Positions 1-64,000 of a stretch of 64,000 nt of DNA are shown piece after piece. The position numbers and the translations under genes were made by a program. Source of the DNA: Thermoproteota archaeon. GTDB lineage: Archaea; Korarchaeota; Korarchaeia; Korarchaeales; Korarchaeaceae. Location: assembly GCA_027491735.1 (NCBI GenBank), contig JAOZGP010000023.1, forward strand, positions 42,656 through 106,655, in the 5' to 3' direction. The stretch's first letter is position 1. Each line of letters opens with the position of its first letter. Under the pieces are notes generated by a model. It had not been told where the DNA came from, did not search any database, and was given only the letters and a program-made list of their open reading frames with translations.

Positions 1-1383
1 GGCCCTGTCCGATCCCAGGACGGCCATGACATCCAATCCCCTCGGAAATCCTCTGGCCGGGCCAAGAGGGGTCATGACCAAGGTGAACGGCTTGTCATCC
101 CCTGTGTACGCTCCAACAGACGGAGCAACCAGGCTGCCCATGATGTAGGAGTCCGGAACGTATCTCTGACCGAAGAACCTCATCCCCTTGGAGAGGTACA
201 GGCACCTCTCCAGCTCCTCCGGACTGAGGCTGCTCGCCTGGCAGTTGCCCGTCCCGGAGTATATCCTCGGCATCCTCATGGAGTTGAGCTCCTTCCTGAG
301 CTCGCTGATCCTGCCCACGATCTGGTCTGGGGAGATCTCACTGCCGAAGACCTTGTTCATTGCGTCCAGGTACTCGCATGGGGTCAGGTCATCGGAAATC
401 CCGACGAAGAAGGAGGTCACGGCGTATATCCTCCTCCACCGCTCCGCGACTCCTGTCGAAGAGACTTGGGCAGATATCAGAGCTGCTTGGAGGGTCTCCC
501 TGTCGGCCACATCCTTGGGCACGAGCCTTCCGTTCACTGAGTTGAGGAGGAAGGTCATCCTCCCGTACCACATCATGGCCTTGAAGTACCTCCTCAGGGT
601 CTCCGAGCGAGTATAGTGTCCCCTAGGCAGGTACTGACTGTAGTCCTCCTCGTATTGAAATATCGGACTCTTAGCAAAGCCCCTATGTCCCTCTATGAGG
701 GATAGCTCCTGGCCCACCTCTTGAGAGACGTAGTCCGGAGGATCGAAGCTTGGATCCAGCAGCTTCTTCGCCACACTGAAGAAAGCAACGTTCTCCCTGG
801 CAGCCTCCCTAACAGCTCCGCTGGAGATCCCGTACAGCCTCTCGTTGGCCTTCAGGAGCTCCTTCGTTATCAATTCGAGGTCCTTGTGAAGGCTCTCCTC
901 CTCCACGCTGGAGAGGAGGTTGTCGTAAAACACGTGGTAGACGTGGAGCATGGAGTCCACAGTGACATAGGTGGGCATTCCCTCGATGAGCTTGTAAGCG
1001 TCAACCGGCTGGTCCGTGTAGAAGCTCCAAGTTCCATCACCCAGAACGACGAACCCGTTTCTCAGGAGCATGTCCTTATCGGAGTCACTTAAACGAAGTC
1101 TGTCCGTCAGATCCCAATTGGAGATCTCGTCGACGGACAGAGGGAGAGCGTACTGAGGTGTCTCGGCGCTGACCTGCTCAGAACTGAGCGTCCCTTCCAT
1201 CAGAGCAGGTTTCCTCAGACTCTCAAGCGTGTAAGGGATCTCAGAGGAGGGACCTCCCCGGGAGGAGCTGCTCACCTCCTCAGAAGGAGCTTTGTTTGTA
1301 AGGAACAGAGCAGCGGCAATGCCTGCAGCCATCAGGAGAACGGCCACCGCGGCGATCGCGCCTAAAGTCCTCACATACCTCAC
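1..1383 (-). CDS. DUF3160-family protein with N-terminal membrane anchor/signal; C-terminus lies outside the window
   Basis: Minus-strand reading from GTG at 1383: VRYVRTLGAIAAVAVLLMAAGIAAALFL... then ...TVDSMLHVYHVFYDNLL...RRYFKAMMWYGRMTFLL... Continuous to the window edge, so absent from the ORF track. The TVDSMLHVYH and KAMMWYGR motifs resemble DUF3160. Confidence 0.75.
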   Translation of the reverse strand, partial: MRYVRTLGAIAAVAVLLMAAGIAAALFLTNKAPSEEVSSSSRGGPSSEIPYTLESLRKPALMEGTLSSEQVSAETPQYALPLSVDEISNWDLTDRLRLSDSDKDMLLRNGFVVLGDGTWSFYTDQPVDAYKLIEGMPTYVTVDSMLHVYHVFYDNLLSSVEEESLHKDLELITKELLKANERLYGISSGAVREAARENVAFFSVAKKLLDPSFDPPDYVSQEVGQELSLIEGHRGFAKSPIFQYEEDYSQYLPRGHYTRSETLRRYFKAMMWYGRMTFLLNSVNGRLVPKDVADRETLQAALISAQVSSTGVAERWRRIYAVTSFFVGISDDLTPCEYLDAMNKVFGSEISPDQIVGRISELRKELNSMRMPRIYSGTGNCQASSLSPEELERCLYLSKGMRFFGQRYVPDSYIMGSLVAPSVGAYTGDDKPFTLVMTPLGPARGFPRGLDVMAVLGSDRA

Positions 1384-1771
1384 CGATCTGAATCATGAGT
1401 GAGTCGATAAATAAGCTTTCCTGAAAGGTTCCATGTGGATTGAACTTCTCTCTAAGGACCACCAAACTCGATAATTCTTTAAGACTGAATTCCTGTGGAG
1501 TGTCCGGTCCTCTTCCAGCTGATGTTCACCCGGAAGAACCTACACGAGGTCCCGAGGTCGTGGAGGGCGCTACGCGCTCGGACAAAACCGCATGCTCCCG
1601 ATCTCCACCTCCTCCCTGGGGTGAGGCTTCAAACCGCGAGGAATATGTTCCTGTTCATCTGTAAGACGAGGGACCTCGAGGTCGATGCGGAGGGGCCGGT
1701 CGAATACCCGGACTACGGCTACTATCATCCGCTCCACGTCATAACTGCAGGCCGTTAACGGAGCCGAACAA

Positions 1772-2266
1772 GCTGAACATAGGGATTGTGTTTTACGGTG
1801 GAATGCACTTAGAGTCCGTTGAGGTTCTGAAGGGCGAAAAACTGTGATGTTGATAGCTGATTCAACTGGAGAGATGGTGAAGGTCGAGACGGTCGAAGAC
1901 AGCATAGAGAGGGGGAACCGTAACGAGGACGCTTAACCCGAAGTGGATCGAGGAGATGCTTAAACACGGATTTTTTGGGGGGTTCAGAAGATCACCGAGA
2001 GGGTGGGGTACCTTCTTGGTCTGTCAGCCACCACAGGAGCGGTTGAGAACTGGATTTGGGATAGGGTTGCTGGGAGGTTTGTACTCGACAGCGAGCTCTT
2101 CGAGAGGTTGAGGAAGGAAAATCCTTACGCGACCAAGGAGCTGCTCGAAAGGTTGCTCGAAGCCAATAGGAGGGGTTACTGGAAGGCGAGGGATGACGTA
2201 TTGGAGGAGATAGAGGAGAGATATCTGGAGCTGGACGGAATGCTTGAGGATGAAATAGCTTGACAC
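1772..2266 (+). pseudogene. Decayed C-terminal remnant of CobN/BchH-type cobalt/magnesium chelatase large subunit
   Basis: Split-frame reading: VMLIADSTGEMVKVETVEDSIERG / RTLNPKWIEEMLKHGF / GVQKITERVGYLLGLSATTGAVENWIWDRVAGRFV...NPYATKELLERLLEANRRGYWKA. Order matches the CobN C-terminus. Frames broken, including at T6G6 (1971-1982). Confidence 0.7.
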
Positions 2267-2505
2267 AGCACAAACTCTCAGATTCTGCCTTTAACGAATT
2301 GCCATAGGACCATCATCAGCTCCAAGGCCCTCCTCCACACTGTAAGCTTTCTTAAAGCCTTCAATTTTGGACCTCGGTGGTCACCGTCCTAGGTGCGGAA
2401 GAGGGGCTCCTTCGTGGGGAGGTTACAACATGTTCATGCGGATGTTCCGTAGAGACTCAAGAGCCTGAGGTCCACGTCGGACCTGCATCATCGCCTGGTC
2501 AGCAC

Positions 2506-4129
2506 TCAAGACCTCTGACGGCTGGGTTCTTTCATCCGGCTCTTGAAGATCTCTCTGATCCTCTCCAGGGTGTCCGCCTCATCCGGGGACTTGTCATTCC
2601 TTATCCTGACTATTCTGGCGAACCTGAGGGCGAAGCCGCTCCTGTACTTCGGACTCCTCTGAATCTCGTTGAAGGCCACCTCGACCACGATCTCCGGCCT
2701 GACCCTGATGATCCCGTCGGCCCTCTCCACGGCTATCGACTTCAGCTTCTCGGTCATCCACTCGAACTCCTCGTCGCTCAGACCCTTGAACGTCTTTCCG
2801 ACGACCTCAAATCCGTCATCTGCTCTGGCTGCAAGGTAATAGTCGCTGAACCACCTGTGTCTTCTCCCGTAACCCCTCTCCGCCGCCACCACAACGAGAT
2901 CCAGCGTGTCCGTGTGCTTGAACTTCAACCAGTGCCTCCCCCTGGTGCCGGGGAGATAGGGGGATCTAAGGTCCTTGAGAATCACCCCCTCGTGTCCTTC
3001 CCTCACAGCTCGGCTGAAGAAATCCCTTGCCTCCTCAGAGCTCTCCGTCACGATGCAGGGGATCGACCTCACGCAGTCATCATCGAGCATCTCAATCAGG
3101 TCTTCCAGAACCCTCCTTCTCTCAACGTAAGCCCTATCCACAAGGATCTTCTCACCCACGAGAAGGACGTCGAACAGGTAGAGCCTCAGGGGTATCTCCT
3201 CCATAAGGCCGTCATCCGGACGGGACCTCCTGAACCTCCTCATGAGGACTTGGAAGGGCAGGGGGGCTCTCCCTCTCCGCTATGAGCTCCCCCTCCAACA
3301 CCGCCCTGCTGAACCTAAGCCCTGCGATCTCAGGCACCATCCTCGTAACGTCGGACATCCTTCTGCTGAACACCCTAACCCTCTCCCCGTTTGAATGGAC
3401 CTGAACCCTCACACCATCCAGCTTGTACTCGAGGGCGCACCTCCCGAGCTCCCTCAGCGCCTCGTCCAGGCCACGAGCCGTCTGAGCCAGCATGGGTCTG
3501 ACGAGCCTGAAGGGCACTAGCTTGACCCCAAGGATCTCCTCTCTGCTCATCTTCAGGATGGAGTAAGGCTCTCCAACGAGCATCGTGGCTCTGATCACGG
3601 CCTCCTTGGGGAGCCCTCTGGCCTCCGCCACAGCCTCCAGCAGGAGGCCCTCGTTCAGGCCTAGCCTCGTCTCCCCCACCAGGGCGTTTGTGAGGAGCCA
3701 CACCTCATCCGAACCCAGCGAGGATAACAGCGATCTGAGGATCTCCTTCTTTCTTCTCCTGGATCCTCGACCGCTGATCTCAGAAATCCTCTCGAGCTGC
3801 CTGTACACCTCATTAACCGTCTGTTCCTCCTTGAACAGGGATGTCTGCCTCTTGGCCGATCTCATGAGGCGGCTCACGGCCTCGCCCAGGTCCACGCCCT
3901 CTGCCCTTCCCTTCCCGGAGAGCTCTTCAGCGACCTTGAGGATAGTGGACCAGGAGACGTCAAGCCTCCTCCCATCCTTGAAGACCTTGCCCGTCAGGAT
4001 GAGGGCAGCCTTCTCGGCCTCTTCCGAGTCAAGCTCCCTCATCAACGAGGCCAGGAGGAGGATCTTCTCCCTCCTGGATCTGGTGGACGCGATCTTTCTG
4101 GCAAGCCTCGAGAGCTCAGAGAACATCAT
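2506..4129 (-). CDS. lig: ATP-dependent DNA ligase, interrupted by an apparent frameshift near 3261-3266
   Basis: ORF 3212..4129 has the N-terminal domain and catalytic EYKLDGVRVQVH motif. ORF 2506..3243 continues MRRFRRSRPDDGLMEEIPLRLYLFDVLL...GHEGVILKDL...HWLKFK. Removing one C from the C6 run restores ELIAERESPLPFQVLMRRFRR. Confidence 0.9.
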
Positions 4130-4219
4130 TCAGTCTATGACCCGGTGACACGATAAAAATGCTCCAGGCCCATCGATCAGATTAATATCTTTGACACGGG
4201 CGTACTCGGGGCACCGGTC

Positions 4220-6010
4220 ATGGAGAGGGTCATACCGAGTCTCGACGAGATCACCCCGGAGAAGTTCAAGGAGACCTTCAAAAGAATTTTGGAGGTCAAG
4301 AGGAGGGCTGGGATAACTCCTCTCCTGGACAACCCGTCAGACCTGCTGGACAGGGCCAAGCTCTACGGGATGCAGTACAGGAACGGATCCTGGAACTGGG
4401 CCTCCAACATATGGAGCAGGTCCGCAGCAAACACCGTGGTGATAGAGGAGGACGACCAGCTTCGGAGGGAGCACAAGCTCCTCCTCATGAGGGTTCTGGA
4501 GCACATACTCGCTCAGGGACCTCTGATAAAGGTCGATGGATATGTGGGTAAGCCGGGCACGAGGGCTCAGATGCACGCAGCGGTCTATGTGGATCCTCAG
4601 TTTCCGGACATAGCCTACAGATGGAGCCAGCTCGTCTTCCCAGCCCCGCCGGAGGAGAATCCCGAGGTGGAGGTGTTCGTCATACCCCACTACCTGGGCA
4701 ACCCGAGGATCCCCGGCACGGACAGGCTTCTCATGGTGATGAGGTTCCCCCACCACAACCTCACTGTGGTGACGATGTCCTCCTACCAGGGAGAGGTAAA
4801 GAAGGCTGTCCTAACTCACTGGATCTACCACGTCTACAGGAAGGGAGGAACAGGGGAGCACGCCTCACTGAGAGAGTTCACGGTCAGAAGGGTCGATGGA
4901 GCCTGGCGCAGGATCGTGATGTGCGTGTGGGGCCTCACGGGCACGGGTAAGTCCACCCACGGCCTCTACGTCTGGACCCCAAGGAACTCGAGGATCTACG
5001 TGGAGAAGTTCGGCGTGAATCCTCTGGACCACGTGAGGGATCAGGTGATAAGGAACGATGACATAGTGGCGATATTCGAGGACAGGGTCGTGGGATCTGA
5101 GAGGGGGTCATGGACAAAGACCGAGGATCTATCCCCAGATCAGGAGGTCATGTGGAGGGCGGCCATGAGTCCCAGAGCTCTTCACGAGAACACCGAGTTC
5201 GACGAGGACGGAATGCCGAGCTTCAGGGGGGGGCTCTTCCAGTATTTCGGAGCTCCTAACAGGAACTCGAGGAGCGTCCTCTACCTGGACGACACAGGCT
5301 ACTTCGACGGGGATGTGGAGTCGAGCGGTCCCCTGACCACAGCGGTCTTCCTCTCCCCAGGTTACTTCACCGACTACGCTTGGGTGAGGATAGACGACGT
5401 GGCCCTCGCAGCCAAGTTCCTGGCCGACGGTAGAACGATAGGTCATCCCGCTCAGGCCAAGGAGGTTGTGGGGAGGATGAGGTTTGTCGCTAGGTACGCG
5501 AAGCCCTTCACGATCGGCGTCAGGAGCACGGATCACGTGGTGAGGTTCTACGAGTACTTGAGGAGGAGAAGGGAGCAGGGCAACCCTGTGGAGGTGTACG
5601 CCTGCAACACAACGGGGCGCATAGTGGCCGAGTACAGGTGGGTCAGGAAGAAGGTGGGGGACAGGGAGATGGAGGCGCCCGAGCCGATCTTGGTGGAGGT
5701 CAACGGGATACTCAGGGCGAGGGGAGGAACGAGGCCCTCTATAGAGGAGACAGAGCTTTTCCTGCTGCAGGCCAGCAGAGGAGCGGTGAAGTTCAAGCCC
5801 CATCCCGTCTGGAGGGAGAAGGTCATGGTCCCAGATGAGGTCCCGGGCATCAGCAAGGAGAGGCTTAGGGAGCTCGATCCCACAAGCTACATGGACATGG
5901 ACGAGTTCAGAAGGCTTCTGAAGGCCCAGATCGAGGAGAGCAAATACTACCTGGACAGAGACTGTCCAGGTCTTCCCAGTGAGATATACACAGCCATGGA
6001 CTTCGACTGA
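4220..6010 (+). CDS. pckA: Phosphoenolpyruvate carboxykinase, ATP-type like
   Basis: 596 aa; CVWGLTGTGKSTHGLYVW P-loop; family-like composition over full length. Confidence 0.8.
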   Translation: MERVIPSLDEITPEKFKETFKRILEVKRRAGITPLLDNPSDLLDRAKLYGMQYRNGSWNWASNIWSRSAANTVVIEEDDQLRREHKLLLMRVLEHILAQGPLIKVDGYVGKPGTRAQMHAAVYVDPQFPDIAYRWSQLVFPAPPEENPEVEVFVIPHYLGNPRIPGTDRLLMVMRFPHHNLTVVTMSSYQGEVKKAVLTHWIYHVYRKGGTGEHASLREFTVRRVDGAWRRIVMCVWGLTGTGKSTHGLYVWTPRNSRIYVEKFGVNPLDHVRDQVIRNDDIVAIFEDRVVGSERGSWTKTEDLSPDQEVMWRAAMSPRALHENTEFDEDGMPSFRGGLFQYFGAPNRNSRSVLYLDDTGYFDGDVESSGPLTTAVFLSPGYFTDYAWVRIDDVALAAKFLADGRTIGHPAQAKEVVGRMRFVARYAKPFTIGVRSTDHVVRFYEYLRRRREQGNPVEVYACNTTGRIVAEYRWVRKKVGDREMEAPEPILVEVNGILRARGGTRPSIEETELFLLQASRGAVKFKPHPVWREKVMVPDEVPGISKERLRELDPTSYMDMDEFRRLLKAQIEESKYYLDRDCPGLPSEIYTAMDFD

Positions 6011-6049
6011 CCGTTCTGGTTCTCCACCGCATTTGACCTTCAATACATC

Positions 6050-6180
6050 CGTGGCGAAGGACCTCCCCCCTCAGGTCTCATCGGAGGGCTTTCAGGGAGA
6101 GGGCCCCATGCTCACCCTCCTAAGCTCGCCCTTTCGGGCTTATCCTCACCTCCTCACATCTTGAGCGGAGCTCATCCTCG
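6050..6180 (+). repeat. Copy A of a degenerate two-copy element
   Basis: Shares in order: tggcgaaggacctcccccctcagg, ggagggctttcaggg, cgccctttcgggctt (15 bp exact), catcttgagcggagct with copy B. Confidence 0.6.
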
Positions 6181-6420
6181 CTGCATCTGCTCCGACTGCG
6201 AGATCAGTCCACTCCATCGACCAGATAGCGCACGAAGTCCGGGGACTGACCCTCCCGATCCCACTGGGAGGATCGCTGGGAAGGCGTTCGGCGAGTTCAA
6301 CGAGAGGACCTCATCCTCGTGGGGGTCCTCCTGGGGGATTATGCTGCGTGCCGAGGCCCAAGACACCCCGCAGGAGAGGTATGTGAAGGTGCTGCTTGAC
6401 CTAATGATCAGATAGCTTAG

Positions 6421-7923
6421 CTATTCGAACTCTATTGTTGCTGGGGGCTTGTTTGTGACGTCGTAGAGAACCCTGTTGACACCCTCAACCTCGTTGACTA
6501 TCCTGGAGGAGATCTTCTCCATGAGGCTCCACGGGAGCTTGGCAAAGCTTGCGGTCATGGCGTCAGCACTCTTCACAATCCTCAGGGCGATCATGTACTC
6601 ATATGTCCTCCTATCTCCCTGCACACCGACGCTCCTCAACGACAGAAGAACGGGAAAGGCCTGCCAGACCTTTCTGTAGTATCCCGATCTCCTCATCTCC
6701 TCCTCAACTATCTTATCAGCCTTCCTGAGCATTCTGAGCTTGTCCTCCGTCACCTCGCCCACTATCCTTATCGCCAGCCCCGGACCTGGGAAGGGGTGCC
6801 TCTCCACGAGCTTCCTTGGAAGGCCAAGCATCCTGGCGAGCTCCCTCACCTCGTCCTTGTAGAGGCCTGAGAGGGGTTCTATGAGCTCCCTCCCGGTGTC
6901 AGGCATCACCACGTTGTGGTGGCTCTTTATCCTGTGGGCAGCTCTACTGCTTGCGGCGCTCTCTATTCTGTCGGGGTAGATGGTCCCCTGACCTATGAAC
7001 TCAAACCCCCTAGACTCCCTGCTGAAGATCTCAGCGAACTTCTCGGCTATGATCCTCCTCTTCTCCTCCGGATCCACAACCCCTCTGAGCGCCTTCAGGA
7101 ACTCGTAGGATGCGTCTATGTACCTCACCCTGAAGCCCATCCTCTTCAGAATGTTCAGAACCTCCTTAGGCTCGTCCTCCCTCAGAAGCCCCGTGTTCAC
7201 AAAGAGGACCTCCAGTCCGTCCCCGACAGCCCTCTTCATCAGCAGGGCGGCGGTCATTGAGTCCACTCCACCGCTCACGGCCACGAGAACCTTTCCCCTT
7301 CCAACCCTCCTCCTCACCTCCTCGATCTTCTCCTCCGCGTATCCCATCATGTTCCAGTCCCTCCTGGCCCTGCAGATCGTCAGGAAGTTGTCCAGGACCT
7401 TCCTCCCCCTCGGGGTGTGCTTCACCTCCGGGTGGAACTGCACCCCATAAAATCCATTGGGCAACCTGAAGGCGGCGATCCTAGTGTTCCTGGTGTACGC
7501 CAGGACCTTGGATCCCCCAGGAGGCTCCACGACCTGATCCCTGTGGCTCATCCAAACCTTCTCCCTCCTCCTCAGCCCCTTGAAGATCTGGTCCCTCGCC
7601 CTGAGGTACAGGGTGGCCACGCCGAACTCCCCCGCCCCCCTCTCCACCCTCCCCCCGTAGAGCTGAGCCAGGAGCTGATGTCCGTAGCAGATCCCCAGAA
7701 CCGGAACCCCTCTGTCGGACAGCTCGTCGAGATAGCTTCTGTCGATTGTTGGAGCATCCTCCTCGTAGACGCTTCTCGGTCCTCCTGAGAGGATAACCCC
7801 ATCTACGTCTTCCCTCGGCTTGAAATCCCTCCAGGGAATTATCTCTCCTCTAACCCCCAGCTCCCGCACCCTCCTGTTTATTAGGTGGGTGTACTGGGAC
7901 CCGAGATCCACGACGCAGAGCAT
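6421..7923 (-). CDS. guaA: GMP synthase (glutamine-hydrolysing), GATase and PP-ATPase in one polypeptide
   Basis: VILSGGPRSVYEE, GICYGHQL, GVQFHPEV, VAVSGGVDSMTAA, GQGTIYPDRIES, HPFPGPGLAIRIVGE, KPPATIEFE C-terminus. Confidence 0.96.
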   Translation of the reverse strand: MLCVVDLGSQYTHLINRRVRELGVRGEIIPWRDFKPREDVDGVILSGGPRSVYEEDAPTIDRSYLDELSDRGVPVLGICYGHQLLAQLYGGRVERGAGEFGVATLYLRARDQIFKGLRRREKVWMSHRDQVVEPPGGSKVLAYTRNTRIAAFRLPNGFYGVQFHPEVKHTPRGRKVLDNFLTICRARRDWNMMGYAEEKIEEVRRRVGRGKVLVAVSGGVDSMTAALLMKRAVGDGLEVLFVNTGLLREDEPKEVLNILKRMGFRVRYIDASYEFLKALRGVVDPEEKRRIIAEKFAEIFSRESRGFEFIGQGTIYPDRIESAASSRAAHRIKSHHNVVMPDTGRELIEPLSGLYKDEVRELARMLGLPRKLVERHPFPGPGLAIRIVGEVTEDKLRMLRKADKIVEEEMRRSGYYRKVWQAFPVLLSLRSVGVQGDRRTYEYMIALRIVKSADAMTASFAKLPWSLMEKISSRIVNEVEGVNRVLYDVTNKPPATIEFE

Positions 7924-8589
7924 TGAGGTATCGCCTTCCTCACAAAAATAACTTTTCTGCAGGACACGGTGGTCGATCGTTCCACTCGCTCCTCCAGACC
8001 TCCATCAATCTGCGGACGTCGACAAACCTTGGAGATTCATGAGAGCATCTACCCAGGCTCGAGTTGCGATCTAAGGAGATGTGGGGTGAGAAATTGGAAG
8101 AACGAGAGAAGAGCGAACACCACACCGGATGACCTTCCATCACCATCCTGGGACGCTCTGTCCCAGGCTTAGAACAGGACGTGGGGCTTCGTTAACCTGT
8201 TGTCGGTGAGATAGAAGCACAGAAGTAATCGGTTCTCCTTCCCCACAGCTGATACTCGAAGTGCCCTCATCACTTCGCTCTGGAGAGCATAAAGTCCTCG
8301 CTTTCCTTTTTATGAAGCTTTTCGAGAGGTTGTTTATTTCCATCCTTCCAGTAGGCGGCCCTATGATTTTCAATCCTTTCAACTGTTCTCAAGCCTCCCT
8401 TCGGCCTCCTTACCTCCACGACCTCATCTCACTCCGAGAGGATTTCGGCGATTCTCGTCCCTTGAGGGTGGACAGAAAGTTGTTTAATCAAGTCATGATT
8501 TAGATGCATGAGTTAGTACCTGAGCAAGGATTTAATCCCTCGTCGTGCTGGCGTCCACGTTAAGGGGCGGAAGTTCGCTATGAATCCGG

Positions 8590-10620
8590 GTGTGGGATAT
8601 GGGAGGGGACGTCCTTCTGCATGGAGACGTTTATGCCTGCCTTGATCATCTGGAGGATGATTCGATCGCCGTGGCTGTGACCTCCCCGCCCTACTGGAGA
8701 CAGAGGAATTACAGATTTGAGGGACAGATCGGACAGGAGAAGACGCCTGAGGAGTACATCGGTCGGTTGGTGAAGGTATACAGCAAGCTTCGCCGGAAGC
8801 TCAGAAGGGATGGCGTCTTCTTCCTCAACATCGGAGATAAATACCTGAATCGATATGGTAAGTCTCATCTCCTGCAGATCCCGTACAGAGTGGCACATCA
8901 CATGGTGAGGGATGGTTGGCGCCTAGAAGATATAATTATATGGTATAAACCGAACCACATGCCCTCCCCGGTCAGGGACAGGTTCACGAACACGTACGAG
9001 CCCGTGCTGGTTCTGACGAGGGGCGAGAGTAACATATACAAGAATGGATATCCGAGGGTGGTGGAGATACCTCTGCAGCGGACCCCGTGGAGACACACAG
9101 CGGTGTACCCCGAAGGTCTGGTGGTGGAGATGCTGAAACGTGTGAAGTTGGAGGACGGAGATATAGTACTGGATCCCTTCGCAGGAACTGGGACCACTGC
9201 TGTGGCTGTGAACAGGGTGAGGAACAGCCCTTACGCCAAGGAGATCTACACGATAATGATCGAGAAGGGGGATGAGTTCGTGGACGTGATCAGGGAGAGG
9301 GCTAAAGTAAGGGCGGTCGTTCGGGTCGAGGACGTCGATTACGAATGGCAGCCCGTTGAGGAGGAGAACCTTCCGGAATGCTTGAGGCCTACCCCGATGC
9401 TGAGGGACAGGTACGGAGAGACGTATATCGCTCGAGATCAGGAGGAGTTTCTATCCGCGTTGAAGGGGATCGCACTCAGAGAGTTCAAGGAGTTTCACAG
9501 GGAGGACGCGCTCTACTTCCTCGGGGTGAGGAGATGGGGTCTGGACTCATTATATTACGTTCACGTCATATATAGATATGGATATGTTCTGAGGAACATG
9601 TTGGTGATATCCGATGGGAACAGCTGGTATCCTGTCTTCATGTTCGCACGGGATAGCACGAGGGTGGCGTACAGGTTCCACCTCGATAGGGTTAGGGTGA
9701 AGCCTAGGACGATGGAGAGGAGGGAATGGATGGAGGAGGAGTTCATCGGCATGAGGGTGAGGGACACCTCAGGGAGGACATCTATTGAGGGTCGTGTGGT
9801 GAAGATCCTGGAGAAATATGCTGATGGTTTTCCAAAGCTGGTGGTGGTTCAATGGGGCAAAAAGGCGTCTGTGGAACTTGCCATTCATCCCGAGAAGGAT
9901 GAGCTCCTGATGGAGGGCGTGAAGTTCCTTTGTCCGAGGTGTTATTCCGAGTTGAAGGAGCCCTACGATCCGATAGGAGAAAACTCATGCCCTTCCTGCG
10001 GGCAGAGGTTGTGGACGAGCTTGGAGACGGTCCCCGTGGTGCAGGAACCTCGAGAGATATCCGAGGTTGTGAGGAAACTGGAGGATAACAAACACCACAT
10101 GGGTCAGATTTTTAATATTAAGGAATTTGAAATAAAGAAAATTTCATCATCAAGTAAGTTTTCCTCCTTGGAAAGGATCAACTGGGGGGCATCTCCCGGA
10201 GCGAGGAAGCTCATGCTCGGCGAATACTTCACAAAGATGCGCCTTTACAGAGTGAATCAACCTCTCGTCGCACAATATTTGATCTTACTGAGGAGGTCCA
10301 GGAACATGAGCATTCAGGACGTGGTAAGGAGGCTTCCGAGGAGGTATCGTCACACAGTTGGTCATTGGTTCAGAAAGGACTTCGGCGGATCTATCCCAAT
10401 ACCCGAGGATATTGAAGTGATAGAGGAGATCCTCGGTGCTCGGGGCGGCCTGCTCAGGATTCTGAGGAGGACGGCCTTAAAACTTCAAACGGTCAGAGCA
10501 TCGATCAAAGGTAAGAATCCGGGGGATTACATCAGGGGCAGAAGCGATGAGGAGCTGGTGAGGTTCCTCAGACTGTTGTATGCTCCATCACAGGGGAGCG
10601 CGTCGCGGTCGATGAGGTGA
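8590..10620 (+). CDS. Site-specific DNA methyltransferase (TSPPYW / DPFAGTGTT) with zinc ribbon and C-terminal extension
   Basis: TSPPYWRQRNY, DPFAGTGTTAVA; CPRC...CPSC zinc ribbon; C-terminal YRHTVGHWFRKDFGGSIPIPED. Confidence 0.9.
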   Translation: MWDMGGDVLLHGDVYACLDHLEDDSIAVAVTSPPYWRQRNYRFEGQIGQEKTPEEYIGRLVKVYSKLRRKLRRDGVFFLNIGDKYLNRYGKSHLLQIPYRVAHHMVRDGWRLEDIIIWYKPNHMPSPVRDRFTNTYEPVLVLTRGESNIYKNGYPRVVEIPLQRTPWRHTAVYPEGLVVEMLKRVKLEDGDIVLDPFAGTGTTAVAVNRVRNSPYAKEIYTIMIEKGDEFVDVIRERAKVRAVVRVEDVDYEWQPVEEENLPECLRPTPMLRDRYGETYIARDQEEFLSALKGIALREFKEFHREDALYFLGVRRWGLDSLYYVHVIYRYGYVLRNMLVISDGNSWYPVFMFARDSTRVAYRFHLDRVRVKPRTMERREWMEEEFIGMRVRDTSGRTSIEGRVVKILEKYADGFPKLVVVQWGKKASVELAIHPEKDELLMEGVKFLCPRCYSELKEPYDPIGENSCPSCGQRLWTSLETVPVVQEPREISEVVRKLEDNKHHMGQIFNIKEFEIKKISSSSKFSSLERINWGASPGARKLMLGEYFTKMRLYRVNQPLVAQYLILLRRSRNMSIQDVVRRLPRRYRHTVGHWFRKDFGGSIPIPEDIEVIEEILGARGGLLRILRRTALKLQTVRASIKGKNPGDYIRGRSDEELVRFLRLLYAPSQGSASRSMR

Positions 10621-10629
10621 GGGGATCGC

Positions 10630-10881
10630 GTGTGGAGGGAGGAGTGTGTAAACAGGGAAGCAGATGTAGGGCTGGGCATCAGGTGGGCAGCAGCACAGTA
10701 CGGCCTGAACTTCATTCACGTGAGGTGGGAAAGCTTCGACTTCGTAATACCAAAGTATAGATATGGTGAAGAACCCGTAAGGAGGTTCCTGGAAACTCTT
10801 AGATCGAGTGAGTTCAAGGATCAGCTGAGCAGACTGCCGGGATACAGGATCCCCGAGAACCTCGGAAGACGCATACTTTAG
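10630..10881 (+). pseudogene. N-terminally truncated PBP-like (periplasmic-binding-protein-like, molybdate-regulator-type) domain remnant
   Basis: ADVGLGIRWAAAQYGLNFIHVRWESFDFVIPKYRYGEEPVRRFLETLRSSEFKDQLSRLPGYRIPENLG matches the C-terminal part of PBP-like domains; the upstream part is missing. Confidence 0.65.
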
Positions 10882-11179
10882 GATTCCTCGCTGCCTGTGC
10901 TGTGGAGTGGCGTTCTCATCGGAAGGCAGGGTATTCGAGGAAGGGCCTCTCAGAGGAAGTGAGAACAAGCGCACGCTGAGCAAGGCTTCATTCGATGTGC
11001 TCCCCAATCTTCAGCACGCGAGCTGAAGGTGGATAGCGTCTCTCTAGGTCCGTGACCAGCTAAGAACCTTTTTCTTGGACTGGGCAGAGCATGTTGTCGT
11101 GCGAGAGACATCAAACGCATATCTCATTGCTTCGATGACTTCCGCTGCTGGAGGGAAATGTTTTGTGGGGACAGCGACC

Positions 11180-11848
11180 TCAGCTGGCCTCAGCACTGAC
11201 CTCTAATCCGGGGATCCTGACCCTACTGTAGACGTGATCGAGCGCCTTCAGGGATGCTGATATCCAGATCAGGTAGATGAGACCCGTGAGGAGGTAGACC
11301 TGAAGAGGCTTGAACGTCTGAGCTGCTATGCTCTTCGACACGGTGGTGAGCTCCCTCAGTCCTATCACTATGAGGGCCGAGGTGCTCAGCCCAAGGGAGA
11401 CGTACTCGTTTGTCCACGAGGGTATCACTACCCTGAAGGCCTGAGGCAATACCACATGCCTCAAGGTCTGCCAGAAGGTCATCCCGAGGGATTTGGCGGC
11501 GAGAAGCTGGTCCTTGAACACCGCCTCGATGGCTCCCTTGAAGTAACCCTTCTGATAGGCCCCGCTGTTCAGCATGAGAGTCACCGTCCCGGCCGTGAAG
11601 GCATCCCATCTCACACCAGTCACCGTCGGCACAGAGAAGTAGAACAGGAGAAGCTGAACTATAAGGGGGCTTCCTCGGAAGAACTCCACGTAAGCTCCTA
11701 TCAAAGCCCTGAGAGCTCTACCACCGTAGACATCGCCCAGAGCGGAGAGCACGCCGAGGACGAGGCCCCCGCCTAGCCCGAGGAAGGTCATGACAAGAGT
11801 CATCTCAAAGCCCTGAACTATCAGGTAGGAGTAGTCGAGCAGGAACAA
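11180..11848 (-). CDS. Polar amino-acid ABC transporter permease
   Basis: GSPLIVQLLLFYFSVP...PQAFRVVIPSWTNEYVSLGLSTSAL; operon with ATPase and SBP. Confidence 0.9.
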   Translation of the reverse strand: MFLLDYSYLIVQGFEMTLVMTFLGLGGGLVLGVLSALGDVYGGRALRALIGAYVEFFRGSPLIVQLLLFYFSVPTVTGVRWDAFTAGTVTLMLNSGAYQKGYFKGAIEAVFKDQLLAAKSLGMTFWQTLRHVVLPQAFRVVIPSWTNEYVSLGLSTSALIVIGLRELTTVSKSIAAQTFKPLQVYLLTGLIYLIWISASLKALDHVYSRVRIPGLEVSAEAS

Positions 11849-12586
11849 CTAGATCCCTCCCAGAAGCCTTGTCAGGAACCTCCTCGCTCTGGGAGTCTTT
11901 GGACTTCTGAGAAGCTGGTCTGGAGGGCCACTTTCCAGGATTTTGCCACCGTCCATAAAAGATATCTCGTCAGCCACCTCCTTGGCGAAGGCTATCTCGT
12001 GGGTGACGACCAGCATTGTGATCCCTCTCTTGGCGAGATCCCTCATGACGTCTATGACCTCCCACGTGAGCTCTATGTCCAGGGAGGCGGTCGGCTCGTC
12101 AAAGAGTATCACGTCCGGATCCATGGCCAGAGCCCTGGCTATTCCCACCCTCTGCTGCTGACCTCCTGAGAGCTGAGCTGGATAGTAGTTGGCCCACTCC
12201 TCCATCCTCACAGCCTTCAGGGCCTCCATAGCCCTCTCGGTCGCCTCGTCATTGTTCACCTTCAGGACACATTTGAGACCGATCTTGACATTGTCCAAAG
12301 CCGTTAAGTGTCTAAAAAGACTTGGTTCCTGGAAGACAAAACCTATCTTAGCTCTGATGATGTTGAGATCAAGTCCTGAGGTGTAGACGTCCCTACCCTC
12401 GAAGAAAATCTTCCCCCCGGTCGGAGGCTCCAGGAGGCCCATAAGCCTTAGGAAGGTGGACTTGCCCGAGCCGCTCGGTCCTATTATGACCTTGGTTTCC
12501 CCCTTTTCTATCTCAAAGTCTATCCCTCTGAGAACCTGAAGGTCGCCATAGCTCTTCCTGAGGTCCCTGCACTTGAGCACGCTCAA
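11849..12586 (-). CDS. Polar amino-acid ABC transporter ATP-binding protein
   Basis: GPSGSGKSTFLR, LSGGQQQRVGIARAL, ILFDEPTASLD. Confidence 0.95.
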   Translation of the reverse strand: MSVLKCRDLRKSYGDLQVLRGIDFEIEKGETKVIIGPSGSGKSTFLRLMGLLEPPTGGKIFFEGRDVYTSGLDLNIIRAKIGFVFQEPSLFRHLTALDNVKIGLKCVLKVNNDEATERAMEALKAVRMEEWANYYPAQLSGGQQQRVGIARALAMDPDVILFDEPTASLDIELTWEVIDVMRDLAKRGITMLVVTHEIAFAKEVADEISFMDGGKILESGPPDQLLRSPKTPRARRFLTRLLGGI

Positions 12587-12590
12587 GATC

Positions 12591-13247
12591 TCACCTCAGC
12601 CCATACTTGGTCTTCAGCTTGGAGCCCCACCTGTCGAGGTAGTTCGCTACGGGGAACGTCATAGCCACGTAGATCAGGGCTGCAAGCAGATATGGGTAGA
12701 TGAAGGACCTAGTGGCTGCCCTCAATATGTCCGAGTACTTGGCGAGGTCTAGCACCCCCAGCACGAAGGAGTAGGAGGAGTCCTTTATCAGGAGGGCTAT
12801 CTCGCTCCCCAGACCTGGGAGGGCCACAATGAACGCCTGCGGAACTATTATGTGTCTGAACGCCTGGGCCCTCGTCATGCCGAGGGAGATGGCTGCCATC
12901 ATCTGATCCCTCCCAACGCTGTTCATGGCACTCCTAAATATCTGAGATTGAAAAGCTCCGCTCCTCAGTCCGAGAGCCACGACAGCGCTGATGAATGGGT
13001 CTCTGAAGAGGGGAACTAAGCCTGCAAGTCCGAAGTGCAGGAAGAGCATTATCACAAGTACGGGAACTCCCCTCATGACCTTATCATATCCCTCGAGAAC
13101 GGTCGACAGCTCGAAGGACCGCGAGAGCTGTCTGATCATGGCGATCGGCATCCCCACAATGAAACCCATGGCGAAGGAGATGAGCGATATGGAGAGAGTT
13201 GTGGGAACTCCTTGAAGCAAAAAAATGAGATCTTGAGCGGAGATCAA
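12591..13247 (-). CDS. Polar amino-acid ABC transporter permease
   Basis: RGVPVLVIMLFLHFGL...RHIIVPQAFIVALPGLGSEIALLIKDSS. Confidence 0.9.
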   Translation of the reverse strand: MISAQDLIFLLQGVPTTLSISLISFAMGFIVGMPIAMIRQLSRSFELSTVLEGYDKVMRGVPVLVIMLFLHFGLAGLVPLFRDPFISAVVALGLRSGAFQSQIFRSAMNSVGRDQMMAAISLGMTRAQAFRHIIVPQAFIVALPGLGSEIALLIKDSSYSFVLGVLDLAKYSDILRAATRSFIYPYLLAALIYVAMTFPVANYLDRWGSKLKTKYGLR

Positions 13248-13309
13248 AGTCTTTCCCTCTCATGACAGCGTTTCCTTCTCTCCCGAGATGGTGACAAGCG
13301 GACGGGTGA

Positions 13310-14155
13310 TCACCCACTTGTGACGTTCCACTTGGCCCTTATCTGGTCCACCTTGCCCTCAGCGAAGAGCTCAGCTAGAGCAGCGTCTATCTTCTGCACG
13401 AGGATCGGGGAGTCCTTGTTCGCTATGAAAGCCACAGGCCAGTAGGACCTGGCGTATATCACGGTCAGAGGGATCTTCTCCGTGGAGATCCACCAGGTGG
13501 TTATGGGGGTCTCGGCGTACACGGCATCTATCACACCCTTCTCCAGATCCTTGAGGGCCATTCCAAAGTCCTTGTACGACTTCACCTGGCTCGACTCGAG
13601 CGCTCCCTTCTTGACCAAGTTCAACAGTTCAGCTTCCTCGGTGGTCCCGCTTCCCGTCCCAACCACCATACCGTACTTGGCCACGTCCGATAGAGAGCTC
13701 AGCTTTGTTATCCCGAGCTGTTCCGCCTTAGCCTTCGTGGTGATCAGCTGAACCTGGGTCACGGTGTGCGGCATGGTGTAGAGTATGACTTTCATCCTCT
13801 CGGGGGTCACGGAGAACCCGCTCACGCCGAGGTCGACCTCCCCGTTCTTGACTGCTGATATTATGGCGTCGAAGTCCATTTGCTTCCACTTGACTTCGAT
13901 CCCCAGCTTCTGAGCAACAGCATTCATGAGGTCGACCTCGTATCCGACTACCTCGTTGGTCTTAGGGTCTATGAACTCGAAAGGCGGCCAGTCGGGTGAC
14001 GTGGCCACCACGATGTACCCCCTCTTCTGGACTGATTCCCAAGTCTGGCCTACAGCCTGAGTCTTTGGATTTGCGGCCGGATATATCAGGTATCCAACAG
14101 CGAAAGCGATGATAGCCACAATTACAAGACCTACAACAGACGATTTGGAGGTCAA
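13310..14155 (-). CDS. Amino-acid ABC transporter substrate-binding protein
   Basis: VVATSPDWPPFEFIDPKTNEVVGYEVDLMNAVAQKLGIEVKWK; SBP family 3. Confidence 0.93.
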   Translation of the reverse strand: MTSKSSVVGLVIVAIIAFAVGYLIYPAANPKTQAVGQTWESVQKRGYIVVATSPDWPPFEFIDPKTNEVVGYEVDLMNAVAQKLGIEVKWKQMDFDAIISAVKNGEVDLGVSGFSVTPERMKVILYTMPHTVTQVQLITTKAKAEQLGITKLSSLSDVAKYGMVVGTGSGTTEEAELLNLVKKGALESSQVKSYKDFGMALKDLEKGVIDAVYAETPITTWWISTEKIPLTVIYARSYWPVAFIANKDSPILVQKIDAALAELFAEGKVDQIRAKWNVTSG

Positions 14156-14244
14156 ACGATCACCTGCCGAGAGGGCTCGGGGGGAGTATTTATAATTTAT
14201 GTAATATATGGATCGGATCGAGTCGCTGAAGTTACAAATGCAAC

Positions 14245-14922
14245 TTAATGTCCACTGGGCCTGAGACTTCTCCTGGTAGTCAGTATGAGGTCCTCCAGCA
14301 ACTTGTAGGCTGTAGAGGCATCACTCCTGTCGAATATGAGCACCGTGTCCTTGTAGCAAGAGATGACCTGCGTGACGTTTATTCCATTAGACGAGAGGGT
14401 GTAGAGCACCAGCTCGAGAACTCCAGGGGTGACTACTATGTCCTCCGGGCTCACCATGACTAAGGCCGTCTGATCGCTCAGCGTACTCACGATGAGCCTC
14501 TTGGGAAAGATAGACAGGATCCTGGGAAGCAGTTCGCTCGCCACCACTATGGAGAAGGTGTCCAATCCTTGGGTCATCTGAAAGAACCTGGCTCTCTCCA
14601 TCAGACCGATGAGGTCGTCGATCCTCTGCTCCACAGCTGATCTCCTAACTGTGATCACTCCCAGATCTGTTTGAAGCTCTAGGACGCTCTCGGCTATGAC
14701 TCTCCTGATCCTCTCCTCGATCTTACCTTTTCTCCTGATATCCGAGCTGAACCTTATCAGAGCCATCTTTATGGCTCCTACTGAGGCTCTAATCCCCATG
14801 TTGTTCAGATCCTCCTGTATGAGCCTGGACAGGGCACTGTAGTTTATAACCCCATGCGCCAAGCAGTCCCTGATGGCGGGCCTGGTGAGCACGACTTCTC
14901 GGACGTGTTTCGAGACGCTCAT
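14245..14922 (-). CDS. ACT-domain-containing regulatory-type protein
   Basis: N-terminal helical region plus ACT-like VLELVLYTLSSNGINVTQVISCYKDTVLIFDRSDASTAYKLLEDL. Confidence 0.6.
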   Translation of the reverse strand: MSVSKHVREVVLTRPAIRDCLAHGVINYSALSRLIQEDLNNMGIRASVGAIKMALIRFSSDIRRKGKIEERIRRVIAESVLELQTDLGVITVRRSAVEQRIDDLIGLMERARFFQMTQGLDTFSIVVASELLPRILSIFPKRLIVSTLSDQTALVMVSPEDIVVTPGVLELVLYTLSSNGINVTQVISCYKDTVLIFDRSDASTAYKLLEDLILTTRRSLRPSGH

Positions 14923-15457
14923 TGCAATCCAAACAGAACAATGTAGTGTTGAATATAAACATCGGTCATTAGGCGGCTACAGCGATCAATCAACCACAGC
15001 CAGCAGAGGGGGAAGAACTCGAGGATCTCGGCGGTCTGATATGGAACATCTCATTCTGAACTCCTCAAACGGTGCTTCCTGTTCCTGACCTTCCGACAGC
15101 AGGCCAGTGAGCCGGAGCTATATTCATCTATCCCCTATAACTATATACAATGTGTACGAAAATTCATCTAGGTATTCTATATAAGATAACTATAAATAAA
15201 TCGCATCTCTAGAACTTCTCGGGGATCACCATGAAGAAGGCTGTGGTTCTCGAGCTCATGTGGACCGGTGTTCTCTCGCTTTGTCCCCGTTGTCAACCCC
15301 GTCCTCTCCCTAGTGTGAGGCATGAGACGATCCCGTCACCGTGAGCAAGCACCTCTGAGGACCCCGAATCCGGGCAGTGCCGATCGCTCAACCCGAGGTT
15401 TCTCGTGGATCCCAGACCTTGTCTCGGATCTTCAACGGCGGAGCGATGACGTTCCAT

Positions 15458-16537
15458 TCAAAAAGGTCTGGAGTCACTGTTCCCGATGTACGACAGGAGC
15501 TCCGCTATCAGGACAGCATTTCCTGCAGCCCCTCTCACGAGGTTGTGCCCCAGAGCCACATATCTGTACCAGCGGCCGTGCCACCCGAGTCTCGATATCC
15601 TTCCGACGGACACGGACATCCCCCCTCCCTCCGTCCTATCGAGCAGTGGCTGGGGTCTGTCCACCTTCCTTCTGACCACGATCGGATTAGCAGGAGCCGT
15701 CGGCAGGGAGAGGTCTTGGGGAGGGCCTTTAAATCTCGAGAAGCACTCTGCGAGCTCTTCCTCGCTGAGCTCCTCGCTGAGCTCCACCAGAACTGACTCC
15801 AGATGACCGTGCCTCGTTGGAACTCTCGTAGTCGTAGCGGCTATCGAGATGTCCGCCTCCCTAACTCCCGAATTTGTCAAGGTTCCTAGGATCTTACGAG
15901 GCTCCTTGGAGAGCTTGTCCTCCTCTCTGGGTATATGGGGAATCACGTTGTCCGTTATGGCGAGGCTCGGAACCCCAGCGAAGCCAGCCCCGCTGACAGC
16001 CTGAAGCGTGGTCACGAAGGCCCTCCTGAGCCCGTGCTCCATGAGAGGCTTGAGGGTCATCGTCAAGATTGCTGTGGAGCAGTTCGGGTTCTTCACGATT
16101 CTTCCCCTCCACCTCCTCTGAATCTTAATGAGAGCTAGATGCTCGGGGTTGACCTCGGGTACTATCAGGGGTATGTCCGGATCGAGTCTAAGGTTGCTTG
16201 AATTGGAGATCACGGTAAATCCCTCCTCGGCGAACTTGGGCTCGATATGAGAGGCTATATCACTTGGAAGGGCTGAGAATATGATATCCACTCCTGAGAA
16301 CTCATTTGGGTCTAGATTCAGAAGCCTGAGCTCAGCCACATCTTCTGGGAGGCATCTCTCGACGATCCAACTGACCACCTCACCGTAGCTTCTTCCCGAT
16401 TTCTGGTGAGATGCCGAGAGAGCTACTAAGTCGAACCAAGGATGCCGTGAGAGAAGAGAGACGAAAACTTGACCTACAAGACCTGTCGCACCCAGGAGTC
16501 CTACTTTAAGCCGGTCCATCGACCACCACCTCATCAT
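15458..16537 (-). CDS. asd: Aspartate-semialdehyde dehydrogenase
   Basis: VGLLGATGLVGQVFVSLL, VKNPNCSTAIL, overlaps aspartate kinase gene. Confidence 0.95.
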   Translation of the reverse strand: MMRWWSMDRLKVGLLGATGLVGQVFVSLLSRHPWFDLVALSASHQKSGRSYGEVVSWIVERCLPEDVAELRLLNLDPNEFSGVDIIFSALPSDIASHIEPKFAEEGFTVISNSSNLRLDPDIPLIVPEVNPEHLALIKIQRRWRGRIVKNPNCSTAILTMTLKPLMEHGLRRAFVTTLQAVSGAGFAGVPSLAITDNVIPHIPREEDKLSKEPRKILGTLTNSGVREADISIAATTTRVPTRHGHLESVLVELSEELSEEELAECFSRFKGPPQDLSLPTAPANPIVVRRKVDRPQPLLDRTEGGGMSVSVGRISRLGWHGRWYRYVALGHNLVRGAAGNAVLIAELLSYIGNSDSRPF

Positions 16538-17891
16538 GTATTCTCCTCACAAGCTCGACAGCCCTATCTGAGTCAACAAGAAGCGTAAGGCTCACTCTTT
16601 CACCTCCTCTCGAGATGAGGTAGACGTTCATGTGTTTCAAAAGCCTTAGAACTTTTTGGAAGTTGTGAGGGCTCCTGAGCCCGCATCCCACAACAACTAC
16701 GGCGGAGAGATCCTCCTTGACCTTCACGGAGCTGACCACCTTCTTGGACTTCAGTCTTCTCTCGACGAGGTTCGAGAACCTTTTGGAGCAATCCTTTCTG
16801 ACAACCACATCTATGACCGTTTCGGAGACTGGTTGTGATATGGCACATATGTTGACTCCGGAGTCCCTGGCAAGGGACGCTATCTCAGCGGCAGTCCCTA
16901 TCCTCCCGACCATCGTAGTCCCCCTGACCTCCACGAGTGCCAGGTCGCTAACCGCCAAGACGGCCTTCACCTTGTCCTGACAATCGCAGGTCCCCTTAAC
17001 TAGAGTTGAGCTGCCCTTCGGATTATGAAAACTGATTATCCTGGCTGGGACACCGCTCCTGATCAGAGGCTCAAACGTGCTCGGATGAAACCTTTTAGCT
17101 CCCAGATAGGAGAGCTCCATAGCCTCCTCCAGAGAAAGTCTATTTATCGTCCTGGCATTCGGTACGATCTCGGGATTTGCAGTGAGAACACCCTCTACGT
17201 CCGTGTAGAACCTGACTTCTGAGGCGTTGAGGGCTGATGCTATGAGTGTGGCCGAGAGATCGCTTCCTCCACGCCCTAACGTGGTTATGTCCCCTTCGGG
17301 AGTCATTCCCAGGAACCCTGTGATCACAGGCACCACCCCTTCCAACAGCAGAGGTCTTATCTTCCTCCTGATCCTTGGGTACGTCCTCCTCGTGATGGGT
17401 CTGGCCTCTCCGAAGTCCCTGGTGGTGATCACTCCAGCGTCCCCGCCAGTCATCCAGGTGGATCTCACTCCCCTGGACGTTAAAACATGGCTCATCAGAA
17501 GGGCCGATAGTCTCTCCCCAAATGAGAGAACGTAGTCCCTCACCCGTGGAGTAGCTTCCTTCAGCATCCTCACAGCCCAGACCGTTCTCGAGAGCTCGTT
17601 TAATAGATCAGATATTTCCCTCATAGCTTCCTTTGGAAGGTTTAGATCTGAGGCGACCTCCCTGTGAAGGTCGAACACTTGCCGGAGATGGCCTTCTGTC
17701 CCCTCCATAACCGATCTGAGCTTGTCAGTGATCCCCTTCATCGCTGAAATCACGACGATGGGAGCACATTCTTGCTCCATCAGGTCCAGAACTATGTCAG
17801 CGGCCCCTAGAAAGCTGTACCCTCCCTCGAGGATTGACCCTCCGAACTTGACGACCAGAGCTCTCAACGGAGACCACCGCCCAAGGGTCAC
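16506..17891 (-). CDS. lysC: Aspartate kinase
   Basis: VVKFGGSIL..., TLGRGGSDLSATLIASAL, FYTDVEGVLTANP, C-terminal ACT domains. Confidence 0.95.
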   Translation of the reverse strand: MTLGRWSPLRALVVKFGGSILEGGYSFLGAADIVLDLMEQECAPIVVISAMKGITDKLRSVMEGTEGHLRQVFDLHREVASDLNLPKEAMREISDLLNELSRTVWAVRMLKEATPRVRDYVLSFGERLSALLMSHVLTSRGVRSTWMTGGDAGVITTRDFGEARPITRRTYPRIRRKIRPLLLEGVVPVITGFLGMTPEGDITTLGRGGSDLSATLIASALNASEVRFYTDVEGVLTANPEIVPNARTINRLSLEEAMELSYLGAKRFHPSTFEPLIRSGVPARIISFHNPKGSSTLVKGTCDCQDKVKAVLAVSDLALVEVRGTTMVGRIGTAAEIASLARDSGVNICAISQPVSETVIDVVVRKDCSKRFSNLVERRLKSKKVVSSVKVKEDLSAVVVVGCGLRSPHNFQKVLRLLKHMNVYLISRGGERVSLTLLVDSDRAVELVRRIHDEVVVDGPA

Positions 17892-17977
17892 AGGATGAGA
17901 TGAGAGGATGCCCCTGGGCGGTGATCCTCATCCGTTTAAAAACAATGCCCGATCCTGCTCGGCAATATAACGATACA

Positions 17978-18319
17978 TCAGTAGTTGTGGGTGCCCAGGA
18001 CCACTTTTACCCCTATCTTCTCCTCTATCAGCCTGGCCCACTCCTCTGGCCTCATGTAGGGGCATCCGGGCTTGGGATCTACCATGCAGTTGCTCAGGTA
18101 GATCTCCTCTGGTTTGACTCCAGAGAGCTTCATGGTCATCTTTATGGTGGATATCAAGGTGCTTCCGGGACATTCACACCTCACGAACCCGATAACCTGT
18201 ACCGGCTCGTCGAAATTGCCCTCTCCGAGAGCCGCGGCCTTGAGGCACCTCCACTCCCCAGGACATCCGTACGTCTCATCCATATAGCGCCCACATCCCA
18301 CTATAAACACCTTCTTCAT
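17978..18319 (-). CDS. CGGC-domain metal-binding protein
   Basis: MKKVFIVGCGRYMDETYGCPGEWRCLKAA...VRCECPGSTLISTIKMTMKLSGV; internal ATG chosen as start. Confidence 0.7.
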   Translation of the reverse strand: MKKVFIVGCGRYMDETYGCPGEWRCLKAAALGEGNFDEPVQVIGFVRCECPGSTLISTIKMTMKLSGVKPEEIYLSNCMVDPKPGCPYMRPEEWARLIEEKIGVKVVLGTHNY

Positions 18320-18454
18320 GACACCACCCTGGAGTGGTCCCACCGAACCTTAAACGCATTTCGCTCATCACTAAAAAATCCATCAAGAGCTCAGCAAGTT
18401 CTCTCTCCAACCCTCCTTTGATTTTTCATGAGAAGATCCTAGCTCACAGGAGAT

Positions 18455-18958
18455 CTAGCTTGAGGTTGAGGCTTTAGTCTCTGGGGTGACGGGAAATCGC
18501 ATCCTGAAATCGATCCTGATGGAAAGCAGGGACTCCAGAAGTTCCTTCTCCGACTTAAAATCCCCCTCCTCCTCACACAAAACGAGGATCGGTTTGGAGA
18601 ACCTGAGCTTCAGAGATCTCACCTCCTTAGCACTGCTGGCCTTCCCCACCTTTATCACATCCTCCCTTCGAGAGATCCAGTCATCTAGACCCACTAGCAC
18701 GATGTAATCAGGTGGGATCTGAGAACTTCTGCTCACGAGGTTCACGAGCTCCTCAACATTGAATACCTCACACCTCTGAGTTATCTGAGCGTGTCTCCTT
18801 CCTAGAAGGCAGAGGATCCCCGCTCCCTCGAGGTTATGGGACGGCTCTCTTGACACTCTATTCACGACAGCACTCCTGTATCCTCTGCTGGAGAGCTTTC
18901 TCATGATCGGCTGAAGAAGCTCCTTTCCTCTGCTCCCCACCAAGCAGACGACCTTCAT
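18455..18958 (-). CDS. MobB-like (molybdopterin-guanine dinucleotide biosynthesis B-like) protein
   Basis: [32 protein letters not shown]...[11 protein letters not shown]; weak. Confidence 0.35.
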
Positions 18959-18995
18959 AAGATCTTCAACTCCTGGAAAGAATAAAAAAGGTGGA

Positions 18996-19547
18996 GTGTC
19001 AAGTTACCCCATGATCGTCGTGGTTGGATCGACAAACCCCGTGAAAGTGGAGGCCACGGAGAATGCCTTCTCCAGAGCGTTCAATGAGGATGTTGAGGTT
19101 AGAAGTGTGAAGGTCGATAGTGGAGTGAGAAGCCAGCCTGTAGACGAGGAGGTCATGATTGGAGCGATGAACAGGGCTAAAATGGCGATGAAGCTTGTTG
19201 AAGCAGACTTCTCAGTGGGCATAGAGGGAGGTCTCTTCAGGTTGTTTGGAAGGTATTTCTGCGCCGGCTTCGTGGTGGTGATGGATAGGTCTGGCAGGGT
19301 GGGAACCGGGACCAGTGGATGGTTTGAGTGCCCAGAGCCTTTCATCCCCAAGATGCTCGCTGGAGAGGAGCTGGGAGAGATAATGGCTGAGATCTCAGGA
19401 GATCATGAGATAAAGAGGAAGATCGGGGCGATAGGATTCTTCACAAGAGGAGCTGTCTCCAGAAGCAGGCTCTATGAGCACGGAGTGCTCATGGCCTTAG
19501 CCAAGTTCATAGCGGGAGATAGATGGCCGCAGGTGATAAGGGATTAG
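18996..19547 (+). CDS. Inosine/xanthosine triphosphatase-like NTPase (DUF84)
   Basis: [20 protein letters not shown]...[19 protein letters not shown]...VGIEGGL. Confidence 0.9.
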
Positions 19548-20079
19548 ATCCTCGTGCAGCTCCCGATCTCCGATAGATCATAGAGGCTATCGACGAACGA
19601 GTGACGGATCTGAGAGTTATCTACCTCTGCTGGTTCTTGTAAAGCTCTGTTCTCTCCGAACATCGCAGACCCGACGTGAAATGAGACTCCTGGGACCAGA
19701 GCTTCATCATCCTCGATAGCGATCCAACCCGGGAGGCCCATGTCAGTGCATCAGTCAAGTGTGCCGTTCAACACTCCAGTTCTGAGGTTGGACTTCTTCT
19801 CAAGAAGCTTCAACTGCTGAGAAATGCCTTCTCACTCATCAGATTCCATCCAGCTCGATGGCTCAGGGGTATAATTGATATTAAGTATAAGTCCTTAGCT
19901 GGATCTCTTATTAACCTCGCTAAGCAGGTGACCGTGTTTCTCCAGCTTTTCCGAGATCTCCTTGTTTAGTAAGCTGGCTACCACAGCCCTGAACTTCTCA
20001 TTCTTTCGAGCTCCTTCACCAGAAACCTTGACAGGAGCATGATTGCGGTTTCCCTCAAGAGCTTCTTTTCTAGGGACAA

Positions 20080-22776
20080 TTAAGGAGGATCTACGTGCCT
20101 CATTCTCCTCCAAGCTGCATGGGGAGGAGCTGCGGCCTTCGACGGGTAGACCTCCAGGCTCATCTCCACGTTCACGGGGAAGGGTATCGGACTCGCCATC
20201 CCCCAGATTATGGCCTCGTTGTCGTCCAGGCTCGGGAGGAAGCTTCTCATCGACTCGTCGCACTCAGTGTACCTCATTATAGCCTCCTGGTCGTTACCGT
20301 TCCTCAGTCTGAAGGAGGCTATGGTGTTGCACTGGCTTATGACGCTCTTGCTCAGATAGGCAGGCCTCTGACTCACCACAACGAATCCCAGATTGTATCC
20401 ACCGCTCTGGCTTATGGCCTCCACGAAGGCCTGAGCAACCCCCGAGGAGTGGGGATCTCCGACTACGGGAGCACCTTTCTCAGGTATGAAATACTGTGCT
20501 TCCTCCACGAGCACTATCAGGGCGAAGTTCCCCTCTCTTCTCGACTCCACCGCTCTTCTCAGGAGGTCCCTTATCATGTTTCTGGTGGCCAGGAACTGGT
20601 CCTCGTAGTTAGTGTCCAAACTGTAGTCCAATATCACCACATCGCTTGAGGAGAGGGCATCCAAGATGTCCCTCCCCTCCCCTCTCTCCCTCTCGATCCT
20701 GTGACCAAACCTCCGGAGTCTAGCCTTGATCTCTCTTATCTTCTGAATCCTGTCCTTAGATCCAAGCTCGTTCAGAAGGGTTGAGACCTCCGACAGAAGG
20801 TTATCCCTGTTCACTGGGAAACCCTTGGAGACTATGTCCTCCGCTGCCAAGACCACGATCCTCCACAGGGAGGTTCCAGGAGATATCTTCAACATCCTGG
20901 CGACGTCCTCCGGCTTGAGGAATCCAGACACTGGCACAAACCTCCTGTAGTCGTACATTACAGCAGCTTTGTTTTTTGTAAGTCCCTCGTACTCTCCTCT
21001 CCTATCCAGAACAAGAAACTTCGGCCTGACGTTCAGTCTCAGGGACTTGAGTATCAGGTTCATGGAGAACGTGCTGTTGTGCACGAAGATTCCATTTGCC
21101 AAGAAGTTCTCACAGGAAAAGACTGAGAGGTCATACACGTAGTCGTTGTATTTCACCTTTCTGACCTCAACAACTTCGTCCACGTCGAGTTCTGAGGTCA
21201 GTATCCCTATGTACTCCCTTAGAGTAATTCCTTCTCCCTTGATAGGGTCGATGTAGGCATCCTTCACCTGTCTGAGAATCTCCTGCAGAACCCTCTTTCT
21301 CTGTACCAACCTGCCAAAGTACGGTTTCAGCTTTCGACATTTGTTCAGGACGACAGTGGGGATGGTTCTCGCGGGAATGTGCCCACTTGCCGCCACGTTC
21401 TCGGTGAGGAGAAGTAGAGATGGCTCATGAATGTAGAACCCATCCCAAACGTGGTTGAACGTCGGAACTCCCAAGAGATTCAAGGCCACCGAGACCTCCA
21501 TCGATCTTCTCCGTGAGGAGGAGTAGAACCTTCTGAATACAGGATGCTCCCCACTCCCGTTGTCCACAATCCAACTGGTCCTATCGAAGAACTCCTTTAG
21601 GGCCCTGCTCCTAGGAGATCCGAGTCTTATATCTCCATACTCCACTCTCTCATTCGAAAGTCCCGCCAGAGACAGAAATCCTCCTCTAACAAGCTCCGTC
21701 ATCTCACTGTCATAGATCTCTATCCCTCCGCTCAACCTGGAGTACGAAACTCCAGCCGCCTCGGCCATGAGCTCGAGCTCGGACAGATCCTCTGAGTATA
21801 TTGTGATGCACTCGTCTTTGGCGATTCCGTCAGCGACTGCTGCTCCAAGAAGCTCCGCCTTGGCGGGATCCATCTTTCTCTTGGAAGGGATGAGAATCTT
21901 CCTGGGAACGAATACCCAGAAGTTCCCTCTCTTCAGCTTCTCGGGTCCTGTAAGCTTTATCCTTCTCCCATCCCATACGTATATCCCATGGCCTTCTGTA
22001 AGCTTTATCCTTCTCCCATTCTTCGTGATCACCTCATAGATCTCCTCCGCTGGCTCGTGCCTTATGACTGCTCTTATTGGCATCCACACGGGAGTCATAG
22101 ATCTGAAGTCCATCGCCACGGTGTAGTAGCAAGATGAATCCAGGGTGACGAGGTCCCTTCCGGAGTCGCCAGCCATGCGTCTATAGAACTCATCTATCCT
22201 CAAGATCTCCACAGTTCTCACGTCAGCGTCGAAGATGACCACTAATGTGTCTCCCGAAACACTCTTTCCTGATCTAGTCATCCCGGAAATGAACAGGTGC
22301 CCTCTAGCTATCCCGTCCAGGTCCATGCTGAAGAGAACATCAGTTCCCTTTATCCTCCCGACCACAACTCCAAGGCTCTGTCTTCCATATCTGAAGAACT
22401 CGTTGACCATCTCCTTATCGGGAAGAAAAACAGGAGAGGAAGTGGAGGGAGGGGCCTCGAGTTTGTACAGCTTGTTTGATCCGGGAATCTTATAGCCGAG
22501 AACCTCACACTCAGCGATCAGATATTCCAGATCATTCTGAAAATCCGAGTTTACCCCGAGGCTGCTAGCCATCACAGCGGTCCTTCCGACGTCCATCTCC
22601 TCGTTCACGGAGTATATGTTGTGGACTCTCATCATCAGGACCGCTTCTGGATACCACGGATGAACTGTCGCCACGAAAGATCCAATTCCAACTCTGCTCT
22701 CCCTTCTGATGACGAAGTTCACCCTGGAGGGTGTTGAGCGAGACATCACCGAGCCAACCACTTCTCCTCGTATCAA
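20080..22776 (-). CDS. herA: HerA-family DNA translocase/helicase precursor containing an intein
   Basis: Host: GHLFISGMTRSGK^[intein]^STFSMNLILKSL, DVVILDYSLDT, IVLVEEAQYFIP, VVSQRPAYLSKSVISQCNTIASFRLRN. Pairs with NurA. Confidence 0.93.
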   Translation of the reverse strand: MIRGEVVGSVMSRSTPSRVNFVIRRESRVGIGSFVATVHPWYPEAVLMMRVHNIYSVNEEMDVGRTAVMASSLGVNSDFQNDLEYLIAECEVLGYKIPGSNKLYKLEAPPSTSSPVFLPDKEMVNEFFRYGRQSLGVVVGRIKGTDVLFSMDLDGIARGHLFISGMTRSGKSVSGDTLVVIFDADVRTVEILRIDEFYRRMAGDSGRDLVTLDSSCYYTVAMDFRSMTPVWMPIRAVIRHEPAEEIYEVITKNGRRIKLTEGHGIYVWDGRRIKLTGPEKLKRGNFWVFVPRKILIPSKRKMDPAKAELLGAAVADGIAKDECITIYSEDLSELELMAEAAGVSYSRLSGGIEIYDSEMTELVRGGFLSLAGLSNERVEYGDIRLGSPRSRALKEFFDRTSWIVDNGSGEHPVFRRFYSSSRRRSMEVSVALNLLGVPTFNHVWDGFYIHEPSLLLLTENVAASGHIPARTIPTVVLNKCRKLKPYFGRLVQRKRVLQEILRQVKDAYIDPIKGEGITLREYIGILTSELDVDEVVEVRKVKYNDYVYDLSVFSCENFLANGIFVHNSTFSMNLILKSLRLNVRPKFLVLDRRGEYEGLTKNKAAVMYDYRRFVPVSGFLKPEDVARMLKISPGTSLWRIVVLAAEDIVSKGFPVNRDNLLSEVSTLLNELGSKDRIQKIREIKARLRRFGHRIERERGEGRDILDALSSSDVVILDYSLDTNYEDQFLATRNMIRDLLRRAVESRREGNFALIVLVEEAQYFIPEKGAPVVGDPHSSGVAQAFVEAISQSGGYNLGFVVVSQRPAYLSKSVISQCNTIASFRLRNGNDQEAIMRYTECDESMRSFLPSLDDNEAIIWGMASPIPFPVNVEMSLEVYPSKAAAPPHAAWRRMRHVDPP
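21076..22263 (-). mobile_element. Intein (approx. 396 aa) inserted in the HerA Walker A motif (after GK, before S/T)
   Basis: Begins SVSGDTLVVIFDADVRTVEIL (block A) and ends NDYVYDLSVFSCENFLANGIFVHN|S (blocks F/G). TEGHGIYV resembles block B; LLGAAVADG and FFDRTSWIVDNG resemble degenerate LAGLIDADG motifs. Confidence 0.92.
21948..22019. repeat. 24-bp perfect direct repeat inside the HerA intein (21948-21971 and 21996-22019)
   Basis: ctgtaagctttatccttctcccat occurs twice; encodes duplicated GRRIKLT. Confidence 0.95.
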
Positions 22777-23864
22777 ATCAGATCCTCCCCGTACTGCGGA
22801 CCAAAAGCATGCAAGACGAGCTGATCTCCAACCTCCCTCACCAACTCAGAGAGCATCCTGCGGTAGATCATCCTGACGAACTCGGTCTTCATCTTGGAGA
22901 GTCTATCAACAGCCACGACAGGAAGGGGTATCCCTACATCAGGCGTGCTCAAGTTGTAGAGGTGAGAGATCAGCTCATTTAGGTGGGGAATTGCATACTC
23001 GGGGAGATCCAAGCGAACAGGAGATCTCACACCGAATTTAGCGAATGAGGAATATATCTTGAGCTCCGAGGGGCTTACCCCCGATTCCTTGCACCAGAGG
23101 ACTAACTGATCCCACATCCAATCGGCCGGGAAAGGAGAGGTGAATTCTCCCCTGTACAACATCCCGGAGGTGAGAGCAGCATCCGGAATTTGTCTTTCGC
23201 TAGGAACTCCGGAGGCCCTAGAGATCATCGAGCTTCGAACTCTTTTCACGACGCCCACAACAGGTATATCCTGTTCTCTAGCCTCATCAAGCAGGAGGAC
23301 AAGCTCTCTTCCAGCATCTGAAAAAGTCTTGATGTAAAGCCTGCTATATCTCCTCGAGTTGGGGGAGAAGTGAGTGGAGCTCATGTTGAGAGGCCCATCT
23401 ATCAGAACAGCATCGACGGAGGAGAGAAACTTACGAGCGAGTTTGAACTGAAGTAGAAAGCCAACAAGACCAGCTATCTTTCTTCCTTCCTCAGGATCAT
23501 CACTCCTTGGAAGGAGAGTAGCGGCTATCATTGGTTTATGAAGCTTTCTAGCTCCCTGAAAGGTAGCAGAAACTCCGAACACCAGAGGAATGTACCCCAG
23601 GAGGGACTCCGGACCATTAAATCCTGAATCCACGGCAGCGGTGCAGAAGTGCGAACTGTCTACCTCAGCGCACCTCTTGATCTTCAGGAGGTCCTGAAGC
23701 CTGGAGATGAGTTCCCTCAAGTCTCTGAGCGACCTCTCAATTCTATCCTTGCCATCCTCGACCACCAGCCTCACGACTTTGTTTACTTGCTCGAAGTCAC
23801 TAAGGTAGACTTTGTAGGGCTGTTCCTTCTGAAGGTACCTCTCCAGGGTGACTCGCTGCATCAC
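22773..23864 (-). CDS. nurA: NurA 5'-3' nuclease
   Basis: AAVDSGFNGPESLLGYIPLVFGVSAT...DAVLIDGPLNM; start overlaps herA by 4 nt. Confidence 0.85.
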   Translation of the reverse strand: MMQRVTLERYLQKEQPYKVYLSDFEQVNKVVRLVVEDGKDRIERSLRDLRELISRLQDLLKIKRCAEVDSSHFCTAAVDSGFNGPESLLGYIPLVFGVSATFQGARKLHKPMIAATLLPRSDDPEEGRKIAGLVGFLLQFKLARKFLSSVDAVLIDGPLNMSSTHFSPNSRRYSRLYIKTFSDAGRELVLLLDEAREQDIPVVGVVKRVRSSMISRASGVPSERQIPDAALTSGMLYRGEFTSPFPADWMWDQLVLWCKESGVSPSELKIYSSFAKFGVRSPVRLDLPEYAIPHLNELISHLYNLSTPDVGIPLPVVAVDRLSKMKTEFVRMIYRRMLSELVREVGDQLVLHAFGPQYGEDLI

Positions 23865-24044
23865 GTCACCAACCCGAGGAAACCTTCCGGAGATTTAAAT
23901 CCTTTTGTTATTTTTCAACTCCATTGTAAGATAATCTTTTATTCATAAAAATATTTTTCGTGAGGCAGAGGAAAATTGTACAGATAGGCTTAATTTGGAT
24001 GCATAAGTTTTTATAAAAAATGTCAAAAAGAAATTTACGATACC

Positions 24045-24761
24045 ATGGAGAAGAGGCTCCTAATAACAAGCACAGATCAAAGCGATAAGGCAATAGAACA
24101 AGTGCTAAAAATGATTAAACCAGAATACATATGTCTCATCCAAGATCTAGATGGAAAATTCTCTCTCAGTGACGATCTTATGGAGAAGATTGAGTGGCTG
24201 ATTGGAGACAACCTGATCTACGTGAAAGCGAACCTAATGGACTTTCATCAGGTCATGGATGTGACCTCTGAGGTCGTCGACATGGCACGAGCTCAGGGTG
24301 TGGAGAAGATCTTCGTGAACGTCTCGCCTGGAAGCACTCCAGCCTCCCTAGCCCTCTACATGTCGGCCAGCGTCAGAGGTCTGGAGGCTGTTTTTGCTCA
24401 CAAAGAGGCAATCAAGGTCCCTGTGATTCCCTATGATGATCTTCCTGAACAAGCTATAGAGATACTCAGGGTGCTCCTGGAGGACTTCGATGGAAGAGCA
24501 TCTCTTTCGGAGCTTGCTGAGAGAGCAAATGTTGGAAGGAACAGGAGGAGAGGAAGAGGAAGGAGCAAAGTCGCTCTGGTCGATTATTACATAAATAAGT
24601 ACCTAAAACCAAGGGAGTATGTTAATACGGAATATGACAGGCGCGAGCTTTACATCTCTCTAAGTGAAAAAGGTGAGAACCTAGCCAAGAGAAGTAGAGA
24701 TCTTACAGTCTTTCCAGTGAGGATGGAGAGAGCCGTGGAGGTGAAGCAGGATGGAGCTTGA
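24045..24761 (+). CDS. CARF-like plus winged-helix transcriptional regulator (Csa3/DUF6293-like)
   Basis: Rossmann-like N-terminus with IFVNVSPGSTPASLALYMSAS and C-terminal HTH (ASLSELAERANVGRNRR...). Confidence 0.6.
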   Translation: MEKRLLITSTDQSDKAIEQVLKMIKPEYICLIQDLDGKFSLSDDLMEKIEWLIGDNLIYVKANLMDFHQVMDVTSEVVDMARAQGVEKIFVNVSPGSTPASLALYMSASVRGLEAVFAHKEAIKVPVIPYDDLPEQAIEILRVLLEDFDGRASLSELAERANVGRNRRRGRGRSKVALVDYYINKYLKPREYVNTEYDRRELYISLSEKGENLAKRSRDLTVFPVRMERAVEVKQDGA

Positions 24762-25050
24762 AACTCTCAGAGAGAAGTTGGCAGGTATTCTCCTGAAGAC
24801 GGAAGAACCTCTTTCAGCCTCTGAGCTCGCGAGGAGGTTAGATCTGGATCCGAGAAGAGGTGCGAGAATTGTCTACGAAATGCTCCCTCATGTCTCCAAG
24901 TCCATAAGAGCTAGATACGGGAAACAGGTTTATTTTGAACCTCCAACCTGCAGAAAATGTGGTTTTACTTTCTCCTCCTTCAGGAAACCTCACAAGTGCC
25001 CCAAGTGTGGAAGCGAGTGGGTAGACCCTCCCAGGTTTTTTGTAAAATAG
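24751..25050 (+). CDS. Small winged-helix protein with C-terminal zinc ribbon
   Basis: PLSASELARRLDLDPRRGARIVYEML...CRKCGFTFSSFRKPHKCPKCGSEWV; overlaps upstream gene. Confidence 0.75.
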   Translation: MELETLREKLAGILLKTEEPLSASELARRLDLDPRRGARIVYEMLPHVSKSIRARYGKQVYFEPPTCRKCGFTFSSFRKPHKCPKCGSEWVDPPRFFVK

Positions 25051-25147
25051 GGAATTTAATGACCCAAAGAATGGGAAAATGATAATGAAAATAAATAAAA
25101 TAATATAAAGGATAAGGAAAAGGTGAGAGAACAACGCGTCTGTCCTT

Positions 25148-26251
25148 TCAGCTTTCCTTCGCTTCGGATTCCTCAATGTTCTCTCCGAGAACGGCTTTTC
25201 TTATCTTCTCTATCTTCTTTCTTGGTAGAGCAAAGACTGGCTTCTCCGGCAGAAGGCCTTGAGGTCTGAATAGAGATATAGCTATTATCACCAGACCCAC
25301 GAGCATGTACTCCAGCCAGTTCGGGTTTATGGGTATAACCGATCCAATTAGATCCTTGTAGGTGTAGATCAAGGTCCTCACTATGGAGAACACGAGAACA
25401 CCAACCAGCATACCTACGTTGTTTCCGGTTCCACCCAGCATCATGTAGGCCCAAGGCCAGAAGGTCCATGTCAGCCTGCTGTAAGACACCGCCTTGAAGC
25501 TTCCTGTATAGAGAGCCCAGAGAGCGCCGCCCATGGCTGCCAGAGCACCGCCTATTATCAACACTCTAGCCCTGAGAGCCACTATATCCTTGCCGTAAAC
25601 CTCAGCTGCCAAAGGAGCGTCCCTCATTGCCTTGAGAGACCTCCCAAACGGAGACCTAGCTATCCTTTCGGCGTAGGCGAAAACCAAGAGAGCAATTCCT
25701 AGTATTATGAAGGTGGCTCCTACGAACCTCACAGGACCGGTGCCTATCCACCTGAAGACGTCCGGGATCATGACGCCCTCGGTCCCTCCAGCTATTGGAT
25801 CATAGTTCCACACCACCAGCTGGAGGACGTCACCGAAAGCAAGTAGAGTTATACCCAGATAGGCCTCTTCAAGTCTCAAAGCAGGATAAGAGCACAGATA
25901 TCCGACAATACCTCCTAGGATTGCTGCTATTATCAAGGTGAGCACGAGCATCGTTATTGAAAGCGTAGGGCTCTGGGCCAGGAGCCTGCTGAGCTCATCC
26001 ACTAGTTTGTAGTTTATCAGATGGTTAGCGTACTCCACACCGGAGGGTTTACCGTAAATCGATGCAACTATCCTCCCGGTGATCCCTCCAGCGACTAGAG
26101 CTCCCATCAAAACCGTCAGGACCCTTCCAAACTGAGGTATGTCTGCAAAACCAACCTCCAAGTTCAAGCTTATTGTGACTATTAAACCCACTGCGAAGTT
26201 TATCAGGATATTTAACAGGAGAGGATTAGCGAAGATGTCCTCTATCCCCAT
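25148..26251 (-). CDS. Branched-chain amino-acid ABC transporter permease (LivM-like)
   Basis: Multi-TM; EEAYLGITLLAFGDVLQLVVWN, SPFGRSLKAMRDAPLAAEVYGKD. Confidence 0.93.
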   Translation of the reverse strand: MGIEDIFANPLLLNILINFAVGLIVTISLNLEVGFADIPQFGRVLTVLMGALVAGGITGRIVASIYGKPSGVEYANHLINYKLVDELSRLLAQSPTLSITMLVLTLIIAAILGGIVGYLCSYPALRLEEAYLGITLLAFGDVLQLVVWNYDPIAGGTEGVMIPDVFRWIGTGPVRFVGATFIILGIALLVFAYAERIARSPFGRSLKAMRDAPLAAEVYGKDIVALRARVLIIGGALAAMGGALWALYTGSFKAVSYSRLTWTFWPWAYMMLGGTGNNVGMLVGVLVFSIVRTLIYTYKDLIGSVIPINPNWLEYMLVGLVIIAISLFRPQGLLPEKPVFALPRKKIEKIRKAVLGENIEESEAKES

Positions 26252-26266
26252 TCTCTATCCCTCCCT

Positions 26267-27286
26267 TTAGATCTTCACTCCAAGCTTGCCCAGAACCTTC
26301 TTCCAGTCTATCGTTGCCAGGCCTCGCGGGAAGAACAGCAGAGTTATCACCATGGCGACCATTGGTATGATGGGTCTGTACGCACAGATCCATCCTCCAA
26401 GAGCGACCGATAAAGAGTAGGTTCCAAGCTGCTCAACCATGCCTATGAGAAATCCTCCCAGTATGCTTGCAATGATGCTGTCCAACCCTCCGACAATGGA
26501 TCCGGCAAAGAGTGTTACTAAGATAGTCATGCCAACAGACGGATATCCACTTATAGTCAAAGATAAGAAAGCTCCACTTAGGCCAGCCATTCCACCTCCA
26601 AGTAACCAGGCCGCCAGATATATCTTCTCGGGATTTATTCCCAGCACCTGAGCCAGCTCCGGGTTTTCTATGGTCGTTCTCATGGCTATTCCGAAGTTAG
26701 TTCTTGTCATAAATAGATATATTCCTATAGTTACTAGTATGACAGATATAAACGATACTACGGGAACGGCCCTTATCTCCGTGGCCCCCATCCTCATGAT
26801 GATTGGATCCTTCAGCTCCATCACGAAGTATCTGGCGCTCAGCTTGTAGACCTCTGTAAGGTAGTCAGCGAACACATTTAGGAATGCGAAGAAGATCAAA
26901 TCCACACCCAAAGTGGACATCATCAGGGTTACCATGTCTGCTTTTCTCTTCAGAAGATACCTGTTGACGAAGAAGTATGTCACAAATCCTAAAAATGCGG
27001 AGAAAAGTGCAGCTGGAATCACATAGTAGTAAGGACTTCCGCCGAGCAGAGACATCATAGCATACACTATGTAGAAACCCCAAGCCACCTTGGACGCGTG
27101 AGCAAAGTTGAACGTGCCGGTTGCCATGTATATCAGCGTTATACCCGCAGCCGCCAGAGCTATACCACCAGAATAGGCAATTGCTCTCGTAAATATCTCT
27201 ATCAACGCATCGACACCCCCTCGTAACCTACGTGACTGAAACAACGATATCCTATTGTGACGCTTCTCTTGAAGGGAGAATTGCAT
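26267..27286 (-). CDS. Branched-chain amino-acid ABC transporter permease (LivH-like)
   Basis: GITLIYMATGTFNFAHA..., TNFGIAMRTTIENPELAQVLGINPEKIY; annotated start may be long. Confidence 0.9.
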   Translation of the reverse strand: MQFSLQEKRHNRISLFQSRRLRGGVDALIEIFTRAIAYSGGIALAAAGITLIYMATGTFNFAHASKVAWGFYIVYAMMSLLGGSPYYYVIPAALFSAFLGFVTYFFVNRYLLKRKADMVTLMMSTLGVDLIFFAFLNVFADYLTEVYKLSARYFVMELKDPIIMRMGATEIRAVPVVSFISVILVTIGIYLFMTRTNFGIAMRTTIENPELAQVLGINPEKIYLAAWLLGGGMAGLSGAFLSLTISGYPSVGMTILVTLFAGSIVGGLDSIIASILGGFLIGMVEQLGTYSLSVALGGWICAYRPIIPMVAMVITLLFFPRGLATIDWKKVLGKLGVKI

Positions 27287-27539
27287 TTTTTAAACTTTTT
27301 GTTTTGAGTTAATAACTTTAACTCTTTCAAAAACATTAATCCCTTCTGTGGAGAACTGTCAGAAGTATCGCTACAGTGACATGATAGAATCCCTCAGAAA
27401 AAACTCCCTAGCATCGGATAGGAGAAAAGACAAGAGTTTATGGAAACCTATCTGTTCTGAGGATCGTTGAGGTAGGTTTTGAGGACAGAGATCTTTTGAA
27501 AGTGGTCTCTGAGAGTGTGAGATCCAAACCGGGTTTCAG

Positions 27540-27585
27540 GACGATCACCACCTGGGTCCCTCGACGATCACCACCTGGGTCCCTC
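27540..27585. repeat. Perfect 23-bp tandem duplication (gacgatcaccacctgggtccctc x2)
   Basis: Read directly in the intergenic region upstream of the SBP gene. Confidence 0.95.
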
Positions 27586-27883
27586 TTTGATTTGAAGATC
27601 TGGGGATCTAGAACTATGATCGACACTGTTTTAGACAAAAAGCTCCTGTCTAAAGATAAGTCGACACGTCCTGGAGAGATGATGGTTTTTGTATAACGAT
27701 GCCTCAGCAAACCCTCCTGAGCAAAGTAAAAAATTTTACTGAATTTATCGATATCAGCTCCTACGAAGTTTTCCTTAGGATTTCAGTTAAGTCAGTTGTG
27801 CTTATCCTCTTGCTTCAGAAAAAAATTTATATTAGTCCTGGTGACTCCTAGGATAGATCAACTCTCGAGGAGGTCTAAGAGAT

Positions 27884-29203
27884 ATGGACTCCAAGGTTGC
27901 GTACGCCCTGATGTTGATATGCCTGCTCATAGGAGTGGGCATAGGATGGGCGGCCAAGCCTACGCCCAAGGCCCCAACTGGAGGAGGTGCGCCCACAAAG
28001 GCTCAATGCCCGAAGTGCCCAACCGGTCTTAGCGGTGAGGTCCCGATAGGTGCCCTTCTCTCATTGACCGGAGCTCTCTCAAATTATGGAGAGAACAGTG
28101 AAGTGGCTCTCAAACTTGCTGAGAAGCAGATAAATGAGTGGCTTGCCTCTATAGGAGAGAAGTGGAGGATAAAGGTCTACTATGAGGACACTGCCACCGA
28201 TCCAAAGACCGCACTGGACAAGATGCAGGCCCTCTACGGAAAGGGTGTGAAGATCTTCATAGGACCGATGACCAGTGCTGAGGTGAGCACTGTTAAGAAC
28301 TATGCTGATGCCAACAAGCTTCTCGTGATATCTCAGTCCTCCACGTCCCCTGCCCTCAGCATCTCCGACGATATGGTGTTCAGGTACTGCCCTGATGACA
28401 CCATTCAGGGTCCGGCAGCTGCTCACACCGCTTTTCAGCTCGGGGTTAGGCATCTTGTCGTGGTATGGAGAGGAGATACTTGGGGAGATGGACTTGCTGA
28501 GACCACAATAGAGGCCTTCAACAAGTTGGTGAAGGAGAAGGGAGTGCAGGGTGAAGCGATAAAGGGAATAAGGTACGATCCGAATGCTAAGGAGTTCTCC
28601 ACTGAAGCTGCCAAGCTCAACCAGATTGTTAGCGATCTCGTCCAGAAGTACGGCAAAGATGAGGTAGGTGTTTCTTTCATAGGTTTCACGGAGTACGTTG
28701 CTTTCGCTGCTGCGGCATCTCAATATCCTGTCCTTAGCGAGGTCCTCTGGATCGGTTCTGATGGAACTGCTGACACCCCACAGATAGTGCAGAATCCGAG
28801 CATAGCCGAGTTTGCCATAAAGACGAGGTTCCTCAACCCGATATTCGCTCCGTCCAGCTCTCCGTTCCTGGATGAGGTCAAGAGCTACGTGAAGCAGAAG
28901 CTCGGTAGGGAACCTGACAGCTACGCCTACGCTGCCTACGATGCCCTCTGGACTGCGGCCATAGCGCTTGAGATGACGAAATCCTACGATCCTGTGACCA
29001 TAGCTAAGATACTACCGAGCGTCGTCAAGAGATATATGGGTGCTTCTGGAAACTTCCAGCTCAACAAGTACGGTGACAGGGCGTTCTCCGATTACTTCCT
29101 GAGGGTGGTTGTGAAGAAGAACGGCAAGTACACCTGGGACACTGCTGGAGTTTACCGTTGCTCCACTGGAGTGGTCGAGTTCTCCAGCTGGTTCAAACCA
29201 TGA
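27884..29203 (+). CDS. Branched-chain amino-acid ABC transporter substrate-binding protein
   Basis: N-terminal TM; GEVPIGALLSLTGALSNYGENSEVALKLAEKQIN; type I PBP. Confidence 0.93.
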   Translation: MDSKVAYALMLICLLIGVGIGWAAKPTPKAPTGGGAPTKAQCPKCPTGLSGEVPIGALLSLTGALSNYGENSEVALKLAEKQINEWLASIGEKWRIKVYYEDTATDPKTALDKMQALYGKGVKIFIGPMTSAEVSTVKNYADANKLLVISQSSTSPALSISDDMVFRYCPDDTIQGPAAAHTAFQLGVRHLVVVWRGDTWGDGLAETTIEAFNKLVKEKGVQGEAIKGIRYDPNAKEFSTEAAKLNQIVSDLVQKYGKDEVGVSFIGFTEYVAFAAAASQYPVLSEVLWIGSDGTADTPQIVQNPSIAEFAIKTRFLNPIFAPSSSPFLDEVKSYVKQKLGREPDSYAYAAYDALWTAAIALEMTKSYDPVTIAKILPSVVKRYMGASGNFQLNKYGDRAFSDYFLRVVVKKNGKYTWDTAGVYRCSTGVVEFSSWFKP

Positions 29204-29438
29204 GCTATTGAACTCTTCCTTTACTTTTTCATTATCAACATTATTAGTTTTTGAGTTCCCGAGCAGTGATCTAAGCCCTCTTTCTGCTCTTTCAACTCAG
29301 AGCAAACGACTCATCTACACCACGTGCATCTGTTTTTATAACCGCTCTAAGCTCCACGAGTGGAAGAAAATTTTTTTATTAAGTAAGTCAAGGATTCTCC
29401 AGCTTGAGATCGAAGCGGTGGAAGATTGGTGATGCTCC

Positions 29439-30203
29439 ATGGGCTCCGAGAAGTATATACTTCAGACGGATGACCTAGTGAAACGTTTCGGAGGACTGGT
29501 GGCAGTCGACCACGTCAACTTGAGGGTTAAGCGGAACACGATAACGATGCTCATGGGACCTAATGGTGCTGGCAAGTCCACCCTCGTCAACACATGCACA
29601 GGAGTGCTCAAGCCGGACGGGGGGAAGGTCATCTTCGATGGACAAGATATAACAGGTTGGCCTCCCCATGAGGTGTACAGGTCTGGATTTGTGAGAACGT
29701 TCCAGATACCTCTTCCCTTCCAGTTTCTAACGGTCCTTGAGAATGTGCTCGTGGCTCTTCCCAATTCCGGTGAGAACCCGATAAAGGCCCCCATAAGGGG
29801 ATTATGGGATAAGGAGGAGGAAGAGAACGTCAAAAGAGCTTTTGAAATACTGAAGATGGTCGGGCTTGATACCCACTGGAACTGGCAGGCCTTCAGGCTT
29901 GGAGGAGGTCAGCTTAAGATGTTGGAGGTCTCCAGAGCTCTTGCTACGGGAGCCAAGCTGATAGCCCTGGACGAGCCGATAGGCGGGGTCGACCCTGCAT
30001 ATGCTGACAACATACTCTCCAACATAAGGAGGTTGAAGGAGACTCTGGACGTGTCCTTTCTGCTCATAGAGCACAGGATAGACATTGCCCTTCCATACGC
30101 AGACTACGTGTACGTCATGGACAGGGGTGCTGTGATAGCTGAGGGCATTCCGGACGAGATAAAGAACAACCCCAAGGTCATTGATGTTTACATAGGAGAG
30201 TAG
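29439..30203 (+). CDS. Branched-chain amino-acid ABC transporter ATPase (LivG-like)
   Basis: GPNGAGKSTLVNTCTG, GGGQLKMLEVSRAL, ALDEPIGGVDP. Confidence 0.95.
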   Translation: MGSEKYILQTDDLVKRFGGLVAVDHVNLRVKRNTITMLMGPNGAGKSTLVNTCTGVLKPDGGKVIFDGQDITGWPPHEVYRSGFVRTFQIPLPFQFLTVLENVLVALPNSGENPIKAPIRGLWDKEEEENVKRAFEILKMVGLDTHWNWQAFRLGGGQLKMLEVSRALATGAKLIALDEPIGGVDPAYADNILSNIRRLKETLDVSFLLIEHRIDIALPYADYVYVMDRGAVIAEGIPDEIKNNPKVIDVYIGE

Positions 30204-30204
30204 G

Positions 30205-30936
30205 GTGAGCATCATGACCGAGAACATAGTGGAGACGAAGAACCTCCTCTCTGGATATGGGAAGCTGAAAGTCCTGTTCGACGTAAACTTCAAGGCTAGA
30301 AAGAATGACATAACAGTTGTGGTCGGACCGAACGGCGCTGGAAAAACCACCCTTCTCAACTCGATAATAGGCCTCGCCACGATACATGATGGAAGCGTTA
30401 TATTCGATGGTCAGGATGTAACTAAGGTTCCTCCACACAAGAAGGCCAAACTGGGCATAGCCTATCTCATGCAGATGGGTAACGTGGCTTCCACGCTAAC
30501 CGTGGAGGAGAACCTCAGGGTTGCTGGATACCTGATGCCCAGGAGCGAGGTTAACGACAGAATTCAGGAGATCCTGGAGATGTTTCCCAGGCTTAAGGAG
30601 TTCGTTCACAGGAAGGCTGGGACTCTAAGCGGTGGAGAGAGAAGGATGCTTGCCATAGGCATGGCCATGATGAGAAAGCCAAAAGTTTTGATGTTGGATG
30701 AGATGTCCACAGACCTGGCACCCAAAATAGTCAAACAGGTCATGAACAAGATCGTTGAGCTGAGAGATCAGTACGATCTTTCAGTGATCCTGGTCGAGCA
30801 GAACGCCAAGAAGGCTCTGGAGATAGGAGACTACGCTTACCTGTTGGTGAGCGGAACCGTAAGATATGAGGGAAATCCACAGGAACTCCTGACTCATCCG
30901 AAGTTCGCCAAGCTTTACCTGGGCATATCCGAATAG
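30205..30936 (+). CDS. Branched-chain amino-acid ABC transporter ATPase (LivF-like)
   Basis: GPNGAGKTTLLNSIIGL, LSGGERRMLAIGMAM, MLDEMSTDLAP. Confidence 0.95.
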   Translation: MSIMTENIVETKNLLSGYGKLKVLFDVNFKARKNDITVVVGPNGAGKTTLLNSIIGLATIHDGSVIFDGQDVTKVPPHKKAKLGIAYLMQMGNVASTLTVEENLRVAGYLMPRSEVNDRIQEILEMFPRLKEFVHRKAGTLSGGERRMLAIGMAMMRKPKVLMLDEMSTDLAPKIVKQVMNKIVELRDQYDLSVILVEQNAKKALEIGDYAYLLVSGTVRYEGNPQELLTHPKFAKLYLGISE

Positions 30937-31209
30937 GTCTCCGGAACACTCTATCTTTTTCGATGGTACCCTCACCGGCACCCTTCGGAGGGTTGCTGTC
31001 TTAGAAGTTAATAGTTAGTCGAGCGGAATCGATCTAGCGACTGGAAATCGATATCAGGAACACTTTAATTCTTTTGTAGAAGGGAGGAGTTCTTTGGGGA
31101 GGATCCACGTCTGAAGAACTCATCAATCTAGGTTTTCCGGAGATCTCACATCATCTAGACCTGAGATGATCGTATGACAGGAAAAACAACCTCCCTCCTC
31201 TTCGATTGA

Positions 31210-32046
31210 TCATGAGGTGGCCTGTGAGGACATGTTCGCCGCTCCTATAGCTGCTGCATAGGCTGAGTTCTTTGGGACGATGCCCTTTCCCCCTAGCATC
31301 TGGAGAGCTCTGAGAATTTCATCACCCAAGGCCTCCGGTAGAGATCCCACGAACACGACCTTCTTCTCCAAGTTCATCATCTTAGCAGCGAAATAGGAGA
31401 CTGTGGCCACGACCTCCCCTATCATCCTGACAAGCCCTGCTGCCACATCCTCCGGCCTGACACCGTCCACTATTCTCCCGAAATTCGAGGCTGTGGCTGT
31501 CTCCGGTATCCTTCCAACAGGTCCTCCAACTATGTCCCTAACAGTGAGGTTCACCGCTGAGGGATCTCCTCCAGAAGCGAGTTTCAGTATTCCGCCCAAG
31601 GTGCTTCTGTTGAGAAGGAGCCTTCCTAGACCGACTAAGGTCCCCCCACCCACACCTGTCCCTCCGAGATGTCTGGAGATTGCTCCCTTCTTTCCCTTTA
31701 AGGCGTGAACGATGGCTGTTCCGGTGCCTACACTTGACACGATCGCTTCATCGTATCCCGAGAGGAGCAGACCTCCGTACCCCACAGCCTCGAGTTCGTC
31801 GACCCTCACGGATCTGACCCCCAAGAAAGATGGAGTCAGACATTTAGCCCCTCCTCCGGTACAGGCTATGATCCTGACCTTCTTCAGCTCGATCCTCGAT
31901 TCCTCGACAAGTTTTCCAACAGCTCCAGCAGCTGACACAAGAGGCTCGGATCCAGAAACCCTCACCAGATGCATAATCTCTCCATCTCTCACGAGCACAG
32001 CTTTTGTAGTCGATCCACCCACATCGAGACCTATGAGGAAGCTCAT
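31210..32046 (-). CDS. Type II pantothenate kinase-like ASKHA ATPase
   Basis: IGLDVGGSTTKAVLV, VSSVGTGTAIVHA, HLGGTGVGGGTLVGLGRLLL; overlaps an ECF S component. Confidence 0.8.
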   Translation of the reverse strand: MSFLIGLDVGGSTTKAVLVRDGEIMHLVRVSGSEPLVSAAGAVGKLVEESRIELKKVRIIACTGGGAKCLTPSFLGVRSVRVDELEAVGYGGLLLSGYDEAIVSSVGTGTAIVHALKGKKGAISRHLGGTGVGGGTLVGLGRLLLNRSTLGGILKLASGGDPSAVNLTVRDIVGGPVGRIPETATASNFGRIVDGVRPEDVAAGLVRMIGEVVATVSYFAAKMMNLEKKVVFVGSLPEALGDEILRALQMLGGKGIVPKNSAYAAAIGAANMSSQATS

Positions 32047-32585
32047 AAAACACCGCTCCTCCTTATCGTCTTGACTACAGGTGGGACTATCAAGTAGAGG
32101 AAAGGTATCTCCGTGATGAATGTCCAGGCCGCCAAAAAGAGGCCCGCTTGGAGGGTCATCGGCGTGATCTTGCTGCTGAATGGCAGGGGAAAGAGCTGGC
32201 TCCAGAGCATCAACCCAATGCCTATTATAAGAGATCCCACACCCAATCCCAGAGGAAACGAGAGAAGCATCCTCCTGAGACTTCCTCCCTTAGAGATATG
32301 GCCTATTATGTAAAACCCAAGGAAGTTCGCTGGAACTCCCACTGTCAAGCTCAGCAGAGCGTTCCCATGAGTGGCCATATCGGAGATGAAAATCCCTATC
32401 GCTGCTGACATACCACCCACAGTTCCACCGAACAAGACAGCGAACACCCCGGGAACAGCGACTGCTGGCCAGAACCTGACACCATAGAAGGTTATGCCAA
32501 AGTAGGTTGCGTACCCCACTACAGCGTAGAGGGCAGCTCCCATCCCGGTGATCGCCAGATCTCTGGGGCTCATCGACCCACCCAA
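32043..32585 (-). CDS. ECF-type transporter S component (substrate-specific membrane subunit)
   Basis: MSPRDLAITGMGAALYAVVGY..., six-TM pattern; 4-nt overlap with PanK-like gene. Confidence 0.65.
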   Translation of the reverse strand: MGGSMSPRDLAITGMGAALYAVVGYATYFGITFYGVRFWPAVAVPGVFAVLFGGTVGGMSAAIGIFISDMATHGNALLSLTVGVPANFLGFYIIGHISKGGSLRRMLLSFPLGLGVGSLIIGIGLMLWSQLFPLPFSSKITPMTLQAGLFLAAWTFITEIPFLYLIVPPVVKTIRRSGVL

Positions 32586-32654
32586 TCAAGGGAAAGGTTA
32601 AAAAGATTTCTTAAGAAGTCTATACAATATATATACAGGTAAAAAAGGTATAGG

Positions 32655-33578
32655 GTGTTGGCTCTGAGGTTGAGGAGGAGGCTCCAGAGAGTTGGCGGAG
32701 GGACGTTCGTCGTGTCCCTCCCGAAGAGATGGGTCGAGAGGATGAACCTGAACAGGGGGAGTGAGGTGATAGTAGAGGAGGGACCTGGAGGTTCTGTCAT
32801 TATATACACAGATGAACCGAGCCAGCTGAAGACCTCCGTAGTTTTCGAGAGTGAGAAGGAAGATGTCTCCCTGAACAGAATCCTCTCAAAGTATCTAGCG
32901 GGTTATGACGTCATAGAAATCGAGTTCTCAGAAGGGATGAACCTCGCCACCAGAAGGAAGATAATCTCCTTCATAAAGAACCTTTCAGGAATGGAGGTTG
33001 AGGAGGAGAGCGAGCTTGGCATGGTTCTGAGATGCATCTCGAGCCCAATGAACCCAAGAGGGCTCATAAAGAAGATGCACAGGATAGCGTTCACCATGCT
33101 CAAGGACGCCATACTCGTGGCTAGAACAGGCAACCGAGAGCTGGCTGAGATGGTGAGGGACAGAGACGATGAACTGGACAGATCTTACTTTACAGCAGTT
33201 AGAACAGCTAGAAAGGCCCTCATGGACTTCAGGCTTATGAGGAGATTTGGGATAAGCCCTGTGAAGCTAATGGACTTCAGAATGGCGGCAATGTTCGAGG
33301 AGTGGATAGGAGACCACGCGGTCGATCTAACTGAGACCAGGTTTGAAGGGGACATGGGAACCCTCCCGAAAGACCTGGAGGTCCTCCAGAATCTGGCGCT
33401 CAGATCCTTCATGACAGGGGAGGAGGTCCTGGTACACAAGGTCAAAAATCTGTCGGAGAGGATGGGAAGGTATCTTGGAGAGGGGGAGTTCTTCGAGCTC
33501 GTGGGGAGGGTTGTGAGGACCTACACGGATATAGCTGATCTCTCCTCCTCGCCTTGGGAGGATGAAGGAGGTCAATAG
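32655..33578 (+). CDS. PhoU-like regulator with N-terminal AbrB/SpoVT-type domain
   Basis: RRLQRVGGGTFVVSLPKRWVERMNLNRGSEVIVEE (AbrB-like) plus helical PhoU-like region. Confidence 0.8.
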   Translation: MLALRLRRRLQRVGGGTFVVSLPKRWVERMNLNRGSEVIVEEGPGGSVIIYTDEPSQLKTSVVFESEKEDVSLNRILSKYLAGYDVIEIEFSEGMNLATRRKIISFIKNLSGMEVEEESELGMVLRCISSPMNPRGLIKKMHRIAFTMLKDAILVARTGNRELAEMVRDRDDELDRSYFTAVRTARKALMDFRLMRRFGISPVKLMDFRMAAMFEEWIGDHAVDLTETRFEGDMGTLPKDLEVLQNLALRSFMTGEEVLVHKVKNLSERMGRYLGEGEFFELVGRVVRTYTDIADLSSSPWEDEGGQ

Positions 33579-34789
33579 GGATAGACTTTTCTTTCTATGA
33601 GCTCGTTTATGAACTCCCTCATTCTGTCCAGCTCACGGTTCACTATCTCAGTTATCTGCCCCTCAACATCGCCGAGGTTCATCCCTTTCTTCACTGAGAC
33701 CTCTACAGCAGCCAGGTCCGGTTTGTCCACTGGTTGACCTATCTTACTCAGAAGCCAGACGTAGACCTCGCTCAAACCCGGAACCTCGTTATATATCTTC
33801 TCAGCGATTTTATGGCTCAGCACGTTGTAGATTTTTCCGACATGACTGACGGGGTTCTTACCAGCAGCGGCCTCGGAACTTCTTGGTCTCATTAAGGGTA
33901 TTATTCCGTTGACTCCGTTTCCTCTCCCAACCTCTCCGGAATCAGCTCCATCAGCACTCGTTCCGAGAACCGTCAGATATACACCTTCCTCCCTCCTACC
34001 CCTGACGTCTAATGTGTTCATGAACACTTTTATCTTCTCAAACCCGCCTCTCTCCTTTAGAAAAGAGTTCAACTCATCTAGAACTTCTTGTTTTCTTCTG
34101 AAGTAATCCTCCTCGCTATCTATGTACCTGTCAACGAAGGCCTGGGCTATCGTCAGCGTGACCTCGTCCTTGAACCTATACCCCATGACCTTCACATCCT
34201 CTCCCGTCTCAGGGAACCTCTTCTTGAACTCAGAGGAGTTGAGAAACTTCTCCGTATCCAGCACAAGCCTCTCAGTTCTGGAGAGAGGAGCGTATCCAAC
34301 AGCAGCCGAGGTATCGTTTGCTCCTAGCAGCTCCCCTGACCTCCTAAATATATCTGTCAACTCGGCGCTCCCTGGCTTGAGTTCCACTCTATAGACGACA
34401 TGTTTCTCTGGATCCACATGTCTCAGGTTCTCTTTTATCCATCTTTTAGCAGCCCTGATAGCCACATCCTCCACTGAGATCTCCACATCCCCGTATTTCG
34501 TGGTGGCCCTGTCCCCGAACATGAGAAGAATGGGTTTCTTCACAACGCCCCCTCCGAACCTGGTCTCGACCTCCCCAGCGACCAGAAGGGATTTATCGGC
34601 GTTGTAATGCAGAATTCCTCCAAATTTCCTTATGTACTCTCTGTTCAGCTCAACGCTGACCTCCTCCATTATGGAGTCACAGATCGTGTCTGGATGTCCA
34701 ACGCCTTTCCTCTCGACGATCTCTATCGACTGATCATCCATAGGGATGCGAGGAACGCTAGCAACCTTTATACTCCTCATGAAATACAC
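33572..34789 (-). CDS. mat: S-adenosylmethionine synthetase, archaeal type
   Basis: VERKGVGHPDTICDSIMEEVSVELNREY..., GRGNGVNGIIPLMRPRSSEAAAGKNPVSHVGKIYN. Confidence 0.96.
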   Translation of the reverse strand: MYFMRSIKVASVPRIPMDDQSIEIVERKGVGHPDTICDSIMEEVSVELNREYIRKFGGILHYNADKSLLVAGEVETRFGGGVVKKPILLMFGDRATTKYGDVEISVEDVAIRAAKRWIKENLRHVDPEKHVVYRVELKPGSAELTDIFRRSGELLGANDTSAAVGYAPLSRTERLVLDTEKFLNSSEFKKRFPETGEDVKVMGYRFKDEVTLTIAQAFVDRYIDSEEDYFRRKQEVLDELNSFLKERGGFEKIKVFMNTLDVRGRREEGVYLTVLGTSADGADSGEVGRGNGVNGIIPLMRPRSSEAAAGKNPVSHVGKIYNVLSHKIAEKIYNEVPGLSEVYVWLLSKIGQPVDKPDLAAVEVSVKKGMNLGDVEGQITEIVNRELDRMREFINELIERKVYPY

Positions 34790-34966
34790 CCCCCAAAAGG
34801 ACCGGAGGTGTTGCAGGGATTAAACATAAAAAATTAACTTCCTCTCCGGATGAAACTTCTCCTTAACGAGGAGAGCGCTCCAATTTGCCCAAAGCCTGCC
34901 AGAACGAGTCGGAGATCTGTCATCCGAAGGTATAAATACTTGATGTGTGGATGTTTCCTTGGAAAC

Positions 34967-36688
34967 ATGGAGACTGCGACCAGCTTTGCCTCGCTGGTAG
35001 GGTTGGGGATCATAGCAGTTCTGGCGGGAATCTATGCCAGAAGGAGGGCTACTGTGGTGCTCCCAGCCATAATGCTTGGCTCGCTGATCTGTCGTTTTCT
35101 CGGTCTAACCCTCCCTGATGTGGTGTTCAAGACCTCCTTTCTGGCAGGAGCTCTCATAGTCTTCATAGCGGGACTGGAGCTTGACATCCACTTCATAGCC
35201 AGGTGTAAGGAGAAGATAGTACTGACCGCCGCGATAGAGATACCCCTCTACCTCCTGATATTCTACGTGGTTCTCCACATCCTTCCAATGCCTGTGGCAA
35301 TAGCTTTGATGGCGATCATGGTCGCGTCCAACGAGATGTTCGTACTGGAGGTCAGGAAGACGGGCGATGAAGAGCTAGCCATGTATGGGATAGTCATCTC
35401 AGTCATAGAAGATGCTTTTGCCGTTTTTCTCTATACTTTGGGAGCTTTTTCGAGCCCCAGTATTTTCTGGAGGTCGGCTGTCACTCTTCTTGATGAAAAG
35501 GGAGCTAGCTTGTTTATACTGAGCGTATCCGTCTTTATTCTGTCTTTATTCCTCGCAAAGCCTATGAGCAGATTCATGATAAAGCTTGGGAGGAAAGATA
35601 CTAAGGTCCTCCTCACCCTCCTCTATATGATCTTCCTGATAACTTTATCAGAAGCTATAAAGCTACCTGAGGCCCTTGTCGTTTTCTTGGGAGCTCTAGC
35701 TTTAACATTTAGCGGTTTGGATGAGGAGACCTTCGAGATCATGGAGAGCTACATGATCTTAGCGGTGATGTGTTTCGTGGCAGCCCTCCCCTACTACATT
35801 CCAGGCAAGATAGACCTCACGACCTTCGTGAATGCCATGATGTTCGGGGCTGCCCTGTCCGTTCTCGCCTTCGCTCTCAGGTTCACCATACTCTCAGTAT
35901 CCTCTTTTCTAAGCGGGCTTCCTCCGAGAAAGTGTTGGTATCTCGCGTTCACATTGGCAAACATAGGAGAGTTTGGGCTGATAGTCCTGTCCGGGCTCCT
36001 GGTGAACAGGATGCTCCCCCAATACGTGGCCTTAGCTGCCATGTTTGCCTATGGGTTTAACCTCTCGATGATGTGTGTCATAGCGCCCAACTCCTTTCGC
36101 ATTCTGTCCTGGCTCGAGAACAGAGTTCCCTCCTGCCTCCCCAGGATTATTTCAAAGGCTCATGAGAGGGTGGTGGTTTTCTTGGGAAGAACGATAGAAG
36201 ATCCCACGTTTAAGGAACATGTTAGCGAGCTCATTCTCTCAGTGAGCTTAATCTATGTGTTCAGCGCCCTTATACAGGTGATAAACGTTCCGGTCGTGAG
36301 CTACGTGCTCACGATCCTGGTGATGAGTATGTTCATAATATCTACTTACATAGTCTTTCAGTACATAAGCCAACACTTCGAGATGTTGAAGATGAGACCG
36401 GAAGCCCTTCCAAGTCTCTTCGTGAAGTTTGCCCTGTTCTACGCCGTAATGTATCCCGTCCTAGGATCTTTCAAGCACATAGTAGTTGAGAGGAGCGTCG
36501 ACTTCACAAGCCCAATAGTGATGTTCTCGGCCTTTGTCCTATCCTTCATCATGTTTAAGGGCGTTAAGAGAGTCGGTCTATTCCTCGGCCACCATGGAGA
36601 AAGAGAGAGATCTTCCGATCAGAGTAAGGTAGATCGCTTGAGCACTCTGAGAGACTATGAGGGAGATGGCGAGCCCAATCCCTCCTAA
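34967..36688 (+). CDS. CPA2-type cation/H+ antiporter-like membrane protein
   Basis: Multi-TM; GAIGLE-type fold (AGALIVFIAGLELD). METATSF start chosen because TATAAATAC at 34931 suggests a (nearly) leaderless mRNA. Confidence 0.75.
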   Translation: METATSFASLVGLGIIAVLAGIYARRRATVVLPAIMLGSLICRFLGLTLPDVVFKTSFLAGALIVFIAGLELDIHFIARCKEKIVLTAAIEIPLYLLIFYVVLHILPMPVAIALMAIMVASNEMFVLEVRKTGDEELAMYGIVISVIEDAFAVFLYTLGAFSSPSIFWRSAVTLLDEKGASLFILSVSVFILSLFLAKPMSRFMIKLGRKDTKVLLTLLYMIFLITLSEAIKLPEALVVFLGALALTFSGLDEETFEIMESYMILAVMCFVAALPYYIPGKIDLTTFVNAMMFGAALSVLAFALRFTILSVSSFLSGLPPRKCWYLAFTLANIGEFGLIVLSGLLVNRMLPQYVALAAMFAYGFNLSMMCVIAPNSFRILSWLENRVPSCLPRIISKAHERVVVFLGRTIEDPTFKEHVSELILSVSLIYVFSALIQVINVPVVSYVLTILVMSMFIISTYIVFQYISQHFEMLKMRPEALPSLFVKFALFYAVMYPVLGSFKHIVVERSVDFTSPIVMFSAFVLSFIMFKGVKRVGLFLGHHGERERSSDQSKVDRLSTLRDYEGDGEPNPS

Positions 36689-37744
36689 GAACTTTCCGAG
36701 AGTTAGTACGGATGGGATCATGACCAGCACATAGACGAGACTCCCTAGGAAAACATTTTTGCTCCTCTCCCTGGCAAAGAACTCCGCGTTCTTTATGTTA
36801 ACGACGGCTGCGGGGATGGAGGCCAGGATCATGATCCTTATGACGTCTAACCCTTCAATAAATTTGTGGAAGAATCCGAAAACTATCCAAGGAGAAAAAA
36901 GCGCGAGAGCCAGCGAGGAGGATATTGTTAAGATCAGACCTATTACCTTGATGGATCTTCTACTCCTCCCCGAAGACTCCTCCGGCAGAAGGTAGGCGAA
37001 AAGCGCTGCCGGAATTGTGTACAGAAAAGCGAAGAACTGGTACCCGAGCTGATATATTCCCAGCAGGAAGAACCCAAAGAGGCTTCCTATCATTATCTTG
37101 TCGAGGAAGTTGGCTAGACTCCCCATCACGGTGAGTCCGTAACTGTGCAACACAAAGGAGAACTTCCTTCTTATGGATTTGATCCTCAGGACGGCCCTTC
37201 TCAGCGAGATGAGGTAGCGGTAGCTGAAGATCAGAAGGGAGATCGTGTAGCCGACAAGTACACCCACTATACCGAGCTTGAAGTAGAGGAGGACCGAGAG
37301 GGCTATCTGAGATATCCTGAAACCCGTGTTCACCAAAGCATACTCCTTGTATCTTCTCCTCCCGAGCAGCTCCCTAATTGACATGTAGAAGAACGCTGTG
37401 GCCAACACGAGGAGGCTCGACTGCCAAACGATTGACGCCATGATTAGAGATGCCACGATCGCTGCGAAGAGGACGAGAGAACAGGCCTCCCTTAAGAGCT
37501 CCTCCTCGCCCTTGGCCAGAAAAGTGGTTATGGCGTTGCCCATCCCGAGCATAGCTAAGGAGGCGGGTATCTGAGCGACTGCTATGTAGTAGTTGATCTC
37601 CCCATACTCGCTCACAGATAGGATGGAGGCCAGGATGAGCCAGAATATTGCTCCTAAAATCGAATAGCTGAGTTTACCCATTCCTGTGAAGAAGAAGCCT
37701 CTTTCAGTCTTCAAAAAATGAAAAGTCCTGTCGATGAGGTTCAT
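36578..37744 (-). CDS. Polysaccharide/lipid flippase (MATE/Wzx-like) membrane protein
   Basis: Multi-TM; GKLSYSILGAIFWLILASILSVSEYGEINYYIAV. Confidence 0.75.
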   Translation of the reverse strand: MNLIDRTFHFLKTERGFFFTGMGKLSYSILGAIFWLILASILSVSEYGEINYYIAVAQIPASLAMLGMGNAITTFLAKGEEELLREACSLVLFAAIVASLIMASIVWQSSLLVLATAFFYMSIRELLGRRRYKEYALVNTGFRISQIALSVLLYFKLGIVGVLVGYTISLLIFSYRYLISLRRAVLRIKSIRRKFSFVLHSYGLTVMGSLANFLDKIMIGSLFGFFLLGIYQLGYQFFAFLYTIPAALFAYLLPEESSGRSRRSIKVIGLILTISSSLALALFSPWIVFGFFHKFIEGLDVIRIMILASIPAAVVNIKNAEFFARERSKNVFLGSLVYVLVMIPSVLTLGKFLGGIGLAISLIVSQSAQAIYLTLIGRSLSFSMVAEE

Positions 37745-38118
37745 CCGACCTTCTGAGGGCGTACATGTTAAAAACTGTCACTTAAAAATTCCTCTGGAGA
37801 TCCCAGCTCTAGAGGGGAGTTTTCTCAGCAACGCATATAGTAAACTTCCTGTTGTACAACTCGACCGCCCCGAGAGCTGCCCTTCACTCGATCTGAAAAC
37901 CACGAGATGTTCACGTCAGATGGAAACAACAGTGCAAACACCTGCGACTCCCGTTATCTCCTCGAGCCATCCCTTAAGGATTTGACCAGATCTCATCGGG
38001 TCGAGATATTCTAAGGAGCATCGTGAAGTCTGAGCCCACTAGCTCCTCTAGCGATCTCCAGTCCTCACCTTAACACTGAAGGATAACGAGAGTTCAGAAG
38101 GAAAGAGGAGGGAGGAGC

Positions 38119-39420
38119 TCACAGCCCCAGGACCTGTTTGTAGCCCTCCAAATCTAAGAGTCCGTGTCCCGAGTAGTTGAAGACCACGACTTTCTCCTCT
38201 CCCATTTCCTTGGCCTTGAGCGCCTCCCTTATGGCCACTGCCACGGCATGGGACGTCTCAGGAGCAGGTATCACTCCTTCCGTCCTCGCGAAGAGTTGAG
38301 CTCCTCTGAACGCCTCCTCCTGATCTACAGCCATCGGCTTCACAATTCCCTCCTTCACGAGAAGCGATAGAGTGGGAGCGCATCCATGGTATCTGAGGCC
38401 TCCGGCGTGTATCGGAGGTGGTATGAATCCATATCCCAGCGTGTACATCTTGATGAGAGGCGTCGTCTGGGCAGCATCACCGAAATCGTATCTGTACTCT
38501 CCCTCCGTCATTGAGGGACAAGCCTTAGGCTCCACAGCTATTATCTCCGGCTTCTCTTCGAGCTTTCCCCTTAAGTACTTACCTATTGTAGGGTAGGAGA
38601 ATCCGGCGAAATTGCTTCCTCCCCCAACACATCCTATCAGGACATCTGGTTCCTCGTCTATCTTCTTCAGCTGAAGATCGACCTCCTGCCCTACTATAGT
38701 CTGATGCAGAAGGACGTGATTTAGAACACTCCCCAAGGAGTACTTTGTTTTATCGTCATGTAGAGCTGCCTCCAGAGCTTCGCTTATGGCTATGCCCAGC
38801 GACCCTGTGTTGTTCGGATCCTCCGCCAGTAGCTTCCTTCCAAAGCTGGTTATCTCGCTGGGGGATGGGTGGACCTCAGCTCCGTAAAGCTTCATGACAT
38901 GCTTCCTGTAGGGCTTCTGCATGTAGGATATCCTGACCATGAATATCAAGGCCTTGAGCCCTACCAGGGCCGTGGAGCAGGCGAGAGCGGAGCCCCACTG
39001 TCCAGCACCTGTCTCGGTCGTGAGCCTCTCCACACCCTCCTTCACGGCATAGTATGCTTGAGCTATGGCTGTGTTGAGCTTGTGGCTCCCGGTGGGGGAG
39101 AGATCCTCCCTCTTGTAGTATATCTTGGCTGGAGTCCTGAGATAACGTTCCAGCTTGATGGCTCTTTGGAGAGGAGAGGGCCTCCCCATCATGATATAGT
39201 ATTCCCTGAGCTCATTCGGTATATCTATGAACCTCTCCATGGAGGCTTCCTGCCTCACGCATTCCTTGATAAACACTGCTTCTAGATCCTCCGGCTTAAC
39301 CGGTTCTCCTGTTTTGGGATTTAGATACGGTGGAAACTCCTCCCTGAGATCAGGTAGGATGTTGTACCACTTCTCAGGAAGCTCGCCCGTATCCAAGCAT
39401 ATTCTGATAGCTTCATCCAT
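38119..39420 (-). CDS. trpB2: Tryptophan synthase beta chain, TrpB2 type
   Basis: [73 protein letters not shown]. Confidence 0.96.
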
Positions 39421-40046
39421 GTGATCACCCCCTCAACACCGACGCCGGCGATTCCAGGTCAATGAAGGAGCGCTTGGTTGTCCTTGGGAAGAGCCTCTGC
39501 TGTCGATCTCCGCCTCAATACTTGCCCTAATCTCATCTCCTCTAGGAGAGACCTCTGCATCCCCACTTCCGTAGTTCACCAGCGAGGCGGATGTTCTCCT
39601 GGAACCTAGTGATCTCATGGTCTTGATCCTATGGTGCTTATTCAGAAAGACCATGATCTTCAGATCAACACCTACAGTTCTTCTGATGATTGCGTGACTT
39701 CCTGAATTGGTTCTTATTCCATAAACCTTCCCATGGATGATGCTCCTGCGCCTTTCGAGGAGCTGTCCGGAAACTTGGCAGATCAAGTTGTTGAGACCTG
39801 GAGATCTCCTCATGCAGAAGACAGGATTATGGAGGCCAAAGATGGTCACCCATGTTCTCACCTGGCTGTCCAAACCTCAGGAAGAGCAGCTTTTAATCTT
39901 TGTGGACAGGTGCTCACGTCTAGTTGAGAGGCCTGGCTGACGGTGGAGACAACACCTTTAGGCAGAAGCCTTCTTCTGATCTGAAAGATGTCGAGGAGGC
40001 TTCGGATGATGGAAAATTTATTAAAAGCACCCCTTAAGAACTAACT

Positions 40047-41282
40047 GTGCTCCTAAACCCAGAAACTCTCACATTAATTGTCGTCGCACTCGTCTATGCA
40101 GCCATAATAGCCATACCCAGGATGCGATCTGTCATCTCGATTGTAGGGGTTTTTCTGATGGCATATGTTGTTAAAGTCGTTCATCTCAATGATCTAACTT
40201 CAGAGGTCCTGATAAAGCCTCTGATAATCCTGTTTGGTCTGATGGCCTTGGGAGGACTCCTCCGGGAGAGCGGCTTCTTCACCTACCTCGTCCGTTTGGC
40301 AGTAAAGCTGTCGAGTGGAAGAGGGAATGTCTTCTTCCTCACGGTCTGTGCTTTCACATGCCTCTTATCCGCCCTGATAGGGAATACCCTCGCGGCTTAC
40401 TTCATGGTTCTGGCCACCGTATCCTCCCTCAAGGAACTGAACGTCGACCCTAAGCCATACGTGATCTCCGAAATAATCCTGGCCAACATAGCTGGGACTG
40501 CCACACTGATAGGTGAGCCGTCCAACATAGTAATAGGAAGCTGGCTCCTTCTCTCCTTCAACCTGTTCGTCGCCAGGCTGGGATGGATAGTGACCATATG
40601 TGCTGTGACATCCGTATTGCTGCTCTTATACCTCTTCAGGGAGAGGTTGAGCGACATCCCGAGCAAGGTCGACCTGAACATGAATGGAGAGCACAGAATT
40701 CTCATGATAGGAGGAATAGCCTCCATGATTGCCTCGATTGTGCTTTTATTTTTAGGAATTGAACCCGTGGCTGCTTTAAGCGTCCTCGCGATGGCCATAC
40801 TCTTCTTTGGAGGTAGGAGAACTGAGAGGATAATGGCCAACATGGAGTGGAGCACCTTCATCTACGTTGGAAGCGTAGTGCTCATGGCTAGAGGGCTTCA
40901 GAACGCCGGAGCAACAGTCGAGCTTGCTAGGCTCATCTCATCTTGGAGAGTAGATCTTTTCCTCTCATCTCTCCTCTTTTCATTTCTGCTCTCCACGTTT
41001 CTGGATGACCTGCAGACCTCAGCTCTCATGGTGCCCACAATGGCCAACCTGATATCAGTTGGAGACTTCCCTCCCTGGTGGGCCCTGATAATGGGACTTG
41101 GATTCGGATCAGCTGCGAGTTCCATAGGCTCCTACACAACCATAATATCCCTCCAAGCAGCTCGAAGGGAAGGATGTGAGATCGGCGGTCTCGAGTACCT
41201 CAAGAAAGGACTGCTCATATCGACAGTATCTCTAACGCTGACCGTGATCTTGTTTCTCATCGGAGAGAGAGTGGTTCCATGA
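40047..41282 (+). CDS. SLC13/ArsB-NhaD superfamily permease
   Basis: Multi-TM; IAGTATLIGEPSNIVIGSW; tandem with a related gene. Confidence 0.85.
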   Translation: MLLNPETLTLIVVALVYAAIIAIPRMRSVISIVGVFLMAYVVKVVHLNDLTSEVLIKPLIILFGLMALGGLLRESGFFTYLVRLAVKLSSGRGNVFFLTVCAFTCLLSALIGNTLAAYFMVLATVSSLKELNVDPKPYVISEIILANIAGTATLIGEPSNIVIGSWLLLSFNLFVARLGWIVTICAVTSVLLLLYLFRERLSDIPSKVDLNMNGEHRILMIGGIASMIASIVLLFLGIEPVAALSVLAMAILFFGGRRTERIMANMEWSTFIYVGSVVLMARGLQNAGATVELARLISSWRVDLFLSSLLFSFLLSTFLDDLQTSALMVPTMANLISVGDFPPWWALIMGLGFGSAASSIGSYTTIISLQAARREGCEIGGLEYLKKGLLISTVSLTLTVILFLIGERVVP

Positions 41283-42643
41283 TGTCCAGCAGACAATTCA
41301 CGAGGATCGCTTTCATCGCGGGCCTGATACTCGCCTACTACCTCGGATACCTGAGGGGAAGTGGAATCCTCACAGAGATGCAGCTCAGGGCCCTTCTCGT
41401 ATTCATAGCGGCCTACTTCTTGATAGCAACTGAGGTCAGACAGGAGAACGTGGTCACGCTATCGGCCATAGTGATGATCTGGCTCCTGGGCATAATGGAG
41501 CCAAGGGATATGGTCAGGTACGTGGATATCCAGACTCTTGGAATCCTGTTTGGCATGATGGTGGTTGTGGGCGCTCTGCAGGAGGCTGGCTTTTACGACT
41601 ATCTAGGATACAGGATCAGAAGCTCTCTGGGCGGGAGACCAGATGCATCCTTCTGGGTCATAATGTTTCTGACATACCTGCTTTCAGCTTTTCTTCCAAA
41701 CATAACAGCTGTGATGTTCACCGTTCCCCTGCTCTTCTCGACTTGTAGAATGTATGGTGAGAACCCGCCCTTCATGCTCGCAGCCATGGTGATGGCCGCC
41801 AACTCCGGCGGGTTTGCCACACTCGTGGGGGATCCGCCCAACATGATGATAGCCTCCAGAACAGGCTTCACCTTCAGGGACTTCATGCTGAACACCTTCC
41901 CCATATCCGCCATATCCATGATCGGTGGCATCTTCTTTCTCAAGTTCGTCTATAGAAGGTTCGTTAGAGAGGGAGAGACCGTCTCCTGGATCAGCAATGA
42001 GGAAGTTGAGGAGGAATTTCAGATAAAGGACAGGAGATTTTTCTATCTATCGCTAACAGCCTTCTTAGCGAGCATGATAGCATTTACGATCTCAGATAAG
42101 CTTGGATTGACACCAGCTGAGGTTGCTCTCTTCACAGCAGTGTTCTTAATGGCTGTCGGCGGGGAGAAAATGTCTCGAATATTGGAGAACGTTCAATGGG
42201 ACATTCTTCTCTTTGTGGCATCAATATTTGTTGTTGTAGGAGCTTTGGAGTATACAGGTCTTCTCCAGTTGATCTCGTCAGCTATACTGCCTCTGCTCGA
42301 GGTCAACCCACGGTTGTCGATATCCCTCATACTCTGGATAGCTGCTCTTGGATCGGCGGTCATACCGAACATACCATTCGCAGCGGTGATGACCCCCCTG
42401 TTAGCGGGGATAACACCTCGTCTGAGTCCGGATGTGTCCAACGCCCTCTGGTGGAGTTTAGCCACCGGTCTGGCTTTGGGAGGAAATTTCACTCCCATAT
42501 CCGCAGCTCCAAACGTTGTAGCCCTTTCCATAGCTGAGAGGTACGGCGTCAGGATGAGCTTCAAGGAGTTCGTGAGGATGGCCCTTCCTCCAGCGCTGGT
42601 CGCCGTGGCGACAGCCAACCTGTACCTGGTGGCGGCCTACTGA
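41279..42643 (+). CDS. SLC13/ArsB-NhaD superfamily permease
   Basis: FLPNITAVMFTVPLLF, SGGFATLVGDPPNMMIAS; 4-nt overlap with preceding permease. Confidence 0.88.
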   Translation: MMSSRQFTRIAFIAGLILAYYLGYLRGSGILTEMQLRALLVFIAAYFLIATEVRQENVVTLSAIVMIWLLGIMEPRDMVRYVDIQTLGILFGMMVVVGALQEAGFYDYLGYRIRSSLGGRPDASFWVIMFLTYLLSAFLPNITAVMFTVPLLFSTCRMYGENPPFMLAAMVMAANSGGFATLVGDPPNMMIASRTGFTFRDFMLNTFPISAISMIGGIFFLKFVYRRFVREGETVSWISNEEVEEEFQIKDRRFFYLSLTAFLASMIAFTISDKLGLTPAEVALFTAVFLMAVGGEKMSRILENVQWDILLFVASIFVVVGALEYTGLLQLISSAILPLLEVNPRLSISLILWIAALGSAVIPNIPFAAVMTPLLAGITPRLSPDVSNALWWSLATGLALGGNFTPISAAPNVVALSIAERYGVRMSFKEFVRMALPPALVAVATANLYLVAAY

Positions 42644-42804
42644 GATGGTTATTTTTGTTAAAAGAATTCACACCAGTAGGGAAAGATTCCGAGAGCAGAG
42701 GATCTATCAAATTGTCCTTTCTTACGCTGATTTACCTATATAGCGATGCTTATGTAAAAGATTATTAAGCAAGCCCGGGGGGATCTCCCCGGTGATGATT
42801 CAAG

Positions 42805-44172
42805 ATGAGCGATGCCTGTAGAGATGAGAAGAGGAAGGAAGAGGCCAACAAACCATACAAGCTGGCTATGGAGTACGCGGATATTTATGGCGGTAAGATA
42901 GAGATTGCTCCGAGGGTTCCCGTCTATCACCTGAAGGACTTCGCTGTATGGTATACTCCTGGCGTTGCCGAGGTCTCAAGGCGGATAGCCGAGAAACCCG
43001 ATCTCTCCCTAGAATACACCAATAGATGGAATACTATAGCTGTCCTCACAAACGGCACCAGGGTGCTGGGCCTCGGGGATGTAGGTCCAGAGGCCTCCCT
43101 CCCTGTGATGGAGGGTAAGGCTCTCTTGTTCAAGTATCTCGGTGGCGTCGATGCCTTTCCAGTGACTATAAGGGTCAAGGACAGGAAGACATTCGTCGAG
43201 GTGGCCAAGATCCTGGAGCCCACCTTTGGAGGAATAAACCTGGAGGACATAAGGTCGCCCGACTGTTTCTACATATTAGAAACCCTGAGGAAGGAGCTCA
43301 ATATCCCCGTTTGGCACGATGATCAGCAGGGAACTGCTGGGGCAACTGTAGCCGGATTGATAAATGCCCTGAAGATCACGGGAAGGAGTCCACAAGAGAC
43401 CAAGGTGGCGTTCATAGGATGTGGAGCCGCCAACATAGCTGGAGCGCGACTCTGTTTCATAATAGGGATAAGACCTGAAAACACGATCATGGTGGACAGC
43501 AAGGGCATACTCTACAAGAGCAGGCCGGACATGGAGAAGGTCAGGAAGAAGAACCCATGGAAGTACGAGATGGCCGTTAAGACCAATCCTGAAGAGAGGA
43601 AAGGAGGCATAGCTGAGGCTCTAGAGGGCATGGATGTTGTGATAGCTGCTAGCAAGCCAGGACCTGGCGTTATAAAGCCGGAATGGATAGAGAAGATGAA
43701 CAAGGACCCCATAGTCTTCGCTGAGGCCAACCCAGTGCCGGAGATATGGCCCTGGGAGGCCAAGGAGGCAGGAGCCAGGATCGTCGCCACAGGGAGAAGT
43801 GATTTCCCCAACCAAGTGAACAACAGCTTGGTGTTTCCGGCAATGTTCAGGGGAGTGCTGGACGTCAGGGCGAGGACCATAACGGATGAGATGGCTTCTG
43901 AGGCCGCTAAAGCCCTCGCCAAGTACGCCGAGGAGAGAGGGCTGAGGGAGGACTACATAATACCGACCATGGAGGAGTTCGAGGTGTTCCCATATGTAGC
44001 GGCGGCCACTGCCCTCAAGGCGATGGAGCAGGGAGTCGCCAGGAAGTTTCTCTCCAGGAACGAGATTCTGGAGAGGGCAAGATACATGATAAGCAGGTCA
44101 AGGAGGATGATGGAGGTACTTTTGGAGAAGGAGATCATAAAGAAACCTCCTAAGGGGAAGATCTACTATTAG
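42805..44172 (+). CDS. NAD(P)-dependent malic enzyme
   Basis: [62 protein letters not shown]. Confidence 0.95.
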
Positions 44173-44786
44173 GATCCTCTTTCCCTCCTCAATTTTTCAC
44201 CATGGCCTTGAACCACAGAAGGTCGAATGTAGATCCCAGTTATGTACCTGCGGGGTACCTCCTTAACTAGGTAGATGCTCCTACCAGCTTTTCTGACCTC
44301 GTACCCATCATTCGCCATGGCCTCGACATCCACCTCCAACACGACGACGTCGGGCCCATGTCGGGAGGCCACTTCAATGGCTTCCTCTATGGAGGAAGAA
44401 AGATGCACGTATCTTCTTCTCTGAGGCTTTATGCCCTCTCTATCTATGTTTCTCCAAGCCCTCAGGGTGGTTCCATGGAAGAGGACTTTGATGTCCCTGA
44501 CGGGAGTACCGACCTTGTCCACCCTGACCGTATGTCCATAGGTGGCCCTTATCCTCCAGTCTCTCATCTCAAAACGCCCTTTGGGATCTCTCTCGACGAC
44601 CATCTTTATGTGTTCCGGCCTGACCCATTCGTATCCCCTTCTCCTCGAGATTCTTCTTGCTAGCTCCTCGATGTCCACGCCCGAGAAACCCTCGTCATCC
44701 AGCTCCATGCCCACTGAGGAAGGGTTGTGCCTGAGAATGTATGTGAGCAGTCTGCTCAGCTTCTCCCTCCTCTTCTCCTCAATCAT
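44169..44786 (-). CDS. kptA: RNA 2'-phosphotransferase (Tpt1/KptA)
   Basis: [31 protein letters not shown]...GHTVRVD...[29 protein letters not shown]. Confidence 0.95.
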
Positions 44787-45723
44787 TCGCTGCCTCCTTC
44801 AGGAGGTCCTGGATCCTCGCAGTCCTCTCAGCGTAGAGGTCGTGTTTGTGGACGCTCTCCGCGCTCCTCACACAGGCGAACACAAGAGCATCCCTCAGCT
44901 CCTTGAACTCCCTGACAACTCCGGCCAAGATGTCTCTGAGAACGTCCTCCGTGAGCTTTGGATTTTCGATCATCTGCATGACAAGAGTTGCCTCCTCCGG
45001 CCTCTTCAGGAGTGTTCTCGTCGGAGAGCTCATCGCATCCTCGACTATCCTGGCCATTTTGTGGTGATCGGGAGGCATCTCACCATGGACCAGAATCCTG
45101 AGCATACCCACGCTCCTCTGAGTGTGAGTTCCCGTCAGACCACCAAAATCTCCCATGTTTTTGCTTCTAAGGAACGTTCTTATGAGCTCTTGACTGCAGG
45201 GACAAGCCGTGGCACCAACCACCCTCACAGAGGTTCCACTGATGATCCCCCTCGACCTCCTCCTGGAGAACATCTCGACGCGATATGGCTCTCCGTCCAT
45301 CAGAGCGGTGAATCTGAGTCTGACCTCGAAGGAGCTGGTGTAGGGAAGTAAATGAGTCATCCTCGTGATCGCTCCTGCGATCACCTCCTCAGGAGAGAAC
45401 CCAGCCATGGAAAGAAGTGCCTCGTTCTCCCTGGAGAGATCCACCCCTCTTCTGTCGCCTGGAAGTTCAACGAAGACACTCGCTCTTCCAACAACTGTGA
45501 GACCTCCTAGGGAGACGGGAACTGCTATTCCCACTCCTCCGACTCTGTCTACTCTGAACCTCCACCTAGGAACCTCGGAGTGCACGTCTTTGGCACCCGC
45601 CAGAAGATCTCTAGGAAACCTGCTCAAGAGATACGACCCCCCACTTGAGCTCCCGAGAACCTCTTGACCTTTTCGACCCGATGCTCGAATATAAGCTCGT
45701 CCTTCCTGGGGATCTTCGCACAC
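44779..45723 (-). CDS. mptA: GTP cyclohydrolase MptA/FolE2 type (true start likely downstream)
   Basis: VRVVGATACPCSQELI, GTHTQRS, PTRTLLKRPEEATLVMQMIENPKLTEDVLRDIL. Confidence 0.92.
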   Translation of the reverse strand: MCEDPQEGRAYIRASGRKGQEVLGSSSGGSYLLSRFPRDLLAGAKDVHSEVPRWRFRVDRVGGVGIAVPVSLGGLTVVGRASVFVELPGDRRGVDLSRENEALLSMAGFSPEEVIAGAITRMTHLLPYTSSFEVRLRFTALMDGEPYRVEMFSRRRSRGIISGTSVRVVGATACPCSQELIRTFLRSKNMGDFGGLTGTHTQRSVGMLRILVHGEMPPDHHKMARIVEDAMSSPTRTLLKRPEEATLVMQMIENPKLTEDVLRDILAGVVREFKELRDALVFACVRSAESVHKHDLYAERTARIQDLLKEAAND

Positions 45724-46020
45724 CTTCCGTGGAGCGTTGGGCTTCCGAGGCTCAGGAAGCCGTTGAACCAGTCCTGAGAAAGGCCTTCCTTGCCCTCTCA
45801 GCAGTTCTGATCATTCGCCAATCTTTCTACAGCTCTCACAAAATCCATGACTCCAGATCTCATAAACCTTCGAGAGACCTTCAGATCTGTCGAATTTCAC
45901 CATTTTCGGCATCATCACATGCCCAAGCGGGCTCAACGGCTCTTGATCTTCCTGTATCGGGCTGTCAGGTCTCACACCTGACGTACCTGAAAAGTTATTT
46001 ATGTAGCTCCTGACATTTTT

Positions 46021-47031
46021 TTGGATCGCTTCATGAGAATCATGAGAAGATCGGTAGTTCTTCTCCTCCTGCTTCTCGCGGTATCAGCGTTTCCGACAAG
46101 AGCCAATGTGAGAAAGGTGGTCGTCATATCGAACTCTGTAGATCGGCCGGCAGCCCTTAAGCTCGTGACCTACCTCATGATGGGAGGGGTACCAGCCAGA
46201 ACAGGCAGTCCTTCTGAGTTCTCCTCACTCATTAAGTCTGGAGAGGTCGGAGAGATCATGGTGCTCGGAGGGCCGGATGCCTATCAAGGAGTGGGAAACA
46301 TATCGTCTGAGCTCATGAACAGGATCGATCAGAGTTACCTGAGGAAGAACAGAGGGGCGGCGGTCATCAGAAGATATGGCTTCTTCATTGGAGGAAGGTT
46401 CAAGGACATCGTGATTATAGCGGGAAGCACAAGAGAGGAGACAAAACTCTGTGCTGAGTTGTACGCAGCTCTTGGGTTTCCTGGGTCCTTGGTCTATCCG
46501 GAGGTCGTGAGCAGCATCAACAGAGGTTCAAAGAAGAGCCTGATTTATGTGCACAAGCGTGTTGGAGAGGGAGAAATCAACACGACCGTGATCAGGGTCA
46601 GCTACTTCTCCGGGGAGGTGGAAGGATCTCCCGGAGAGGGGTACTCCTGGAGCTATGAGATCAGAGCGAAGAACCATACTGCGGAGATCCTCAACTACAA
46701 CGTCTTTCTGAAGAATGGAAAGTACTGCCACCGATCCAGTGTCAAGTTCAACAGGAGCCAGGAGCACACACAGTGGAAGTGCTCTCCAGCATCATCAGCT
46801 AGGATAAGGAAGATCTATGGAGATGCTGAGTTCGCCTCCGCCATACTGGGCATGTTCCTGAAGGTGGAGAACAGGACGGTTCCGGCAGGTACCTTCAGAT
46901 GCGTTGTGGAGGAAAGACCTGGTTTGAAGGTCTGGCTATCGCCGGAGGTGCCCCTCACAAGGGTGGTGGCTGCTGAGTCGGAGGCGGGAGATGTTAAGAT
47001 CTCGCTCGAGCTGAGATCAGTGGAGGGATGA
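46021..47031 (+). CDS. Secreted hypothetical protein (signal peptide)
   Basis: Hydrophobic N-terminus VVLLLLLLAVSAFPTRA; long coherent ORF with AT-rich upstream region. Confidence 0.75.
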   Translation: MDRFMRIMRRSVVLLLLLLAVSAFPTRANVRKVVVISNSVDRPAALKLVTYLMMGGVPARTGSPSEFSSLIKSGEVGEIMVLGGPDAYQGVGNISSELMNRIDQSYLRKNRGAAVIRRYGFFIGGRFKDIVIIAGSTREETKLCAELYAALGFPGSLVYPEVVSSINRGSKKSLIYVHKRVGEGEINTTVIRVSYFSGEVEGSPGEGYSWSYEIRAKNHTAEILNYNVFLKNGKYCHRSSVKFNRSQEHTQWKCSPASSARIRKIYGDAEFASAILGMFLKVENRTVPAGTFRCVVEERPGLKVWLSPEVPLTRVVAAESEAGDVKISLELRSVEG

Positions 47032-47032
47032 G

Positions 47033-48961
47033 TTAGTTTTTCTCTCCTCTTGTTTTTCCTTGAAAGCCGCTTTCGTCCTCGGAAACTGTCTCCAAGAACC
47101 TCTCATAGGCCCCTCTAAGGCTTCTGTAGAGGAGCTTCATTAGATCATATAGGATGAGGGCCATCACGAACAGGAGGACCGAGGATACCACGAGGACGAC
47201 CCACCTGATATCCCCTCGAGATATCGTGAGGCCTCTTGGTAGGACTAGGAACACCACCGTTATGAGAGTCAGGTAGGTGAGATCTAAGAGAGCCCTGCTC
47301 ACGGCTGTCTCCGTGACCCCGAGCCTTTCGACAAGTTGGGAGGAGAGGGTGTCCATGAAATGTTTCATGACCATCAGCATCCTGTAACCGAAGTATATGA
47401 TGGCCGACATCTGTACCACCCAAAGCAGATCGGCCATTCTCATGGTGATGGAGCCGATGGACATTATCTCATAGCCTCCAATGACCCAGGACATCGCCCT
47501 GATTACGAGAATCACTATCGCCAATTTAAAGGCAGAGACTACAGCGAGAGTAACCTCGCTCATGCCGCAAGCTCTCGTTTCCTCGATCTCTGGCTGTGGG
47601 GCCCTCTTCATGGATTTAACCTTTCTAACTTTCTTTTTAGGTTCTTTAGGTTCATGTCCAGTTGTGAGAATTGATACTACAGCAAAAACCGTTGGAAAAG
47701 AAGCCATGTAGAGCAGAAACATGTTCGGCAGTTCCACCGCTACGAACATCGCCGCCATGAGGAGTCTCACATCCCTAGTGCAGAGGCTGTACCTTCTCAG
47801 GTCAGTTCCGGCGATCTTCGATATGTAGCTCACTGTGAACACGTTGGCTGCGGCCAGGAGGGATATCATGATGTTCATGTGGGAGGTCAGGGCCGCTGCC
47901 ATCACCACCGCTAGATCGGCGTACCTGTCCAGGACTGTGTCCATGAGTGCTCCGAACTTGCTGGTCCTGGAGAACAGTCTGGCGATCTCTCCGTCGATAC
48001 CGTCAACTATCGATCCGAGCTGAATAAGTGCAGCCGAGAGAAGCGGTTCTGTAGACAGAAGATAGGCTCCTCCAACGCAGAGGAGAAAAGAAATAAGGGA
48101 AATAAGATTTGGACTTATGAATACCCCTCTCCTATAGAGAAAGACAGAGATCCTGGTGGATATCGGCCTATTTATCAATCTAGATACAGGTCCATCTTCC
48201 GGCTTTGTGAGACTTCTCCTCAGAATTTTTGGGAGGATCTTCCTTGCTCTGACCAGGTCCTTGGGGGTGTCGATGTCAGCCCACACCAAGCCCGTGACGT
48301 CCACATATCCGACCTCATCTAGCTCTATGGCCCTGCTCAGGGCGTCAGCTATGGAGGATCCGGGACCCTTGCTCCTTATTACTTCCTCCGCTATCCTCAC
48401 ACTTTTGGGCGAGCAGAGAAACAGGCCAGTATCTATCCCACAGGTCGAAGGAGCATCCTTTCCGATCTCATAGATCACATCGTTTCTGACCACGATCTTG
48501 AGTCCCTCCTCTAGCTTGTCCCATTCGGGATTTCTGTCCAAGCACAGGACAAAGCTTCTCTCAGCCCTCCTGGAGATGAGTCTCCTGAGGATCTCGAGCT
48601 CGAATATGTGATCCGACATGAGCAGCAGAAACTCCTCCTCAAGGTCTCGAGCTCCAACAAGCATGGAAGTCAGGTTTCCTGAACTTTCCTCCCTATTCAC
48701 CCGAACCTCAAGCTCGGGATACCTCTCCATGAAGATCTCCTCGAACTCTGGTCTCGTTACGAGGACTATCCGCTGAACGTCCATCTCCCGGAGGTGCTTC
48801 AAGATGAGATCCAGGATCGTGAACCCCGGATCGAGCTCAAACAAGCACTTGGGTCTATCCTTGGAGAGGTCGCCAAATCTGCTGGCTCTTCCAGCAGCCA
48901 ATATCACAGCAACCTTGGACAAAGAGGCACCTCCAGTGAAGGGGAGATTTAAAGGTAACAA
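47033..48961 (-). CDS. Bifunctional nucleotidyltransferase / CDP-alcohol phosphatidyltransferase (IPCT-DIPPS-like) with extra C-terminal multi-TM domain
   Basis: VILAAGRASRFGDLSKDRPKCLFEL (NTP transferase); DGIDGEIARLFSRTSKFGALMDTVLDRYAD (CDP-OH-P transferase); C-terminal TM helices. Confidence 0.85.
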   Translation of the reverse strand: MLPLNLPFTGGASLSKVAVILAAGRASRFGDLSKDRPKCLFELDPGFTILDLILKHLREMDVQRIVLVTRPEFEEIFMERYPELEVRVNREESSGNLTSMLVGARDLEEEFLLLMSDHIFELEILRRLISRRAERSFVLCLDRNPEWDKLEEGLKIVVRNDVIYEIGKDAPSTCGIDTGLFLCSPKSVRIAEEVIRSKGPGSSIADALSRAIELDEVGYVDVTGLVWADIDTPKDLVRARKILPKILRRSLTKPEDGPVSRLINRPISTRISVFLYRRGVFISPNLISLISFLLCVGGAYLLSTEPLLSAALIQLGSIVDGIDGEIARLFSRTSKFGALMDTVLDRYADLAVVMAAALTSHMNIMISLLAAANVFTVSYISKIAGTDLRRYSLCTRDVRLLMAAMFVAVELPNMFLLYMASFPTVFAVVSILTTGHEPKEPKKKVRKVKSMKRAPQPEIEETRACGMSEVTLAVVSAFKLAIVILVIRAMSWVIGGYEIMSIGSITMRMADLLWVVQMSAIIYFGYRMLMVMKHFMDTLSSQLVERLGVTETAVSRALLDLTYLTLITVVFLVLPRGLTISRGDIRWVVLVVSSVLLFVMALILYDLMKLLYRSLRGAYERFLETVSEDESGFQGKTRGEKN

Positions 48962-49493
48962 GACCTCGATCTCTCAAGATTCGACCGCCAGGAAGGGATA
49001 TAAATTTTTCCGAAGGGTCGAAGCCCTCTGGAAGCTGATCCTCTCTGGGTCGGTTTCTCATGGAGGTCTTTTTCATAATTTTGGATTCTTCTCGCGGTCA
49101 CCTGCGCCCGTTCTCAGCTTGATCGAGATCTATCACCTCCTGTCAGCTCTCAGATCCCAAAACAAGCCGAAAACCTCTCAGGAATATCACCTCACTGATG
49201 ACAGCCCGGATCACATTCCTCAAGATAGGAGAGGATCTCATGAGACCTGCCGCAGGAAGACGGTGTTCCAAAAGATGAACGAGCTTTTTCCACGACCCTC
49301 CGCTCCTTCACCACCTCAACGATCCCTTGGGGTGTTGTGGAAAAGTTTTAATACTCCCGGTCCTACTAGGCTTCCTGAAGAGAGCAGCTGGAGCTCCTCG
49401 GCTCAGTGGTGTGAGCCTCCGCAAGGTCGAGCTCCTGACGAGGTCCTCTTCAGGAGTGGTGGCTCACCGGTGTACCGATCGATATGGGGTGAC

Positions 49494-49874
49494 ATGAGAA
49501 TGAGGGTGGCTGTCCCCAGCGTGGATGGGAGAGGTCTCGAGAGCGAGGTCGCGACCCACTTCGGAAGGGCTCCTTACTACACTGTAGTTGACGTGAAGGA
49601 GAACGAGATCGTCAATGTGAGAGCTGTCAGGCAGCCCTTTTCCCAACACGCCCCGGGAGATATACCTAATTTCCTTAAGTCTCTTGGAGTTGATGTTGTA
49701 CTTGCTTACGGAATGGGAGTGAGAGCTCAGGAGTTCTTCAGCTCGTTGGGAATAAGGGTTGTGACCGGAGCTCTTGGAAGGATCGGCGACGTCGTCAAGA
49801 GGTTTCTCTCGGGGACCCTCATCACTGACGATAGCTGGCGACTGTCGGAGGAGTTTAGAGCTCATAAGCGTTAA
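49494..49874 (+). CDS. NifX/NifB-C-terminal-like (dinitrogenase Fe-Mo cofactor biosynthesis superfamily) protein
   Basis: MRVAVPSVDGRGLESEVATHFGRAPYYTVVDVKENEIVNV...GVDVVLAYGMGVRAQEFFSSLGIRVVTG. Confidence 0.88.
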   Translation: MRMRVAVPSVDGRGLESEVATHFGRAPYYTVVDVKENEIVNVRAVRQPFSQHAPGDIPNFLKSLGVDVVLAYGMGVRAQEFFSSLGIRVVTGALGRIGDVVKRFLSGTLITDDSWRLSEEFRAHKR

Positions 49875-50000
49875 TTTTGAGTTTTCCGCGTTTTTATCGA
49901 TTCAGAGAAGGAGCTCGGAATCTCGAGCATGTTCGACCGGCGGATCGACGCACATCCAAGCGATTACTTATTTAAATTTCATGAAGTGTGTTTTCATGAT

Positions 50001-50456
50001 ATGACTAGAACTCTGATAGAAGTTGTTGTAACTGTCATAGTGATGATCCTAGCTCTATCCGTGATCTTTCTTACCGGAAAAGTAAGCCTCAAGAAGACAT
50101 CAGAGCTCGTAGTCCCTCGCTCCTTTCGCTTGGATATTCTGGGGACTAGAGGGAACGCCGCTGTGTCCGGTGGAAGGGCGCTCATCGTGTACGTGATGAA
50201 CCTCGGTCCAGATGATCTTGACAGTTCTGTGGCCCTCAATCGGGAGAAGTGGCTTGTTATCATCAAGAACTCGTCGGGTGAATTTTCATCGCATCCAGAT
50301 GAGATAAGGGAGATCTTCGGTCACCACGACTCCTCGTTCTCGAGGGGCGAGGTGTGGACGCTCATCTGCAAGGGCCTATCTCAGGAGAGAGGAAAAAGTT
50401 ACTCAGTCAAGGTGTTCGGGCCGGGTAACTCCCACGGCATCCACATAAGCCCGTAG
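50001..50456 (+). CDS. Type IV pilin-like/secreted archaeal protein
   Basis: MTRTLIEVVVTVIVMILALSVIFLTGKVSLKK hydrophobic N-terminus; tandem with second pilin-like gene; internal start at 50001. Confidence 0.6.
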   Translation: MTRTLIEVVVTVIVMILALSVIFLTGKVSLKKTSELVVPRSFRLDILGTRGNAAVSGGRALIVYVMNLGPDDLDSSVALNREKWLVIIKNSSGEFSSHPDEIREIFGHHDSSFSRGEVWTLICKGLSQERGKSYSVKVFGPGNSHGIHISP

Positions 50457-50460
50457 GTGA

Positions 50461-50976
50461 GTGTCCATGGTCTCCAGAGCCGTGTCGGAAGTTATCTTTG
50501 TGGTGGGGATTGTCATCCTAGCTATAGTTGTGGCTATTCCGCTGGGAAACTATGTAATGAACGTCAATCGACCGGAACATTTTGAGGGAGGAAGATATCA
50601 GCTGGAGATCCTGAACGTGAGGCCTCGAGCTTTTCTAGGAGGGGTTCCTTGCCTTGCGGTTTACGTGAAGAACACGGGAAAGATCGGCGTGCCCAACACA
50701 ACTATACCTGGGGTATATCCGAGCATCTGCGCTCTTAATTCCTCTTTGAGGGGGGTTTTCTGGCCCGCTGCTGTGGTCAACTCCAGCGGATACTTCCTAG
50801 TCAACGTATCAGAGCTGAGCTACATATGCAGGTCGGGCCCCGGTGACGAGCTGACGCCCGAGAGCACCTGGGTCATATATTACCCGTCCCTAGCTCAGGA
50901 GAACAACGAGTCCTTCGCCGCCTACCTCTACGGACCGGGAGGTGCCAGAGCTGTGTTCTACCACCACCCACCCTGA
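50461..50976 (+). CDS. Archaeal type IV pilin-like protein
   Basis: VSRAVSEVIFVVGIVILAIVVAIPLGNYVMNV (class III signal-like) plus beta-rich ectodomain. Confidence 0.7.
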   Translation: MSMVSRAVSEVIFVVGIVILAIVVAIPLGNYVMNVNRPEHFEGGRYQLEILNVRPRAFLGGVPCLAVYVKNTGKIGVPNTTIPGVYPSICALNSSLRGVFWPAAVVNSSGYFLVNVSELSYICRSGPGDELTPESTWVIYYPSLAQENNESFAAYLYGPGGARAVFYHHPP

Positions 50977-51131
50977 CGTGTGTGGAGGCTCTCATCGATC
51001 GGATTCTCCGTCATGCGTTAAGTGCATGTCCTCCCGTCGATTGGTCGCTTAAAACAGCTGATGAATATCTCTGAGAAGTTGAATCATTGAAACCTCATTC
51101 TTCTGAGGCCATCAACAGTGCAGCGGGCAGG

Positions 51132-51935
51132 CTAGACTGATTCCTCCGGTGAGCTCTCCGGCGAGATCTCTGAGGAATTATCCTCGGGCTCCACGATCAA
51201 CTCGTAAACCTCACCCCTGGATTCAGCCTGAGAACACTTGTATTTCCTTCCCTCCAGCTCCGATAGGCACCCCGCTACGATCCCTCGAAGGAAATTGATC
51301 CCGCCAAGCACATGCTCGAAGGGATTCTCCAGCTCCAGGATCAGCTTACCTTGGCTTCTGCGCCAGGATCCTCCGGAGATCCAACCTAGTGCCCTCATGA
51401 TGTTCAGACAGGCGTTCAGATATTCCTCCTTGGAGGGGGCTTCCAGGTAGCGCCGGTGATCCCGGTGTGCTGCCCGGCCCACATCCAGTCCAACGAGATA
51501 CATCAGCGCCCTCAACGCCTCTTCTCCAAAGTGCTTCTTTAGTAGTCGAAAAGCCACCGGTAGCCAGCTCATGCGCAGGATTATGGCCCTTCCTCCGAGA
51601 GTCATCAGCCGGCTGTGGTGCCTACCACATACGAGACCTCCCCTGTGCACGCTGTACTCCAGCCTGTCGATGATGCTCTCCTCGCGAAGGGCATCCAACA
51701 GGTCCTCAACGCGGTCCTCCTCTATGACCAAAAAGGTGCACCACCAGGCCTTCCCGGGTTCATCGGACTTGTGAGTCATGCCCCATTTTACGTCGCCTCC
51801 GTGATCCCTTACTTTCGCAGCAATTAGCGCTAAAGCCCCAGGAACATCCTCTAAGAGCAGAGAAAGCTCCAGAACAACCTTGCCCTTCTCGGGGGTGAGA
51901 AAGAAGGCTGTGTGTATTGGAAGGTCGTGCATCAC
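51132..51935 (-). CDS. ACT-like domain plus V4R (4-vinyl reductase)-like domain protein
   Basis: N-term VVLELSLLLEDVPGALALIAAKVRDHGGDVKW (ACT-like); C-term FGEEALRALMYLVGLDVGRA...NPFEHVLGG...FLRGIVAG (V4R-like). Confidence 0.6.
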   Translation of the reverse strand: MMHDLPIHTAFFLTPEKGKVVLELSLLLEDVPGALALIAAKVRDHGGDVKWGMTHKSDEPGKAWWCTFLVIEEDRVEDLLDALREESIIDRLEYSVHRGGLVCGRHHSRLMTLGGRAIILRMSWLPVAFRLLKKHFGEEALRALMYLVGLDVGRAAHRDHRRYLEAPSKEEYLNACLNIMRALGWISGGSWRRSQGKLILELENPFEHVLGGINFLRGIVAGCLSELEGRKYKCSQAESRGEVYELIVEPEDNSSEISPESSPEESV

Positions 51936-52380
51936 ATCCCTCCTAACTCGATAACATCTTTATTAAAAATTTTATTTTTCCAGCGTAGCTATATGCCGAC
52001 GTCGTTAGGTGGTGATGGATCTTCCAGCACTCGACCTCGATCAACTGCCCAAGCGAGGACCCTGAAGGAGCTGCTTGTGATGCATCTCCGACAAAGCTAC
52101 CGGATAACAGCCCTCATCCCTCAGAACTCCAGCTAAGCACAGAAAAGGATCTGAAAGCCTTGTGCCCTCTTCTCAAGGAGATGTCCTAGATGAGCTGCAA
52201 TGAAGGCCGGTTCCAAGGAAGACGAACGTCTTCAGAATTTTTATCCTGCAGTCGCTTTGATAACGATTCATGAAAGTAGTTAAGGGCTATCGACAACAAG
52301 TAACCGCTTTCCTAAGCGCGAACTCAGGAGCTTCATCAGAGGATAACCCTCGAGTAAAAAAAAGGGTTGAAGACAACACC

Positions 52381-52785
52381 TCATGGACTGTACAGGTATT
52401 GGGTCATGGTGTTTTGTGGTCCGTAGACCACAATGTTGTGTTGCTCGGTGGAGGAGATGCCTGTGAGGTTAACCGTCAGGGTTACTGTGGAATCCTTACT
52501 CCAAGTACCGGTAGCAGAAACATCTGTGACATTAACGCTTTTTTGGTCAACGAACACCTGGAAGTCGGTTGTTCCGCTTATGGTTAAATCATTTGGACCC
52601 AAGTTCTTTACGTAGATCGTCCCGCTACTGCTGTTCCAACCACTAGCGCTGAGTATCTGTATCGTGCTCGTGCCGCCGACGGTGGAGGTCCTTCCCAAAG
52701 CTCCGAATATGTATGAGGATATCGGCGAGAATATCAGCAAGGCTAAAGCCACTGCTATGACCAGTATTATTATCTCAACAACCAC
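52381..52785 (-). CDS. Archaeal type IV pilin-like protein (N-terminus uncertain)
   Basis: VVVEIIILVIAVALALLIFSPISSYIFGALGR hydrophobic pilin helix followed by beta-rich Thr/Ser ectodomain. Confidence 0.7.
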   Translation of the reverse strand: MVVEIIILVIAVALALLIFSPISSYIFGALGRTSTVGGTSTIQILSASGWNSSSGTIYVKNLGPNDLTISGTTDFQVFVDQKSVNVTDVSATGTWSKDSTVTLTVNLTGISSTEQHNIVVYGPQNTMTQYLYSP

Positions 52786-52938
52786 ACGGGAAACTCCAGG
52801 CCTGATTAAGGTTTCTCACCTCTCTCTGATCTGGGGATAAGAGCTATTAAAAGTTTACGTGAAAAAGCTCGCGTGAACGACGGACTGTTTTGTAGATACG
52901 ACCTTCTCACGGACGCGACTCTTAGGCCTGAAAGTTTC

Positions 52939-52970
52939 TGTTTACGCAAGTGTTTACATCGATGTAGACA
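52939..52970. promoter_or_regulatory. Operator-like inverted repeat TGTTTACAT-CG-ATGTAGACA with additional upstream half-site TGTTTACGC
   Basis: Read directly; same 9-2-9 architecture as 63721-63740. Confidence 0.5.
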
Positions 52971-53414
52971 AGACTAATTGATATCATGGAAATTTCAAGG
53001 AATGAAGCGGCCACAACGACTGGGAAGAAGATCGACCTCACATCGCTTGAGAGGAAGAAGAGATAGCACAGAGGCCAGGCGGTTTGATGACCATCTGAGG
53101 AGGGAACGTTGGCTGAGATAAAAGCAACAGGAAGCTCAGATGTCTACACACCCTGCAGGTGTGGCTTCCTGAACTTCTGTGTGGATGGTGCCCTGAACTT
53201 CCTGAAGAAAGTGGCTGGGGAGCCGAGTTCGTCAAAAGCTGAGGAGATCTTCTCGAGGCCACGAGAATTTCCACATGAGTATGTATATCCTGCAGATCTT
53301 GATAGCGGACGGTCTCGACGAGCTGCCGGAGGACATGGGCAGATGTTGGAGCCCACCGAGAGGATCCCAGTTCATACGTCAGGCTGCCTTATGTGGCGGA
53401 AGGGCATTCTTCTC

Positions 53415-53463
53415 ACTCGACGTGCCCCACATCTATCCCAAGCTCCATGGAGGAGGTGCATAT
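53415..53463 (-). pseudogene. Fragment of an Lhr-like helicase gene (49 bp identical to 57556-57604)
   Basis: Reverse complement ATATGCACCTCCTCCATGGAGCTTGGGATAGATGTGGGGCACGTCGAGT encodes CTSSMELGIDVGHVE, then a stop. Identical to the lhr motif. Confidence 0.8.
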
Positions 53464-53675
53464 TATTTTTCTTGTTCTTCCTCATGATTCTCGCCTCACC
53501 TCCTCACGATCCCTAAGGGCGCTCAACAGCGAGCTCGTTTTTATGATACTCATCACTTTTTATTATCAGTACTAAAGATACTGACCACAGAATTGGGCGC
53601 TGTTTGGGAGCTTGAGAGAGGCAGCACTTCGGAGGCTTAAGAGGTAGATGAGGATCTCAGAAGGCTCTTGATGAT

Positions 53676-54033
53676 ATGGCTTATGGATGTGGAGTTATTT
53701 CGGAGGGCGCGTTCAGGGAGGGAATGAAGTACGTCGTCAGGAGATCCTTCTCGGCTGACAGGCTTGTGATGGAGGATAGGGAAGGGCTTGTCTACGGACA
53801 TGCATCGGCTGCCGAGGTTGATGTGTCGGTGAAGGACAGGAAACACATCCTGATAGAGGTCAGGTCGAGGATCTCCAAGGGAGATGTGGTGAAGCTCTGG
53901 AGGATAGGCAGCTCTACCAGAGGACCTACGGTGTTAAGCCGAGGCTTCTGATAGCGAGGGGTTTCATAGACGAGGGCGCCAGGGATCTCGCTGGAAGGGT
54001 TGGGTTGAGATAGAACCTGTCGTCCCTGACTAG
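53676..54033 (+). pseudogene. Frameshifted DUF3782-like (predicted PD-(D/E)XK-type) protein
   Basis: GAFREGMKYVVRRSFSADRLVMEDREGLVYGHASAAEVDVSVKDRKHILIEVRSRISKGDVVKLWRIG / QLYQRTYGVKPRLLIARGFIDEGARDLAGRVG / VEIEPVVPD* across three frames. Confidence 0.7.
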
Positions 54034-54583
54034 CCTACTTTGACGTTCTCCCCGATAAACAGAGCAAATTCTCGCTCTCAGTAGCTCCATCAACGTAAGA
54101 TCTCATCGGATTTTACCCAGCCCCTTCCTCCACAATTAGAAGCGAGGATGTGCCGGCGTCCCGTTAAAACCTGAGCCACTATTGATGTTTCGAGATCCTC
54201 TCAGCTCAGTGTCACCAATCTGTGAGCATCCGTTCGCCTGAGAAGACCATACACAGCTTTTCATCCTGATTCAAGCAGTCAGAACGTTCACAATCTCTAA
54301 ATAGACAAACGCCCTCCCCAGAGGAGATCAGATGCCTTTGTTGATCAGCTTCAACTTCAACGGATCGATGAGCGTTCTACGAAGAGAATGTCGGTCAATG
54401 GGATTTGTATAGCTGAATGATACAAGGTAGGGGGTTGGAGAAGCTTCTTGAAGCCCTTGATCTTCGTGCCTCCATGCTCTACAGAAAAACAGCCGTGCTC
54501 TCAGCGGCATTATTGGCAGCACGGAGAGAGCACATCAGTCCGGAACATAATCCTCATCACCTCAAGCCTAAAGCACAGTAATG

Positions 54584-55721
54584 TTATTCGTCTCCTGTCG
54601 CTCCACGACCGACCGCCGTCAGGAGGAGAACGGCAATCACAGAGGGGACTGTTAGGAGCAAGTAGCTGAACTTATAGCCAGCAAACTCAGCGATCACACT
54701 GTATGCAACTGGTCCGAGGAAGCCTCCCAGGTCGAAGCCCATTGAGTATACCGATGCAGTCCTATTCCTGACAGGTCTCGGTGCAAGGGAGATCACCATG
54801 AACTGAATCGTTGGGGTCGTGAACCCCATTCCGAAGCCCATGACGAGGGCTGGCATCCAGCAGGTATCAGCTGGGTAAAGCAAAGTGAGAAGGAGAACGC
54901 CAACGGCTGTCAGGAGGAAGCCAGCTATCGCCACAGACTCACACCTTCTCGAGGTCCTCCCTGACAGGTACCTGGAGAGGACGTTGCTCATCCCCATGAG
55001 CATCAGGAACTTCCCATAGATACTTGCGGGGTACCCTAAATCCCTGTAATGCATCTGGAGAACGTCCTGGATGCCCATCAGAGTTGCTCCACCCATCATG
55101 GAGATCGATGCGAGGATCAAGATCTCCCTGTTCACGACGTCCAACCATCCTCCGGTCTCGAGAGCGACGCCCTTCTCATCCACTCTGACCTCAAAGGCAG
55201 ATGTGAGAGCTGTGAGAAGTGAGAGAATTAGTGATAACAGAAAAACAGGTGCATATCCGAGGAGGTCGACTATCAGACCAGCTATGGGGGGCTATCACGG
55301 CAGCAAGGGACATGACCACGGCCCTGAGGGCCAGCGCCATCCTAGCGGGTCCACCTGAGGAAACCGCCACAATCGAGGGAGACATGAAGAAGGCGTTTCC
55401 TAATCCCTGAAGAAGCCTTCCGGCTAAGATGCCTAAAGAAGAGCCCAGTTTGAGATATATCAGTGAGGAAATGGAGGAAACGGCTCCCCCAATGAGCATG
55501 GCCAGGTAGCTGCTGGTCTTATCCGCCAGATGACCGGCCAATGGTCTGAATGCGAGGGACACGAAGAATGCTGAGGACCAGATGATCCCCGTACCGGCTA
55601 TTCCAATGCCCATGTCCCTGGAGTACCTGGCAGGAATTGATCCAACAGATTGAAGGGCAAGAAAGTATGTTCCGACCGAGGTGAGCCCAAGAACAAGCCT
55701 TCTGGTTTCCTGTCTGACCAT
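54584..55721 (-). CDS. MFS transporter, interrupted by an apparent frameshift at 55286-55291
   Basis: N-half MVRQETRRLVLGLTSVGTYFLALQS...GRLLQGLGNAFFMSP...AVIAP; C-half DVVNREILILASISMMGGATLMG... Removing one C from the C6 run joins AVIAPIAGLIVDLLGYAPVFLLSLILSLL. Confidence 0.8.
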
Positions 55722-55773
55722 TCCCGAGCATCCACCATGATAATTTTTTAAGACTTCACCGGAGACTTGGTCG

Positions 55774-56322
55774 ATGACCAGGAATGAGCTGAAGGACCTG
55801 TTCATATCCTGGACAGTTATAAGCTTCTGCTTTGCCCTCACACCCTCCATCTGGAGCTTAATTCCCCTTTTACCGATATCTGGGATTACAGCTGGTCTTG
55901 GATTCATCCTACACGAGCTAGGACATAGATACTTCGCAAGAAGGTCTGGCTGTGTGGCCTATTACAGAGCCTGGAGATGGGGCCTCGCGCTAGCCCTGAT
56001 CACCTCAATCCTCAGCCTCGGAAGGTTCATATTCGCGGCTCCTGGAGCGGTCTACATAGGGTGTATCTACAGAGAGCTCACGAGAGAGGAGGAGGCGAGA
56101 ATATCCGCTGCCGGACCTGCGGCTAACATGGTCCTTGCCCTTCTCTTTCGAGCCCTCCCCCTCGGGTTAATCAGCAGGATTGGCTTTGAGGTCAACTCCT
56201 ACCTGGCCCTGTTCAACTTGCTCCCGCTTCCACCGTTGGACGGATGGAAGCTGTTCAGGAGCAACTCAATCGCTTGGATCATCATGATCTCCATCGCTGC
56301 CATTATGACTTTTCTCTCATGA
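55774..56322 (+). CDS. Site-2 protease family (M50) membrane metalloprotease-like protein
   Basis: LGFILHELGHRYFARRSG and AGPAANMVLALL...LFNLLPLPPLDGWKLF. Confidence 0.88.
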   Translation: MTRNELKDLFISWTVISFCFALTPSIWSLIPLLPISGITAGLGFILHELGHRYFARRSGCVAYYRAWRWGLALALITSILSLGRFIFAAPGAVYIGCIYRELTREEEARISAAGPAANMVLALLFRALPLGLISRIGFEVNSYLALFNLLPLPPLDGWKLFRSNSIAWIIMISIAAIMTFLS

Positions 56323-56628
56323 CCGCATCTCATGGCTGGTGGGTGGGGCTTAAAGCGGCTCGCAGGCATGAGGGAAAACCTCGACGTGAGTTGAGGAGAT
56401 GTCGGTCCATCAGAACGATTCTTGCTGAATGGCAGAACATGAAGGACTTGGATCCATGAGCAACGACGCTCCTATGGTGAGAGCCCAGTTGAATGATGCG
56501 GCCGTGCGTATGAGGCTGATGCAAACCTGTTCCAGTGCTTGAGCTCTCGACCAGAGCCCATGTTCAATGAACCGCTCATTCCATGTTATGAACTCTCAGC
56601 TTTTTAGGGTCGGGCATCGAGATGTCCT

Positions 56629-59379
56629 GTGGTGCTCGAGCTCCTGCATCCATCCCTGGTTAAGCTGTGGAGAAAGAGGGGTTTCCATGAGCCAACTCCT
56701 CCCCAGAAGAGGGCGATCCCCCTGATCCTCTCCGGGAAGAATGTCCTCATAATGGCTCCAACCGGAAGCGGGAAGACCGAAGCAGCCGTCCTTCCGATCC
56801 TATCGATGATGATTCGTGAGGAAGGGAGAGGAGTGAAGTTCCTCTACATAACACCGTTGAGGACGCTCAACAGGGATCTCCTGTCCAGGATGGAATGGTG
56901 GGCCCTGAGATTGGATCTGAGGATTGGCATCAGGCATGGAGATACCAGTCAAGCGGAGAGGAGAGCTCAGGCACTTCACCCGCCTGACATACTGATAACA
57001 ACACCCGAATCCCTTCAACTCCTCTTGACGGGGAGAAGGCTTAAGGAAGGCCTGAGAAACCTCAGATGGGTGGTGGTGGATGAGGTTCACGAGCTGGCAG
57101 GAAGCAGGAGAGGAGCCCAGCTCAGCGTGCTCCTGGAGAAGCTCAGGTTCATCCTGGGAAAGAAAATCCAAATTATAGGATTATCAGCAACTATCGGAAA
57201 TCCTGAGGAGGTGGGGAGGCTTCTCGCTGGGTCCAGCGAGGTCAGCGTGGTCAACACGCCCGTCCTCAAGGAGATGAGGATTGAGGTCCTATGGCCTGAC
57301 CCAAGGCCGGATCTCTCCGATCTCTTGATGGTCTCTCCAGATCTCTCTGGAAGGATCTTGGCTCTCAAGGAGATCATCGAGAAACATGGAACATCCTTGA
57401 TATTCGCAAACACCAGACCAATGGTTGAACTTCTCGGGAGCAGGCTCCTCCTCTTGGATGAGAGATTTCCTGTTTACGCCCATCATGGAAGCCTCTCACA
57501 ATCCAGGAGAGTGAGGATTGAGGAGATGCTCAGAAGAGGAGAGATAAAAGGAGTCATATGCACCTCCTCCATGGAGCTTGGGATAGATGTGGGGCACGTC
57601 GAGTTCGTCGTCCAGTTCAACTCCCCGAGGGAGGTCAGAAGACTAATACAGAGAATTGGAAGATCGGGGCACTCCCTGGGAAGGGTGAGCAGGGGCGTGG
57701 TCCTCGTTGGAAGCAGCGATGATGCGCTTGAGAGCTTGGTCCTCATAAGGAGACTTAAGAAAGGGATCATAGAACCTTCCGAGATATTCGAGGCTCCCTT
57801 GGATGTCCTGGCCCATGAGGTAGTCGGCTTCTCCGTGTGCGGGGTGATGGATCAGGACTCCATATACGAGGCCGTGAGAGGTGCTTATCCCTACAGGAAT
57901 CTGAGGAGGGAGGACTTTCTGAGACTGATCTCATTCTTGGAGGAGGTCGGAGTCATCAGGAGGCATGAGGACAGAATCTACCCGACAAGAAGGGGGTTCA
58001 AATACTTCTTCGGTGTGCTCTCGACGATACCGGAGACAAGACAGTACGCACTGATTGAGAGGTCCTCAGGGGACTTCGTCGGGGTTCTCGATGATTACTT
58101 CGTCTCGGAGTACTGTGATGTAGGAGCCAGGTTCATAGTGGGAGGGGTTCCGTGGGAAGTCGTGTCGCTGGGGGAGGAGAGGGTGTACGTTGAGAGGACG
58201 GATGACTACTGGAGCTCCATACCAAGCTGGATTGGCGAGGAGATACCAGTCCCGTTCGAAGTAGCCCAGGAGGTTGGGAGAATGAGGAGGAGAGTTGAGG
58301 AGCTGCTTGAGAAGGAAGGAAAGCTTGAGAAGATCCTTGAGGAGTCCTTCGGATCGGAAGATGTCCTAAGGAAGGCTCTAGAAGATGTTAGGAAGATGTT
58401 TCTGATGGGAATCCCCGTCCCGACCGACAGAAGGATACTCGTCGAGGACTGTGGGGATGTTGTCGTGGTGCACGCTCACTTCGGCAGCAAGGTGAACAGG
58501 GCCCTCGGCAAGTACATAGCTCATGAGGCATCCGGATCAGGATACCCCGTCTACCTATCCGAGAAGCCCTACAGGATAGTCATCAGGGGGGCGAATGCTC
58601 AGCAGGTTCATGATATAATCAAGGGAGTGAATAGAACGAGCTTCCTCAGGGATCTGAGGAGGTCTGTTGAGGAGAGCAAGGCATTGAGGTGGAGACTTCA
58701 GCAGGTGGCGAGGAGGATGGGAATCCTGGACCCAGAGGTCTCGCTGACCAGAAGGATGGTCGATGCCATGATGATAGGACTTAAGGGAACTCCAGCCATG
58801 GAGGAGGCGGTCAGGGAAGTCCTTGAGAGGGATCTCGATGTGAAGAAGGCTCTCGATGTTGTTGACATGATCGAGAGGGGTGAAGTGGAGGTCGTCATGG
58901 TCAAGGGACCAACTCCGATAACCCTGAACAACCTGAGGTCAATTGGTCCTCTTAAGCCAGTTCAAAGGAGAAGAGAGGTCCTCTCCTATCTGAGCTTCAA
59001 GCTGAGAGTTCTTCAGACCTTTATCTCATTCGGATGTCTGGACTGTGGCTATGTGTTCAGCATCCCGGTGAGGGAGGTTGAGCCACCTGAATGCCCGGCA
59101 TGTGGATCCAAAGAGCTCGTGTTCGATCTCCTGGATGAGGAGGAGCTCTCAAGAGTTGTTGAAAGGATCAGAGAAGGAATGAGGGGGAGAGGATCCAGCT
59201 TGATGGCGTGCTCTAGGCTTCTCAAGAGATTTGGGGTGAAGGCAGTGATCGCTAGGGCTGCAGGCCTCAACTTGAGGGAGATGGAAGATCTGTTGAAGGA
59301 GGGATTGGGTGGAGAGGATCTCATGAGAAGGATCTACCTGCTTCACAGGGAGAAGACGAGGAGGAGGTTTCACAGCTGA
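56629..59379 (+). CDS. lhr: Lhr-family ATP-dependent helicase with C-terminal zinc-binding motif
   Basis: MAPTGSGKTEAAVLP, VVVDEVHEL, ICTSSMELGIDVGHVEFVVQFNSPREVRRLIQRIGRSGH; CLDCGY...CPACGS. Confidence 0.95.
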   Translation: MVLELLHPSLVKLWRKRGFHEPTPPQKRAIPLILSGKNVLIMAPTGSGKTEAAVLPILSMMIREEGRGVKFLYITPLRTLNRDLLSRMEWWALRLDLRIGIRHGDTSQAERRAQALHPPDILITTPESLQLLLTGRRLKEGLRNLRWVVVDEVHELAGSRRGAQLSVLLEKLRFILGKKIQIIGLSATIGNPEEVGRLLAGSSEVSVVNTPVLKEMRIEVLWPDPRPDLSDLLMVSPDLSGRILALKEIIEKHGTSLIFANTRPMVELLGSRLLLLDERFPVYAHHGSLSQSRRVRIEEMLRRGEIKGVICTSSMELGIDVGHVEFVVQFNSPREVRRLIQRIGRSGHSLGRVSRGVVLVGSSDDALESLVLIRRLKKGIIEPSEIFEAPLDVLAHEVVGFSVCGVMDQDSIYEAVRGAYPYRNLRREDFLRLISFLEEVGVIRRHEDRIYPTRRGFKYFFGVLSTIPETRQYALIERSSGDFVGVLDDYFVSEYCDVGARFIVGGVPWEVVSLGEERVYVERTDDYWSSIPSWIGEEIPVPFEVAQEVGRMRRRVEELLEKEGKLEKILEESFGSEDVLRKALEDVRKMFLMGIPVPTDRRILVEDCGDVVVVHAHFGSKVNRALGKYIAHEASGSGYPVYLSEKPYRIVIRGANAQQVHDIIKGVNRTSFLRDLRRSVEESKALRWRLQQVARRMGILDPEVSLTRRMVDAMMIGLKGTPAMEEAVREVLERDLDVKKALDVVDMIERGEVEVVMVKGPTPITLNNLRSIGPLKPVQRRREVLSYLSFKLRVLQTFISFGCLDCGYVFSIPVREVEPPECPACGSKELVFDLLDEEELSRVVERIREGMRGRGSSLMACSRLLKRFGVKAVIARAAGLNLREMEDLLKEGLGGEDLMRRIYLLHREKTRRRFHS

Positions 59380-59934
59380 TCATCCACCTTCAACAGGAGC
59401 CTCGAGGCCTGAGAGCCTCTTCAGGTCTATCTCAATTCTCGATCTCCACCCTATTAGGATCTGATTTCCTTCCTCCTCAAGGTATCCCATCTTTATAAGC
59501 CTGTTCAGGACATAATCCACCCTGGGTTGTCTGAACCTCGACCTGAGAAGGGAGAGTAGCTCTCTATGTCCCGCCCTTCCTCCCCTTGAGATCAGATAGA
59601 GAAGGGCGACTGAGAGCATCGCCAGGTCATCTATTCTCCATCCGGCAGTACTGGCCTCCTGAACGGAGACAGGTCCCCTCATGAGGATCAGAAAGGTGCA
59701 CTTCCTCAGCTCATCCTCCCTCTCCGGGTCTATTGGAACCTCATCTCCATCACCACCAACAGCAACCACCCTGAGACCTAGATCTGTCAGTCTCTCATCT
59801 AAAGCCTTCACAACCTCCAGATAATCGTTTCCAACGACCTTCCTCAGCTCCCATCCCTTCACCCCTGGCTTGAGGCCGGATCTGAAGAGAAGAGTTCTAG
59901 CAGCTCTTCTAACCTTTTCAGATGGGACGGGCAT
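59380..59934 (-). CDS. Winged-helix KITE/MAGE (Nse3/ScpB)-like protein
   Basis: VRRAARTLLFRSGLKPGVKGWELRKVVGNDYLEVVKALDERLTDLGLRVV...LSVALLYLISRGGRAGHRELLSLLRSRFRQPRVDYVLNRLIKMGYLEEEGNQILIGW; overlaps kleisin-like gene. Confidence 0.55.
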   Translation of the reverse strand: MPVPSEKVRRAARTLLFRSGLKPGVKGWELRKVVGNDYLEVVKALDERLTDLGLRVVAVGGDGDEVPIDPEREDELRKCTFLILMRGPVSVQEASTAGWRIDDLAMLSVALLYLISRGGRAGHRELLSLLRSRFRQPRVDYVLNRLIKMGYLEEEGNQILIGWRSRIEIDLKRLSGLEAPVEGG

Positions 59935-60619
59935 TCGAGAACCTCCTGACCGGAATCACGTAGGAGAAGAACTTCCCTGGGGATGGTTTGGTTACGTAGA
60001 GCTCCTCCTCAACGGGATCCAGAACGAGGCTTATCTCACCGGAGCTCGCCAGGAAGGCGATGGCGTAGGCCTTAAGGAGGACCTCCTTTGGGGATCCCGA
60101 CACGACCTTCCTGTAAGGGATGGGTTCCTCCATTTTCCTAACAATTTCCCTAACCTCATCCAGGATCTCCTCAAGATCTGGTTCTTCAGGTATTATCTCT
60201 TTAAGCGATCCTCTGAGTGTTATCATCTCCCTTGAGGGAGGTGCAATCCTCTTCTCCTGCAGGTAGGACAGCGATCTGTGGACATCAGCCAGAGTCACCT
60301 GCTCCAGATCCACTATAGGGCTCCATGCCTCGAGAAGTTCCTCCGCCAAGGATCTGGGGTCCATGCTCAACTTGAGGAGAGCGATTATCCTCCCCAAGGC
60401 CGCAACGGTGGACTCCCTCCTGAGCCACTCCCCCTGCTCCCTCACCACTTCTGCAAGCTTGAGGATTATCTCCGAGTCCATCAGGAGATCCTCATCCCTC
60501 ATTCTTGGAAGGAGGTCCCTCAGCTCATCCAGGATCTCCAGCACCCTCACTGAGAAGGGATCCGAGCTTGATCTCAACGTCGCTGACACCTCATCCAGGA
60601 TCTCCTCAAGCCTCCTCAA
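59918..60619 (-). CDS. Kleisin-like (ScpA/Nse4-like) protein
   Basis: N-term DPFSVRVLEILDELRDLLPRMRDEDLLMDSEIILKLAEVVREQGEWLRRE and C-terminal winged-helix-like PKEVLLKAYAIAFLASSGEISLVLDPVEEELYV; lies between SMC and KITE genes. Confidence 0.55.
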   Translation of the reverse strand: MRRLEEILDEVSATLRSSSDPFSVRVLEILDELRDLLPRMRDEDLLMDSEIILKLAEVVREQGEWLRRESTVAALGRIIALLKLSMDPRSLAEELLEAWSPIVDLEQVTLADVHRSLSYLQEKRIAPPSREMITLRGSLKEIIPEEPDLEEILDEVREIVRKMEEPIPYRKVVSGSPKEVLLKAYAIAFLASSGEISLVLDPVEEELYVTKPSPGKFFSYVIPVRRFSNARPI

Positions 60620-62324
60620 GCAGGAACCTCCCTGACTCTCCCCTCACCTTCTGAACAACGAGAACGTGGACGTCATCAGGGATGTCGCTCGGTGGGACCG
60701 GTGTTATCACGAGGTACTGGATCCCGCTTCTGGCGAGCTCTAATATGGACCTGAAGATGACCCCCCTGTTCCTGAGATCCATATGAGTATCGAACTCATC
60801 AACAGCTCTGAAGGGAGATTCCATGCAGCTCTGGAGTGCCAGGAAGAAGGACATGACGGCTGATGTTCTCTCTCCACCACTATGAGAGAGAGGATCTAGA
60901 GGGGAGAGATCCGAGCCAGAGAAGCTTATGAGGAGCTCTATCCCGGCCTTCTCGGGATCCTTGAGGTTGATAATCCTCACCTCGCCATCGCCGCCCATCC
61001 TGGACAGGATCTCCCTGTACATAGGATTCACAGTCTCTAGGAGAGAGGTGAGCTTCTCCCTCCAGATGATCATCCTATCCTCGATCTCCTTCACAAGTCT
61101 TCTCTTGTTTCTTTGAACCTCCTCGGCCCTCTTTCTAAGCCTCTCGTAGATCTCCCTGTACTTGGAGCAGGCTTCATCGGTGTTTCTTGGAATCCTCCCG
61201 ATTCCTGCCAGAGATATCTCGACTCTCCTCATCTCCTCCTCTATCTCATCTGGATTCCTCCCCCTGAACAGTCTCCCCCCAAGCTTCTCGGCCTCAGAGG
61301 CTAACTCCTTTATTCTCCTTCTAGCCCTCCTGACCTCCTCCTTCAACCTCCCAAGCTCATCTCTCTTGATCTCGATGAGGACCTTGGAGACCTTCACCTC
61401 ACCGATCTTGTCGGCTGCCGACTCCCACAGGTTCCTGAGCCTCAGAAGACCTTCCTTCAGCCCAATCCTCCTGTCGAGCATCCCGGCCTCAACCTCTCCT
61501 ATGCTCTCCTCAAGATCCTTTACATCGGAGGAGAGGTTGTTCATCCTCTCCTCAAGGTTCTTAAGCTCGCTCTCGAGCCCTTCAGTTTCCTTGACGATCT
61601 TGGAGAGTTTCTTCTCCTTCTCGAAAACCCTGGTCCATGCCAGTTCCCTTCTAAGGTTAGATAACTTCTCCTCAAGCTTCCTCTTCTTTTTAAGCTTGTT
61701 AGACATCTCAGTCCAGTAGTTTAATGTCTCCTCCGCCTTTGAGAGGAGAGTCTCCACCTCTCTCTCCTCAGCCTCGACCCTCAGAAGTGTTTCCCTTGCT
61801 CTCAAAATCCTCTTCCTATATGAGGAGAGGCCAACGGCCCCCTCAACAACCTTCAGCTTATCCTGAGGTGAGAGAACGGAGAACTCCTCCATCATGTTCT
61901 GATGCATTATTATCAATGGATTGTCCGGATCGAGACATAACTTTGAGAGCATCCTCCTTACAGAGGACTTCGTCATCGTCCTCCCGTTGACCTCATGCCA
62001 GTACTGCCCGTCTGACCTTATGTATCTGCTTATAAACACCTCGTCGCCCCTCACCGAGGGTATGGGTCTGGATCCCCTGCCCCTCGGTCTGTTGTCCAGG
62101 ACCACCGTCGCCCTGGCGTACCTCTCTCCCTTCCTTATCAGATCGCTGAGCCTTCTCCCCCTCTCTGTGTACGTTTGGCCGAGAGCGACAGATATTCCCA
62201 GAAGTATCGATGATTTTCCAGACCCGTTTGGTCCAGTTATCAGGTTCACTCCGCCCTCCAGCGGTATTCTGGCATACCTGTACGACATGAAGTTCTCGAG
62301 GATTACCTCCTTCACAAGGGGCAC
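60606..62324 (-). CDS. Short SMC-family ATPase with Smc5/6-type head motifs
   Basis: VILENFMSYRYARIPLEGGVNLITGPNGSGKSSILLGISVALGQ...RGRRLSDLIRKG; DNPLIIMHQNMMEEFSVLSPQDKLK; coiled coil; LSHSGGERTSAVMSFFLALQSCMESPFRAVDEFDTHMDLRNRG...QYLVITPVP. No zinc hook CxxC. Confidence 0.88.
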   Translation of the reverse strand: MPLVKEVILENFMSYRYARIPLEGGVNLITGPNGSGKSSILLGISVALGQTYTERGRRLSDLIRKGERYARATVVLDNRPRGRGSRPIPSVRGDEVFISRYIRSDGQYWHEVNGRTMTKSSVRRMLSKLCLDPDNPLIIMHQNMMEEFSVLSPQDKLKVVEGAVGLSSYRKRILRARETLLRVEAEEREVETLLSKAEETLNYWTEMSNKLKKKRKLEEKLSNLRRELAWTRVFEKEKKLSKIVKETEGLESELKNLEERMNNLSSDVKDLEESIGEVEAGMLDRRIGLKEGLLRLRNLWESAADKIGEVKVSKVLIEIKRDELGRLKEEVRRARRRIKELASEAEKLGGRLFRGRNPDEIEEEMRRVEISLAGIGRIPRNTDEACSKYREIYERLRKRAEEVQRNKRRLVKEIEDRMIIWREKLTSLLETVNPMYREILSRMGGDGEVRIINLKDPEKAGIELLISFSGSDLSPLDPLSHSGGERTSAVMSFFLALQSCMESPFRAVDEFDTHMDLRNRGVIFRSILELARSGIQYLVITPVPPSDIPDDVHVLVVQKVRGESGRFLLEEA

Positions 62325-62382
62325 AGTGATTCATCTAGCTCCATGAAGATAAACCTATATCTCCTCGAAGGACCTAAACGTT

Positions 62383-63065
62383 ATGCCCTTCTCGGCCAAG
62401 CTCTTCGAGCCGGATCTACCGGTTCTCGAGGTAGTCAGGAGGTTGAGGGGGCTTAGGACAGAGAAAATTGTTGATGTGGACGGAAAGGATGTTGAAGTCG
62501 GACTCAGGGTGAAGGAGCTTGAGAAGAAGGATGGGGTTCTGAGAGGGTCATAGAGGAGAGCTTCCTCATATCCGTTAATTGTAGGGGAGAGGAGGGTTCC
62601 TACATCGGTTCCGGTTGAGTTCGAGTTATTTTCAACAGGAAGGCAGGAACTTCCTGGTGATAGAGGCCAAGAAGATGAGGACCTGTAAGGTAGCTTCTTG
62701 GATCTCAGCAGCGATATCGGCGAGCAAGGATGCCGTCTATGAGGCTAGAATAGATCCCGAAGTCCTGAGGAGCTTCTTTAAGAAAAGGATTGAGACCGTT
62801 AGAGTGGCGTTCTTCGATGAGGTCAGGCTCCCAAACGTCAACAAGCTCTCCCTTTACGGAAGGGAGCTCGTGAACACCGACATCTACAGGGGATATCTCA
62901 AGGTTGGCAGAGTGCGGTATGTCGTCTTTGAGCCGGAGGAGGGGGCTTGTCATTGGGCTGACAAGGGACTGCGTGATCACTTTCTTCTCAAAAATGGATG
63001 AGGAGAAGTGCTTTAAGTTCATCAGGGAGAAGGTGATCCCATTGACGATGAGGTCCCAGGAATGA
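62383..63065 (+). pseudogene. Multiply frameshifted gene of unknown family, divergent from the SMC-like operon
   Basis: MPFSAKLFEPDLPVLEVVRRLRGLRTEKIVDVDGKDVEVGLRVKELEKKDGVLRG / RVIEESFLISVNCRGEEGSYIGSG / FNRK-GRNFLVIEAKKMRTCKVASWISAAISASKDAVYEARIDPEVL...YVVFEPEEG / LVIGLTRDCVITFFSKMDEEKCFKFIREKVIPL*: coherent protein spread over several frames. Confidence 0.6.
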
Positions 63066-63349
63066 TCGAGGATCTCTGTGCGAACCATACCCAACTGCGA
63101 ACCTTGAGAGATCTTGCTTAGTGGTCAAAAACCCTCCACAGAAACTTATGGAGGAGGAGTGAGTTAAAAGGACCTGTCACTGCTTTGATCGTTGTAAGCT
63201 TCTGCTTCGCCTTATCCTGAGGATTTCGAACTTCTCGCTTTCAGCACCAGTTTTCAACATCGACTTCATTTTGAAATTTATGAAGATCCACTGCAAGAAG
63301 ACAACGGCTTTCAGGCAGCGAGAAGGCTGTAGAAGAGGTTTTTCCTTTA

Positions 63350-63367
63350 CATGAAGCATGCTTCATG
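63350..63367. repeat. 18-bp perfect palindrome CATGAAGCATGCTTCATG
   Basis: Read directly. Confidence 0.9.
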
Positions 63368-63469
63368 CATTGTCCCAGGAACTTCGAGGTTCATCTCCAT
63401 TCAGCATGTTATCCCTCCTCAGTCGGACAGCATCCGTTCTTGTTCTCCGCTACATTCGAAGCTTTTGAC

Positions 63470-63628
63470 ACTGGCGGAAAACCTTCCCTCCTCAGGATTC
63501 ATTAGGGGGCTTTCTGGGGAACAGGGACTCCCCACATCTTCAGTTTTCTTAGCTCCGCCCTTTCGGGCTTCCCTTCCCTCTCCTCTCACCACCCATCCCA
63601 CATCTCGAGCGGAGCTTGTTCATCGTTG
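63470..63628 (+). repeat. Copy B of a degenerate two-copy element
   Basis: tggcggaaaaccttccctcctcagg, ggggggctttctgggg, cgccctttcgggctt, catctcgagcggagct in the same order as copy A. Confidence 0.6.
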
Positions 63629-63709
63629 AACCATTCACCTTTATAAATTTGGATATCACAAAAATCTTCATATGTTACGAATACAACATTATATGTTTCT
63701 GCCCCACCT

Positions 63710-63740
63710 GTAGACATAGATGTAAACATTGATGTTTACA
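63710..63740. promoter_or_regulatory. Three 9-bp half-sites at 11-bp spacing: TGTAGACAT, TGTAAACAT, ATGTTTACA (last two form a perfect inverted repeat with TG spacer)
   Basis: Read directly; same motif as 52951-52970. Confidence 0.6.
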
Positions 63741-64000
63741 ACAGAAATAGGGTTTGTGCTGGAGGCTGAGGATCCACTGCATCAGAGGAAGATGGGTGGT
63801 GGGTTCGACTGAGGGCCAAATGCAGCAGCTGGTCAGGACGTAAGGCAAGGAAAGCCATCGATCGGTTGAAGAAGGGCAGGGGATATTTAAATATTTCAAA
63901 ACTACATCCTTTTGTACTTAAGAACAGCGAGCGTGAGGTCGCCGCCTGCGGCCGATGGGCGCCGCTCCAATCCCTGCGGGGAATGACCCGGATGGGAGCC

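Follow-up and report, generated by a model that had tools for sequence, protein, structure and literature searches.

Organization of the locus

The window, which is the whole 64,000-nucleotide stretch of DNA analyzed here, was taken from contig C40 of a 41-contig, 1.36-Mb archaeal genome. Three minus-strand genes within it encode a small SMC ATPase (mini-SMC), a putative Nse4-like kleisin, and a KITE protein (Table 1). The SMC and kleisin genes overlap by 14 nt (60606-60619), and the kleisin and KITE genes by 17 nt (59918-59934). A sequence-only reading had placed the three open reading frames at 59380-62324, exactly where we find them, and every motif that it cited could be located (GPNGSGKSS, LSHSGGERT, DEFDTHMD, DNPLIIMHQNMMEEF, and QYLVITPVPPSDIP).

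Table 1. Genes and features of the SMC-kleisin-KITE locus, with positions in the window
Feature	Position	Strand	Description
Lhr-type DEAD/H helicase	56629-59379	+	916 aa; convergent to the trio; paralogue clade of trio genomes
KITE (gene 3)	59380-59934	-	184 aa; ATG start; tandem winged helices, Nse1/Nse3(MAGE)-like, no RING
Nse4-like kleisin (gene 2)	59918-60619	-	233 aa; TTG start; N-terminal helical part, C-terminal winged helix
Mini-SMC ATPase, Smc5/6 clade (favored placement)	60606-62324	-	572 aa; GTG start
Mini-SMC domain order			head N-half, arms of ca. 100 aa, no hinge domain, head C-half
Mini-SMC head C-half motifs			H/QSGGERT, DEFDxHMD, Q..ITP
c3 gene	62383-63064 (approx.)	+	ca. 230-aa family; divergent, head-to-head with the SMC gene

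The mini-SMC has short arms and no hinge

The segment between the two head halves comprises ca. 200 residues of coiled-coil-like helix and a variable tip of 0-80 residues, which bears out the expectation of drastically shortened coiled coils, with arms of ca. 100 residues. Canonical SMCs carry hinges, as do Smc5 and Smc6. The window's genome encodes a canonical SMC of 777 aa in which the Pfam SMC_hinge domain was found (E = 1e-20); none of the five mini-SMCs scanned has it. Hinge loss, as read from these domain scans, is a point additional to the earlier claims, as are the Lhr-type and c3 neighbors, the patchy, apparently mobile distribution, and the Asgard counterpart described below. The apex is helical and variable and has no CxxC hook; on this ground, and with scores of 64 bits or less against cut-offs of 700-1087, identification of the protein as Rad50 was rejected. 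Assignment to the ASRP, coalescin, or Sph proteins was likewise rejected (68.9 bits for NCBIfam ASRP against a cut-off of 300).

The mini-SMC head groups with Smc5/6

When compared with PDB sequences, the SMC family profile gave similar scores for Smc5 (232 bits), archaeal (Pyrococcus-type) Smc (227 bits), and Smc6 (224 bits), and lower ones for Smc2 (195 bits), Smc3 (165 bits), Smc1/4 (147 bits), and Rad50 (78 bits). Head-domain trees were then built from two data sets that took in PDB-derived yeast and human Smc5 and Smc6, Smc2, Smc3, canonical archaeal SMCs, and Rad50. These recovered a group consisting of the mini-SMCs, Smc5/6, and a second SMC of Asgard archaea (SH-aLRT/UFBoot 96/99 in the first data set and 93/99 in the second), which stands apart from canonical SMC and Smc2/3; the grouping of mini-SMCs with Smc5/6 received values of 89/97 and 87/96. 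Overall, placement of the head with Smc5/6 had UFBoot values of 96-100, in agreement with the Smc5/6-type head that had been proposed, and AU tests were mixed. The first data set rejected a tree joining mini-SMCs to canonical SMCs (p = 0.002), which the second did not (p = 0.14); the second rejected one that placed everything except Smc5/6 together (p = 0.026). Because the AU tests disagree between data sets, the sequence evidence favors, but does not prove, placement of the mini-SMC with Smc5/6.

Independent support for this affinity comes from the distribution of the Q..TP motif, which is present in 31/31 mini-SMCs, five of six Asgard second SMCs, and both Smc5 sequences (2/2), and in 0/18 canonical SMCs (5 of the 18 were not parsed). 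The mini-SMC also unites the Smc5-like QSGGER and the Smc6-like DEFD.HMD in a single protein. Genome G000 encodes one SMC of the Smc5/6 clade rather than two different ones (Smc5 and Smc6), so the idea of a single-SMC version stands.

The partner proteins resemble Nse4 and Nse1/Nse3

As a single sequence, the window kleisin matched no Pfam or NCBIfam family, and its affinity emerged only from a family-wide scan. Member by member, Nse4_C was detected in 18/27 kleisins (best 1e-4), the next family in 3, and Pfam ScpA in none. The kleisin profile retrieved yeast Nse4 first from the PDB (E = 0.006); human EID3/Nse4b came next, along with archaeal ScpA. The best fold matches of the predicted model (pLDDT 67, modest confidence) were Nse4 and the winged helix at the C terminus of ScpA. 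On these sequence matches gene 2, which had been described as kleisin-like, is classed as an Nse4-type (delta) kleisin.

The window KITE likewise had no Pfam or NCBIfam match on its own, and MAGE and Nse1 emerged from the family-wide scan only (MAGE in 8/28 members, SMC_Nse1 in 4/28, and a weak ScpB match in 1/28). The top three PDB matches of the KITE profile were MAGE/Nse3 and two Nse1 proteins. A predicted model with tandem winged helices (pLDDT 83.5) gave, as its top four Foldseek hits, chains from MAGE-G1/Nse1 and Nse1-Nse3-Nse4 structures, followed by MukE. No RING was matched in this 184-aa protein, and it has no zinc-binding tail. Gene 3 is thus a KITE of the Nse1/Nse3(MAGE) type, as the proposed likeness to Nse3/MAGE had implied. 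Taken singly, the matches of the trio subunits are weak (E 1e-4 to 0.05); they are persuasive because they agree.

As a control, the partners of canonical SMCs in these genomes, including that of the window's genome (L011), were scanned. They matched SMC_ScpA/Rad21_Rec8 and SMC_ScpB with E-values down to 1e-37; none of them matched Nse4_C or MAGE. Thus, the window's organism has two distinct SMC-kleisin-KITE gene sets, and membership of the trio in canonical Smc-ScpAB was rejected: its kleisins have no ScpA match and the only ScpB match of its KITEs is the weak one noted above. This bears on an alternative in which the trio is a reduced paralogue of canonical (condensin-like) Smc-ScpAB that serves as a chromosome organizer and came by its Smc5/6-like motifs through convergence. 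Such an origin would fit the homology of all SMC heads, the closeness of archaeal Smc to Smc5 in profile score, and the second-data-set AU test (p = 0.14). We nevertheless regard it as very unlikely, given that the kleisin and KITE match Nse4 and Nse1/MAGE rather than ScpA and ScpB, that a complete canonical Smc-ScpA-ScpB operon is already present in the same genome, that branch support (93-96/99) opposes it, and that the mini-SMC carries the Q..TP and QSGGER...DEF motifs.

The trio is conserved, patchy, and apparently mobile

Trio loci were gathered by an SMC search of relatives and with a KITE profile run over 394 archaeal genomes (31 of which were positive), and were then annotated. The order SMC, kleisin, KITE is intact at 31 loci in 30 genomes; the genes overlap at most of these, and at a few, two of the genes lie 0.5-1.7 kb apart. 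Identity to the window proteins ranges from 25 to 61% for the KITE and from 26 to 52% for the SMC. Since homologues of all three genes keep the same order at 31 loci, the arrangement is not due to chance, and the gene-order comparison in related archaea upholds the conserved operon that had been proposed. When named genomes were searched by means of the SMC alignment, at least two true relatives were among the matches listed. The mini family is well delimited: its complete members score 670-900 bits in the SMC scan, against no more than 183 bits for any SMC outside the family.

Carriers come from the family, class, and phylum of the window's organism and from three families of another lineage (f19, f34, and f110). 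The trio is absent from most genomes of genus g4, themselves 96-99% complete. The mini-SMC of the window shares 52% identity with its counterpart in another genus and 45% with that in its own, whereas rpoB of the same genome shows 67% and 80% identity, and canonical SMC 43% and 51% identity, to the other and own genus, respectively. This reversal suggests horizontal movement of the module. A Thermofilales-labeled copy (L061) encodes a mini-SMC 49% identical to that of the window, with rpoB at 44%; it lies on a 7-kb contig that could be mis-binned. Judged by these sequence comparisons, the trio is a patchy module that has apparently moved horizontally.

Conserved neighbors include an Lhr-type helicase

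The convergent Lhr-type helicase gene that abuts the operon in the window is next to or near the trio at 16 other loci, 17 in all. Trio-linked helicases form a paralogue clade of their own (UFBoot 82), which takes in copies located elsewhere in trio genomes, and a complete single-chromosome genome of the window's family without the trio (G009) has other Lhr paralogues only. The gene is outside the operon, and in some families it is distant from the trio or on another contig. Neighborhood and co-distribution together suggest that the Lhr-type helicase is a likely functional partner of the trio.

The c3 gene is divergent from, and upstream of, the SMC gene at 22 loci. In the window it is split over three frames by two frameshifts and a stop, which reflects either an assembly error or a pseudogene. 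No relative of the c3 family was found in Pfam or the PDB. Because c3 also occurs in genus g4 genomes that have no trio, we rejected it as an obligate subunit. Nse2 and Nse5/6 were not found within the operon. Nor was a JetD or LmuA effector detected in the operon or among its conserved neighbors, and membership in the Wadjet or Lamassu systems was rejected on this ground.

A related function is nonetheless the main rival to the explanation developed below, namely that the Smc5/6-type clamp restricts mobile elements such as plasmids and viruses in a Wadjet-like manner, and that the Lhr-type helicase serves it as a partner or as the effector. Action against mobile DNA has this standing because of the patchiness and mobility of the module and because of the roles of Wadjet and of human Smc5/6, which restricts extrachromosomal DNA (PMC10586767). 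The gaps among nearly complete g4 genomes and the reversed identities both fit such a system, the Lhr-type helicases match BREX BrxH and other defense helicase profiles, and the mini-SMC matches the mad3 and LmuB profiles. However, these defense-library matches reflect general superfamilies, and the operon holds no nuclease or other effector (neither JetD nor a LmuA-like protein). The modules of f19 and f34, moreover, keep c3 as a constant neighbor across many genera, unlike a typical defense island. On balance we judge a restriction role to be rather unlikely, though worth keeping in mind.

Full-length counterparts in Asgard archaea suggest that the mini form is derived

A second SMC of about 1,122-1,161 aa is encoded in families f42, f57, and f65 (loci L152, L154, L156, and L231-L233), followed in most cases by a kleisin-like gene and then a KITE gene. 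Gelsolin, an Asgard marker, was found in the genomes tested (five of f42, one of f57, and one of f65), and these families are treated as Asgard on that basis. The one second SMC examined for a hinge has one. Trio profiles detect the Asgard partners (KITE, 5e-8 to 1e-4; kleisin, 3e-13 to 1e-4), and profile-profile comparison links the two sets as well (kleisin, E = 5e-11; KITE, E = 2e-7).

The sequence-only reading had described a single-SMC, miniature Smc5/6 possibly close to an ancestral form. The Smc5/6 affinity, the trio, and the short arms stand; the claim that the short form is near the ancestral one is not supported, as the Asgard operon of the same clade is full-length and hinge-bearing. 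If the mini architecture were ancestral, the hinge and long arms would have been gained later, and maximum-likelihood (ML) trees could be read in this way, in that the mini group comes out paraphyletic in them, with Smc5 and Smc6 nested within it. However, monophyly was not rejected for the mini group or for Smc5/6 (p = 0.17-0.54), and a run under the C20 mixture model, which yields a topology without support values, joins Smc5 and Smc6 as sister to most minis. With hinges present in Asgard members, canonical SMCs, and Smc5/6, a single loss is simpler than a later gain, and we give almost no credence to an ancestral mini form. Since Asgard counterparts and both Smc5 and Smc6 have hinges, the hinge-less, short-armed architecture is most likely the derived state. 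The composition of one SMC, one kleisin, and one KITE, by comparison, may be ancestral to Smc5/6.

A proposed short-reach DNA clamp

What we observe directly is three conserved subunits with their family affinities, the loss of the hinge, and the linkage and co-distribution of the genes. To explain these observations we propose, with somewhat better than even confidence, that the trio forms a minimal Smc5/6-type SMC-kleisin-KITE complex that works over a short reach as an ATP-dependent clamp on DNA, or as a sensor of its structure, with an Lhr partner. The mechanism would follow that of Smc5/6 and Smc-ScpAB, on which it is modeled. Two copies of the single SMC would form a homodimer, one Nse4-like kleisin would link the two heads, neck to cap, and the KITE, probably as a dimer that replaces Nse1-Nse3, would sit on the middle of the kleisin. 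ATP-driven engagement of the heads would then hold DNA clamped among the heads, the kleisin, and the KITE. Because its arms measure ca. 100 residues and it lacks a hinge, the complex cannot close into the long ring that a hinge completes in other SMC complexes, and the absence of such a ring argues for a short-reach clamp or DNA-structure sensor rather than a long-step loop extruder. Junctions, supercoils, and forks are candidates for the structures sensed, and the adjoining, co-inherited Lhr-type helicase, as the likely partner, would process the clamped replication or recombination intermediate. A role in repair is suggested by analogy within the family and by the gene neighborhood.

Comparison with known systems

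Smc5/6 is the least understood of the eukaryotic SMC complexes, also as regards how its kleisin and KITE subunits arose. We put forward, as a tentative proposal with less than even confidence, that no known prokaryotic system is more closely related to Smc5/6 than the trio, which would be a hinge-less clamp of one SMC, one kleisin, and one KITE that is horizontally mobile and works with a dedicated Lhr-type helicase. Under this proposal, Smc5 and Smc6, and likewise Nse1 and Nse3, would each be a pair that arose when one gene in an archaeal set of this kind was duplicated, and an SMC would here function without need for a hinge or long arms. A one-motor archaeal version offers a simple setting for studying the origin of Smc5/6, and a mini version without hinge or long arms is a direct way of asking which functions an SMC complex retains when these are missing. 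The three proteins are small and should be tractable for purification and structure determination.

Archaeal SMCs described as SMC5/6-related have been reported, with citation of Yoshinaga and Inagaki 2021 (PMC9389158, PMC10003631), and appear to fall in the same phylogenetic group as the trio SMC. That group very probably includes the mini-SMCs or the Asgard ones; these two papers treat it as SMC sequences only and mention no kleisin, KITE, operon, or hinge loss. A search of full-text articles outside subscription journals and preprint servers found no description of an archaeal Nse4/KITE operon or of hinge loss. Archaeal Smc complexes were held by Jeon et al. to be generally without a KITE subunit (PMC7055376), whereas archaea, including Asgards, bear whole Smc5/6-type trios with a KITE of their own.

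The archaeal and bacterial Smc-ScpA(-ScpB) complexes share the SMC-kleisin-KITE plan of the trio, but they belong to another SMC clade and to the ScpA and ScpB Pfam families, have a hinge in most cases, and, in the window's genome, are encoded apart from the trio in an operon of their own. Wadjet and MukBEF also combine an SMC or SMC-like protein with a kleisin and a KITE, and Lamassu has a short-armed SMC-like protein; the trio differs from these in having neither JetD nor LmuA and in its heads, which are closer to Smc5/6, and MukE is only a secondary fold match of its KITE. The Asgard operons have the same gene order, a homologous KITE and kleisin, and an SMC of the same clade, but are full-length and hinge-bearing, and are adjoined by an AAA ATPase and a MoxR/VWA pair rather than by Lhr and c3. 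Eukaryotic Smc5/6, with its core of Smc5, Smc6, Nse4, Nse1, and Nse3, differs in number and in form, the trio having one SMC with arms of ca. 100 aa and no hinge, one KITE, no RING, and no Nse2/5/6 in its operon. The likeness to this core lies in the head phylogeny, the Q..TP motif, the Nse4_C-type C terminus of the kleisin, and the Nse1/MAGE-type tandem winged-helix domains (WHD) of the KITE.

SMC architecture and the hinge

The canonical SMC of the window's genome (777 aa) has short arms and keeps its hinge. Because a canonical-clade SMC of family f19, like the trio's mini-SMC, is without a Pfam hinge, the SMC hinge may have been lost more than once. The Asgard family f57 encodes, besides its other SMCs, an unusually long SMC of ~1,487 aa; one of these was placed in the tree and fell in the canonical clade.

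Coordinates of SMC-related features
Feature	Location	Strand	Remark
Canonical SMC region, window's genome	L011 3024-6349		with ScpA and ScpB
Canonical-clade SMC, family f19	L164 2654-4837		727 aa
Long SMC, family f57	L212, L213, L215, L223		genomes G120, G157, G243, G294
Trio and Lhr	L061 294-6788		MAG labelled Thermofilales
Kleisin-KITE locus, genome G025	L058 8602-10292		
c3 homologue (conserved uncharacterised family)	window 62383-63064	+	head-to-head with SMC gene

Unusual loci and second operons

Thermofilales is an order expected to be without SMC, and the trio with Lhr in L061 reflects either horizontal transfer or mis-binning. In G025, ~1.7 kb separates the kleisin and KITE genes, the operon and the Lhr-like gene share one strand, and additional divergent SMC and trio copies are present. 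The window's c3 reading frame is interrupted by two frameshifts and one stop, reflecting either an assembly error or a pseudogene.

Asgard genomes (L152, L154, L156, L158, L231-L233) encode an additional, full-length SMC of the Smc5/6 clade, which shares one operon with a kleisin and a KITE gene. A conserved AAA ATPase gene precedes this operon; in family f42, a MoxR-type AAA and VWA-domain gene pair is divergent from it.
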